A stretch of DNA of 35,981 bases from Nitrospirota bacterium (lineage in GTDB: Bacteria; Nitrospirota; Leptospirillia; Leptospirillales; Leptospirillaceae): the NCBI GenBank assembly GCA_021840555.1, contig JAKBXW010000009.1, positions 1 to 35,981 of the forward strand, in the 5' to 3' direction. Below, in pieces: positions 1 through 35,981 of the stretch. The notes beneath the pieces were generated by a model. It had not been told where the DNA came from. It did not search any database and saw only the letters and a list, made by a program, of their open reading frames with translations. Position 1 is the first letter of the stretch, and every line of letters begins with the position of its first letter. A program made the translations under genes and the position numbers.

Positions 1-1
1 G

Positions 2-1474
2 ATTGCAAACGCCTATCTGGCTCTCGAAAACAATGTTCACATGATACCCGTCATCAACAAGATTGATCTTCCCGGAGCCGACATCCCCCGGACGCGCGAG
101 CAGATCGAGGAGGCCGTCGGTCTCGATGCCTCGGGAGCCATTCTCATCTCGGCCAAGGAAGGCATAGGTGTCGACGAGGTCCTCGAGGCCATCGTCCATC
201 AGGTCCCCCCTCCGGCAGGAGCCCGGGAGGCTCCACTTCGGGCTCTTCTTTTCGACGCCTGGTTCGACGCCTATCTAGGTGCGGTGATTCTCGTCCGCGT
301 CTTCGACGGCCGTCTCTCCCCGGGAAAATCCATCCGGCTTCTCTCCACCGGTCGTGACTACCCGGTCCTCTCGGTCGGGGCCTTCACTCCCAAGCGCCTA
401 GATCTCGACTCCCTCTCCGCCGGAGAGGTCGGGTTTGTCGTTACGGGCATCAAATCGGTCCGTGAGACACGCATCGGGGATACGGTGGCGGATGCGGGAA
501 ACACCGAGATCGCTCCCTACCCCGGATTCCAGGAAACGAAGCCAATGGTCTTCTGTGGCCTTTTTCCGACGGACTCTGACCAGTATGAAGACCTCAAAGA
601 GGCTCTGGACAAGCTCCGGATGAACGACGCCTCTTTCACCTACGAAATGGAGACCTCCCTCGCCCTGGGATTCGGCTTCCGGTGCGGATTCCTGGGCCTT
701 CTCCACATGGAGATCGTCCAGGAGCGCCTCGAACGGGAATTCTCGCTCTCCCTCATCAGCACCGCCCCCACTGTCGTCTACCAGGTCCGCCTCGTCGAGG
801 GAGAAGAGGTGACGGTGGTGAACCCGGCCGAGATGCCTTCCCCCAACAAGATCGATACGATCTTCGAGCCCTTCATCCTCGGCTCTCTCTACATGCCCAC
901 GGAATACCTGGGGCCGGTCATGACCCTCTGCCAGGAACGCCGGGGGATCCAGCGCGACCTGCGCTACCTCGACTCCCGCCGCGTCCAGGTCCAGTACGAG
1001 CTTCCGCTGAACGAGGTTGTACTGGACTTCTATGACCGGCTTAAAAGCCTGTCCAAGGGGTACGCCTCCTTCGACTACGAATGGCTCGGCTACAGGCCCG
1101 CCGAACTCGAAAAGGTGGATGTCCTCGTCTCCGGCGAAAAGGTGGATGCCCTTTCCTTCATCGTCCACAAGGACAGAGCCTACTCCCGTGGCCGTCTTCT
1201 CGTCGAAAAGCTCAAGGAGGTCATTCCGCGCCAGATGTTCGATGTCGCCATCCAGGCGGCCATCGGTTCCCGCGTCATCGCCCGCGAAACGATCGGAGCC
1301 ATGCGGAAAAATGTCCTGGCCAAATGCTACGGAGGGGACATCACCCGCAAGAGAAAGCTCCTTGAAAAACAAAAGGAAGGAAAAAAACGCATGAAACAGA
1401 TCGGCCGCGTCGAAGTTCCACAGGAGGCCTTCATGGCTGTCCTGCGCGTTTCGGAAGGAAGCAGGGAAAAGTGA
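2..1474 (+). CDS. lepA: Elongation factor 4 (LepA), 5' truncated by the window edge
   Basis: Translational GTPase that acts on the 70S ribosome and can move it backwards. The reading frame is already open at base 2, where the residues before the first Met still match LepA, so the start lies outside the window. About 490 of the usual roughly 600 residues are present. Visible marks are the NKIDLP G4 motif of the GTPase domain, the segment [13 protein letters not shown] of domain III, and the LepA-specific C-terminal domain with [17 protein letters not shown] and the final [10 protein letters not shown]. The missing part is the N-terminal P-loop and switch region. The stop overlaps the lepB start by four bases (GTGA), which points to translational coupling. 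The lepA-lepB pair is a common bacterial arrangement. Confidence 0.97.
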
Positions 1475-2118
1475 CTCCTTCCCCCGACGAGCCAAAGATC
1501 ACCAAGGCCGAGATCGCCCCCAGAAAAAAGGGGCTGGTGAGAGAACTGTCCGAAGGACTCCTGACCGCCTTCATTATCGCCGCCGTCCTCAAGCTTTTCA
1601 TTGTCCAGGCCTTCAGGATTCCCTCGGGTTCGATGATTCCGACGCTGCTCGTCGGCGACCAGATTCTGGTGTCGAAGCTTGCATACGGAGTCAAGAACCC
1701 TTTCCACGACCGGTATCTGTTCCGTACCGGACATCCCCGGAGGGGAGACGTCATCGTCTTCAAATATCCGAAGGACGAGACCAAGGACTTCATCAAGCGG
1801 GTCGTGGGGATACCGGGCAACAGCATCCGGATTGTCAAGAAACAGCTTTACGTCAACGATCAGCTTCAGAAGGAGCCATACATCCAGACGCTCGATCCCT
1901 CGGTCACGGACGAAGTACCACGCGACAACTTCGAAACGGTCGTCCCTCCCCACTCCTACTTCGTGATGGGAGACAACCGGGACGATTCCTACGACTCCCG
2001 CTTCTGGGGATTCGTGAAAAGCCGAAAAATCGTCGGGCGGGCCGTGCTCATCTATTGGTCATGGGACAAGGAAAGCGATTCGATCCGCCTGTCCCGGCTT
2101 GGGAAAATCATCCACTAG
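1471..2118 (+). CDS. lepB: Signal peptidase I
   Basis: Membrane-bound serine protease that removes signal peptides from exported proteins at the periplasmic face. The protein has 215 residues and starts at GTG, overlapping the lepA stop, with a purine-rich GGAAGGAAGCAGGG ahead of it. One membrane helix lies at about residues 28-46. Box B ([10 protein letters not shown]) gives the nucleophile Ser54. Box D ([11 protein letters not shown]) gives the general base Lys109. Box E ([11 protein letters not shown]) lies at about 168-178. All motifs follow the family order, and the single-helix form is usual outside Enterobacteria. The gene ends 28 bases before the heptose kinase gene. Confidence 0.96.
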
Positions 2119-2146
2119 CCGGAAGCGGCGCTTAACTGGAGGATTC

Positions 2147-3205
2147 ATGAGCGAGGTGCTTCTCTCCCGGCTTGTCGAGACGATGGACCGATTTTCGTCG
2201 GCCAGGATCCTGGTGGTCGGCGACGTCATGCTCGACCACTATATCTGGGGCCGGGTCGAACGGATCTCCCCCGAGGCCCCAGTGGCGGTCGTCGGCGTGA
2301 CTAACGACTCCTACCGCCTCGGCGGGGCCGCCAACGTGGCCCACAACATCAGCCGACTCGGAGGAGCCGTCTCTCTTCTGTCGGTGGCCGGAAACGATGG
2401 TGAGGGGCTCCGGATTCGCGAGGACATGGAGAGGATCGGCATCGACACCTCCGGACTTCTCCTCGTTCCGGGCCGCCCCACCACGACCAAGTCCCGGGTC
2501 ATGGCCCACAACCAGCAGCTTCTGAGGATTGATCGCGAAGTCCGCTCCGATATCCCGGATGAAACGCAGAAGGAGGCTCTCGAGCTTTTTTCCCGCGCCC
2601 TCGATTCGGTACAGGCGGTCATTTTTTCGGACTACGCCAAGGGAATGCTCGTCGGACCCATGGTCCGCTCCATGATCGACATGGCCCGCGACCGCGTGAT
2701 CCCGGTTTTCGTGGATCCGAAGATCGCCTCGATCGATTTTTTCCGGGGAGCGACGCTCCTGACTCCCAACCATCTGGAGGCATCCCGCTCCGCGGGGATC
2801 GAAATCACCGACGAGGCGACCCTTCTGCTCGCGGGGCAGGTGCTCCTCGACAGGACCTCCTCCCAGGCCGTCCTCATCACGCGGGGAGAGGCTGGCATGA
2901 CCCTGTTCGAGGGAGGGGAATCCCTTCACGCCTCCCACATCCCGGCCGTCGCCCAGGACGTCTTCGACGTGACCGGCGCCGGCGACACGGTCATGGCCAC
3001 CCTGACACTGGCCCATGCGGCGGGGGCCTCCCTCCTCGAGGCTGCTGTCCTCTCCAACCTCGCGGCCGGCATCGTGGTCGGCATGGTCGGTACATCCACC
3101 GTAAACCGGGAACAGCTGAGGGAAGTGCTGACTCTCTCCTCGCTTTTCGAAACGAATCGAGGCGTCTTCCGACCGGCCGGCTTCCGGCCTCGGGTCCGTC
3201 TCTGA
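2147..3205 (+). CDS. hldA: D-glycero-beta-D-manno-heptose-7-phosphate kinase, kinase domain only
   Basis: PfkB/ribokinase-fold kinase that phosphorylates heptose 7-phosphate at C1 on the way to ADP-heptose for the lipopolysaccharide inner core. Family marks are GDVMLDHYIWG near the N-terminus, RISPEAPVAVV, the LGGAANVAHN sugar-binding segment, and the PfkB signature DVTGAGDTVMA with the catalytic Asp. At 352 residues it covers only the kinase half of the bifunctional HldE of E. coli. The nucleotidyltransferase domain is absent and should be a separate gene (HldC/RfaE2) elsewhere. I chose the ATG at 2147 because GGAGG lies five bases upstream; an in-frame ATG at 2099 would overlap lepB and lacks a comparable site. 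The next gene follows after 11 bases. Confidence 0.93.
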   Translation: MSEVLLSRLVETMDRFSSARILVVGDVMLDHYIWGRVERISPEAPVAVVGVTNDSYRLGGAANVAHNISRLGGAVSLLSVAGNDGEGLRIREDMERIGIDTSGLLLVPGRPTTTKSRVMAHNQQLLRIDREVRSDIPDETQKEALELFSRALDSVQAVIFSDYAKGMLVGPMVRSMIDMARDRVIPVFVDPKIASIDFFRGATLLTPNHLEASRSAGIEITDEATLLLAGQVLLDRTSSQAVLITRGEAGMTLFEGGESLHASHIPAVAQDVFDVTGAGDTVMATLTLAHAAGASLLEAAVLSNLAAGIVVGMVGTSTVNREQLREVLTLSSLFETNRGVFRPAGFRPRVRL

Positions 3206-3216
3206 AGGAGAAACCC

Positions 3217-4050
3217 ATGGCCCAGCCCTTCGACCATCCCTTTTTCGCGGCTTTCCCGGGAGCGATGCCGGCCGAACCCCTACCCGCCACCTCCGAAACC
3301 GATTCGGATGTGGTCGTCGTCATTCCCGCCCGAATGGGATCCACTCGCTTTCCCGGAAAGCCTCTCGCCCGCGTGAACGGACTTCCTCTGGTGGTCCATG
3401 TGGCCAGAATGGCGAAAAAATCTGAGTTGGCGGACCGTGTCCTCATCGCCACGGACTCCCGGGAGATCCTCTCGGAGGCCAGCGCCCATGGAATCGAGGC
3501 CGTCATGACCGGAGCCGGTGCCCATACGGGCTCTGACCGGGTCGCGGAGGTCGCCCGAACCCTATCCACCCAGATTGTCGTCAATCTCCAGGCCGACGAA
3601 ATCATGGGCGATCCCCGCATCATCGACCAGGCCGTCGAACCCCTGCTCCGGGATGAACGCCTTCCCATGTCCACCGTGCGCCGGACCCTTTCCGACCCTT
3701 CAGACATCCTGAACACGAACATCGTCAAGGTCGTCTGCAATCAGAGGAATCTGGCTCTCTATTTTTCAAGGAGCCCCATCCCCATGGACCGTGACGGAAT
3801 CGGGCACCAGCGTCCCGACCTCCGCTGGGACCAGCACCTCGGGATTTACGCCTTCCGGAAGGCTGCCCTGATGGAGTTCGCGCGTCTTCCCGTCTCACCC
3901 CTCGAAGAGCTCGAGAAACTCGAACAGCTGAGGGCCCTGGACTATGGCTTCGCGATCTATGTCGCAAGGACTGAGTTCCCCTCCTACAGGGTCGATACAC
4001 CGGATGATCTGGCGATCTTTGCAAAAACATTTTCGAACGGACCCTCGTAA
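3217..4050 (+). CDS. kdsB: 3-deoxy-manno-octulosonate cytidylyltransferase (CMP-Kdo synthetase)
   Basis: Activates Kdo with CTP to CMP-Kdo for lipid A-core assembly in the cytoplasm. Motifs in order are PARMGSTRFPGKPL (about residues 37-50), the segment TGSDRVAEVA, the metal-binding stretch VNLQADEI at 122-129, YFSRSPIP, HLGIYAFRK, EKLEQLRALD and VDTPDDL. The canonical QGDEP is changed to QADEI here, but the metal-binding Asp (127) and the Glu are kept. The protein is 277 residues, about 30 longer than typical because of an N-terminal extension. The chosen ATG has GAAGGAGA just upstream, so the extension may be real. It sits between heptose kinase and CTP synthase, which provides its co-substrate. 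Confidence 0.93.
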   Translation: MAQPFDHPFFAAFPGAMPAEPLPATSETDSDVVVVIPARMGSTRFPGKPLARVNGLPLVVHVARMAKKSELADRVLIATDSREILSEASAHGIEAVMTGAGAHTGSDRVAEVARTLSTQIVVNLQADEIMGDPRIIDQAVEPLLRDERLPMSTVRRTLSDPSDILNTNIVKVVCNQRNLALYFSRSPIPMDRDGIGHQRPDLRWDQHLGIYAFRKAALMEFARLPVSPLEELEKLEQLRALDYGFAIYVARTEFPSYRVDTPDDLAIFAKTFSNGPS

Positions 4051-6673
<2,623 letters not shown>

Positions 6674-6677
<4 letters not shown>

Positions 6678-7675
6678 GTGGATCCTCCCCGGAAAAAGAC
6701 CTCCTCCGGATTGAGCGGGGTCGCGAAATTCTTGCGGAGGAGGCCCAGGCCGTCCTGTCTCTCGGAGATTCCCTGGACGCGACCTTCTCCCGCGCTGTGG
6801 AAGCGGTCCTCTCGAACCCCGGGAAGCTGGCCGTCACCGGAATCGGAAAATCGGGACATATCGCCCGGAAGGTCTCCGCCACCTTCTCGTCCACCGGGAC
6901 TCCGGCCTTTTTTCTCCATCCGGGTGAAGCCCTCCACGGGGATCTCGGAATGCTGGAGTCGCGGGATGTCCTCCTGGCGTTTTCCAAATCGGGGGAGACC
7001 GAAGAAATCCTGGCCCTCATGCCTCTCCTCGAAAGAATGGAGATCCCCATGATCGCCATTCTCGGCAAACCCGACTCCACCATGGGACGAAAGGCGGCCT
7101 GGACCCTCTCCGCCGCGGTCACCCGGGAGGCCGGCCCCCTGGGAATTGCCCCCACATCGAGCACGACGGCCATGCTCGCCATGGGCGACGCCTTGGCCAT
7201 GGCCGTTCTCTCGGAGCGGGAATTCGGGATCCGGGACTTCGCCTCGCTTCATCCGGGAGGATCCCTTGGACGCCGCTATTTTCTCAGGATTGAGGCCCTC
7301 ATGCATAAGGGTGAGCGTCTTCCTGCCGTCTCTCCAGACGCCCCCCTGAGAACAGTGATCGTCGAAATGACCGCCAAAAAGCTCGGAATGACGACCGTGA
7401 TCGACGGCTCCGGACATCTCCTCGGAGTTCTGACCGACGGCGATCTCCGTCGGACCCTCGACTCCTCGCGGACACGATCTCTCCCCATTCTGGACCTTCC
7501 GGCCCATTCCATCATGACCCGGACCCCGGCCACCCTTCCCCCGGACACTCTGGCCTCGGAGGCGCTCACCCTCATGGAGTCCCGACAGATCACCAGCGTC
7601 GTCGTCTGCGGGGAGGATCGCATCGTGCTGGGAGTGGTTCACCTCCACGATCTGTTGCGGGCGGGTGTTCCCTGA
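6674..7675 (+). CDS. kdsD: Arabinose-5-phosphate isomerase (SIS domain plus CBS pair)
   Basis: Interconverts ribulose 5-phosphate and arabinose 5-phosphate, the first step towards Kdo. The protein has 333 residues. A sugar isomerase (SIS) domain covers about residues 30-185, with TGIGKSGHIARKVSAT, FFLHPGEALHGDLGM, FSKSGETEEI, PTSSTTAMLAMGDALA and the closing FASLHPGGSLG. A pair of CBS domains covers about 205-333, with MTTVIDGSGHLLGVLTDGDLRR and ITSVVV. The start is GTG at 6674, overlapping the kdsA stop (GTGA), with GGGAGGA nine bases upstream. The frame is open further upstream but only as a shadow of kdsA. KdsD and KpsF are hard to tell apart by sequence; the Kdo operon context favours KdsD. 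Confidence 0.94.
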
Positions 7676-8208
7676 TGCCCCCCATCCCCCTTTCAGCACT
7701 CCGGAGGCTTCCCGCCATGCGAGGACTCATCCTCGATGTGGACGGCGTCCTCACCGACGGACGGCTTTACTTCGGACCGTCCGACGAACTCAAATCCTTC
7801 CATGTGCGGGATGGCCACGGAATTGCCCTCCTCCTCCGGTCCGGATTTCCAGTGGGCATCATTTCCGGCCGGTCTGGAGCCGCAACCGAGCGGCGTCTCT
7901 CGGATCTCGGCATCCGGGACTTCATTCTGGGAGTCCGGGACAAATCCTCCGCGATGGACTCCCTCCTGTCCCGCTGGAACCTTCAACCGGGCGAAGTCGC
8001 TGCGATGGGAGACGATGTCACGGATCTGATCCTCCTTGGCAGGTCCGGCCTTTCCATCGCCCCGGCCGACTCCCATCCCGCTGTCAAAAGACGCGTGGAC
8101 TGGATCACGCGGGCCCCGGGAGGTGGCGGAGCCGTCAGAGAATTCTCGGACGCGCTTCTCTTCGCGCAAAAACGGGGGAGTGGATCCGGGGAGGATCATC
8201 GATGCTGA
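7675..8208 (+). CDS. kdsC: 3-deoxy-D-manno-octulosonate 8-phosphate phosphatase
   Basis: HAD-superfamily phosphatase that removes phosphate from Kdo 8-phosphate before CMP activation. The 177-residue protein has motif I LDVDGVLTDGRLYFG with the nucleophile Asp21 and acid/base Asp23, motif II IISGRSG, and motif III GDDVTDL near residue 112. It lacks a cap domain, as expected for the tetrameric C0-type KdsC family. The ATG overlaps the kdsD stop by one base (TGATG). The 3' end overlaps pgsA by seven bases. Confidence 0.94.
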   Translation: MPPIPLSALRRLPAMRGLILDVDGVLTDGRLYFGPSDELKSFHVRDGHGIALLLRSGFPVGIISGRSGAATERRLSDLGIRDFILGVRDKSSAMDSLLSRWNLQPGEVAAMGDDVTDLILLGRSGLSIAPADSHPAVKRRVDWITRAPGGGGAVREFSDALLFAQKRGSGSGEDHRC

Positions 8209-8774
8209 ACATCGCCAATACGCTGACCATCGGCCGTCTTTTCCTCATCCCGGCCGTCATCATGGCCGACCACTCCCCAAAAGCGGGGCCGAGTCACCTT
8301 GCGGCACTTCTCTTTCTGCTGGCATCCCTCACCGATATTCTTGACGGCTTCGTGGCCCGTCGCTACAACATGGTCACCGCCATGGGTAAACTTCTCGATC
8401 CGGTTGCCGACAAGATCCTTGTGAGCTCCGTGCTGTTTCTCCTGGTGGCTCACGGACTTCTTCCGGCCATTCTGGCCATCATCGTGGTGGCCCGCGAATT
8501 CGCAGTCTCGGGACTCCGGTCGGTCGCGGCCTCCCGGGGGATCATCATTCCGGCAGAAAAAAGCGGGAAGGCCAAAATGGTCGTCCAGACAATCTCGATC
8601 GCCCTTCTTCTCGACAACAACCGCCACCTCGCGATTCCCGGATCGAATTTTCTCCTCAACTTCCACTGGATCGGACTTCTGACCTTCTGGATCGCGATAG
8701 TTCTCACCATCCTCTCCGGGCTCCAATACCTCCTGTGGTATCTCTGGGTCACCGGACAGGATGATGCCTCATGA
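8202..8774 (+). CDS. pgsA: CDP-diacylglycerol--glycerol-3-phosphate 3-phosphatidyltransferase
   Basis: Integral membrane enzyme that makes phosphatidylglycerol phosphate, the precursor of acidic phospholipids. The 190-residue protein begins with LNIANTLTIGRLFLIP, typical for PgsA. It carries the complete CDP-alcohol phosphotransferase motif, D-G-x2-A-R-x8-G-x3-D-x3-D, at about residues 48-70. Five or six membrane helices are visible. The start is ATG at 8202 with GGGGAGGA in front; upstream in-frame sequence is only kdsC read in another frame. The stop overlaps the plsY start by four bases (ATGA). Confidence 0.95.
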   Translation: MLNIANTLTIGRLFLIPAVIMADHSPKAGPSHLAALLFLLASLTDILDGFVARRYNMVTAMGKLLDPVADKILVSSVLFLLVAHGLLPAILAIIVVAREFAVSGLRSVAASRGIIIPAEKSGKAKMVVQTISIALLLDNNRHLAIPGSNFLLNFHWIGLLTFWIAIVLTILSGLQYLLWYLWVTGQDDAS

Positions 8775-9388
8775 CGAAAGAGGCTCTGCTCGTCATTTTT
8801 GCCTACCTTTTCGGATCGGTCCCGACCGGTCTTCTTCTGGCCCGCCTCAGGGGAATCGACATCCGCAAGGCCGGAAGCGGGAACATCGGCTTCAGCAATG
8901 TCATGCGGGTGGTCGGGAAGGACCGGAACGGGAAGATCCTGGGACTCCTGACGCTGGCGGGAGACATGGGGAAAGGCTTTCTGGCGGTTCGGGCCGGATT
9001 TCTTTTCGGGGCTCCCCTCGATCCTTTTCTCGCGGGTCTCTTTGTTTTTCTCGGACACATCTTTTCCTTCTGGCTCCGGGGAAAAGGCGGCAAAGGCGTG
9101 GCGACCGGGCTTGGCGTGGCGCTCGGAATGGATCCGGTATTCGGCCTGCTGGTCTGCATCCCCTGGCTTCTCCTCTTTCTCGCCTCTCGCACCGCTTCCG
9201 TCGCCTCTCTGGGAAGCTTTGCACTCATGCCTCTCGTGGCCGTTTTCTGGGGACGCCTTCCCGCTTTAGGACGCCCTCCCCTTCCCGCGGAGGGAACGTT
9301 TCTCTTCCTCATCATGGCCATTCTCGTTTTCATACGTCACCGCGAAAACATCACACGATTAATCTCGAAGAATGAAAATAAATTATAA
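8771..9388 (+). CDS. plsY: Glycerol-3-phosphate acyltransferase PlsY
   Basis: Membrane enzyme that transfers an acyl group from acyl-phosphate to glycerol 3-phosphate, the first step of phospholipid synthesis. It has 205 residues. Motif 1 reads SGNIGFSNVMR where SGNIGATNVLR is usual. Motif 2 is GHIFSFWLRGKGGKGVAT, and motif 3 is HRENITRL near the C-terminus. Hydrophobic segments fit a five-to-seven helix protein. It is the last gene of the operon that starts before the window. Its final codons are AT-rich, and the DNA after the stop becomes very AT-rich. Confidence 0.94.
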   Translation: MTKEALLVIFAYLFGSVPTGLLLARLRGIDIRKAGSGNIGFSNVMRVVGKDRNGKILGLLTLAGDMGKGFLAVRAGFLFGAPLDPFLAGLFVFLGHIFSFWLRGKGGKGVATGLGVALGMDPVFGLLVCIPWLLLFLASRTASVASLGSFALMPLVAVFWGRLPALGRPPLPAEGTFLFLIMAILVFIRHRENITRLISKNENKL

Positions 9389-9480
9389 GATTTACAATAA
9401 TTAAAAATTATATATTTAATAAAATTATTAAAACACAAATACTTAATTGCTTTCGCGATAAACATCACACTATATCTCTC
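9389..9480. other. AT-rich intergenic segment
   Basis: The stretch after plsY is almost entirely A and T, in contrast to the GC-rich genes on both sides. It contains an inverted pair AATAATT (9396-9402) and AATTATT (9423-9429). I see no reading frame or RNA gene in it. It may be curved or easily melted DNA upstream of the promoter at 9492-9519, or a binding site for a nucleoid protein; the role is inference. Confidence 0.6.
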
Positions 9481-9491
9481 TCTAATGGCTA

Positions 9492-9519
9492 TTGACATTC
9501 TTCAGATTTGAGCCATAAT
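9492..9519 (+). promoter_or_regulatory. Sigma70-type promoter of the M23 peptidase gene
   Basis: A perfect -35 box TTGACA (9492-9497) and a -10 box CATAAT (9514-9519) are separated by 16 bases. Transcription would begin near 9526, giving a leader of roughly 80 bases before the ATG at 9609. The AT-rich DNA just upstream could act as an UP element. Confidence 0.7.
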
Positions 9520-9608
9520 CGTACCAGAGAGATTGAATGAATCATCCGTAATTCAGGTGGTGTGGACATTCAGGAAGAACTCTCTTCCGAAGGGCAGGAG
9601 GGAAGGCA

Positions 9609-10544
9609 ATGGACACAAAGACGCTCAAGGAAAAAACCTTCACCGTTCTTGTAGTCCCTTCGCCCAACGACCGGATCCGCCGCTATCAGATCTCGGGTCG
9701 ATGGATTCGCTGGGGCGGAGTGGCAGGGTTGGTCTTCGTCGTCTTCGCGGGAGTTTTTTCCGTTCTCGCCTTTCTCCTTTTCGAAAAAGAAGCCCGGATG
9801 ATCGCCCTGCAGCACCAGAGCCGCCTCCAGAAGGAGGAGATTGTCCGGATCTACAGGAGACTCCAGGACATTCACTCCACGATGGTCGACGTCGCAAAGC
9901 TCGAGCGCAAGGTCCGGCTGATCATGAACACCACCGAATCGAACAGCTCGAACGTCGTCCTGGGACTCGGCGGACCGGAGCACTCAGTTGCCCCGTCGGT
10001 TCTCATCCAGAAGGGCCGTCGTGGAATGGACGACCTCATGGCCGAGATGGACCGGCAAATTGGAGATATCGAGCATGGAGTCCTGAATCAGGAAGAATCC
10101 CTGGCAGGTCTCAAGCATGTCATTCAGGACCGTCAGACCGAATGGGCCTTTACGCCGAGCATCTGGCCGGCCCATGGAGTCGTCACCTCCCGATTCGGGT
10201 GGCGAAACTCTCCGTTCGGTCTGGGCCGGGATTTTCACCCGGGCGTCGACATCGCAGGATCGATCGGCACTCCAATCATCGCCACTGCTGCCGGGACCGT
10301 CTCACTGGCTGGCTGGGACCAGGGCTTCGGGAAAACAGTCGTCATCGATCACACGGGGACCATCTCAACCCTCTATGGACATCTCGAAAAAGTGGCCGTT
10401 TACGAGGGAGAACATGTCAAGCGGGGTGACGTCATCGGATATCTCGGGAACTCCGGACTTTCCACAGGCCCCCACCTCCACTACCAGATCATGGTCAACC
10501 GGAGCCCGGTCAATCCCAAACGCTATATCTTGAACCGCTTCTGA
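9609..10544 (+). CDS. Membrane-anchored M23 family metallopeptidase
   Basis: Probable peptidoglycan DD-endopeptidase, or a regulatory murein-binding protein of the MepM/NlpD type. The 311-residue protein has a short cytoplasmic N-terminus, one membrane helix at about residues 36-58, and a charged, probably coiled-coil stretch to about 105. The LytM/M23 domain lies in the last 125 residues. The zinc-binding pattern is complete: HPGVD gives His and Asp, and GPHLHY gives the paired His near residue 284. The fold also shows SRFGWR, GTPIIATAAGTV, IDHTGTISTLYGHL and GDVIGYLGNSG. The start has GGAGGGAAGG nearby. It has its own promoter and probably ends before the two-component genes. The exact substrate cannot be read from the sequence. 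Confidence 0.9.
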   Translation: MDTKTLKEKTFTVLVVPSPNDRIRRYQISGRWIRWGGVAGLVFVVFAGVFSVLAFLLFEKEARMIALQHQSRLQKEEIVRIYRRLQDIHSTMVDVAKLERKVRLIMNTTESNSSNVVLGLGGPEHSVAPSVLIQKGRRGMDDLMAEMDRQIGDIEHGVLNQEESLAGLKHVIQDRQTEWAFTPSIWPAHGVVTSRFGWRNSPFGLGRDFHPGVDIAGSIGTPIIATAAGTVSLAGWDQGFGKTVVIDHTGTISTLYGHLEKVAVYEGEHVKRGDVIGYLGNSGLSTGPHLHYQIMVNRSPVNPKRYILNRF

Positions 10545-10687
10545 GCCTCAATGCAGATGGGCGGCCCCCCATCCCGTCCCCTTCTGGTTAAAAACCTTTG
10601 TTTGTTCTAGAATGCCCCTGAAGCGTTTGTCTCTCTCCGGAAGACACGGATCCGACGACATGTCACAGCTAGGGGCAGGGGGCCTGA

Positions 10688-12178
10688 TTGAGCCAACGAA
10701 CTCGGGGTTTGCGTCTCCGAGCCAAAATCTTTCTTTTTTCGGCCGTTCTTCTGGGGATCATCCTCTCATCGAATCTTTACGCCATCACCAGCCTGTACGC
10801 TCTCCATCGGATCTTTCTCGAAATAAAGAACCAGTCCGTTTCCGGCCTTCTGACGATCTCCCAGATCCAGAACAGGGTGGGCGTCATCCTGGCTGAGGAC
10901 AAGCGGTACATTCTCTTCGCCCCCCTCCCCCCCCAGTCGCCCTCTCCCGTCGAAACGGAGCTTCCCCTCCTCCTCGCCCTTCTGAAAACACTCCCTCAGC
11001 CGGATGCGTCCACCGCCACCCTCGTACGCGGAACTCAGGCTGCGGAGATCGGTCTTCTTGAAGCCATCCGGAAGGAGCGGGACGCCTTGAACCATGGGAA
11101 CAGATCGTTGGCGATTGCCGTCAGCAGAGGCTCCACCGCACCCCTGCTCATTTACATGGCCGGCCTCTTGAGGGATCTCAAGGAAGGCTATCAGCGGACT
11201 CTCGAGCGGAGAATAGCCGAGACGACGGCCCGGGAGGAGCAGATGACGACGGTCAGTATCGAGATGACCGCGATCGGATCTCTCCTCGTGCTCCTTCTTC
11301 TGGTCTCATTCTCTCGGATGGTCCTCGTCCCGATCAACGCCCTCATCGCGGGGACGCGCCGCATCTCTCAGGGGGCTTTCCACAACCCCGTGAACCTCGC
11401 CAACACCGATGAAATGGGAGACCTCGCCCGGGCCCTGAACGAAATGGCCCACAGGCTGGGGGAGCTCTCCCGGAAAAAGTCCGAATTCGTCACGGTGGCC
11501 TCCCACGAGCTCCGGACACCCCTCACCAGCATCCGGGGATTTATAGCCATGCTCAAGAGGCAGGCCCTGGGCCCCCTGAACGAAGAACAGCAGAAAAGCC
11601 TGACCGTCGTGGGTGAGGAGATCGACCATCTTGTCGATCTCGTCAACCAGCTTCTTGATCTCGGCCGAATCGAGGCGGGACAGATGCGCATCGATCTCCA
11701 GCCACTGGAGCTCCGGACCTTCCTGGGGCGGATCATCGAGCGGTACCGTCTGGCCGCCGAGGGATCGGGAAGACGATTCGATGCCCGGATCGACGGAGAG
11801 CTTCCGGAAATCATCCGGACCGATGCCAACAAACTGGCCCAGGTGCTGGACAACCTTTTGGGAAATGCGTTTAAATTTACCCAAGAAGGGGAGGAAATTC
11901 GATTTTCCGTCGCCCGGGAACTGAAAACGCTCCGCTTCGAGATCGCCGATACCGGCATCGGAATCCCCGCGGAAAATATCCCTTTCCTTTTCGACAAGTT
12001 TTATCAGGTGGCCCCCTTCGACATCCGCACAAAGGAAGGTCTTGGACTGGGGCTGGCCGTCACAAAAGGAATCGTCATCACGATGGGAGGGTCGATCGAG
12101 ATTTCCCAAAACACCCCCAAAGGAACAATCTTCATCGTCTCCCTCCCCCTTTTATACGAGGAGGGATCCCATGAATAG
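10688..12178 (+). CDS. Sensor histidine kinase, GlrK/QseE-like arrangement
   Basis: Inner-membrane sensor kinase of 496 residues. Membrane helix 1 is at about 12-34, then a periplasmic sensor region of about 155 residues without a recognised domain, then helix 2 at about 192-212. HAMP covers about 213-265. The HisKA domain has ASHELRTPLTS with phospho-acceptor His273. The ATPase domain has NLLGNAFKFT (N box), DTGIGIP (G1) and GLGLGLAV (G2). The start is the TTG at 10688 with a G-rich stretch upstream; the 143-base gap before it holds a possible -10 box TAGAAT (10608-10613) with a poor -35. It overlaps the following lipoprotein gene by eight bases. The order kinase, lipoprotein, sigma54 regulator equals that of glrK-qseG-glrR in E. 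coli. A tract of eight C lies at 10927-10934. Confidence 0.92.
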   Translation: MSQRTRGLRLRAKIFLFSAVLLGIILSSNLYAITSLYALHRIFLEIKNQSVSGLLTISQIQNRVGVILAEDKRYILFAPLPPQSPSPVETELPLLLALLKTLPQPDASTATLVRGTQAAEIGLLEAIRKERDALNHGNRSLAIAVSRGSTAPLLIYMAGLLRDLKEGYQRTLERRIAETTAREEQMTTVSIEMTAIGSLLVLLLLVSFSRMVLVPINALIAGTRRISQGAFHNPVNLANTDEMGDLARALNEMAHRLGELSRKKSEFVTVASHELRTPLTSIRGFIAMLKRQALGPLNEEQQKSLTVVGEEIDHLVDLVNQLLDLGRIEAGQMRIDLQPLELRTFLGRIIERYRLAAEGSGRRFDARIDGELPEIIRTDANKLAQVLDNLLGNAFKFTQEGEEIRFSVARELKTLRFEIADTGIGIPAENIPFLFDKFYQVAPFDIRTKEGLGLGLAVTKGIVITMGGSIEISQNTPKGTIFIVSLPLLYEEGSHE

Positions 12179-12701
12179 AGTCCTTATCAAGCCCCTTTTA
12201 CGGCCAATCCTTTTCCTTATGCTTCTTCCGCTGCTTTCCTGTCAGTCCGTCCCGCCGGTCCGGACGCCGCCTCCCTGTCCACCACCCGTCGTCATTCTGC
12301 CCCCCTTCGCCATCGCAGAGATCAGCCATCACGACGCCCAGTACTTCGGTGGAATGTCATACCTCTTTACGAAACACTACTACAGGGCGGCCAGAGTTCT
12401 CCTGAAGCAGCGCTCATCACTCGCAGACCTCTCCCCGGCGGTTCGCGACAGGCTCGTCTTTGCATGGGCCCTGGCCGACCTTCATCTGGGCCCAGGGGAA
12501 CGCCATGAAGGACGCGACCTTTTGCGGACGCTCAACGGGGAAAAAACGCCCACGGAACTGAAGGAGGCCTCCCAGAGGCTCCTTGCCGACGCGCAGGAAT
12601 CATCGAGACTCCGCAAGGAAAGAGCCCTCCTCCTGCAAAAGCTTTCCCAGGTGAAGAAGACGCTGAAGGAATTCTCAAATCTGGAAAAATCCCTAAAATG
12701 A
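12171..12701 (+). CDS. Putative QseG-like lipoprotein between sensor and regulator
   Basis: Small lipoprotein of 176 residues. The signal peptide is clear: basic residues, a leucine-rich core and the lipobox LLSC with acylated Cys24. A proline-rich stretch with runs of P and V follows to about residue 45. The rest is helical, with a tetratricopeptide-like look (FTKHYYRAARVLL ... LADLHLGPG), ending in a charged, probably coiled-coil tail rich in Lys, Leu and Glu. The ATG at 12171 lies inside the end of the kinase gene, with GAGGAGGGA upstream. The next gene overlaps by ATGA. Position and size match QseG/YfhG, the outer-membrane lipoprotein partner of GlrK. Sequence similarity to QseG cannot be judged by eye, so the assignment rests mainly on gene order. 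Confidence 0.8.
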   Translation: MNRVLIKPLLRPILFLMLLPLLSCQSVPPVRTPPPCPPPVVILPPFAIAEISHHDAQYFGGMSYLFTKHYYRAARVLLKQRSSLADLSPAVRDRLVFAWALADLHLGPGERHEGRDLLRTLNGEKTPTELKEASQRLLADAQESSRLRKERALLLQKLSQVKKTLKEFSNLEKSLK

Positions 12702-14077
12702 AGGCCCAGGGTCGCATACTGGTCGTGGACGACTACACCAACACGCGCCTTTATCTGAAGACTCTCCTGTCGCATGAAGGATATGTCGTCTACGAGGCGG
12801 GAAGCGGACGGGAGGCCCTTGAGGCCCTGAAGGCCGACCCCCTTCCGGCCCACCGCTCCGCGATTCTTCTGGATCTCAAGCTTCCCGACACCACCGGCAT
12901 CGAGCTGGTCGAACCCCTCCGTACCCTTTACCCCCAGGTCCCGGTGGTGATCATGACGGCCCATGCGACGGTCGAGACCGCCGTCGAGGCGATCCGGAAG
13001 GGTGCGGCCAACTATCTGGAAAAACCGATCGACGAAAAGAAACTGCTGACATTGCTGGCCGATCTGACATCGGCACCCGTGAGACCGGAGAGAATGAACC
13101 GGCCGGAGGAGGACCTCCCCCTCCCCCTTCTCGCGGGAGAGAGCCCGGCCGTCAAAAAGCTGGCCGACCGCATCCGGAAAGCCGCATCCCATTCCATTCC
13201 CATCCTGATCACCGGAGAGTCTGGAACAGGCAAGGAGCTGGTCGCCCGCTCAATCCACCAGCTCTCACCCCGCCGCGAAGAGCCGTTCATTGCCGTGAAC
13301 ACGGGAGCCATCTCCCGGGAACTGGTCAACTCGGAGCTTTTCGGCCACGAAAAGGGTTCCTTCACCAGTGCCCTCTCCCGAAAGGACGGGTGGCTTTCCA
13401 CCGCGGGGAAGGGAACCCTTTTCCTCGATGAAATTGGCACAATGGATCTTTCCACCCAGATCGCCCTCCTCCGGGTCCTTGAAAACAGGACCTTTTACAG
13501 GGTCGGGGGAACCGAGGAGCTTTCTTTCCATGCCCGGATCATCGGGGCCAGCAATATCGACCCTCTCCTTCTTGTGAACCAGGGCCGCCTTCGGGAGGAT
13601 CTGTATTACCGGATGAATGTCTTTCCCATCAATGTCCCGCCTCTCCGCGACCGGGGGGAGGACATTCTTCTTCTGGCGCGAAGATTTCTCGCGGAGGCCT
13701 TCGACAGCCCCGGCCTGGCCATCGGCATCTCCCCCGCCGCGAGAGAGATTCTTCTGGACTATCCCTGGCCGGGAAATGTCCGCGAGCTCAAGAACCGCAT
13801 GATCGAGGTCGCAGTGATCCAGGGAATGACATCCCCGAACCGGTTCGATCTCGAAAAAGAGATGATCGCCCCGCTTCTTCGCCTGTCTTCTTCTTCCGGA
13901 GAGGCGCCATTTCCCGCATCCCACCCCAGAACATTGAAGGAAGGGGAAAGGGAACAGATCCGGAGGGCCCTGTCCGAAGCGGGTGGGAACAAAAGCCTGG
14001 CCGCGAGAACCCTCGGCATCAGCCGCAAAGCGCTCTATGCCAAGATGAGGGAATACGGGATCGAAGAGGAAGAGTGA
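12698..14077 (+). CDS. Sigma54-type response regulator with altered GAFTGA loop
   Basis: NtrC-family regulator of 459 residues. The receiver domain (about 5-120) has the acidic pair Asp11/Asp12, phospho-acceptor Asp59 in LLDLKLPD, MTAHA, and Lys109 in EKPI. The AAA+ domain (about 144-375) has Walker A GESGTGKE (172-179), FLDEIG (Walker B) and the sensor segment WPGNVRELKN. A Fis-type helix-turn-helix with SLAARTLGISRKALYAKM ends the protein. The loop that contacts sigma54, normally GAFTGA, reads GSFTSA at residues 220-225, keeping Phe and Thr but changing the second and fifth positions. It may still work with sigma54 or may have changed its mechanism. The start overlaps the lipoprotein stop (ATGA). 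It should be the partner of the upstream kinase. Confidence 0.93.
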   Translation: MKAQGRILVVDDYTNTRLYLKTLLSHEGYVVYEAGSGREALEALKADPLPAHRSAILLDLKLPDTTGIELVEPLRTLYPQVPVVIMTAHATVETAVEAIRKGAANYLEKPIDEKKLLTLLADLTSAPVRPERMNRPEEDLPLPLLAGESPAVKKLADRIRKAASHSIPILITGESGTGKELVARSIHQLSPRREEPFIAVNTGAISRELVNSELFGHEKGSFTSALSRKDGWLSTAGKGTLFLDEIGTMDLSTQIALLRVLENRTFYRVGGTEELSFHARIIGASNIDPLLLVNQGRLREDLYYRMNVFPINVPPLRDRGEDILLLARRFLAEAFDSPGLAIGISPAAREILLDYPWPGNVRELKNRMIEVAVIQGMTSPNRFDLEKEMIAPLLRLSSSSGEAPFPASHPRTLKEGEREQIRRALSEAGGNKSLAARTLGISRKALYAKMREYGIEEEE

Positions 14078-14133
14078 CCACCCGGTCCTTCCAGCCCTTC
14101 GCTCTCATCGTTCCTTCCGGACTCGCAAAAAAC

Positions 14134-14922
14134 TCATCTCAACAACTCCCCGAGAAGTCGCAGGATCGTCATCGCGAGAAGAATTCCCTGAAAAAGCCGG
14201 ATCCGGGTTCCCCCCAGTCTTCTGGTGAATCGCGCCCCCAGGACCGATCCCCCCAGAGCCCCCAGAACAATCGGAAGCGTCGGCGGGGCGAGGGAGCCTG
14301 AGGCCACGATTTTGAAAACAGAGGCGGCGGCGGCCATCGGGAACATCACGGCCAGGCTCGATCCGACAGCCACATAGGAGGGATATCGGAAGAAGAGGGT
14401 CAGAACGGGATAAAAAAGAAAGCCCCCCCCCACTCCCAGAATTCCGCTCGAGAGTCCGATGACCGACAGGACCGGGAACTCGAGCGATGACCCGGTCCGG
14501 AATTCTCCGGGCGGGTGCTCCACGGGGCGAAAGAATAGAAGGCCCAGCGCGAGACAGGTCTCGATCAGAAAGAGAAGAAGGATGAGACGTCCTGAAAACC
14601 GGTAGGAGAGAAATCCGCCGACCGCTCCGCCAGTCAGGGCCGACAGGGCCCAGAGGACGATTCTCCGGATCGGGACATGGGCGGCGGGACGATGGACGAG
14701 GATCCCCATGAGCGCCGCGAATGTCACCTGGACCATGGAGATCTCCGTCGCCTGGAAGGGAGTGACTCCCTGACCGGCCACCAGCGGAAGCAGAAAGAGG
14801 AGGGCGGGGAGGAGAACCACCCCGCCCCCGATCCCCAGAAGGCCCGAAAGAAATCCCGAGACTCCTCCCAGTCCGAGGTAGATCCCTGCAAGTGCCGCAA
14901 CCTGAACCATCTCTCCCCCCAT
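14134..14922 (-). CDS. TauE/SafE family membrane transporter
   Basis: Integral membrane protein of 262 residues with about eight hydrophobic helices arranged as two related halves. Each half has a glycine-rich signature: SGLLGIGGGVVLLPALL near residue 25 and SGILGVGGGFLFYPVL near residue 160, typical of the TauE/SafE (DUF81) family. Members export sulfite, sulfoacetate or other small anions; the substrate here is unknown. It starts five bases after the stop of the upstream lipoprotein gene, so the two are probably co-transcribed. ATG at 14922 and ATG at 14910 are both possible starts. A run of nine C lies at 14423-14431 in the second glycine-rich motif. The gene converges with the response regulator, 56 bases away. 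Confidence 0.88.
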   Translation of the reverse strand: MGGEMVQVAALAGIYLGLGGVSGFLSGLLGIGGGVVLLPALLFLLPLVAGQGVTPFQATEISMVQVTFAALMGILVHRPAAHVPIRRIVLWALSALTGGAVGGFLSYRFSGRLILLLFLIETCLALGLLFFRPVEHPPGEFRTGSSLEFPVLSVIGLSSGILGVGGGFLFYPVLTLFFRYPSYVAVGSSLAVMFPMAAAASVFKIVASGSLAPPTLPIVLGALGGSVLGARFTRRLGGTRIRLFQGILLAMTILRLLGELLR

Positions 14923-14927
14923 CTCCC

Positions 14928-15956
14928 TCAGGAACTTCCCGTATAGATCGTCAGGGTCTCGACGGACTCTCCCGACAGGCTGAAAACGGAACCCAGGGCC
15001 CCCAGAGTCCCCCCCGGATTCAGGATGGAACCGAGACCGAAGAGTGAGATATTGGCGGGGGATCCCGCCACAAGAAAATTATTGGCGGGATCGATGGCCA
15101 GAAGCGTGGGAGGAACCGAAAGAGAGAGCGACGTTCGGGAGATGGGCGACAGAGTCCCTCCTCGCGAGCTGTAAAGGGTGGTGACCGGATAGAGGTCGAC
15201 GGCAGAGGTCCTGGGATCCGGCAAAAGGACGGCCTCGGACTCGGCCGCCCCGGAGAGCGGCCCCCCCCCCGGATAGGAATCGGCCAGGGTCCAGACGGCC
15301 TGTGGCGAGAGGGTGCCCCCCGAAAGGACGCTGGTCTGGGTCAGGAGATAGAGTTGGGTTGTGGCGGAAGATCCGCTTCCGGTCACGACCCCGGCGAGAA
15401 ACATGACCCCGTCCGTCAGGGGGATAAGAAATCCTCCGGAAAGAGAGGGGTGTTGACCGGGAATAGGCTGGCAGGACGACGGCACGATCGATCCCCCTCC
15501 CGTTTCCTGAACCAGGGTGTTGGCATCGAAGAGGGCGAGGCATCCCTGAGAATTTGTCTGGGTGGTCATGAGCACAACAAGCACCTGGGGGGTCACCGTA
15601 GCCAGAGCCCATGGCGTATATCCCGAAGGAAGTGTCACCTTCACGAACGGACTTGCGGACGAAAGGGGCAAGGGCGCGACGAGGAAGAACCCCTGACTGC
15701 TGCTCCGGGCCAGAACGATCAGGGCGTTGTCCACATCCGCGCTCCCCCAGACCGTGTCTCCGGCCGGGATGGAAAGCGTCGAGAGGACGGCGGGAGACTG
15801 GGAGAAAGGAAAACTGTAGGTCACGGCATTCCCTCCGGAGGCCCCCGATTCGCCTGCCACCAGCACCTCGGGAGGGGTGACGGGGTTTGCGGGGAGCCCG
15901 CAGGAGGAGAGGCCGAGGAGCAGGGGGATCAGGAGCGCCCCGACGAGACCCTTCAC
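14928..15956 (-). CDS. Lipoprotein of unknown function with a poly-G tract
   Basis: I do not recognise this protein. It has 342 residues with a lipoprotein signal: a Leu-rich core and the lipobox LSSC, with acylated Cys19. The mature part is low in charge and rich in Ser, Gly, Thr, Leu and Val. Short hydrophobic strands repeat (for example ALIVLARSSS, PQVLVVLMTT, TLLAIDPANNFLVAG), which suggests a beta-propeller-like or other all-beta fold. The gene contains a run of ten G on its coding strand (15261-15270), where one base gained or lost would change the C-terminal part. It overlaps the antiporter gene upstream by four bases (ATGA) and lies five bases before the TauE-type gene. Confidence 0.75.
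   Translation of the reverse strand: MKGLVGALLIPLLLGLSSCGLPANPVTPPEVLVAGESGASGGNAVTYSFPFSQSPAVLSTLSIPAGDTVWGSADVDNALIVLARSSSQGFFLVAPLPLSSASPFVKVTLPSGYTPWALATVTPQVLVVLMTTQTNSQGCLALFDANTLVQETGGGSIVPSSCQPIPGQHPSLSGGFLIPLTDGVMFLAGVVTGSGSSATTQLYLLTQTSVLSGGTLSPQAVWTLADSYPGGGPLSGAAESEAVLLPDPRTSAVDLYPVTTLYSSRGGTLSPISRTSLSLSVPPTLLAIDPANNFLVAGSPANISLFGLGSILNPGGTLGALGSVFSLSGESVETLTIYTGSS
15261..15270 (-). repeat. Homopolymer of ten G in a lipoprotein gene
   Basis: Ten consecutive C on the + strand encode a Pro-Gly-Gly-Gly stretch on the - strand. Tracts of this length are prone to slipped-strand errors. One alternative frame remains open until 15079, so a slip would give a protein with a different and shorter C-terminus. 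Confidence 0.8.
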
Positions 15957-17173
15957 GGTCGTCTCCCGTCATGGTTTGCAAATCCCAGATAGCGGGCCAT
16001 GGGCGCCGAGCCGAGAGCCCCGATCGCGATGGTCCCCACCACGACCGAGAAGACGATGAGGGAGGCCTTAGGCGGGAGGGCGTCGTGGGAGAGTCCCAGA
16101 AGGGCTCCCGCCATGATCCCGGTCTCCCGGACCACGGACATGAATCCCATTTCCTGGAGGGTAAACTGAGATCTCCGGTCGAGGGGAAGAAGGACAAAAA
16201 CGATCAGGGGGCGCACCAAAACAACGAGAAAGAGAACGAGGAGAAAAAGACGGATCCAGGAAACCCCTCCCGTCGAGCCCGGTATCAGCGTTCCCATGAC
16301 CAGGAAGATGAAGAAACTCGCCAGATAGGCGACTAGATCGTTGACCGTCTTGAACGCCTCTCCGGAAAAGGGGGAGACGTCCTTCTTCGCGGCGCCGGAA
16401 GCCCGGCCCACCACCATTCCGAGAACGAAGGCGCAAAGGAGGGCCTGCGCATGAAGGAAGAGGGATAGACCGAACCCCGCAAGAAGTGACGATAACACCA
16501 GAACCGGCAGGTTGTCCCGGAAAAGGCCTATTTTCCTGTGGGTGGCGAGCAGAATGACAGCCACACCCAGAAGGGCGCCCGTCAGGGCTCCCCAGAGAAT
16601 GGAGAAGGAAAAATCCAGAAGCGTTCCCGAAATGGAGCCCTCCGGCCGGGAGAGGGAGAGAATGAAAAGGGTCATCAGACTTCCCGTGACGTCTCCCAGG
16701 GCACTCTCGGCCACCAGGGTCTCAAAGACCCGGGGTGGAATGGGGAGCTTCCTGAGAATCGGCAGGATGGATGCGGGATCGGTCGTGGAAAGGATCGCTC
16801 CCAGAAGAAGGCCCTCGTACAACGTCATGCCAAAAAGGAAATGGACCGCGACGGCGAGGAGGAGCGAGGTCAGAAAAAGCCCCAGGGATACCAGAAGGGC
16901 GATGGCGATCCCGTGGTCGCGAACCCGGTCGATCCGCGTCCGGAGACCGGCTTCGTAAAGGACGAGGAAGACGGCCCCAAGAAGAAAGATGTGGCCGGCA
17001 CCCATGAGCGACTCTCCGGAGAGGATCCCAAGACCCGTCGGACCGAGCAGGAGGCCTAAAAGCATGAACCAGAGAATGTCGGGAGTGCGGAGGCGCTCGG
17101 AAAGGCGGGAAAGAAAAAGGGCCGCGATCAGAAGACCGGAGAGAAGAAGGAGAAGGAGAGAGGCTTTTTCCAC
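15953..17173 (-). CDS. CPA-type cation/proton antiporter
   Basis: Membrane protein of 406 residues with about 12 hydrophobic helices and no cytoplasmic TrkA domain, fitting the Na+(K+)/H+ exchanger superfamily. Marks are RLRTPDILWFMLLGLLLGP near the N-terminus, YEAGLRTR, the unwound-helix motif STTDPAS at about residue 130, the ion-site motif ESALGDVTG at about 155 (ESxxND in many NhaP proteins), and SVVRETGIMAGALLG near the C-terminus. The Asp of the ion site is retained, but its usual neighbour Asn is Gly. Likely role: pH or ion homeostasis at the inner membrane. The start is GTG with AAAGGA upstream. It is the first gene of a three-gene - strand operon with the lipoprotein and the TauE-type gene. 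Confidence 0.88.
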   Translation of the reverse strand: MEKASLLLLLLSGLLIAALFLSRLSERLRTPDILWFMLLGLLLGPTGLGILSGESLMGAGHIFLLGAVFLVLYEAGLRTRIDRVRDHGIAIALLVSLGLFLTSLLLAVAVHFLFGMTLYEGLLLGAILSTTDPASILPILRKLPIPPRVFETLVAESALGDVTGSLMTLFILSLSRPEGSISGTLLDFSFSILWGALTGALLGVAVILLATHRKIGLFRDNLPVLVLSSLLAGFGLSLFLHAQALLCAFVLGMVVGRASGAAKKDVSPFSGEAFKTVNDLVAYLASFFIFLVMGTLIPGSTGGVSWIRLFLLVLFLVVLVRPLIVFVLLPLDRRSQFTLQEMGFMSVVRETGIMAGALLGLSHDALPPKASLIVFSVVVGTIAIGALGSAPMARYLGFANHDGRRP

Positions 17174-17219
17174 GGGTTCCTTTCATAACCGCCGATATAC
17201 CGGAGAATATTGATTGGTG

Positions 17220-17225
17220 TATAAT
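17220..17225 (+). promoter_or_regulatory. Candidate -10 element ahead of the small hypothetical gene
   Basis: A perfect TATAAT lies 50 bases upstream of the ATG at 17276, in the divergent gap between the antiporter and the + strand genes. No good -35 box is found at the usual distance, so activity would need an activator or is uncertain. Confidence 0.4.
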
Positions 17226-17275
17226 AGCGTCAAACGGATCCCCAAATCACTCTCCACTCAAGGAGTCCACAGCCC

Positions 17276-17569
17276 ATGCCCGTCTATTCCCTTGTGAGCC
17301 GGGATCCGGATCATTCCGGAGAGATCGACCTCTGGCATCCGGAGCGGATCCCCGAGGAGGAGTTCGGCGAGCTCGTCCTGGAGGCCATGCAATGGACAAG
17401 CTCCGCCACCTGGCGCGAACAGATTTTTGAAGTGGGGCGATACCTGATCGAAAAACATGGCTTCTCGGAAGCCGGCGGGGTTTTCCGCATCTCCTATCCC
17501 TCCGACTGGTCCAAGCAGGCCGTCCGGGACCGTCTCAGGGCGCTTCTTGCCAAGGACCGCTCGGACTAG
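17276..17569 (+). CDS. Small hypothetical protein
   Basis: I do not recognise this 97-residue soluble protein. It is acidic in its first half (IDLWHPERIPEEEFGELVLEAM) and more basic towards the end (WSKQAVRDRLRALLAKDRSD), and has no Cys pair, membrane helix or signal peptide. The start is supported by AAGGAG at normal spacing and by the -10 element upstream. Codon use matches the neighbouring genes, which supports it being real. It lies 23 bases before the PAP2 gene and is probably co-transcribed with it and rlmN. Confidence 0.7.
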   Translation: MPVYSLVSRDPDHSGEIDLWHPERIPEEEFGELVLEAMQWTSSATWREQIFEVGRYLIEKHGFSEAGGVFRISYPSDWSKQAVRDRLRALLAKDRSD

Positions 17570-17592
17570 CCCGTCCTCTCCCGAAAGGAACG

Positions 17593-18189
17593 ATGAACAG
17601 CCTGATCCATGCCGACCAGAGCCTTTTCCTCTGGCTCAACAACACACTCGAACGCTCCTGGCTCGATCCGGTCATGGAGGCGGCCACCGCACTCGGCAAT
17701 GGATTCTATCTTTTCCCGATCGGACTGCTCCTCATGGCCTTGTTCGCCCGGAAGAACTTCAGGCGGGACTTTGTCCTCTGGGCTTCAACATCCTTCGTCT
17801 CCTTCATCGTCGGAACGACCCTCAAGCATCTGGTCCAACGGGACCGGCCCCTGGCCGCATTCCATTCGGCCATCGCCTCCCATGCCGTAACCGTCCACGT
17901 TCTGGGCCCCTCCCTCTATGCCAACTCCTTTCCATCGGGCCACACCTTCACCGCATTTTCAACGGCCTCGCTATTTTCAAGCCTGTATCCCCCCATTGCC
18001 GTCCCCCTCTTCACCCTGGCGACCCTGACGGGTCTGTCCAGAATCTACGTGGGCGCCCACTTCCCCCTCGATGTTCTTGGCGGGGCGTTCATCGGCCTCT
18101 TTTCAACCTTTCTTGTCATGCGGTGGATTGCGCCCCGGTGGATCCGGGCGAACGCCGCAAAACCGGAAGGCCCGGGGACAACTCCGTGA
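17593..18189 (+). CDS. PAP2 family phosphatase
   Basis: Membrane phosphatase of 198 residues with about five or six hydrophobic segments. The three motifs of the type 2 phosphatidic acid phosphatase superfamily are intact: KHLVQRDRP at about 76-84, FPSGHTF at about 115-121, and SRIYVGAHFPLDV at about 156-168, with the catalytic His residues in the last two. Substrates in the family include undecaprenyl pyrophosphate, phosphatidylglycerol phosphate and lipid A phosphates. A PgpB- or BacA-like role in envelope synthesis is likely but not fixed by the sequence. AAAGGAACG precedes the ATG. The stop overlaps the rlmN start (GTGA). Confidence 0.92.
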   Translation: MNSLIHADQSLFLWLNNTLERSWLDPVMEAATALGNGFYLFPIGLLLMALFARKNFRRDFVLWASTSFVSFIVGTTLKHLVQRDRPLAAFHSAIASHAVTVHVLGPSLYANSFPSGHTFTAFSTASLFSSLYPPIAVPLFTLATLTGLSRIYVGAHFPLDVLGGAFIGLFSTFLVMRWIAPRWIRANAAKPEGPGTTP

Positions 18190-19268
18190 ACCTTCTCGAT
18201 ATCCCCGCAGGACTCTGGGCTGAAAAATTCCGGGAACTGGGAGAGCCCCCCTATCGTGGTCGCCAGACCGCCCATTGGGTCTTCAGAAAAGGGGTCACCG
18301 ATCCGCAGGCGATGACAAACCTTCCCCCTTCCACCCGGACACGACTGGAAGAGGAGGAAATGCTCGGAATTCCCTCCCTCGAATCCGCCCACATCTCGGT
18401 GGATGGAACACAGAAACTGGCCCTTCGCCTGGCGGACAGCCCTGTCATCGAGTCGGTCCTGATCCCCCGGAAGGGGCGCATGACCCTCTGCCTTTCCACA
18501 CAGGCCGGATGCGGCATCGGATGCCGGTTTTGCCGAACCGCAGCCATGGGACTCATCCGGAACCTCTCTCCCTCCGAAATCCTGGGACAATGGATCCAGG
18601 CGATGCGCCATCTTGGAGGATCGGGGGAACCCTCCACGGACAGACTCCTCATCGACCATATCGTCTTCATGGGGATGGGGGAACCACTGGCCAATCTCGA
18701 TGCCCTGGTTGTGGCCATCCGGAGCCTGACCCATCCCGAAGGGATCGGACTCTCCCCCCGGAGGATCACTGTTTCGACATCCGGACTGGTTCCCAAGATG
18801 AGACTCCTGGGAGAGGCCAACCTCGGAGTCCAGCTCGCCGTCAGCCTGTGCGCCCCCGATGATCTTCTGCGCCGGGAGATCATGCCGGTAGGCAGGATCT
18901 ACTCCATCGCCGAAATTCTGGAGGCGTGCCGGGAGTTTCCTCTCAAAAACCGGGAGCGCGTCACCTTCGAATACGTTCTCCTGGGCGGCAAGAACGACCG
19001 GCCTGAGCAGGCCCGGGCACTCGGCCGTCTGCTGGCTCCTTTCCGGTCGAAGGTCAATCTCATCCCGTTCAATCCCTTTCCGGGATCGCCCTTTGAGCGG
19101 CCGGAAGGGGATGTCGTTCAGGTTTTTGCCGATATTCTTTCGGGATTCCACATCACGGCGACAATACGGAAATCCATGGGTCCGGACGTGCTTGCGGCAT
19201 GCGGGCAGCTGGCAAGAGAAAATATCCCGGCCGCAGGGAGCGAATACAGGGAGGAGACCGTTTCGTGA
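18186..19268 (+). CDS. rlmN: 23S rRNA/tRNA adenine-C2 methyltransferase RlmN
   Basis: Radical SAM enzyme that methylates C2 of adenosine 2503 in 23S rRNA and adenosine 37 in some tRNAs. It has 360 residues. The iron-sulfur cluster motif is C-GIG-C-RF-C with Cys109, Cys113 and Cys116. The mechanistic cysteines are Cys102 (in LCLSTQ) and Cys339 (in AACGQL). Other marks are FMGMGEPLANLD, the SAM-binding ITVSTSGLVPKM, and NLIPFNPFPGSPF. The start is GTG at 18186, overlapping the PAP2 stop. The reading frame stays open far upstream, but that part is antisense or out-of-frame PAP2 sequence and the family N-terminus (LLDIPAGLWAEKFRELGEP) begins here. Confidence 0.95.
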   Translation: MNLLDIPAGLWAEKFRELGEPPYRGRQTAHWVFRKGVTDPQAMTNLPPSTRTRLEEEEMLGIPSLESAHISVDGTQKLALRLADSPVIESVLIPRKGRMTLCLSTQAGCGIGCRFCRTAAMGLIRNLSPSEILGQWIQAMRHLGGSGEPSTDRLLIDHIVFMGMGEPLANLDALVVAIRSLTHPEGIGLSPRRITVSTSGLVPKMRLLGEANLGVQLAVSLCAPDDLLRREIMPVGRIYSIAEILEACREFPLKNRERVTFEYVLLGGKNDRPEQARALGRLLAPFRSKVNLIPFNPFPGSPFERPEGDVVQVFADILSGFHITATIRKSMGPDVLAACGQLARENIPAAGSEYREETVS

Positions 19269-19582
19269 AAGAGTCCCAATCCTTCGTCATGAAGCTGATT
19301 CTGTATCTGGGTATCGAATTTCTTCTGATTCAGGGGGGGATGACCCTCAATCTTTATGGGTCGAGACACAACGAAGGCGGGCTGGAAATGATCTCCTGGT
19401 TTGCCATTACGGGAAGTCTCGCAGCGGGAGTCGGGTTCGGGGCCCTTCTCTCGGAGGCCCGTCCGGAGCCCGAGGCGGGACGGGATCCGGGACTTCTCTG
19501 GAGAATGTCCCCCCAGCTTCCCTGGATCTTCGCCCTGACCCTGATGTACGGGGAATCGTTCATTTATTTTCCCAAATTCTGA
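19265..19582 (+). CDS. Small membrane protein downstream of rlmN
   Basis: I do not recognise this protein. It has 105 residues and three hydrophobic segments: about 10-28 (LILYLGIEFLLIQGGMTL), 43-62 (ISWFAITGSLAAGVGFGALL) and 87-102. A charged stretch rich in Glu, Pro and Arg lies between the second and third. The GTG at 19265 overlaps the rlmN stop (GTGA) and has GGGAGGAG upstream; an ATG at 19289 is an alternative. It is convergent with cheV, 18 bases away. Coupling to rlmN is clear but says little about function. Confidence 0.7.
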   Translation: MKESQSFVMKLILYLGIEFLLIQGGMTLNLYGSRHNEGGLEMISWFAITGSLAAGVGFGALLSEARPEPEAGRDPGLLWRMSPQLPWIFALTLMYGESFIYFPKF

Positions 19583-19600
19583 GACGAGGGAACATTCCTT

Positions 19601-20587
19601 TTAAGGCTTGACCGCGATCCCCTTCTCCTTGTGACGGGTCAGGGCCGCGTTGAGGGCGTCCAGGAATTTCTGGGGTTCGAACTTCACCACATACTCGTCA
19701 ATCCCCAGCTCCCGGCCTTTCCTCATGTTCTCCGTCCCGCTCATGGAGGAGTTCATGATGACGGGAATACTCTTCCATTCAGGGTTTTCCTTGATCTTCT
19801 TCACGAAAGAGTACCCGTCCATAACAGGCATCTCGACGTCGGAGATGACGGCCGCGAGCTCCTCCGGATTTTTCTTCCAGATCTGCGCCATCATTGTCAG
19901 TCCCTCTTCCCCGTTCCGAGCCAGCGCGACCTTGTAGCCATCCTTGTCCAGTGCCTTGGACAGCATGTTGCGGGCGACCCCGCTGTCGTCGACTACGAGA
20001 ACGGTCTTTCCTGTGGACTCCGCCTTCGGCAGGGACTCAATGTCGTGCACCTGGCGCGAATAAAGCCCCATCTCCTCGACGATGCTTTCGAAGTCAAGGA
20101 TCAGGAGGACACGCCCCGCGTCCGGTCCCTCCGTGAGCTTGATTGTCCCGACGACACTCGAATCCTTGTGGGTGGCGGAAGAGGGAAGGTTGATCGGGAC
20201 AATGCTTTTCCAGGACACCCGCCGGATCTGAACGCTCTGATGGACGAGGAAGCCGAGACGGATATTTGAAAACTCCGTCACGATCACCTGGGAGGAGGTG
20301 ATGCCGGGAGGCTCCGTCACACGCATCCACCGGGCGAGATTGATGATGGGAATGACGATGCCCCGAAGATTGATGACCCCGTCCTGGAAGGGGTTGGCGT
20401 TTGGCACCGGGGTGATTTCCGGGAGTTTGATGATCTCGATCACCTTGGCCACGTTGACCCCGTAAATCCCCTCCATGACCTTATCGGGATTGTTTTTGTC
20501 CACCTGAAAGATGCGAAAGTCCACAAGCTCCATCTGGTTGGTCCCGACCTGGAGAACGAGATTCTCGATATCTGTTTTACCGCTCAT
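19601..20587 (-). CDS. cheV: Chemotaxis protein CheV (CheW domain plus receiver)
   Basis: Coupling protein that links chemoreceptors to CheA and is tuned by phosphorylation. It has 328 residues. The CheW-like domain covers about 15-185, with VDFRIF, the receptor-binding INLRGIVIPIINLARW and a later LGFLVHQSVQIRRVSW. The receiver domain covers about 194-318, with Asp200/Asp201 in VVDDSG, phospho-acceptor Asp250 in ISDVEMPVMDGYS, Ser280 in the NSSMSG loop and Lys302 in VVKFEP. It is the last gene of a four-gene operon with two chemoreceptors and an ODP-like protein, 54 bases behind the short receptor. CAGGAACG lies ahead of the ATG. Confidence 0.94.
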   Translation of the reverse strand: MSGKTDIENLVLQVGTNQMELVDFRIFQVDKNNPDKVMEGIYGVNVAKVIEIIKLPEITPVPNANPFQDGVINLRGIVIPIINLARWMRVTEPPGITSSQVIVTEFSNIRLGFLVHQSVQIRRVSWKSIVPINLPSSATHKDSSVVGTIKLTEGPDAGRVLLILDFESIVEEMGLYSRQVHDIESLPKAESTGKTVLVVDDSGVARNMLSKALDKDGYKVALARNGEEGLTMMAQIWKKNPEELAAVISDVEMPVMDGYSFVKKIKENPEWKSIPVIMNSSMSGTENMRKGRELGIDEYVVKFEPQKFLDALNAALTRHKEKGIAVKP

Positions 20588-20641
20588 CGTTCCTGACTCC
20601 TGACAAGGTGTTTTTATCTTCGGGACTCCGTCCCGCGGATC

Positions 20642-21283
20642 CTAGGCTTTCGAGAAGACCCCCCGGATCAGCTGGCTCATCCGGTCGGACCGGCCGACAA
20701 CGATCCCCAGAAACTTTTTGAGAAGATTTCCGGAGGCGACGTCCTTCATGTGGGCCACGCTCTGCTCGATCTTCTCCGAGAAATCCTTCATCTCTCCGAT
20801 CCGGCTCTGCACATCCTCGATGCTCTCCCGCATGGCCCCGAGTTCGGCGCCGATCGACTCCACCGTCTTGGAAATTTCCTCGACCGACTTTCGCGTCCTG
20901 TCGGAGAGCTTCTTGATCTCCTCCGCCACCACGGCGAACCCACGTCCGGCCTCCTTGGCGTGGGCGGCCTCGATCGCGGCGTTGATCGACAGAAGGTTCA
21001 CCTGGGTCGAGATCTCCCGAATCTCGAGCCCGATCGCCGAAATCCGTTCGAGAACCGTCTGGAAGCGCTCGAGGTTCGCGATCGACTCCTGCCCCTTCCG
21101 GATCATGGTCGACACGTCGATCCGTTCCATCCGCGTCCGGAGGATGTCGGTCATGGAGCCGATGTCCCGGTCGTGCATCCGGTTGATTTCCTCGAGCTGC
21201 ACGATATAGTTTCGTACAAAAACCAGATCCGCCTGAAGCTCGCCCAGGGCCAGACGCTCCCTTTCGCACAGTCTCTCACCCAT
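20642..21283 (-). CDS. Short cytoplasmic methyl-accepting chemotaxis protein
   Basis: Chemoreceptor of only 213 residues, made almost entirely of signalling helices and without membrane segments or a sensor domain. The hairpin tip that binds CheA and CheW is at about residues 86-130, with [22 protein letters not shown] followed by [19 protein letters not shown]. This resembles soluble receptors such as Tm14 of Thermotoga, which need a partner protein for sensing. About 65 residues of N-terminal helix precede the hairpin. The ATG at 21283 has AAAGGGAGGGA at normal spacing; a TTG ten codons upstream lacks one. The gene immediately upstream in the operon codes for an ODP-like protein, the natural candidate for the sensing partner. 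Confidence 0.88.
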
Positions 21284-21333
21284 GCTGTCCCTCCCTTTCG
21301 GTCCTTCCGTCAACGGTCTGTCTCACCTGGATC

Positions 21334-22083
21334 TCAGGTGAAGATGTTCGCGTCGAAGCCGACGCGCGCCTTTCCGATCCAGTCCAGGAACTTCCGGGCT
21401 TCCGGCTCCCGGAAGATGGATCCGTGCTGGGGACAGATCATCCGGATCGGAAGGTTCCGGATCTTCGACAGCCAGTACTCGATCGCCCGCGAGGTCGCCA
21501 CGTACCGCACATGGAATCCCTCCATGTGGCGGACATGGTCCTCGAAGTTCTCCACATAGAGGGGCGTCTCCCCCTTGGGATAGATCGCGGCGCCCAGATC
21601 CCCCGTGAAGAGGATGCCCGAGGCGTGGTCGAAGACATGGAAATTCCCCGGGGAATGGAGAAAATGGGCCGGGATGAAATCCAGGCGGTTGCCGGAAGGG
21701 AGGGAAAGCGTCCCTCCCCCGTCCGGGATCCCCTCGATCCTGTCCAGGGCCGTCACCCCGTAGTGCAGGAGAAACCGGATCCAGAGCGCGGAGACGTGAA
21801 CCCGGGCCGGGGTCATGTCCATCCAGGAGGCGAGCCCCCCTCCCACGTCAGGATCCTGGTGGCAGAGGAAGATGTGGTCGACCTTTTCCGGATCCGCGAA
21901 CTCGCTCATGTTCACCACCACCCGGGAAAAGACCCCGAACCCCCCGGGGTCGAGCAGGGTCCCCCGGCCGTTGTCGACGATCAGGTACTGGTTCGTCTGC
22001 ACCCCTTCCTCGAGGCCCGTTTCGTCGCGGCCAAGCCAGACGAATTTGTGGTTGGGGGAATCAAAGACGATCTCCGATGCCAT
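21334..22083 (-). CDS. ODP-like di-iron oxygen-binding protein (metallo-beta-lactamase fold)
   Basis: Soluble protein of 249 residues related to the metallo-beta-lactamase-like domain of flavodiiron proteins but lacking the flavodoxin domain. The putative di-iron ligands are in family order: His75, Asp77 and Asp79 in CHQDPDVGG, His143 in LHSPGN, bridging Asp162 in TGDLG, and His220 in CPQHGS. The usual HxExDH motif thus reads HxDxDV, with Glu replaced by Asp and the final His by Val. Known ODP proteins bind O2 at a reduced di-iron site, and the one in Treponema denticola has been described as a chemotaxis sensor of Fe(II) and oxygen. The position between two cytoplasmic chemoreceptor genes supports the same role. 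GAGGAGG lies just before the ATG. Confidence 0.87.
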   Translation of the reverse strand: MASEIVFDSPNHKFVWLGRDETGLEEGVQTNQYLIVDNGRGTLLDPGGFGVFSRVVVNMSEFADPEKVDHIFLCHQDPDVGGGLASWMDMTPARVHVSALWIRFLLHYGVTALDRIEGIPDGGGTLSLPSGNRLDFIPAHFLHSPGNFHVFDHASGILFTGDLGAAIYPKGETPLYVENFEDHVRHMEGFHVRYVATSRAIEYWLSKIRNLPIRMICPQHGSIFREPEARKFLDWIGKARVGFDANIFT

Positions 22084-22146
22084 GGAACCTCCTCATCGAT
22101 GTTGACCGACATCCGGTCGGGATTGAATCTTCTGGGAGAAGGGGGA

Positions 22147-23331
22147 TCACTGTCCTTTCCTCACCTTTTTGAGATTCTCGTCAAGTGCGACCACCAGGGA
22201 TTCGAGTTGCTTTCTGACCTCCGACACGTTGCGGGACTGTTTTTCCGTCACGCCGACGATGCCGTTCAAGGTCTCGGACAGAATCGTCGCGCGGTCGACG
22301 ATCGAGGCGAAGACCGTCCCCACTCCCTGGGCCTTCTTCTGGCTTTCCTCGACCTTTCCCAGGGTTCCGTGGATCAGGGTCGCCGTGCGGGTCGTCTCTC
22401 CCTGGGTCTCCCGGATGGTCGTGCCGATTTCCTTCGTGGCGCGAATGGTCCGCTCCGCAAGTTTACGCACCTCGTCGGCCACCACCGCGAACCCTCTTCC
22501 CTGCTCGCCCGCCCGGGCCGCCTCGATGGCGGCATTCAGGGCCAGAAGGTTCGTCTGGCTCGCGATGTCGTCGATCACTTCGACCACCTTCCCGATCTCC
22601 TGGCTTCGGGCGTTGAGCCCGTTCACGACTTCCACGAGAGCGCGCATGGCCTCCCCCGCCTCCAGAACCTGGGAGAGCAGGGCTTCGAGGGTCTGGCGTC
22701 CGCCCTCCCCCTCCGAGCGGGTTTTCTGGGATTCGGCCGCCACCTTTCCGGTCGCCACCACGATCTCCCGGATGCCGGAATCGAGCTCCCCGACGGCCCG
22801 GGAGAGGACCTGGGATGAGCGGCTCTGGGACTCTGCCGATTGTTCGAGGAGCCGGTCGGCGGTCACGTCCCGAAAAACGGTCATGTACCCCAGAGCCTTT
22901 CCGGAAACGGGATCGGCCACCACCTCCGTCGTCGAGAGAAGGGAAATCCCTCCGATCTCCATCACCTGATTTTTCCGGATCTCTCCGGGCCGAAGCCCCT
23001 CGAGAATCTTCCGGATCCGGTCCGGATCCTTGTGGAACCGGTGGATGGAGCCATCCATCACCTCGGAGGCGGAGACGCCGAAGGAGCGCTTCATCTCCGC
23101 CTCCATGGCGGAGACGATCTTCTTCATGGCCTGGTTCATGTAAAGGATCCGGTTCCCCGCGCGCCCGCTTCCCGTCTCGGGCGACGCGATCGCGATCCCG
23201 AGATCGGGAACAGCGTCCAGGATCTTCCGGAGAACACGGGAATCCTCGAGAAAATCCTCCCCGGATCTCTCTCTTAAGCCGACCTGCTCCCGTCCTTCCT
23301 CACGACGATTGCCACCGCCGAACAAGCTCAT
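22147..23331 (-). CDS. Cytoplasmic PAS-domain methyl-accepting chemotaxis protein
   Basis: Chemoreceptor of 394 residues without membrane helices. A PAS-type sensor covers about residues 33-160, with [12 protein letters not shown] and a segment [16 protein letters not shown] that carries His97 and His100. This subtype is common in soluble and Aer-like receptors; its ligand (heme, flavin or none) cannot be told from sequence. The signalling domain covers about 170-394 with the conserved tip [20 protein letters not shown], then [20 protein letters not shown]. The ATG at 23331 is preceded by GGGGAGGGG; an in-frame upstream extension of ten codons is not supported. It is the first gene of the chemotaxis operon, about 60 bases downstream of a sigma28-like promoter. 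Confidence 0.91.
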
Positions 23332-23390
23332 GAAACCCCTCCCCGAAATCTGTCCCCTCACAGGAGCATTAAACGCTCACCATGATACTC

Positions 23391-23417
23391 TTATCGGGCC
23401 TTTTTTCAAAAGCTGAA
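23391..23417 (-). promoter_or_regulatory. Sigma28 (FliA)-like flagellar promoter of the chemotaxis operon
   Basis: On the - strand TTCAGCTT (23417-23410) and CCCGATAA (23398-23391) are separated by 11 bases. The consensus is TAAAGTTT-N11-GCCGATAA. The -10 matches at seven of eight positions and the -35 at five of eight. The site is 60 bases upstream of the first chemotaxis gene, as expected for co-regulation with late flagellar genes. Confidence 0.6.
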
Positions 23418-23646
23418 CATAAGCCCCGACCTATCTCCGAAAAGAGGCGCCATAGCCTCCGCACCGGGTCCGGCAGGAAAGACGGGATCGACCCTCTTAT
23501 AAAGAAACATCGCAAAAACCGCGGACAGGATTTCTCTGAAAACCTTCCTGTCGGAGGGAGAGGAAAAATCTGATGAGGGTATGGCGGAACGATCTCCGTG
23601 CCTGGCAAAATGACCGGGACTCTTTATGTATGAAGACGTCCCCGGC
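23418..23646. other. Gap between the LigB-like gene and the chemotaxis promoter
   Basis: The full gap from 23332 to 23646 is 315 bases. Apart from the sigma28-like site it holds no reading frame I can support. A weak inverted pair GACAGGA (23524-23530) and TCCTGTC (23546-23552) is present without a T-run, so it is not a convincing terminator. Confidence 0.5.
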
Positions 23647-24441
23647 TTACACGAAGATCGGATCGAAGGCAGCAAGGACCTGGACAAGGCCAGGGATCCG
23701 CTCTTTGGCCCACAAGCGTCCCCCACGGACACCCAGTCCTTTCAGAAGGTGGAGCTCCCGAAGTCGTCCGGGGGGATCGAGCCGGTCGAGAGTCTCCCGC
23801 GTGAGCTCCGGAAGGAAGCTCCAGTCCGGGTTCTCCCGGTCGAAGACATTCGTCCTGATCCTTTCCGTCCAGAGCGGTATCGCCGGATCTTCCTGCCCCC
23901 GGGCCATCTCCATCGGATTCTGTGACCATACCCCCGAGACGAGCAGAAGGAGCCGTTTCAAACCAGCGGACTCGAGCCTCCTGAGGGACTCCCCCAGAAG
24001 AGAAGCCTGCCTCACCCCCGAGAGCGACTGGGACACCGGAACGACAGGAGTCGTCCCTTCCGGAAGAAGAAAAAAGAGCGGGACGGAGATGGCGTGGTCG
24101 ACTCCATGGACCCCTTCCGCGACGGAGATCCCCAGGTGTCGTCCCGATGCCACAATCCGGCGGGCGAGGTCGGGGTCTCCCGGCGGGTCATACTGGTAAT
24201 GATGGCCGAATCCGGAGAAATCGCGGGAAGAACAGTGCTCGGTGGAGCCATCGACAAGGGTCACGTGGCGCGTTTGCCACCCGGGTGTGTAGGCGATGAC
24301 TGCGGAAAAGGGTTCGGCCGAGCGGGAAAAGAGGTCCTGCCGCAATCCGACAAACTTCCCCAGCGTCTCCCTGTCCGATCCCGCCTTCCAGGAAGACAGA
24401 AGGTCAGGGCTGTGCGGAGCCATGACCGGCCAGAGCTCCAT
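23647..24441 (-). CDS. LigB-like class III extradiol dioxygenase family protein
   Basis: Protein of 264 residues resembling the catalytic LigB subunit family, non-heme iron enzymes that open aromatic rings; the wider family also contains Memo-type proteins. Marks are APHSPDLL at the N-terminus (His10), FSGFGHHYQYD (about 75-85), and GVDHAISVPLFFLLP with His116, the position of a metal ligand in the family. There is no ring-hydroxylating or small-subunit gene beside it, so an aromatic-degradation role is not supported by context. The ATG at 24441 has GGGAGGAGAA in front and overlaps the stop of the Rsm22-type gene by one base, so the two are translationally coupled. The substrate is unknown. 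Confidence 0.75.
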   Translation of the reverse strand: MELWPVMAPHSPDLLSSWKAGSDRETLGKFVGLRQDLFSRSAEPFSAVIAYTPGWQTRHVTLVDGSTEHCSSRDFSGFGHHYQYDPPGDPDLARRIVASGRHLGISVAEGVHGVDHAISVPLFFLLPEGTTPVVPVSQSLSGVRQASLLGESLRRLESAGLKRLLLLVSGVWSQNPMEMARGQEDPAIPLWTERIRTNVFDRENPDWSFLPELTRETLDRLDPPGRLRELHLLKGLGVRGGRLWAKERIPGLVQVLAAFDPIFV

Positions 24442-25565
24442 CAGTTCTCCTCCCGGGAAATTTCCCAGAGGGTTCCGTCCGATCGACGGACTCCGACCAC
24501 CGACTCTCCGGTCGGCCATTCCACGAATCCTCCCTCCCGCCCCGGAGTGCTCCCCGCGGTTCGCGGGTCGACGATCGAATCGCCCCGCCTTAGCCGGCCG
24601 AAAGCCTTCGTATCCTCATGACGGTTCCGGTTCAGGAGACGAAGCCGGATGAGGGCTTTCCCGTCGCAGAACAACCCCCACGCCATTCCTTTTTCCTTAT
24701 GGAGAGGGGAAACGAGGCGAAGGGAGCGTGGACCGGCCTCACCCTCCCCCGCCCTCCTCGAAAGCACAAGATAGGTCATCTTGAGAGAATCCTTGATATG
24801 ACCGAGGGAGGCAGCGGTCCTTTTCATTGTGGACGAAAAAGGCGTCGGACGGTCTTCATGGCACCAGTCGGCCGGATCCTCAAGGGCCGGACAGGGCCCT
24901 CGACGGTCGTTCGGACAGGGAGCCTCGACATGAAGATCCGGAAATCGGCCCAGGAGATCGTCCCCGAGAGAAAGCAGCGCACGGGACGAGCGCCGGTCGG
25001 CCGGCTCGACGAGGATCATCATTCCGCCCGGCGACAGGCGGGAGAAGAAGGTGGCGAGCAGGTCACGGAAACCGGAAAGGCGATCTTCGTTTTCCGCCAG
25101 AAGATTGGCCATGGAGAGAAGATCGATCTCCCCCGTCACCTCTTCGAGAAGATCCTTTCGATCCGGCAGAATGGCCTCCCGGAGACGGAGGCGGATGGGA
25201 ACGGGGCGGATCCAGTGATCCGAGAGGTCCTGCAGTGCCGCTCTGGATCGGTCGACGCACAGAAGATCGATCTCATGGGCGCTCTCCTCCAGAAGACCCT
25301 CCGACAGTCCCCGGACAAACTCCCCCGTTCCCGTGCCGAGGTCGATCGCCGACAGGCGCTTTTTCCCATTGAAGGCCGTTATACCTCTGTTTTTGATCTC
25401 CCGGGAAAGCGCAATCCCCTTTTCGAATCCCACCGTCCCGAAATACTCCCCGTAGGCCTTCCGGAATTCGGGATCGTCCATATATCCGCCGTCAAGGCTT
25501 CTTTTCGTAAACCCGCGGGACAGCTCCTCAAGGACAGCCACCTTTCGACTCTTTTTGTTTCCCAT
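24441..25565 (-). CDS. Rsm22-family ribosomal small-subunit methyltransferase-like protein
   Basis: SAM-dependent methyltransferase-like protein of 374 residues. Motif I is AIDLGTGTGEFV near residue 75, followed by LLCVDRS (motif II), LLSMANLLAE (motif IV position) and a core ending near residue 200 with GGMMILVEP. A cysteine cluster follows in which APCPN, GPCPA and DWCHED are spaced as in the Rsm22 family, where these residues may bind iron-sulfur or zinc. The C-terminal part (ALIRLRLLNRNRHEDTKAFGRLRRGDSIV) looks like a small RNA-binding beta domain. Rsm22 proteins act on the mitochondrial small ribosomal subunit; the bacterial target is not established. It is the first gene of a pair with the LigB-like gene and divergent from hisS. 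Confidence 0.78.
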   Translation of the reverse strand: MGNKKSRKVAVLEELSRGFTKRSLDGGYMDDPEFRKAYGEYFGTVGFEKGIALSREIKNRGITAFNGKKRLSAIDLGTGTGEFVRGLSEGLLEESAHEIDLLCVDRSRAALQDLSDHWIRPVPIRLRLREAILPDRKDLLEEVTGEIDLLSMANLLAENEDRLSGFRDLLATFFSRLSPGGMMILVEPADRRSSRALLSLGDDLLGRFPDLHVEAPCPNDRRGPCPALEDPADWCHEDRPTPFSSTMKRTAASLGHIKDSLKMTYLVLSRRAGEGEAGPRSLRLVSPLHKEKGMAWGLFCDGKALIRLRLLNRNRHEDTKAFGRLRRGDSIVDPRTAGSTPGREGGFVEWPTGESVVGVRRSDGTLWEISREEN

Positions 25566-25663
25566 CGCCCTCTGCTAGAATGAAGGTTCGAACGTTTATC
25601 GCTAATCAGGGAATAGTCTTCGGACTTTCTCCCGATCGCATTCACCTATAAGAATGGACCTCC

Positions 25664-26941
25664 ATGAAATACCAGGCCCCCCGTGGCGTCAAAGACCTTC
25701 TCCCCCCCGACTCTGAAACCTTTCGCCGTCTGGAAGACGAAGTCAGGGAGGTCTTCGGCCGTTCAGGGTTTCGAGAAATCCGGCTTCCCCTCTTCGAGTC
25801 CGCAGATCTTTTCGCACGATCGATCGGGGAGTCAACCGATATCGTCGAAAAGGAGATGTACCTTTTTTCCGGAAAAGGAGGTGAATCGCTGGCTCTCAGA
25901 CCCGAAGGGACAGCCTCGCTGATCCGGGCCGCGATCGAACACCGTCTGGCCGAACCGGGACGGTTGGAACGGCTGTTCTACCAGGGACCGATGTTCAGGC
26001 ACGAACGGCCCCAGGCAGGACGGCTCCGACAGTTTCATCAAGCCGGAGCCGAGATTCTCGGGTCGTCGGACCCGGACGATGACGTGGACCTGATTGCCAC
26101 GGTCAGCCGCCACGCACTGGAATCAAAAATCCCGGCTTCCCGCCTTCTCATCAACAGCATGGGGTGCCCCGAATGCCGCCCCGCCTACCGGGAAATTCTG
26201 GTCGGATACCTTGAGAAGAACCTCGACACCCTGTGCGAGACATGCCGGCGCCGCACTCACGCCAATCCCCTGAGGGTCCTCGACTGCAAAATTCCATCAT
26301 GCCAGCCGGTCCTTGAGTCTGCGCCACACCTGGCGGACTTTCTCTGCCCTGCTTCCAGAAACCACTTCGAACGCGTCTGCCGTGGGCTTGAAGGGGAAGG
26401 GATCGCCTTCACCGTGTCCCACAGACTCGTACGGGGTCTGGACTACTACACCGAAACGGCCTTCGAATGGGTTTCAGATGCGCTGGGGGCCCAGTCCACA
26501 TGGGCTGCCGGCGGCCGCTACAACGGACTGGTCCGTCACCTCGGTGGAGGCGACGTCCCGGGGGTCGGACTGGCCATCGGAATCGAAAGACTCTTCCTTC
26601 TGAGGGAACTCGCAGGAACGCTTCCAAAAGCCTCAAGGCCCGCTGTCCATCTGGCGGTTCATCCCCTCGAGGAGGCTGCGAAACCCTATGCCCACAGAAT
26701 CCTCGCCTCTCTAAGGGAACAGGGAATATCGGCGGTCGGCATTTTCGGCCAGGCTCGCCTCAAAAAAGCCTTTCTTCAGGCGGAGAGGGAGGGCGCAAGC
26801 TTTATCGGTCTCCTGGGAGGAGACGAGCTGTCGACCGGAACGATCACGATCAAACATCTCGCCTCGGGCATCCAGAAATCCCTGCCGATCTTTCCCCCCG
26901 ACCGCATGGCCGACGCCATTCGTGAACCCTGGGTTTCCTGA
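25664..26941 (+). CDS. hisS: Histidyl-tRNA synthetase
   Basis: Charges tRNA-His. The 425-residue class II synthetase has motif 1 in the N-terminal part (REIRLPLFESADLF), motif 2 MFRHERPQAGRLRQFHQAGAEILG near residue 110, the histidine-specific LVRGLDYYT and AAGGRYNGL, and motif 3 GLAIGIERLFLL. An anticodon-binding domain fills about 328-410. Cysteines in CPECR and CETCRRR around residues 167-190 form an insert seen in many bacterial HisRS proteins. The ATG at 25664 fits the family N-terminus (PRGVKDLLPP); no strong ribosome-binding site or clear promoter is visible in the 98-base gap. It ends five bases before the convergent ccoG. Confidence 0.97.
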   Translation: MKYQAPRGVKDLLPPDSETFRRLEDEVREVFGRSGFREIRLPLFESADLFARSIGESTDIVEKEMYLFSGKGGESLALRPEGTASLIRAAIEHRLAEPGRLERLFYQGPMFRHERPQAGRLRQFHQAGAEILGSSDPDDDVDLIATVSRHALESKIPASRLLINSMGCPECRPAYREILVGYLEKNLDTLCETCRRRTHANPLRVLDCKIPSCQPVLESAPHLADFLCPASRNHFERVCRGLEGEGIAFTVSHRLVRGLDYYTETAFEWVSDALGAQSTWAAGGRYNGLVRHLGGGDVPGVGLAIGIERLFLLRELAGTLPKASRPAVHLAVHPLEEAAKPYAHRILASLREQGISAVGIFGQARLKKAFLQAEREGASFIGLLGGDELSTGTITIKHLASGIQKSLPIFPPDRMADAIREPWVS

Positions 26942-26946
26942 TCTGG

Positions 26947-28275
26947 CTAGGACTTCCCTCCCTGGATATAGACAGTCGCCACCTGGCTGAATTGTCCCGG
27001 CTTGGGAGTTCTGGCATTCACGGTGACCATGAAGTTGTGCAGGCCAGGGGGAAGATCGCTACCGGATTTCACGGTGAAATAGATCTTCCGGTGCTCTCCT
27101 GGGGGAAGAGCTACCTTTGTGGTTTCAAATGAAACCCGATCGGAGGGCAAACCGGATTCGGCGATTGTGAAGCGCTCAGGCCGCGGAGTCTTGTTGTAAA
27201 GCCCGACCTCGAACTGGTCGAGTCGCCCGGGAACCTGGCTGACCGTCACATGATATGGGGAGTAGGTCGCGATTCCATAGATAAAGAGCGACAAAGGAAT
27301 GAGGCTGCCAACCCCGGCCACAACGAATCGCACCGTCCCCGGGGAAAGCCTTCTCCCCTTCATGGCCCCCTCTGAATCGACATAGACGCCGTTCTTATGG
27401 AAGGTCAAAAGGGAGGGAAGTCCTCTCTTCGCCGAATAGTCTTCGCAGGCAACCACGCACTCCCCACAGTTGATGCACCGCGAATAATTTTTCGTATCCC
27501 TGGGATCAATATCAATAAAGCACGATTTGACACAGAGGTTGCATCCGGTGCATTCATTTCGCCGCTTGTGGTCGAAGGCAACCTTCAGAGTGTCGTCGGT
27601 CTTGAACATATGCTGCCAGAGGGGATAGGGACAGACCCACTTGCACCAGTAATGGCGGACAAGGAGAAGATTCAGGAACATCACTCCTCCGATTCCGAAC
27701 AGCAACCAGTAGGCGGTAGGGTTTCTCCCCGTGGCGAGATCATGAAACAGGGTTCTCGGTGGAATCACATAGGCCGTGATGATCACGGAAACTGCAAGGG
27801 AAAACAGGGTCACGCCTCCCAGGAAGATTGTCCACTGAATTCCCTTCCTGAAAAGAGAGACCTTTTTGGGCCGGGGATGGGACAGGGAAATCTCTCCGAT
27901 TCCTGGTCCAAGCGTGGCTGATCCGAAGGCCAGCCGTGCGAGTCCGTTTGTCCACTCGGAAAAAGTGTTCTGAATGCAGGCCCAGCCACAATACACCATC
28001 CCGAGGAGGGCATATACGGCCGTCATGGCTGTGATCACAAAAAGCCAGAAAGGAAGAATCAAAAAGAAATCGCTCCACCACACCTGGTATCCGAACAAAA
28101 CGAATCGTCCTGTTGAAAGGTCGATATGAAAGATGCCGGTGAAGGGGAGGAGGATGAGAAGAATAATAACAAGGGCCTGAACGACATAACGTATGTGTGT
28201 GATCCGGATCTTCTGGGTCTTGATGGGCTCGGTGCCGATTTTCGGCATCGGTATGAGCGGTTGCGTCTGTTCCAT
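26947..28275 (-). CDS. ccoG: CcoG-like (FixG/RdxA) iron-sulfur membrane protein
   Basis: Membrane ferredoxin-like protein of 442 residues. CcoG proteins help assemble cbb3 oxidases and have been linked to reduction of Cu(II) for the CuB site. Membrane helices lie at about 30-50, 70-95, 145-170, 190-207 and 318-337. Cysteine pairs Cys96/Cys100 (CGWAC) and Cys211/Cys215 (CKWVC) sit at helix ends. Two [4Fe-4S] motifs follow: Cys242, 245, 248, 252 and Cys267, 270, 273, 277, with the typical IDPRDTKNYSRCINCGEC between them. The C-terminal 100 residues form the FixG Ig-like domain. GGGAGCC precedes the ATG. It is the last gene of the respiratory cluster and converges with hisS. Confidence 0.92.
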   Translation of the reverse strand: MEQTQPLIPMPKIGTEPIKTQKIRITHIRYVVQALVIILLILLPFTGIFHIDLSTGRFVLFGYQVWWSDFFLILPFWLFVITAMTAVYALLGMVYCGWACIQNTFSEWTNGLARLAFGSATLGPGIGEISLSHPRPKKVSLFRKGIQWTIFLGGVTLFSLAVSVIITAYVIPPRTLFHDLATGRNPTAYWLLFGIGGVMFLNLLLVRHYWCKWVCPYPLWQHMFKTDDTLKVAFDHKRRNECTGCNLCVKSCFIDIDPRDTKNYSRCINCGECVVACEDYSAKRGLPSLLTFHKNGVYVDSEGAMKGRRLSPGTVRFVVAGVGSLIPLSLFIYGIATYSPYHVTVSQVPGRLDQFEVGLYNKTPRPERFTIAESGLPSDRVSFETTKVALPPGEHRKIYFTVKSGSDLPPGLHNFMVTVNARTPKPGQFSQVATVYIQGGKS

Positions 28276-28323
28276 GGAATGGGGCTCCCGATTCTTTAGT
28301 GGATGAGCCAGCCCCCGGAGTTC

Positions 28324-28599
28324 CTACTCCTCGGAGTCTTCGTCCCGTGAATTCTTGCCGTGCCCCGGCCTCTCCAGTTCTCGTTTGAAATACCAGGAAA
28401 TTCCGAGATAGAGAAAAACGGGAACAAGAACTCCCAGCAAAAAGAAAAGATAGGCAAACCAAGGGAGTCCAAGCGTTACATGAACATATCGGGGAAGATA
28501 GGCCCAGGAATTTCCTGGAATTCCAACAATCCCCAATCCCCATATTGCCCCCAGAAGAAGGGGTTTGTAAAGTCGGGTCATAAGATGGCGTGCTCTCAA
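28324..28599 (-). CDS. Small two-helix membrane protein of the respiratory cluster
   Basis: I do not recognise this protein. It has up to 91 residues, with hydrophobic segments at about 14-33 and 46-67 and a charged tail (FKRELERPGHGKNSRDEDSEE). Two starts are possible: TTG at 28599, overlapping the previous stop (TTGA), or ATG at 28581, which has only a weak GAGAG ahead. It lies between a subunit I-like gene and ccoG, so a small structural subunit or assembly helper is plausible, but that is inference from position. Confidence 0.65.
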   Translation of the reverse strand: MRARHLMTRLYKPLLLGAIWGLGIVGIPGNSWAYLPRYVHVTLGLPWFAYLFFLLGVLVPVFLYLGISWYFKRELERPGHGKNSRDEDSEE

Positions 28600-29198
28600 T
28601 GATTTTGTGACTGGCGAAAGGTTCCGGTCGATGGCGACATGGCTGGCAGGATAGGGGCTGAGGCCTCTTCACGCTCGCTCACCGGAAGTTCCCGCCGTCC
28701 CTTGGCTACCTGGACCGTCATATAGATATTGTAGGCAAAGATGATGTTGGCCAGAAGCACAAAAAGGCCGAAAATGCCGACCATTTCCATGTAGGGGGCC
28801 TCGACGGGCTTGATATCGGCCACATTTCCGTGAAGGAGAATCATCCCGCCCTTGTACCCGGCGATGCAGAAGGCAAGGACCATCCCGACAAGGCTGATGT
28901 TGTGCATCCAGAAATGGATTTTGAGAAGACGATAGCTGTAGAGGGGGCCGCTGAAAATTTTGGGGACAATATAATACATCGATCCAAAGATAGCCATCTC
29001 GACCCATCCCAGAAGATTGATGTGGGTGTGACCGAGCACAATCAGGTCAGAAGGTCCGCCCGCCCCGGCCTGGACAAAATTGCGGAAAGTCTCCACACCG
29101 CCCATCACCGCTCCCCAGGAAAAGCCGATAATCGCGTAAAGGAGACAGGCATAGTAGAACTTCATGATGTAGTCCTTGATTTTTTCATCCCTCGTCAT
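28596..29198 (-). CDS. Half-length heme-copper oxidase subunit I-like protein (copy 2)
   Basis: Membrane protein of 200 residues with four helices (about 13-36, 52-80, 92-115, 138-163). Helix 2 contains GHTHINLLGW followed by MYYIVP, like the second helix of cbb3 and NO-reductase catalytic subunits, where the His ligates low-spin heme b. His57, His59, His95 and His99 could serve as ligands. Full-length CcoN or NorB has about 12 helices; the later ones, which carry the CuB ligands and the second heme ligand, are absent. The protein is therefore not a normal catalytic subunit. The start is ATG at 29198 with AAGGGGAAGGGG upstream, better than the ATG at 29219. It is related to the 191-residue protein two genes upstream. 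Confidence 0.75.
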   Translation of the reverse strand: MTRDEKIKDYIMKFYYACLLYAIIGFSWGAVMGGVETFRNFVQAGAGGPSDLIVLGHTHINLLGWVEMAIFGSMYYIVPKIFSGPLYSYRLLKIHFWMHNISLVGMVLAFCIAGYKGGMILLHGNVADIKPVEAPYMEMVGIFGLFVLLANIIFAYNIYMTVQVAKGRRELPVSEREEASAPILPAMSPSTGTFRQSQNH

Positions 29199-29219
29199 GA
29201 CAGACCCCTTCCCCTTCAT

Positions 29220-30350
29220 TCATCGTTTCGCATCCATGCAAAGCCGGAATCCAAAAAAGTCCGAGGCATAAAAAGGCCAGGTCGGATTTCTGGCGCTGAC
29301 CCGGGCGCTGTACTGGTCGCTTTTCCAGGACCCCCCCCTCAAAACATAGTAGGACTTTCCCTTCACAGGATGAAGGGCTCCCGTCGCATCGACCCGGTAT
29401 GAATAGAACCGGGCCTTGTTGGCCGTGTTTCCCGGATAGGGACGGTACTTCGAGCTGGTCCATTCGAAGACATTTCCGGCCATGTCGAGAACGCCATAGG
29501 GACTGGCCCCCATGGGATAACGGTTCACGGGGGAGGTATCTCCCACCGTGTAGTTCGCATTGGCTCTTCTTGGGTCCCAGGTGTCTCCCCACGGCCACAT
29601 CCGCTTGTCCACACCGCGGGCGGCTTTTTCCCACTCTTCCTCCGTACACAGCCTTGCTCTTCGGAAGCGCGCATAGTCACGGGCGTTCTCCATGGAAACA
29701 AATGTCACAGGATAATTGCCTCTCCCAGGGGGATACGTGCCGTTCTTCCAATTGGCGGGAGGAATGTAGTGGGCTTTGTCGACAAACTCCTTGTACTCCC
29801 TGTTTGTCACCAGAGTCTTTTCGATCAGATACGGGGGAAGGAACACCTTATGAACCGGTTTTTCGTCAAAATTCGCGAAATTGTCATCGGATCCCATCCA
29901 GAAGGGACCTGCGGGAATCAGGACGAATCCCTTCGGAATTTTGTATCCGGAAGCATCGACCTGGATCTGGGGTGTGGGAGCGAGATTTTTTCCTTCCTGA
30001 AGGTTTTTCGAGGCCGCGCTGAGTTTGGAAGAGTTCGTTCCTGGAAGGGCCTCCGTCAGGACTCCCCCCATCGGGCGAAATTCTCCGGGAGCCGCCCCAT
30101 GCTTTCGGACACCTGCCGTTGAAAGGCGTACAATTCTGTTTGACGCCAGTCCCACGACGTGAACCGCCCCCGCTATGAGTATGAGCAGAACGAAGGTGAT
30201 CGTAATCGCCTTCCAGGGAAGTTGCCACGGCGACATTTCCGCCGGAGCCAGATCATCGTCGTCCGGGCTGATGTGAAGAGGTGTTTCCTTTTGAAGAGTT
30301 TCAGGGTGAATGTTTTTTTCCTCGAATTCATTTTTCTTTTTCTCTTCCAT
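29220..30350 (-). CDS. Membrane-anchored SUMF1 (formylglycine-generating enzyme-like) domain protein
   Basis: Protein of 376 residues with a charged N-terminal tail, one membrane helix at about residues 47-68, a linker rich in Ser, Ala and Gly, and a SUMF1 domain from about 140 to the end. Family segments are FVLIPAGPFWMGSDD, VTNREYKEF, RLCTEEEWEKAARG, MWPWGDTWD, SPYGVLDMAGNVFEWTSS and LRGGSW. The copper-binding active-site cysteines of true formylglycine-generating enzymes are missing: where they would lie the sequence reads GGSWKSDQYSARV. A structural or binding role is more likely than catalysis. NirV, linked to nitrite reductases, is another SUMF1 protein in a respiratory operon. The ATG at 30350 is chosen; a TTG at 30359 overlapping the upstream stop is the alternative. 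Confidence 0.85.
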   Translation of the reverse strand: MEEKKKNEFEEKNIHPETLQKETPLHISPDDDDLAPAEMSPWQLPWKAITITFVLLILIAGAVHVVGLASNRIVRLSTAGVRKHGAAPGEFRPMGGVLTEALPGTNSSKLSAASKNLQEGKNLAPTPQIQVDASGYKIPKGFVLIPAGPFWMGSDDNFANFDEKPVHKVFLPPYLIEKTLVTNREYKEFVDKAHYIPPANWKNGTYPPGRGNYPVTFVSMENARDYARFRRARLCTEEEWEKAARGVDKRMWPWGDTWDPRRANANYTVGDTSPVNRYPMGASPYGVLDMAGNVFEWTSSKYRPYPGNTANKARFYSYRVDATGALHPVKGKSYYVLRGGSWKSDQYSARVSARNPTWPFYASDFFGFRLCMDAKR

Positions 30351-30355
30351 TCGGC

Positions 30356-30931
30356 TCAAACCCTTTCTTTCGCCTGCCGTGTTACCGGATTCAAAACTTT
30401 TTTCGGGGCCCGGAACCAGACTGTAGCAAAAACATTGAAGACAAAGGTCCAGTGGCCGATTCCCATCAGAAGAGCCGCCAGAACGAATCCGATCCTGTGA
30501 TAGGGTTGATAAACGGCGCGCGCCAGAGGATAGACGATTCCCTGGTCGAGCATCCTGTTCCCCTCGAGGATGCCGAATGTCAAAAGAACACTATAGAACG
30601 CCAGAACCCCAGATACCATGAAAACGAAGCTAAGTTCCCCCAGCATTTGACTCCAGATCTGTCTTCCGGATAGTCGCGGGAGAAGATAGTAAACCATGGC
30701 CATGACAACCGAAACGACTCCACCGATCAGGTTGATATGGGCATGGGCCAGTGGATCCACCAAATGCCCGGCCTGTCCGGTCATATGGATCCAGTGGCGG
30801 ATTCTGGGAGTCGACTGAAGAAAACCCTGGAGCGTTCCGACAAAAAGGCAAAAAACACCGAAGAGAATAAAGCGAAGTCCCAGTCGATCTGCCGGGCTGT
30901 CTATTTTTTCTGGCTCTCTGGCCTGGTTCAT
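30356..30931 (-). CDS. Half-length heme-copper oxidase subunit I-like protein (copy 1)
   Basis: Membrane protein of 191 residues with four helices (about 20-39, 58-87, 97-122, 146-173). Helix 2 reads LAHAHINLIGG and ends MVYYLLP, like the low-spin-heme helix of cbb3 and NO-reductase subunit I. His63 and His65 are candidate ligands. It shares layout and the HxHINLxG motif with the 200-residue protein at 28596-29198, so the two look like diverged paralogues rather than halves of one broken gene. Residues for the heme-copper centre are absent. The ATG at 30931 has AAGAGGGA upstream; an open frame reaching 31039 would overlap the previous gene and is not supported. Confidence 0.75.
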   Translation of the reverse strand: MNQAREPEKIDSPADRLGLRFILFGVFCLFVGTLQGFLQSTPRIRHWIHMTGQAGHLVDPLAHAHINLIGGVVSVVMAMVYYLLPRLSGRQIWSQMLGELSFVFMVSGVLAFYSVLLTFGILEGNRMLDQGIVYPLARAVYQPYHRIGFVLAALLMGIGHWTFVFNVFATVWFRAPKKVLNPVTRQAKERV

Positions 30932-30950
30932 GATGTCCCTCTTTTCAAAT

Positions 30951-31391
30951 TCAGGAAACCCTTTCAGGGCCCCTCGATTTGGGCCGGCCTTCTCCGGTCT
31001 TTCCAGACGAACGTTTTCTTTTGATGGTCTCTCCGACATATCCTCCCAGGAAGGAAACCTCCGGAACAGTTATGAAGAAAATCATCATGAATGGGGCAAC
31101 GGGAATTCCGACTGTCTGCCCTGTGGGATGATAGACCTCATAAAGGTAGGAGAAGAGAAGATATCCCATCGGCGGCACAGGAGCAAGCAATTTACCAAAT
31201 GGGCCGATGATATAACCGGTTACCAGGGAGACTGCGAGGGGAGCCAGCAGATAAGAGAAGAGAATTCCGGTTCCGAAGATATGGTGGAACGCGCCATTCG
31301 TCAATCCAAATGCCTTGTCAGCCAACCAGAAAAGCAGGAAACCTATCGCTATTCCGGCGAGGGCATTGACGCGGTTCAATTTCTTTTTCAA
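30951..31391 (-). CDS. Membrane protein of the respiratory cluster, unknown family
   Basis: I do not recognise this 146-residue protein. Hydrophobic segments lie at about 8-28, 38-60, 70-86 and 94-115, followed by a basic tail (RKRSSGKTGEGRPKSRG). A segment YIIGPFGKL occurs near residue 60; the small protein at 32113-32319 has the similar YIIGPFKKL. The start is a TTG at 31391 with AAAGGGG at normal spacing. It ends 19 bases before the subunit I-like gene. Position suggests a membrane subunit or assembly factor. Confidence 0.7.
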   Translation of the reverse strand: MKKKLNRVNALAGIAIGFLLFWLADKAFGLTNGAFHHIFGTGILFSYLLAPLAVSLVTGYIIGPFGKLLAPVPPMGYLLFSYLYEVYHPTGQTVGIPVAPFMMIFFITVPEVSFLGGYVGETIKRKRSSGKTGEGRPKSRGPERVS

Positions 31392-31424
31392 ACGGGACCC
31401 CTTTGAAAAAGCTTCTATTGAAAA

Positions 31425-31637
31425 CTATTTTCCCTTTGGCGCCTGGGGATGAACTTCCGGCTGCTCGTGGGGGGGCTTCTGAGCGTCTCCGTCTTCGTCG
31501 TTAAATACGATATACTTGATGTTTTCATCGAACTGCCCGTTCTTGTAAGCCCAATAAATCCCGAACACGATGATGACGAGTGAGACGAGTCCGGTCGCAG
31601 TCCATAGATAGGCGACAATACCTTCTGGCAGTTTCAT
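31425..31637 (-). CDS. CcoS/FixS-like cbb3 oxidase maturation protein
   Basis: Small protein of 70 residues with one membrane helix (about 8-30) followed by YWAYKNGQFDENIKYIVFNDED, close to the CcoS signature FxWAxxxGQFDD. CcoS proteins are needed for heme insertion into cbb3 oxidases. The tail is rich in Pro, Glu and His (PPHEQPEVHPQAP), longer than in many CcoS proteins. CAAGGAG lies at ideal spacing before the ATG. It sits between cytochrome c and membrane-protein genes of the same unit. A CcoQ-type subunit is the main alternative. Confidence 0.72.
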   Translation of the reverse strand: MKLPEGIVAYLWTATGLVSLVIIVFGIYWAYKNGQFDENIKYIVFNDEDGDAQKPPHEQPEVHPQAPKGK

Positions 31638-31673
31638 TTTGGCTCCTTGACCTTGGCTTTCTCCCTAAAGCAG

Positions 31674-32105
31674 CTATTTGGGAGGTTTTGGATAATTAGG
31701 GGATCCGGGTAACGACTTCAGACTCATCAGCAAATCAACAAGTTCATCCTTCTCTTTCGGGGACAACTTGTTAAAAGTGGGGGCAAATTTCCCCGCATGG
31801 GCCGTTCCCGGAACAAGAGCCGCCGGATTGGCGAAGTAGCGGTGAAGCCAATCTGCGGTACGCCTCGTTCCTTCCCCATCCATATCGGGACCGTCATAGT
31901 CTCCTTCTCCATAAACGACATGACAATCCCGACATCCATACTTCTGGAAAACCTGATACCCGGCATCCGACTTTTTTGAAAAAAGGTAGATGTCGTTCGT
32001 CGTCCAGAAGGTCACCACATTCATCCGAGCCAAAATGTATAGCACAACCGCCGACAATACCATTAACCCGGAAAGGAGAAATACGACTTTTTCACCTGTT
32101 TTCAT
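31674..32105 (-). CDS. Membrane-anchored monoheme cytochrome c with His at the usual Met position
   Basis: Cytochrome of 143 residues, anchored by an N-terminal helix at about 8-26, with its domain in the periplasm. The heme c motif is C58-RD-C61-H62. The following GPDMDGEGTRRTADWLHRYF and the closing helix DELVDLLMSLKSL fit a class I cytochrome c of the CcoO/CcoP type. The distal ligand is normally Met in a segment like PGTxMPAF; here it reads PGTAHAGKF, with His103. A bis-His heme or an altered site is therefore possible. It follows a small membrane protein gene after seven bases and has little of a ribosome-binding site, so translational coupling is likely. Confidence 0.88.
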   Translation of the reverse strand: MKTGEKVVFLLSGLMVLSAVVLYILARMNVVTFWTTNDIYLFSKKSDAGYQVFQKYGCRDCHVVYGEGDYDGPDMDGEGTRRTADWLHRYFANPAALVPGTAHAGKFAPTFNKLSPKEKDELVDLLMSLKSLPGSPNYPKPPK

Positions 32106-32112
32106 TCGATTA

Positions 32113-32319
32113 TTACACCAGAATTCTCAATAAAAGCTGGATAATCGCAAAGGAAATGACGCTGATAATTCCGACGAAACTCATGGCGATGATAACTTGC
32201 TCTCCTCGCTTGAGCTTTTTGAAGGGGCCGATAATATAGCGGGACATGATGGCAAAGGTAATTACAGAAGCGGTAAGAAAAGTAAAAATTACAACAGAGA
32301 CAGACATCTTAATCGACAT
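32113..32319 (-). CDS. Small two-helix membrane protein, first gene of the second respiratory unit
   Basis: I do not recognise this protein of 68 residues. Hydrophobic helices at about 5-24 and 43-66 flank a basic loop SRYIIGPFKKLKRGEQ. The ATG at 32319 has CGAGGTG upstream. An open frame extends further 5' but runs through the terminator hairpin at 32381-32415, so the shorter start is right. It lies about a dozen bases behind a probable promoter start site. A small subunit of the oxidase complex is plausible from position. Confidence 0.7.
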   Translation of the reverse strand: MSIKMSVSVVIFTFLTASVITFAIMSRYIIGPFKKLKRGEQVIIAMSFVGIISVISFAIIQLLLRILV

Positions 32320-32338
32320 ACAACACCTCGTAACCCCG

Positions 32339-32368
32339 ATTGTACACCTGCCGGGCAAGGAACCGCAA
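32339..32368 (-). promoter_or_regulatory. Candidate internal promoter of the respiratory cluster
   Basis: On the - strand TTGCGG (32368-32363) and TACAAT (32344-32339) are 18 bases apart. The -10 matches at five of six positions, the -35 at three of six. It lies directly after the terminator at 32381-32415 and just before the gene at 32113-32319, as expected for a second transcription unit. Confidence 0.5.
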
Positions 32369-32380
32369 CCTTCAAGCAAT

Positions 32381-32415
32381 AAAAAAGGCGGCCTCCGCAG
32401 GAAACCGCCTTTTTT
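32381..32415 (-). terminator. Intrinsic terminator inside the respiratory cluster
   Basis: A perfect 11-base stem, AAAAAAGGCGG (32381-32391) against CCGCCTTTTTT (32405-32415), encloses a 13-base loop. The A-run on one side and T-run on the other make it able to act in both directions; only the - strand genes are relevant here. It would end transcripts coming from the CcoO-like genes. Confidence 0.85.
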
Positions 32416-32469
32416 ATGTATACGAGGGGAGCTGCTCCCCCCGCCGGCCCTCTTCATAAAGCCTTATAT

Positions 32470-32574
32470 TTACTCAGGCTTCACATCGTCGATGAAGAAG
32501 GAATAGATGAGTGCAGAAAAAAGCATTATCAGTGTAATACTCCAGAAAACGATAGGACTATTTACATTCCACAA
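32470..32574 (-). CDS. 34-residue single-helix membrane protein
   Basis: A very small reading frame: TTG start at 32574 with AGGGGAGG seven bases upstream, TAA at 32470. The protein begins MWNVNSPIVFW, has one hydrophobic helix (about residues 8-27) and ends FFIDDVKPE. A GTG three codons upstream is also possible but would overlap the ribosome-binding site. The gene lies between a membrane protein gene and the terminator, on the same strand. Very small single-helix subunits are known in terminal oxidases (CcoM, CydX), so a similar role is plausible but inferred from size and place only. It is AT-rich like its neighbours. Confidence 0.6.
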   Translation of the reverse strand: MWNVNSPIVFWSITLIMLFSALIYSFFIDDVKPE

Positions 32575-32642
32575 AGGACTCACCTCCCCTTGGATTGTGA
32601 GTGGAACACAGAGAAGTTGCCGGGATTGGCATCAAATTAGCG

Positions 32643-32975
32643 TTAGAAATCCCGGGCAACTTCTGTTCTTTTCATCAGCAAACCGACCCACGTAAAGAAA
32701 ATAGAAACATAGATTGAATTGATCACGTACCCTTGATCCCACCACGGACGAGCCAGATTGGGAGAAGTGTGTGCTTTCAAAACCGGAACACCCTGTACGA
32801 GCCAGTAATGAAGATGACCCGGAAGCTGCGGACGGGCCCCGAAAAGCGGGAAAGTCAAGAGCTCGGCGGTCACAACAGTCATCACCAGCAGAAGAATAAT
32901 AATTCCAGGGATATTGTTCGTTCCTTCGAGCATCCCGTCAAATCTTTCATTCAGAAGCTCTTCAACATCAGCCAT
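32643..32975 (-). CDS. Two-helix membrane protein next to the CcoO-like gene
   Basis: I do not recognise this protein of 110 residues. It has an acidic N-terminus (MADVEELLNERFDG), a helix at about 22-44 (IPGIIILLLVMTVVTAELLTF), a loop of about 40 residues rich in Pro, His and Trp (PGHLHYWLVQG, RPWWDQGY), and a second helix at about 84-102. AAAGGAGTGG precedes the ATG at ideal spacing. It is 126 bases downstream of the CcoO-like gene. Position suggests a subunit of the same complex. Confidence 0.72.
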   Translation of the reverse strand: MADVEELLNERFDGMLEGTNNIPGIIILLLVMTVVTAELLTFPLFGARPQLPGHLHYWLVQGVPVLKAHTSPNLARPWWDQGYVINSIYVSIFFTWVGLLMKRTEVARDF

Positions 32976-33045
32976 AACACCACTCCTTTTAGAGGTATTT
33001 ACAGAACCGGAAGTTCAGTTCGACCTTGAGTGTCTACCATACCGA

Positions 33046-33093
33046 GGAAGCCAGGCCCTACGATCACTCAATACTTCATAGAGCCTAGCTTCC
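33046..33093 (-). other. Intercistronic inverted repeat
   Basis: GGAAGCCAGGC (33046-33056) can pair with GCCTAGCTTCC (33083-33093) with one mismatched position over 11 bases and a 26-base loop. No T-run follows. It could be an mRNA-stabilising or processing structure downstream of the CcoO-like gene. Confidence 0.4.
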
Positions 33094-33101
33094 CCCAAAA
33101 G

Positions 33102-33632
33102 CTATTTGAGGCTCATCATATAATCAGCCAAAGCATTCAGATCCCGCTTGGAAAGATAGTTAAATGCGGGCATCTGTGACATGGGCTGAACCGCCCGGGG
33201 ATTGGCATGGTGAACAAGATGCCATCCCTTGATGGGCAAACGGCTTCCGACATGAAGCAGATCTGGAGCTTTGCGATCCGATCCGAAAACGGTCGGGGAT
33301 TCGCCGACAAAGTCGGAAACCCTTGGAGGAGCACCAAAATACTGCCAGTCCTGAGTCTGCTCGGGAAGAAGGGTGTGGCACCACCAGCAACCTTCCCGGA
33401 CAAAGATCACCTTTCCTTTTCCGATCATGGTTGGACGGTTTTCACCCGTCATGAAGGGATCCTCAATCGTGAATCCACTCTCCGGGCCGTAATCCTTGGC
33501 TTTCTGGATCGCCGTTGCAGAGGGAGGAACTTTGCTCATCTCCATGGCAGGAAACAACACCGTAATGGACAGCGTCACAGCGAAGACTGTGCCGGTCATC
33601 ATCACCCCAAATTTGTACTCGCGAAATGCCAT
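33102..33632 (-). CDS. ccoO: CcoO-like membrane-anchored cytochrome c subunit
   Basis: Monoheme cytochrome c subunit of a cbb3-type oxidase, which carries electrons to the catalytic subunit. The 176-residue protein has an N-terminal helix at about 8-29. The heme motif is C82-WW-C85-H86 within the typical context VREGCWWCH. The family pattern continues with GSDRKAPDLLHVGSRLP, WHLVHHANPRAVQP and the distal ligand Met154 in SQMPAFNYL. It is somewhat shorter than the roughly 200 residues of typical CcoO. AAGGAGTG precedes the ATG. In standard operons ccoN lies directly upstream of ccoO; here two small membrane protein genes occupy that place. Confidence 0.9.
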   Translation of the reverse strand: MAFREYKFGVMMTGTVFAVTLSITVLFPAMEMSKVPPSATAIQKAKDYGPESGFTIEDPFMTGENRPTMIGKGKVIFVREGCWWCHTLLPEQTQDWQYFGAPPRVSDFVGESPTVFGSDRKAPDLLHVGSRLPIKGWHLVHHANPRAVQPMSQMPAFNYLSKRDLNALADYMMSLK

Positions 33633-33723
33633 CTCGCACTCCTTAAACGCTCTTGAGGTTTAATCTGTCTTTCCGACACACAACGGAAGACAATCCAGGC
33701 ACAGAAGTTATTCTGCACCCCAA

Positions 33724-33757
33724 GAAAAGGAGACCGGGAAACCCGGCATTCCTTTTC
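33724..33757 (-). other. Hairpin between small membrane gene and CcoO-like gene
   Basis: GAAAAGGA (33724-33731) pairs with TCCTTTTC (33750-33757), and inside it CCGGG (33734-33738) pairs with CCCGG (33742-33746). On the - strand a short T-rich stretch ends the structure. It may be a weak terminator or attenuator that lowers or tunes expression of the CcoO-like gene relative to the two genes before it. Confidence 0.45.
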
Positions 33758-33769
33758 TATTCCAGCACC

Positions 33770-33994
33770 CTACTTTTTGCGAGAAGGATCGAATTTCGCC
33801 CGTCCAGCAATCCCCGACATGCAGACAAGCAACAGAACCATGCTGCCGATTGCCGTTGCCGTCCCCATAAAGGCCGCAAAGGAAGCCACACCCTGGCTCG
33901 CCCCTCCGGGGGTCATTCCGCAACAGTGACTTGGATCGGAAAGCTCTTTAAGTTGTGCGCTTGACAGCGATGTAATTGCACTTAACATCCACAT
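33770..33994 (-). CDS. Small single-helix membrane protein with a vicinal cysteine pair
   Basis: I do not recognise this 74-residue protein. The N-terminal part has SDPSHCCGMTPGG with two adjacent Cys and a His; a helix follows at about 40-62 (FMGTATAIGSMVLLLVCMSGIAG) and a basic tail ends it. The ATG at 33994 has GGGAGGTG at good spacing; a TTG five codons upstream does not. The HCCGM segment could bind a metal, which would suit oxidase assembly, but this is inference. Confidence 0.65.
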   Translation of the reverse strand: MWMLSAITSLSSAQLKELSDPSHCCGMTPGGASQGVASFAAFMGTATAIGSMVLLLVCMSGIAGRAKFDPSRKK

Positions 33995-34050
33995 ACTGGC
34001 ACCTCCCAAGTTTTAGGATTCTGACCTTTTAGCCTCACAGAAAACCACGA

Positions 34051-34287
34051 TCACCAACCCTCGCGCTTCCTGTGGTAGGAATAGGAGTACAGCCCGATCA
34101 GAGCACCAGCAACCGTGGAAAGCACCATGATCCAGTAAATCCAGATGTAGGATTCACGCCATGTTTCAAACCGGTGGGCACCGAACCACTCCTGCAGGCA
34201 GAATCCGACAACCGAACCACTTCCTACCGCCGAGAATGCCGCACCGAGCCAATAGGCCACGATTCCCTTCTGATGACTTTGAGCCAC
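34051..34287 (-). CDS. Small two-helix membrane protein, first gene of the respiratory cluster
   Basis: I do not recognise this 78-residue protein. Helices lie at about 9-30 (IVAYWLGAAFSAVGSGSVVGFCL) and 46-68 (YIWIYWIMVLSTVAGALIGLYSY), with an aromatic, charged loop between them and a basic C-terminus. The start is GTG at 34287 with AAGGGGG five bases upstream. A longer open frame to 34446 crosses the promoter at 34379-34407 and is rejected. It is the first gene after that promoter. Confidence 0.68.
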   Translation of the reverse strand: MAQSHQKGIVAYWLGAAFSAVGSGSVVGFCLQEWFGAHRFETWRESYIWIYWIMVLSTVAGALIGLYSYSYHRKREGW

Positions 34288-34462
34288 GACAACCCCCTTA
34301 CAAAAAGAAGATAAGGAATAAGTGCCTTGATCCGCACAGATCCTCGCGGACCCGTATTTTGAGGGCATTACACACGGAAGAATACGCCTTGAAGAATTGC
34401 TTGTCAAGACGACCTGAGGAGGTTTGCATCTTTTTTCATGGGCCATGATTTAACCAGATAAC
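34288..34462. other. Upstream region of the respiratory cluster
   Basis: The non-coding stretch between the first cluster gene and the transposase gene is 332 bases (34288-34619). This part carries the promoter at 34379-34407 and a leader of about 85 bases with a short TCCGC/GCGGA stem near 34333-34352. The rest (34463-34619) belongs to the insertion sequence end. I see no gene here. Confidence 0.6.
34379..34407 (-). promoter_or_regulatory. Sigma70-type promoter of the respiratory cluster
   Basis: On the - strand a perfect TTGACA (34407-34402) and TATTCT (34384-34379) are separated by exactly 17 bases. Transcription would start near 34372, about 85 bases before the GTG at 34287. The left end of the insertion sequence lies only about 55 bases upstream. 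Confidence 0.72.
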
Positions 34463-34619
34463 GGCTATTGGCCGAAAATCGCAATTTCGGGGATCAGTGG
34501 AGATTTGCGGTAAGGGAACTCCTACCGGATACCTCGGTCCATTCTCCTTCCTCAAGACAATTCTTTCCTCTTTCACGGTTCCATGTGTCAACTTCCTAAT
34601 TCTGGCACATGACGACATA

Positions 34620-35855
34620 CTATGGGTAACGGCTCCAGGGTTGAAATTCGTTCATCCAAGGAGTGCACGCCTGAATGATTTTGAGCTTCTTGAAGTCCTT
34701 GTCCCTATATCCGTAGGCTCTCCGTATGACGTTCTTAGCCTTTTGGTTTGTTGACTCAATGTATCCCAAGGGAACTTTCCTGTCACAGTAAGACAGGATC
34801 CCGTCGAGGTGTTCTTCCACCATGGAGGCAAACTTCTTGAGAGGCGTCAGACGGCTCCATTTCAAGGCTCCGACCCATTTTCTGAAAAACTTCACCGCCC
34901 ACGTGCGGGACGTAAAATCCCAGAGGTGGTCGAAGCTCTCCTTGAGAACATAGGCCTTAAGGAGCCGAGGGCTGACGAGAAGAAGCTCCGAGAGGGCTTT
35001 TCTCGCCTCTGGCTTGAGGTTCGACCTCCGTGCCAGGAGCACGAATTTCTTTCCCGAGAGAAGGCCCTTGAACGCTCCTCCCAGGCGTTTGAGCTCCTGT
35101 TTTCGAACCTCATTGACGGCGTCAAGGAGATGGCGGATCACGTGAAACTTGTCGAAGATAACTTTTCCCTCCGGACAATGAGCCAGGAAGCTCTTTCTGA
35201 AGGCCGGCCACATGTCCATCACGGCATGCGTGACCTTCTGGGCCCGCGCCTTGCCGAACCAGCTCCAAAAGGGCGTCAGGTCCTTCTCTTTGCGTCCTTC
35301 CACGATATGAAGAAGTTCCGGCCCTCTCGGACCTTCCGGAGCGCAGATCAAAGTCCAATAGCTTTGCCCCTTGCCGGCCGCGATCTCGTCGAACCCCAGG
35401 ACATCGATCCCGTCGAGAGGGCGCTCCGACTGGACCTTCTCCATCATCCTCTGGTCGATCGCCTTCACCGTTCCCCGGTGAAGACCCAGAAGAAGGCCCA
35501 CCGCCTTGTGCGTCGTAATCTTGCACAGCTCGTAGACCAGATGGGCCAACGGGCGGGTCACGCGAGGACCCCGGACCGGCAAGAAATCCAACGCTTCCGT
35601 GACCACCTTGCACGTCGGACAGACGACACGAGAGTGGGGGAAGCGAATCACTGTCGGATGCTGCCACCACAGAAGGTGACGGACCTCTTGGATCTTGTGG
35701 TCGTATCCGGGAAGGCCCTCTTTTCCACAAGAACCACACCGGAAGGTCATCTCTTCTCTCTCGAGCGTCAGAACGACAGATCGTTCCTCTGTTTCGATGC
35801 CAACGAGGCGAAAATCTGGAAAACCAAGAAGTCTCGTGATAAGCTCATAAGGCAT
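34620..35855 (-). CDS. ISL3-family transposase
   Basis: DDE transposase of 411 residues. The N-terminal part has two zinc-finger-like pairs, CGSCG and CPTC, then a helix-turn-helix region. The catalytic core shows GFDEIA (first Asp), MDMWPAFRKS (second Asp) and ESTNQKAKNVIRRAYGYRD (Glu), as in the ISL3 family. No stop or frameshift interrupts it, so the element may still be active. The ATG at 35855 has GGAGG nine bases upstream; an ATG eight codons earlier (35879) has none. The start codon lies inside an inverted repeat. Its GC content is high, unlike the respiratory cluster beside it. Confidence 0.92.
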   Translation of the reverse strand: MPYELITRLLGFPDFRLVGIETEERSVVLTLEREEMTFRCGSCGKEGLPGYDHKIQEVRHLLWWQHPTVIRFPHSRVVCPTCKVVTEALDFLPVRGPRVTRPLAHLVYELCKITTHKAVGLLLGLHRGTVKAIDQRMMEKVQSERPLDGIDVLGFDEIAAGKGQSYWTLICAPEGPRGPELLHIVEGRKEKDLTPFWSWFGKARAQKVTHAVMDMWPAFRKSFLAHCPEGKVIFDKFHVIRHLLDAVNEVRKQELKRLGGAFKGLLSGKKFVLLARRSNLKPEARKALSELLLVSPRLLKAYVLKESFDHLWDFTSRTWAVKFFRKWVGALKWSRLTPLKKFASMVEEHLDGILSYCDRKVPLGYIESTNQKAKNVIRRAYGYRDKDFKKLKIIQACTPWMNEFQPWSRYP

Positions 35856-35920
35856 CTGGTGGGTCCTCCGTGTTGTCATTTGGCGATGAGCACACGGAAA
35901 AATTATACCTCACCAGATGC
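35852..35920 (-). promoter_or_regulatory. Inverted repeat around the transposase start and promoter
   Basis: GCATCTGGTG (35852-35861) and CACCAGATGC (35911-35920) are perfect 10-base complements. The inner arm contains the transposase ATG. The -10 box lies between the arms, so only transcripts entering from outside the element would contain both arms and hide the start codon. Confidence 0.6.
35902..35907 (-). promoter_or_regulatory. -10 element of the transposase promoter
   Basis: A perfect TATAAT on the - strand lies about 45 bases upstream of the chosen ATG. No good -35 box is seen at 16-18 bases, so the promoter is probably weak, as is common for transposase genes. Confidence 0.5.
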
Positions 35921-35981
35921 TTTTTTTTGCCCACACTTTCTCGTCAAGAGCCAAAAATTATATTGATTACTGAGGGCCTTG

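Follow-up and report, generated by a model that had tools for sequence, protein, structure and literature searches.

The window analysed here, the whole 35,981-nucleotide stretch of contig JAKBXW010000009.1, comes from a relative of Leptospirillum, a mine-dwelling bacterium. Four adjacent genes on its - strand encode a PAS receptor, an oxygen-binding di-iron protein (ODP), a receptor without a sensor domain and CheV. This is the arrangement originally predicted, and coordinates, strand and Pfam domains bear it out. The features are as follows.

23381..23417, - strand: conserved promoter block (TTCA at 23414-23417, 15 nt, CCCGATAA at 23391-23398, then GAGTATCATG)
22147..23331, - strand: PAS-like soluble chemoreceptor, 394 aa from ATG (404 aa from a GTG start at 23361)
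21334..22083, - strand: ODP, oxygen-binding di-iron protein, 249 aa, predicted ligands H75, D77, D79, H140, D162 and H220
20642..21283, - strand: short sensorless receptor, 213 aa from ATG
19601..20587, - strand: CheV, 328 aa, CheW and REC domains

Gaps of 63, 50 and 54 bp separate the PAS receptor, ODP, short receptor and CheV genes, and none of the six terminator-like sites found lies inside them. The four genes are probably carried by one transcript.

Promoter and gene products

Upstream of the PAS receptor, CCCGATAA preceded at 15 nt by TTCA resembles a sigma28 promoter, with mismatches at 3 of 12 positions (7/8 matches in the -10 and 2/4 in the -35 element) to TAAA-N15-GCCGATAA, which we take to be the sigma28 consensus. 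The block, which reaches CCCGATAAGAGTATCATG, overlaps a sigma70-like site (TTGAAA-16-TATCAT, 10/12). A plain sigma28 scan of the window listed eight matches; this promoter was absent among them, and six of the eight had fewer mismatches. Because the block is conserved in 10 of the 11 genus genomes aligned (G006, G008 and G012 were left out), it looks like a real element, judging from sequence comparison; in G012, it is also kept, before CheV. The sigma28-like promoter of the original prediction is thus probably a real element, which either sigma28 or sigma70 may read.

The second gene product is a true member of the ODP family, as had been proposed. It matches PF19583 at 239.6 bits (cut-off 27.2, E 3.4e-71), and six residues that we take to be metal ligands by analogy with flavodiiron proteins (FDPs), namely H75, D77, D79, H140, D162 and H220, are invariant in 13/13 and 29/29 aligned ODP rows and present in both solved ODP sequences. 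Its predicted structure (pLDDT 91) aligns with the Thermotoga maritima ODP 6qwo at a TM score of 0.95 and with the Treponema denticola ODP 6qnm at 0.89; scores range from 0.85 to 0.95 for the ten ODP chains listed, and the best FDP among the 50 matches listed reaches 0.79. We rejected an identification as a flavodiiron reductase on the missing flavodoxin part and the ligand changes. For the T. denticola ODP, the title of the cited study and PDB entry 6r9n state that it binds di-iron and that O2 gives a stabilised peroxo species; metal loading and O2 binding are probable for the window protein.

The receptor encoded upstream is a soluble MCP (MCPsignal 143.8 bits, over cut-off; highest 19-residue hydropathy mean 1.05, not typical of a membrane helix), which agrees with the cytoplasmic PAS receptor originally described, but its PAS domain is weak by sequence, scoring below the Pfam cut-off (PF13188, PAS_8, 18.5 bits versus 21.8). 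As the structure prediction has a pLDDT of 62, no cofactor can be assigned to this domain. CheV carries a CheW domain (100.9 bits) and a receiver domain (Response_reg, 68.2 bits), both over the Pfam cut-offs, and reading the sequence by eye reveals the Asp/Asp, phospho-Asp, Ser and Lys positions of the receiver.

The third gene product is a signalling hairpin of 213 residues with neither transmembrane nor sensor domain, as its MCPsignal match (78.9 bits, over the Pfam cut-off), its length and its hydropathy (highest 19-residue mean 0.79, not typical of a membrane helix) agree in indicating. Short receptors of this family have 213-233 aa, versus 265-339 aa in 40 other ODP-coupled receptors. The methylation motif was found at position -89 or +94 in none of the 12 family short receptors, versus 30 of the 40 others with a motif at the canonical position; loose matches elsewhere occur in 6 of the 12, the window's receptor not being among them. 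For these counts, the 12 family loci were removed from the comparison set, and in G006 the start codon of the short receptor was chosen manually. A separate receptor set drew on loci for 30 of 43 receptor matches plus others and passed over three without the tip pattern. The family's short receptors thus depart from the ODP-coupled norm in length and methylation motifs. Against a profile of the 40 others, they score 92-100 bits and ordinary family MCPs mostly 108-148 bits (two lower, at 58 and 70), all scores being uncorrected for length; by this measure, the short receptor is no closer to other ODP-coupled receptors than ordinary receptors are. A viral collection gave one partial match to the receptor. 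What is new here is a shortened ODP-coupled receptor without the usual methylation motifs and with His in place of the tip Arg.

Distribution of the ODP-receptor pair and of CheV

A soluble receptor gene follows ODP in 47 of 79 named ODP loci (40 of the 67 outside the family), an adjacency that spans several phyla. ODP precedes GGDEF-EAL genes in 12 of the 79, and in 13 no receptor, GGDEF-EAL or CheV gene lies downstream. When neighbourhoods were checked for ODP genes lying away from chemotaxis genes, the answer was therefore mixed: the receptor association held in the 47 loci, and it did not in those with GGDEF-EAL genes or with none of the gene types searched. Of the 21 family genomes, 17 have ODP together with the short receptor and 4 lack the two, a pattern that holds even where they lie about 30 kb apart. 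Adjacency and co-presence together uphold the proposed partnership of ODP with the sensorless receptor, and contact between the two proteins is probable, with a conserved N-terminal NYIVQLEE region as a candidate docking site. The pairing as such is already published (the source study on ODP is that of Muok et al., 2019, PNAS 116:14955, as described in excerpts of PMC7666581 and PMC7319448), and the core operon belongs to a known type. In the portions of the literature examined, experimental tests of the pair's function concern one spirochaete, T. denticola.

The row is rearranged in several genomes. ODP is followed directly by CheV in G002, G004, G006 (contig C3), G008, G010 and G011, and all six keep the short receptor elsewhere in the genome. 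In trees built from 20 chosen rows, the relocated receptor falls next to the receptors encoded in the operon. The clade B receptor (G002 and kin) forms a sister branch (support 89/100) and is 61% identical to the operon form, versus 90% for ODP; an unrelated replacement is not favoured, given this sister position, despite the 61% identity. The CheY-like gene beside the relocated receptor had no match at E 1e-20 in four of five other genus genomes and one match, 38% identical, in G009. Genome G012, from a sister species, has neither PAS receptor, ODP nor short receptor; a PAS-receptor relic, CheV and the promoter remain. In genera g3 and g4, the stretch contains ODP and the short receptor but lacks a PAS receptor and CheV. 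Finally, G014 has a PAS receptor in the vicinity of ODP, and on G000:C28 one adjoins a fragment of ODP.

All 21 family genomes contain CheV, the four that lack ODP among them, and in other genera of the family it is separated from ODP. Since it persists without ODP, the link between the two may be mere co-location. In this genus, however, ODP and CheV share one gene row in all 13 ODP-bearing genomes (in G006, on one of the two contigs carrying this ODP). A CheW profile built from seven seeds detected CheV in nine family ODP loci; its sole hit beyond the family was a CheW-CheZ protein in L120. CheV was found in the stretch around ODP in none of the 67 loci outside the family. Three of these (L120, L136 and L051) have a full CheB directly before ODP, where in the window CheV follows it. 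The original view of the four genes as one unit is poorly supported if obligate unity is meant, as CheV leads this independent existence and the PAS domain is swapped in one species (G005) and shortened in two.

Exactly three CheW-domain genes, assigned by frame length to CheA, CheW and CheV, occur in 18 of the 21 family genomes, and CheA lies in the flagellar operon in the che clusters read. The single CheA at this place must then be common to the receptors; the same grounds led us to reject a distinct soluble array equipped with a kinase of its own. Of the "complete soluble unit" initially proposed, the soluble receptors are retained and the completeness is not, the kinase being common to the receptors and encoded elsewhere.

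Methylation enzymes and methylation sites

We read 15 che-cluster loci, of which 14 yielded the che-cluster receptor and 12 allowed the places of cheR and cheB to be judged. Both genes are absent from all eight genus clusters (G000, G002, G003, G004, G005, G011, G012 and G013) and from that of G015; in the sister genera, they are present between the same neighbours (G014, G016 and G017). In G000, a genome 82% complete, a search at E 1e-5 turned up neither CheR nor CheB. Other genomes do carry related genes: hybrid CheB-CheR frames of 758-1722 aa, which could methylate receptors, judging from their sequence, occur in six family genomes (G002, G012, G015, G018, G019 and G020), the first two belonging to this genus; a CheB-type match lies outside the che cluster in G003 and in G011; and G011 also carries, on another and possibly foreign contig, a second CheA with CheR next to it.

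The che-cluster receptor has changed as well. Its N-arm EE pair is kept in all three genomes with cheR and reads DE, DD or EK in the 11 others (the EE pair of CheR-bearing receptors fails the counting motif, and the pair rather than the motif was compared). The C-arm methylation motif is lost in 7 of these 11 and kept in G001, G003, G005 and G013. The loss of CheR and CheB from the che cluster of this genus is the second new element, and it leaves CheV as the obvious adaptation protein.

Signalling models and known systems

We consider it probable, with real room for doubt, that the locus is a cytosolic O2/Fe sensor operon whose signals converge on one common CheA, in a system that probably does not adapt by methylation. 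ODP would bind two irons and O2 in the cytosol, and its state would be relayed to the short receptor, itself devoid of an input domain, whose hairpin tip would insert into the chemoreceptor array organised around the single CheA of the cell. From the same transcript, the PAS receptor would supply that array with another cytosolic signal, one that is labile in evolution. CheV, expressed from the same promoter, would couple the receptors to CheA, and its receiver would be the likeliest means of adaptation left, since the cluster has lost CheR and CheB and the methylation sites of the che-cluster receptor are partly eroded. Control of CheA by ODP and its receptor, and adaptation through CheV, are what we infer. 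ODP would sense cytosolic, not external, iron, and taxis of this bacterium towards external Fe(II), originally suggested on the condition that the host is an aerobic iron oxidiser, is speculation.

ODP might instead be a scavenger consuming O2 or peroxide, merely co-transcribed and not read by the receptors. The closest non-ODP relatives are indeed flavodiiron O2/NO reductases, and the 13 loci with none of the three partner gene types downstream would suit such a role. However, a protein of 249 aa has no flavodoxin or rubredoxin part to feed it electrons, the Glu position of FDPs is Asp77 here, the residue after D79 is Val (His, H90, in the T. maritima FDP, according to entry titles), and ODP is co-inherited with a receptor lacking its own sensor; we find this role improbable. 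We give equally little credence to the idea that ODP bypasses the short receptor and signals by way of the PAS receptor or CheV. The six genomes in which ODP directly precedes CheV, and the PAS receptors close to ODP in G014 and on G000:C28, could be read in this way, but those six genomes keep the short receptor elsewhere, g3 and g4 have the pair alone in the stretch, CheV occurs in four genomes without ODP, and the PAS domain is swapped in G005.

That CheV belongs to the operon by location only, with no function in common with ODP, would deny just the CheV part of the preferred reading. Its presence in all family genomes, its separation from ODP in other genera, its retention with the promoter in G012 and its absence around ODP in the 67 outside loci speak for this; the shared row in all 13 ODP-bearing genus genomes and the CheB genes beside ODP in three outside loci speak against it, and we regard it as unlikely, though worth keeping in mind. 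A more elaborate form of the sensor-operon reading is tentative and rather doubtful: as adaptation by methylation was discarded, the sole CheV would have moved into the transcript of the O2/Fe sensor, keeping sensor and adaptation hardware in fixed proportion. With its trimer-contact tip altered and its canonical methylation sites gone, the receptor would be a non-adapting oxygen gauge setting the working point of the array; the ODP operons that include a neighbouring CheB would represent the version with methylation.

The genus and its sisters form a natural comparative set, in which the pair is adjacent, split by about 30 kb or gone (in one case with a PAS-receptor relic), and in which the che cluster lost CheR and CheB here and kept them in the sisters. 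This puts two questions within direct reach of experiment. One is how a separate O2-binding protein is used by a receptor that lacks a sensor domain and canonical methylation sites; the other is whether adaptation can rest on CheV alone.

Several known systems resemble parts of this one. The soluble receptor of PDB 3g67 and 3g6b, which we take to be Tm14, has a similar cytosolic signalling hairpin (E 2e-8), a match weaker than those of several ordinary MCPs in the same search; its solved chain also has 213 residues, possibly by coincidence. In the pairs of ODP with GGDEF-EAL proteins (the 12 loci above and G000:C28), the sensor is likewise a subunit of its own, placed ahead of its signalling partner, but the output is c-di-GMP turnover, not CheA. 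Helicobacter pylori is without CheR and CheB and has three CheV proteins (excerpt of PMC11237671), and CheV-based adaptation has been suggested for it (excerpt of PMC340952). The likeness lies in the loss of dedicated adaptation enzymes and the retention of CheV; unlike H. pylori, the present bacterium belongs to another phylum and has a single CheV, placed in an O2-sensor operon, and some relatives have a hybrid CheB-CheR. The closest counterparts are the ODPs of T. denticola (TDE2498, with receptor TDE2496) and T. maritima (6qrq, 6qwo), which have the same fold, the six predicted ligands and an adjacent sensorless receptor. According to an excerpt of PMC7666581, the T. denticola ODP senses oxygen and is genetically coupled to a receptor that has neither transmembrane nor sensing modules and can modulate CheA. 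Compared with that system, the window receptor has no methylation motif, carries His at the tip Arg and falls about 70-80 residues short of the length seen in T. putidum or T. socranskii, and the row includes a PAS receptor and CheV.

The four-gene row and its ODP

Gene calls and a domain profile search recovered, with their spacing, the four genes of the original prediction (minus strand, 19601-23417: PAS receptor, ODP, short sensorless receptor, and CheV), which lie on contig C30 of the window's own assembly (G000, 2.12 Mb, 82% complete). The 249-aa protein, previously described only as ODP-like, is an ODP: it scores 239.6 bits against the PF19583 profile, a sequence search matches it to two solved ODP sequences (E 4e-80 and 1e-73), and its structure model (pLDDT 91) aligns with ten solved ODP chains at TM 0.85-0.95, whereas no flavodiiron protein exceeds 0.79 in the 50 rows listed. 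It lacks a flavodoxin domain, and H75, D77, D79, H140, D162, and H220, which we take from flavodiiron proteins to be the metal ligands, are unchanged in 13/13 and in 29/29 aligned rows.

Gene neighbourhoods were compared in 79 named ODP loci, from the best 80 of at least 562 confirmed relatives. The gene directly downstream of ODP encodes a soluble receptor in 47 loci, a GGDEF-EAL protein in 12, CheV in four, another receptor form in one, and none of these in 13 (10 of them archaeal, by record titles), while a contig end cuts it off in two. Outside the family (Leptospirillaceae, 21 genomes), a soluble receptor accompanies ODP in 40 of 67 loci and CheV in none of the 67, within the available stretch around ODP. 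CheB directly precedes ODP in three loci outside the family, in the row MCP-CheB-ODP-soluble receptor-MCP:

L120:4897-5949, CheB
L136:4900-5949, CheB
L051:8721-9770 (genome G033), CheB

A published account (PMC7319448) reports operons that join ODPs to receptors, in either of two gene orders, and to other signalling genes. Together with our counts, this makes the ODP-receptor core a new example of an already known type of arrangement; it is the setting around the core that is new and testable.

Another ODP, 42% identical to that of the window, is encoded elsewhere in G000:

L034:203-3032 (contig C28), second ODP and 700-aa GGDEF-EAL protein, genes overlapping by 8 bp

This pair recurs in G002, G004, G006, and G011. 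With one ODP in a taxis row and another beside GGDEF-EAL, a single genome seems to employ ODPs in taxis as well as in c-di-GMP turnover. At 7293-8648 the same locus holds a PAS receptor, after which the contig ends in a repeated start of the second ODP; this is a third copy or else marks an assembly junction.

Partners kept, moved and lost

Of the 21 family genomes, 17 contain both ODP and the short receptor and four have neither; these four belong to four different genera: G012 (95% complete), G017 (99%), G018 (64%), and G020 (72%). If kinship is ignored, agreement this complete would arise by chance once in 5985 cases; two of the four absences could be assembly gaps. The trees of the two proteins agree at genus level, with the short receptor evolving faster (61% vs 90% identity). 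In G002, G004, and G010 about 28-31 kb of the same contig separate this receptor from the operon, and in G006, G008, and G011 it is found on a different contig. As a further G006 contig carries this ODP with an adjacent short receptor, that assembly may be mixed. The relocated G002 copy has neighbours that suggest a possible second input:

L091:7130-11282 (G002), short receptor with a CheY-like gene on one side and a 1011-aa hybrid histidine kinase on the other

Genome G012 provides a natural loss. Its flanks are those of the window (CcoG, HisS, Rsm22-like, and LigB-like upstream; PAP2 and antiporter downstream), and CheV is retained with its promoter (motif kept with one mismatch), 397 bp separating the start of the motif from CheV:

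L188:6700-7061 (G012), PAS-receptor relic between the conserved promoter and CheV

Within these 397 bp lie frame-shifted, collinear matches to three parts of the PAS receptor, residues 6-51, 235-256, and 262-283. Chained, they score 79.4 bits, whereas the best of 400 shuffles reached 50.7; the PAS receptor has therefore decayed. No clear ODP relic was seen. Loss of ODP and the short receptor, rather than primitive absence, is inferred from the occurrence of both in the other members of the genus and in other genera. As CheV and its promoter were kept without ODP, CheV has work independent of ODP. The original observation is correct and its interpretation partly so: the ODP-receptor core is supported, and a single obligate unit of all four genes is not well supported.

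The PAS input is labile. The PAS region is about 25 residues shorter in G007 and G013, and in G005, where the promoter block is absent, a different, well-scoring PAS domain is joined to the same signalling domain:

L119:4899-5936 (G005), receptor with a PAS_3-type domain replacing the original, signalling domain unchanged

Adaptation and proposed working

Family short receptors measure 213-233 aa, versus 265-339 aa for 40 other ODP-coupled receptors. A methylation-type motif stands at one of the canonical positions, mainly -89 or +94 from the tip Glu, in 30 of these 40; among 12 family short receptors, none has it at -89 or +94, and six match loosely at other positions. Their tip reads EAAHAKE in 11 of 12 (EAARAKE in G016), and all 40 others have Arg in place of this His; in E. 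coli receptors an Arg here makes trimer contacts.

G000 encodes 10 receptors, six without membrane helices by hydropathy. Exactly three CheW-domain genes, assigned from their frame lengths to CheA, CheW, and a single CheV, occur in 18 of the 21 genomes (CheV only in G009 and G018; five in G011). The che cluster, housed in the flagellar operon, is ordered FliA-CheR-CheY-CheA-CheB-MCP(-CheW) in G014, G016, and G017; eight clusters of the genus, and that of G015, have the same neighbours but no CheR or CheB. Weak CheB matches in these clusters fall at the place of CheY, the receiver fold being common to both. In the che-cluster receptor, the N-arm EE pair is kept in all three CheR-bearing genomes and is DE, DD, or EK in 11/11 others; the C-arm motif is found in the same three and still in four of the 11. 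Erosion of the methylation sites thus appears real yet incomplete. Methylation loss carries caveats. Large hybrid CheB-CheR frames (758-1722 aa) occur in G002, G012, G015, G018, G019, and G020, in the first three despite the absence of cheR and cheB from the cluster. G003 and G011 give CheB-type matches, and G011 also has a CheR on a contig with a second CheA.

An odd oxidase-like cluster, adjoining CcoG and cytochrome c genes, was also observed; its two membrane proteins have COX1 matches confined to the C-terminal part:

28596-31391 (window), two short membrane proteins (207 and 227 aa) flanking an FGE-sulfatase-like protein

Most likely, ODP, which must first be loaded with Fe(II), would report cytosolic O2 to the sensorless receptor, and this receptor would make the shared CheA more or less active. 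CheV would serve as coupler and, by inference, in adaptation. Direct sensing of external Fe(II) by ODP is unlikely, because ODP is cytosolic. H. pylori has neither CheR nor CheB (PMC11237671), the two enzymes missing here from the eight che clusters read in the genus, and its CheV proteins have been proposed to act in adaptation (PMC340952).
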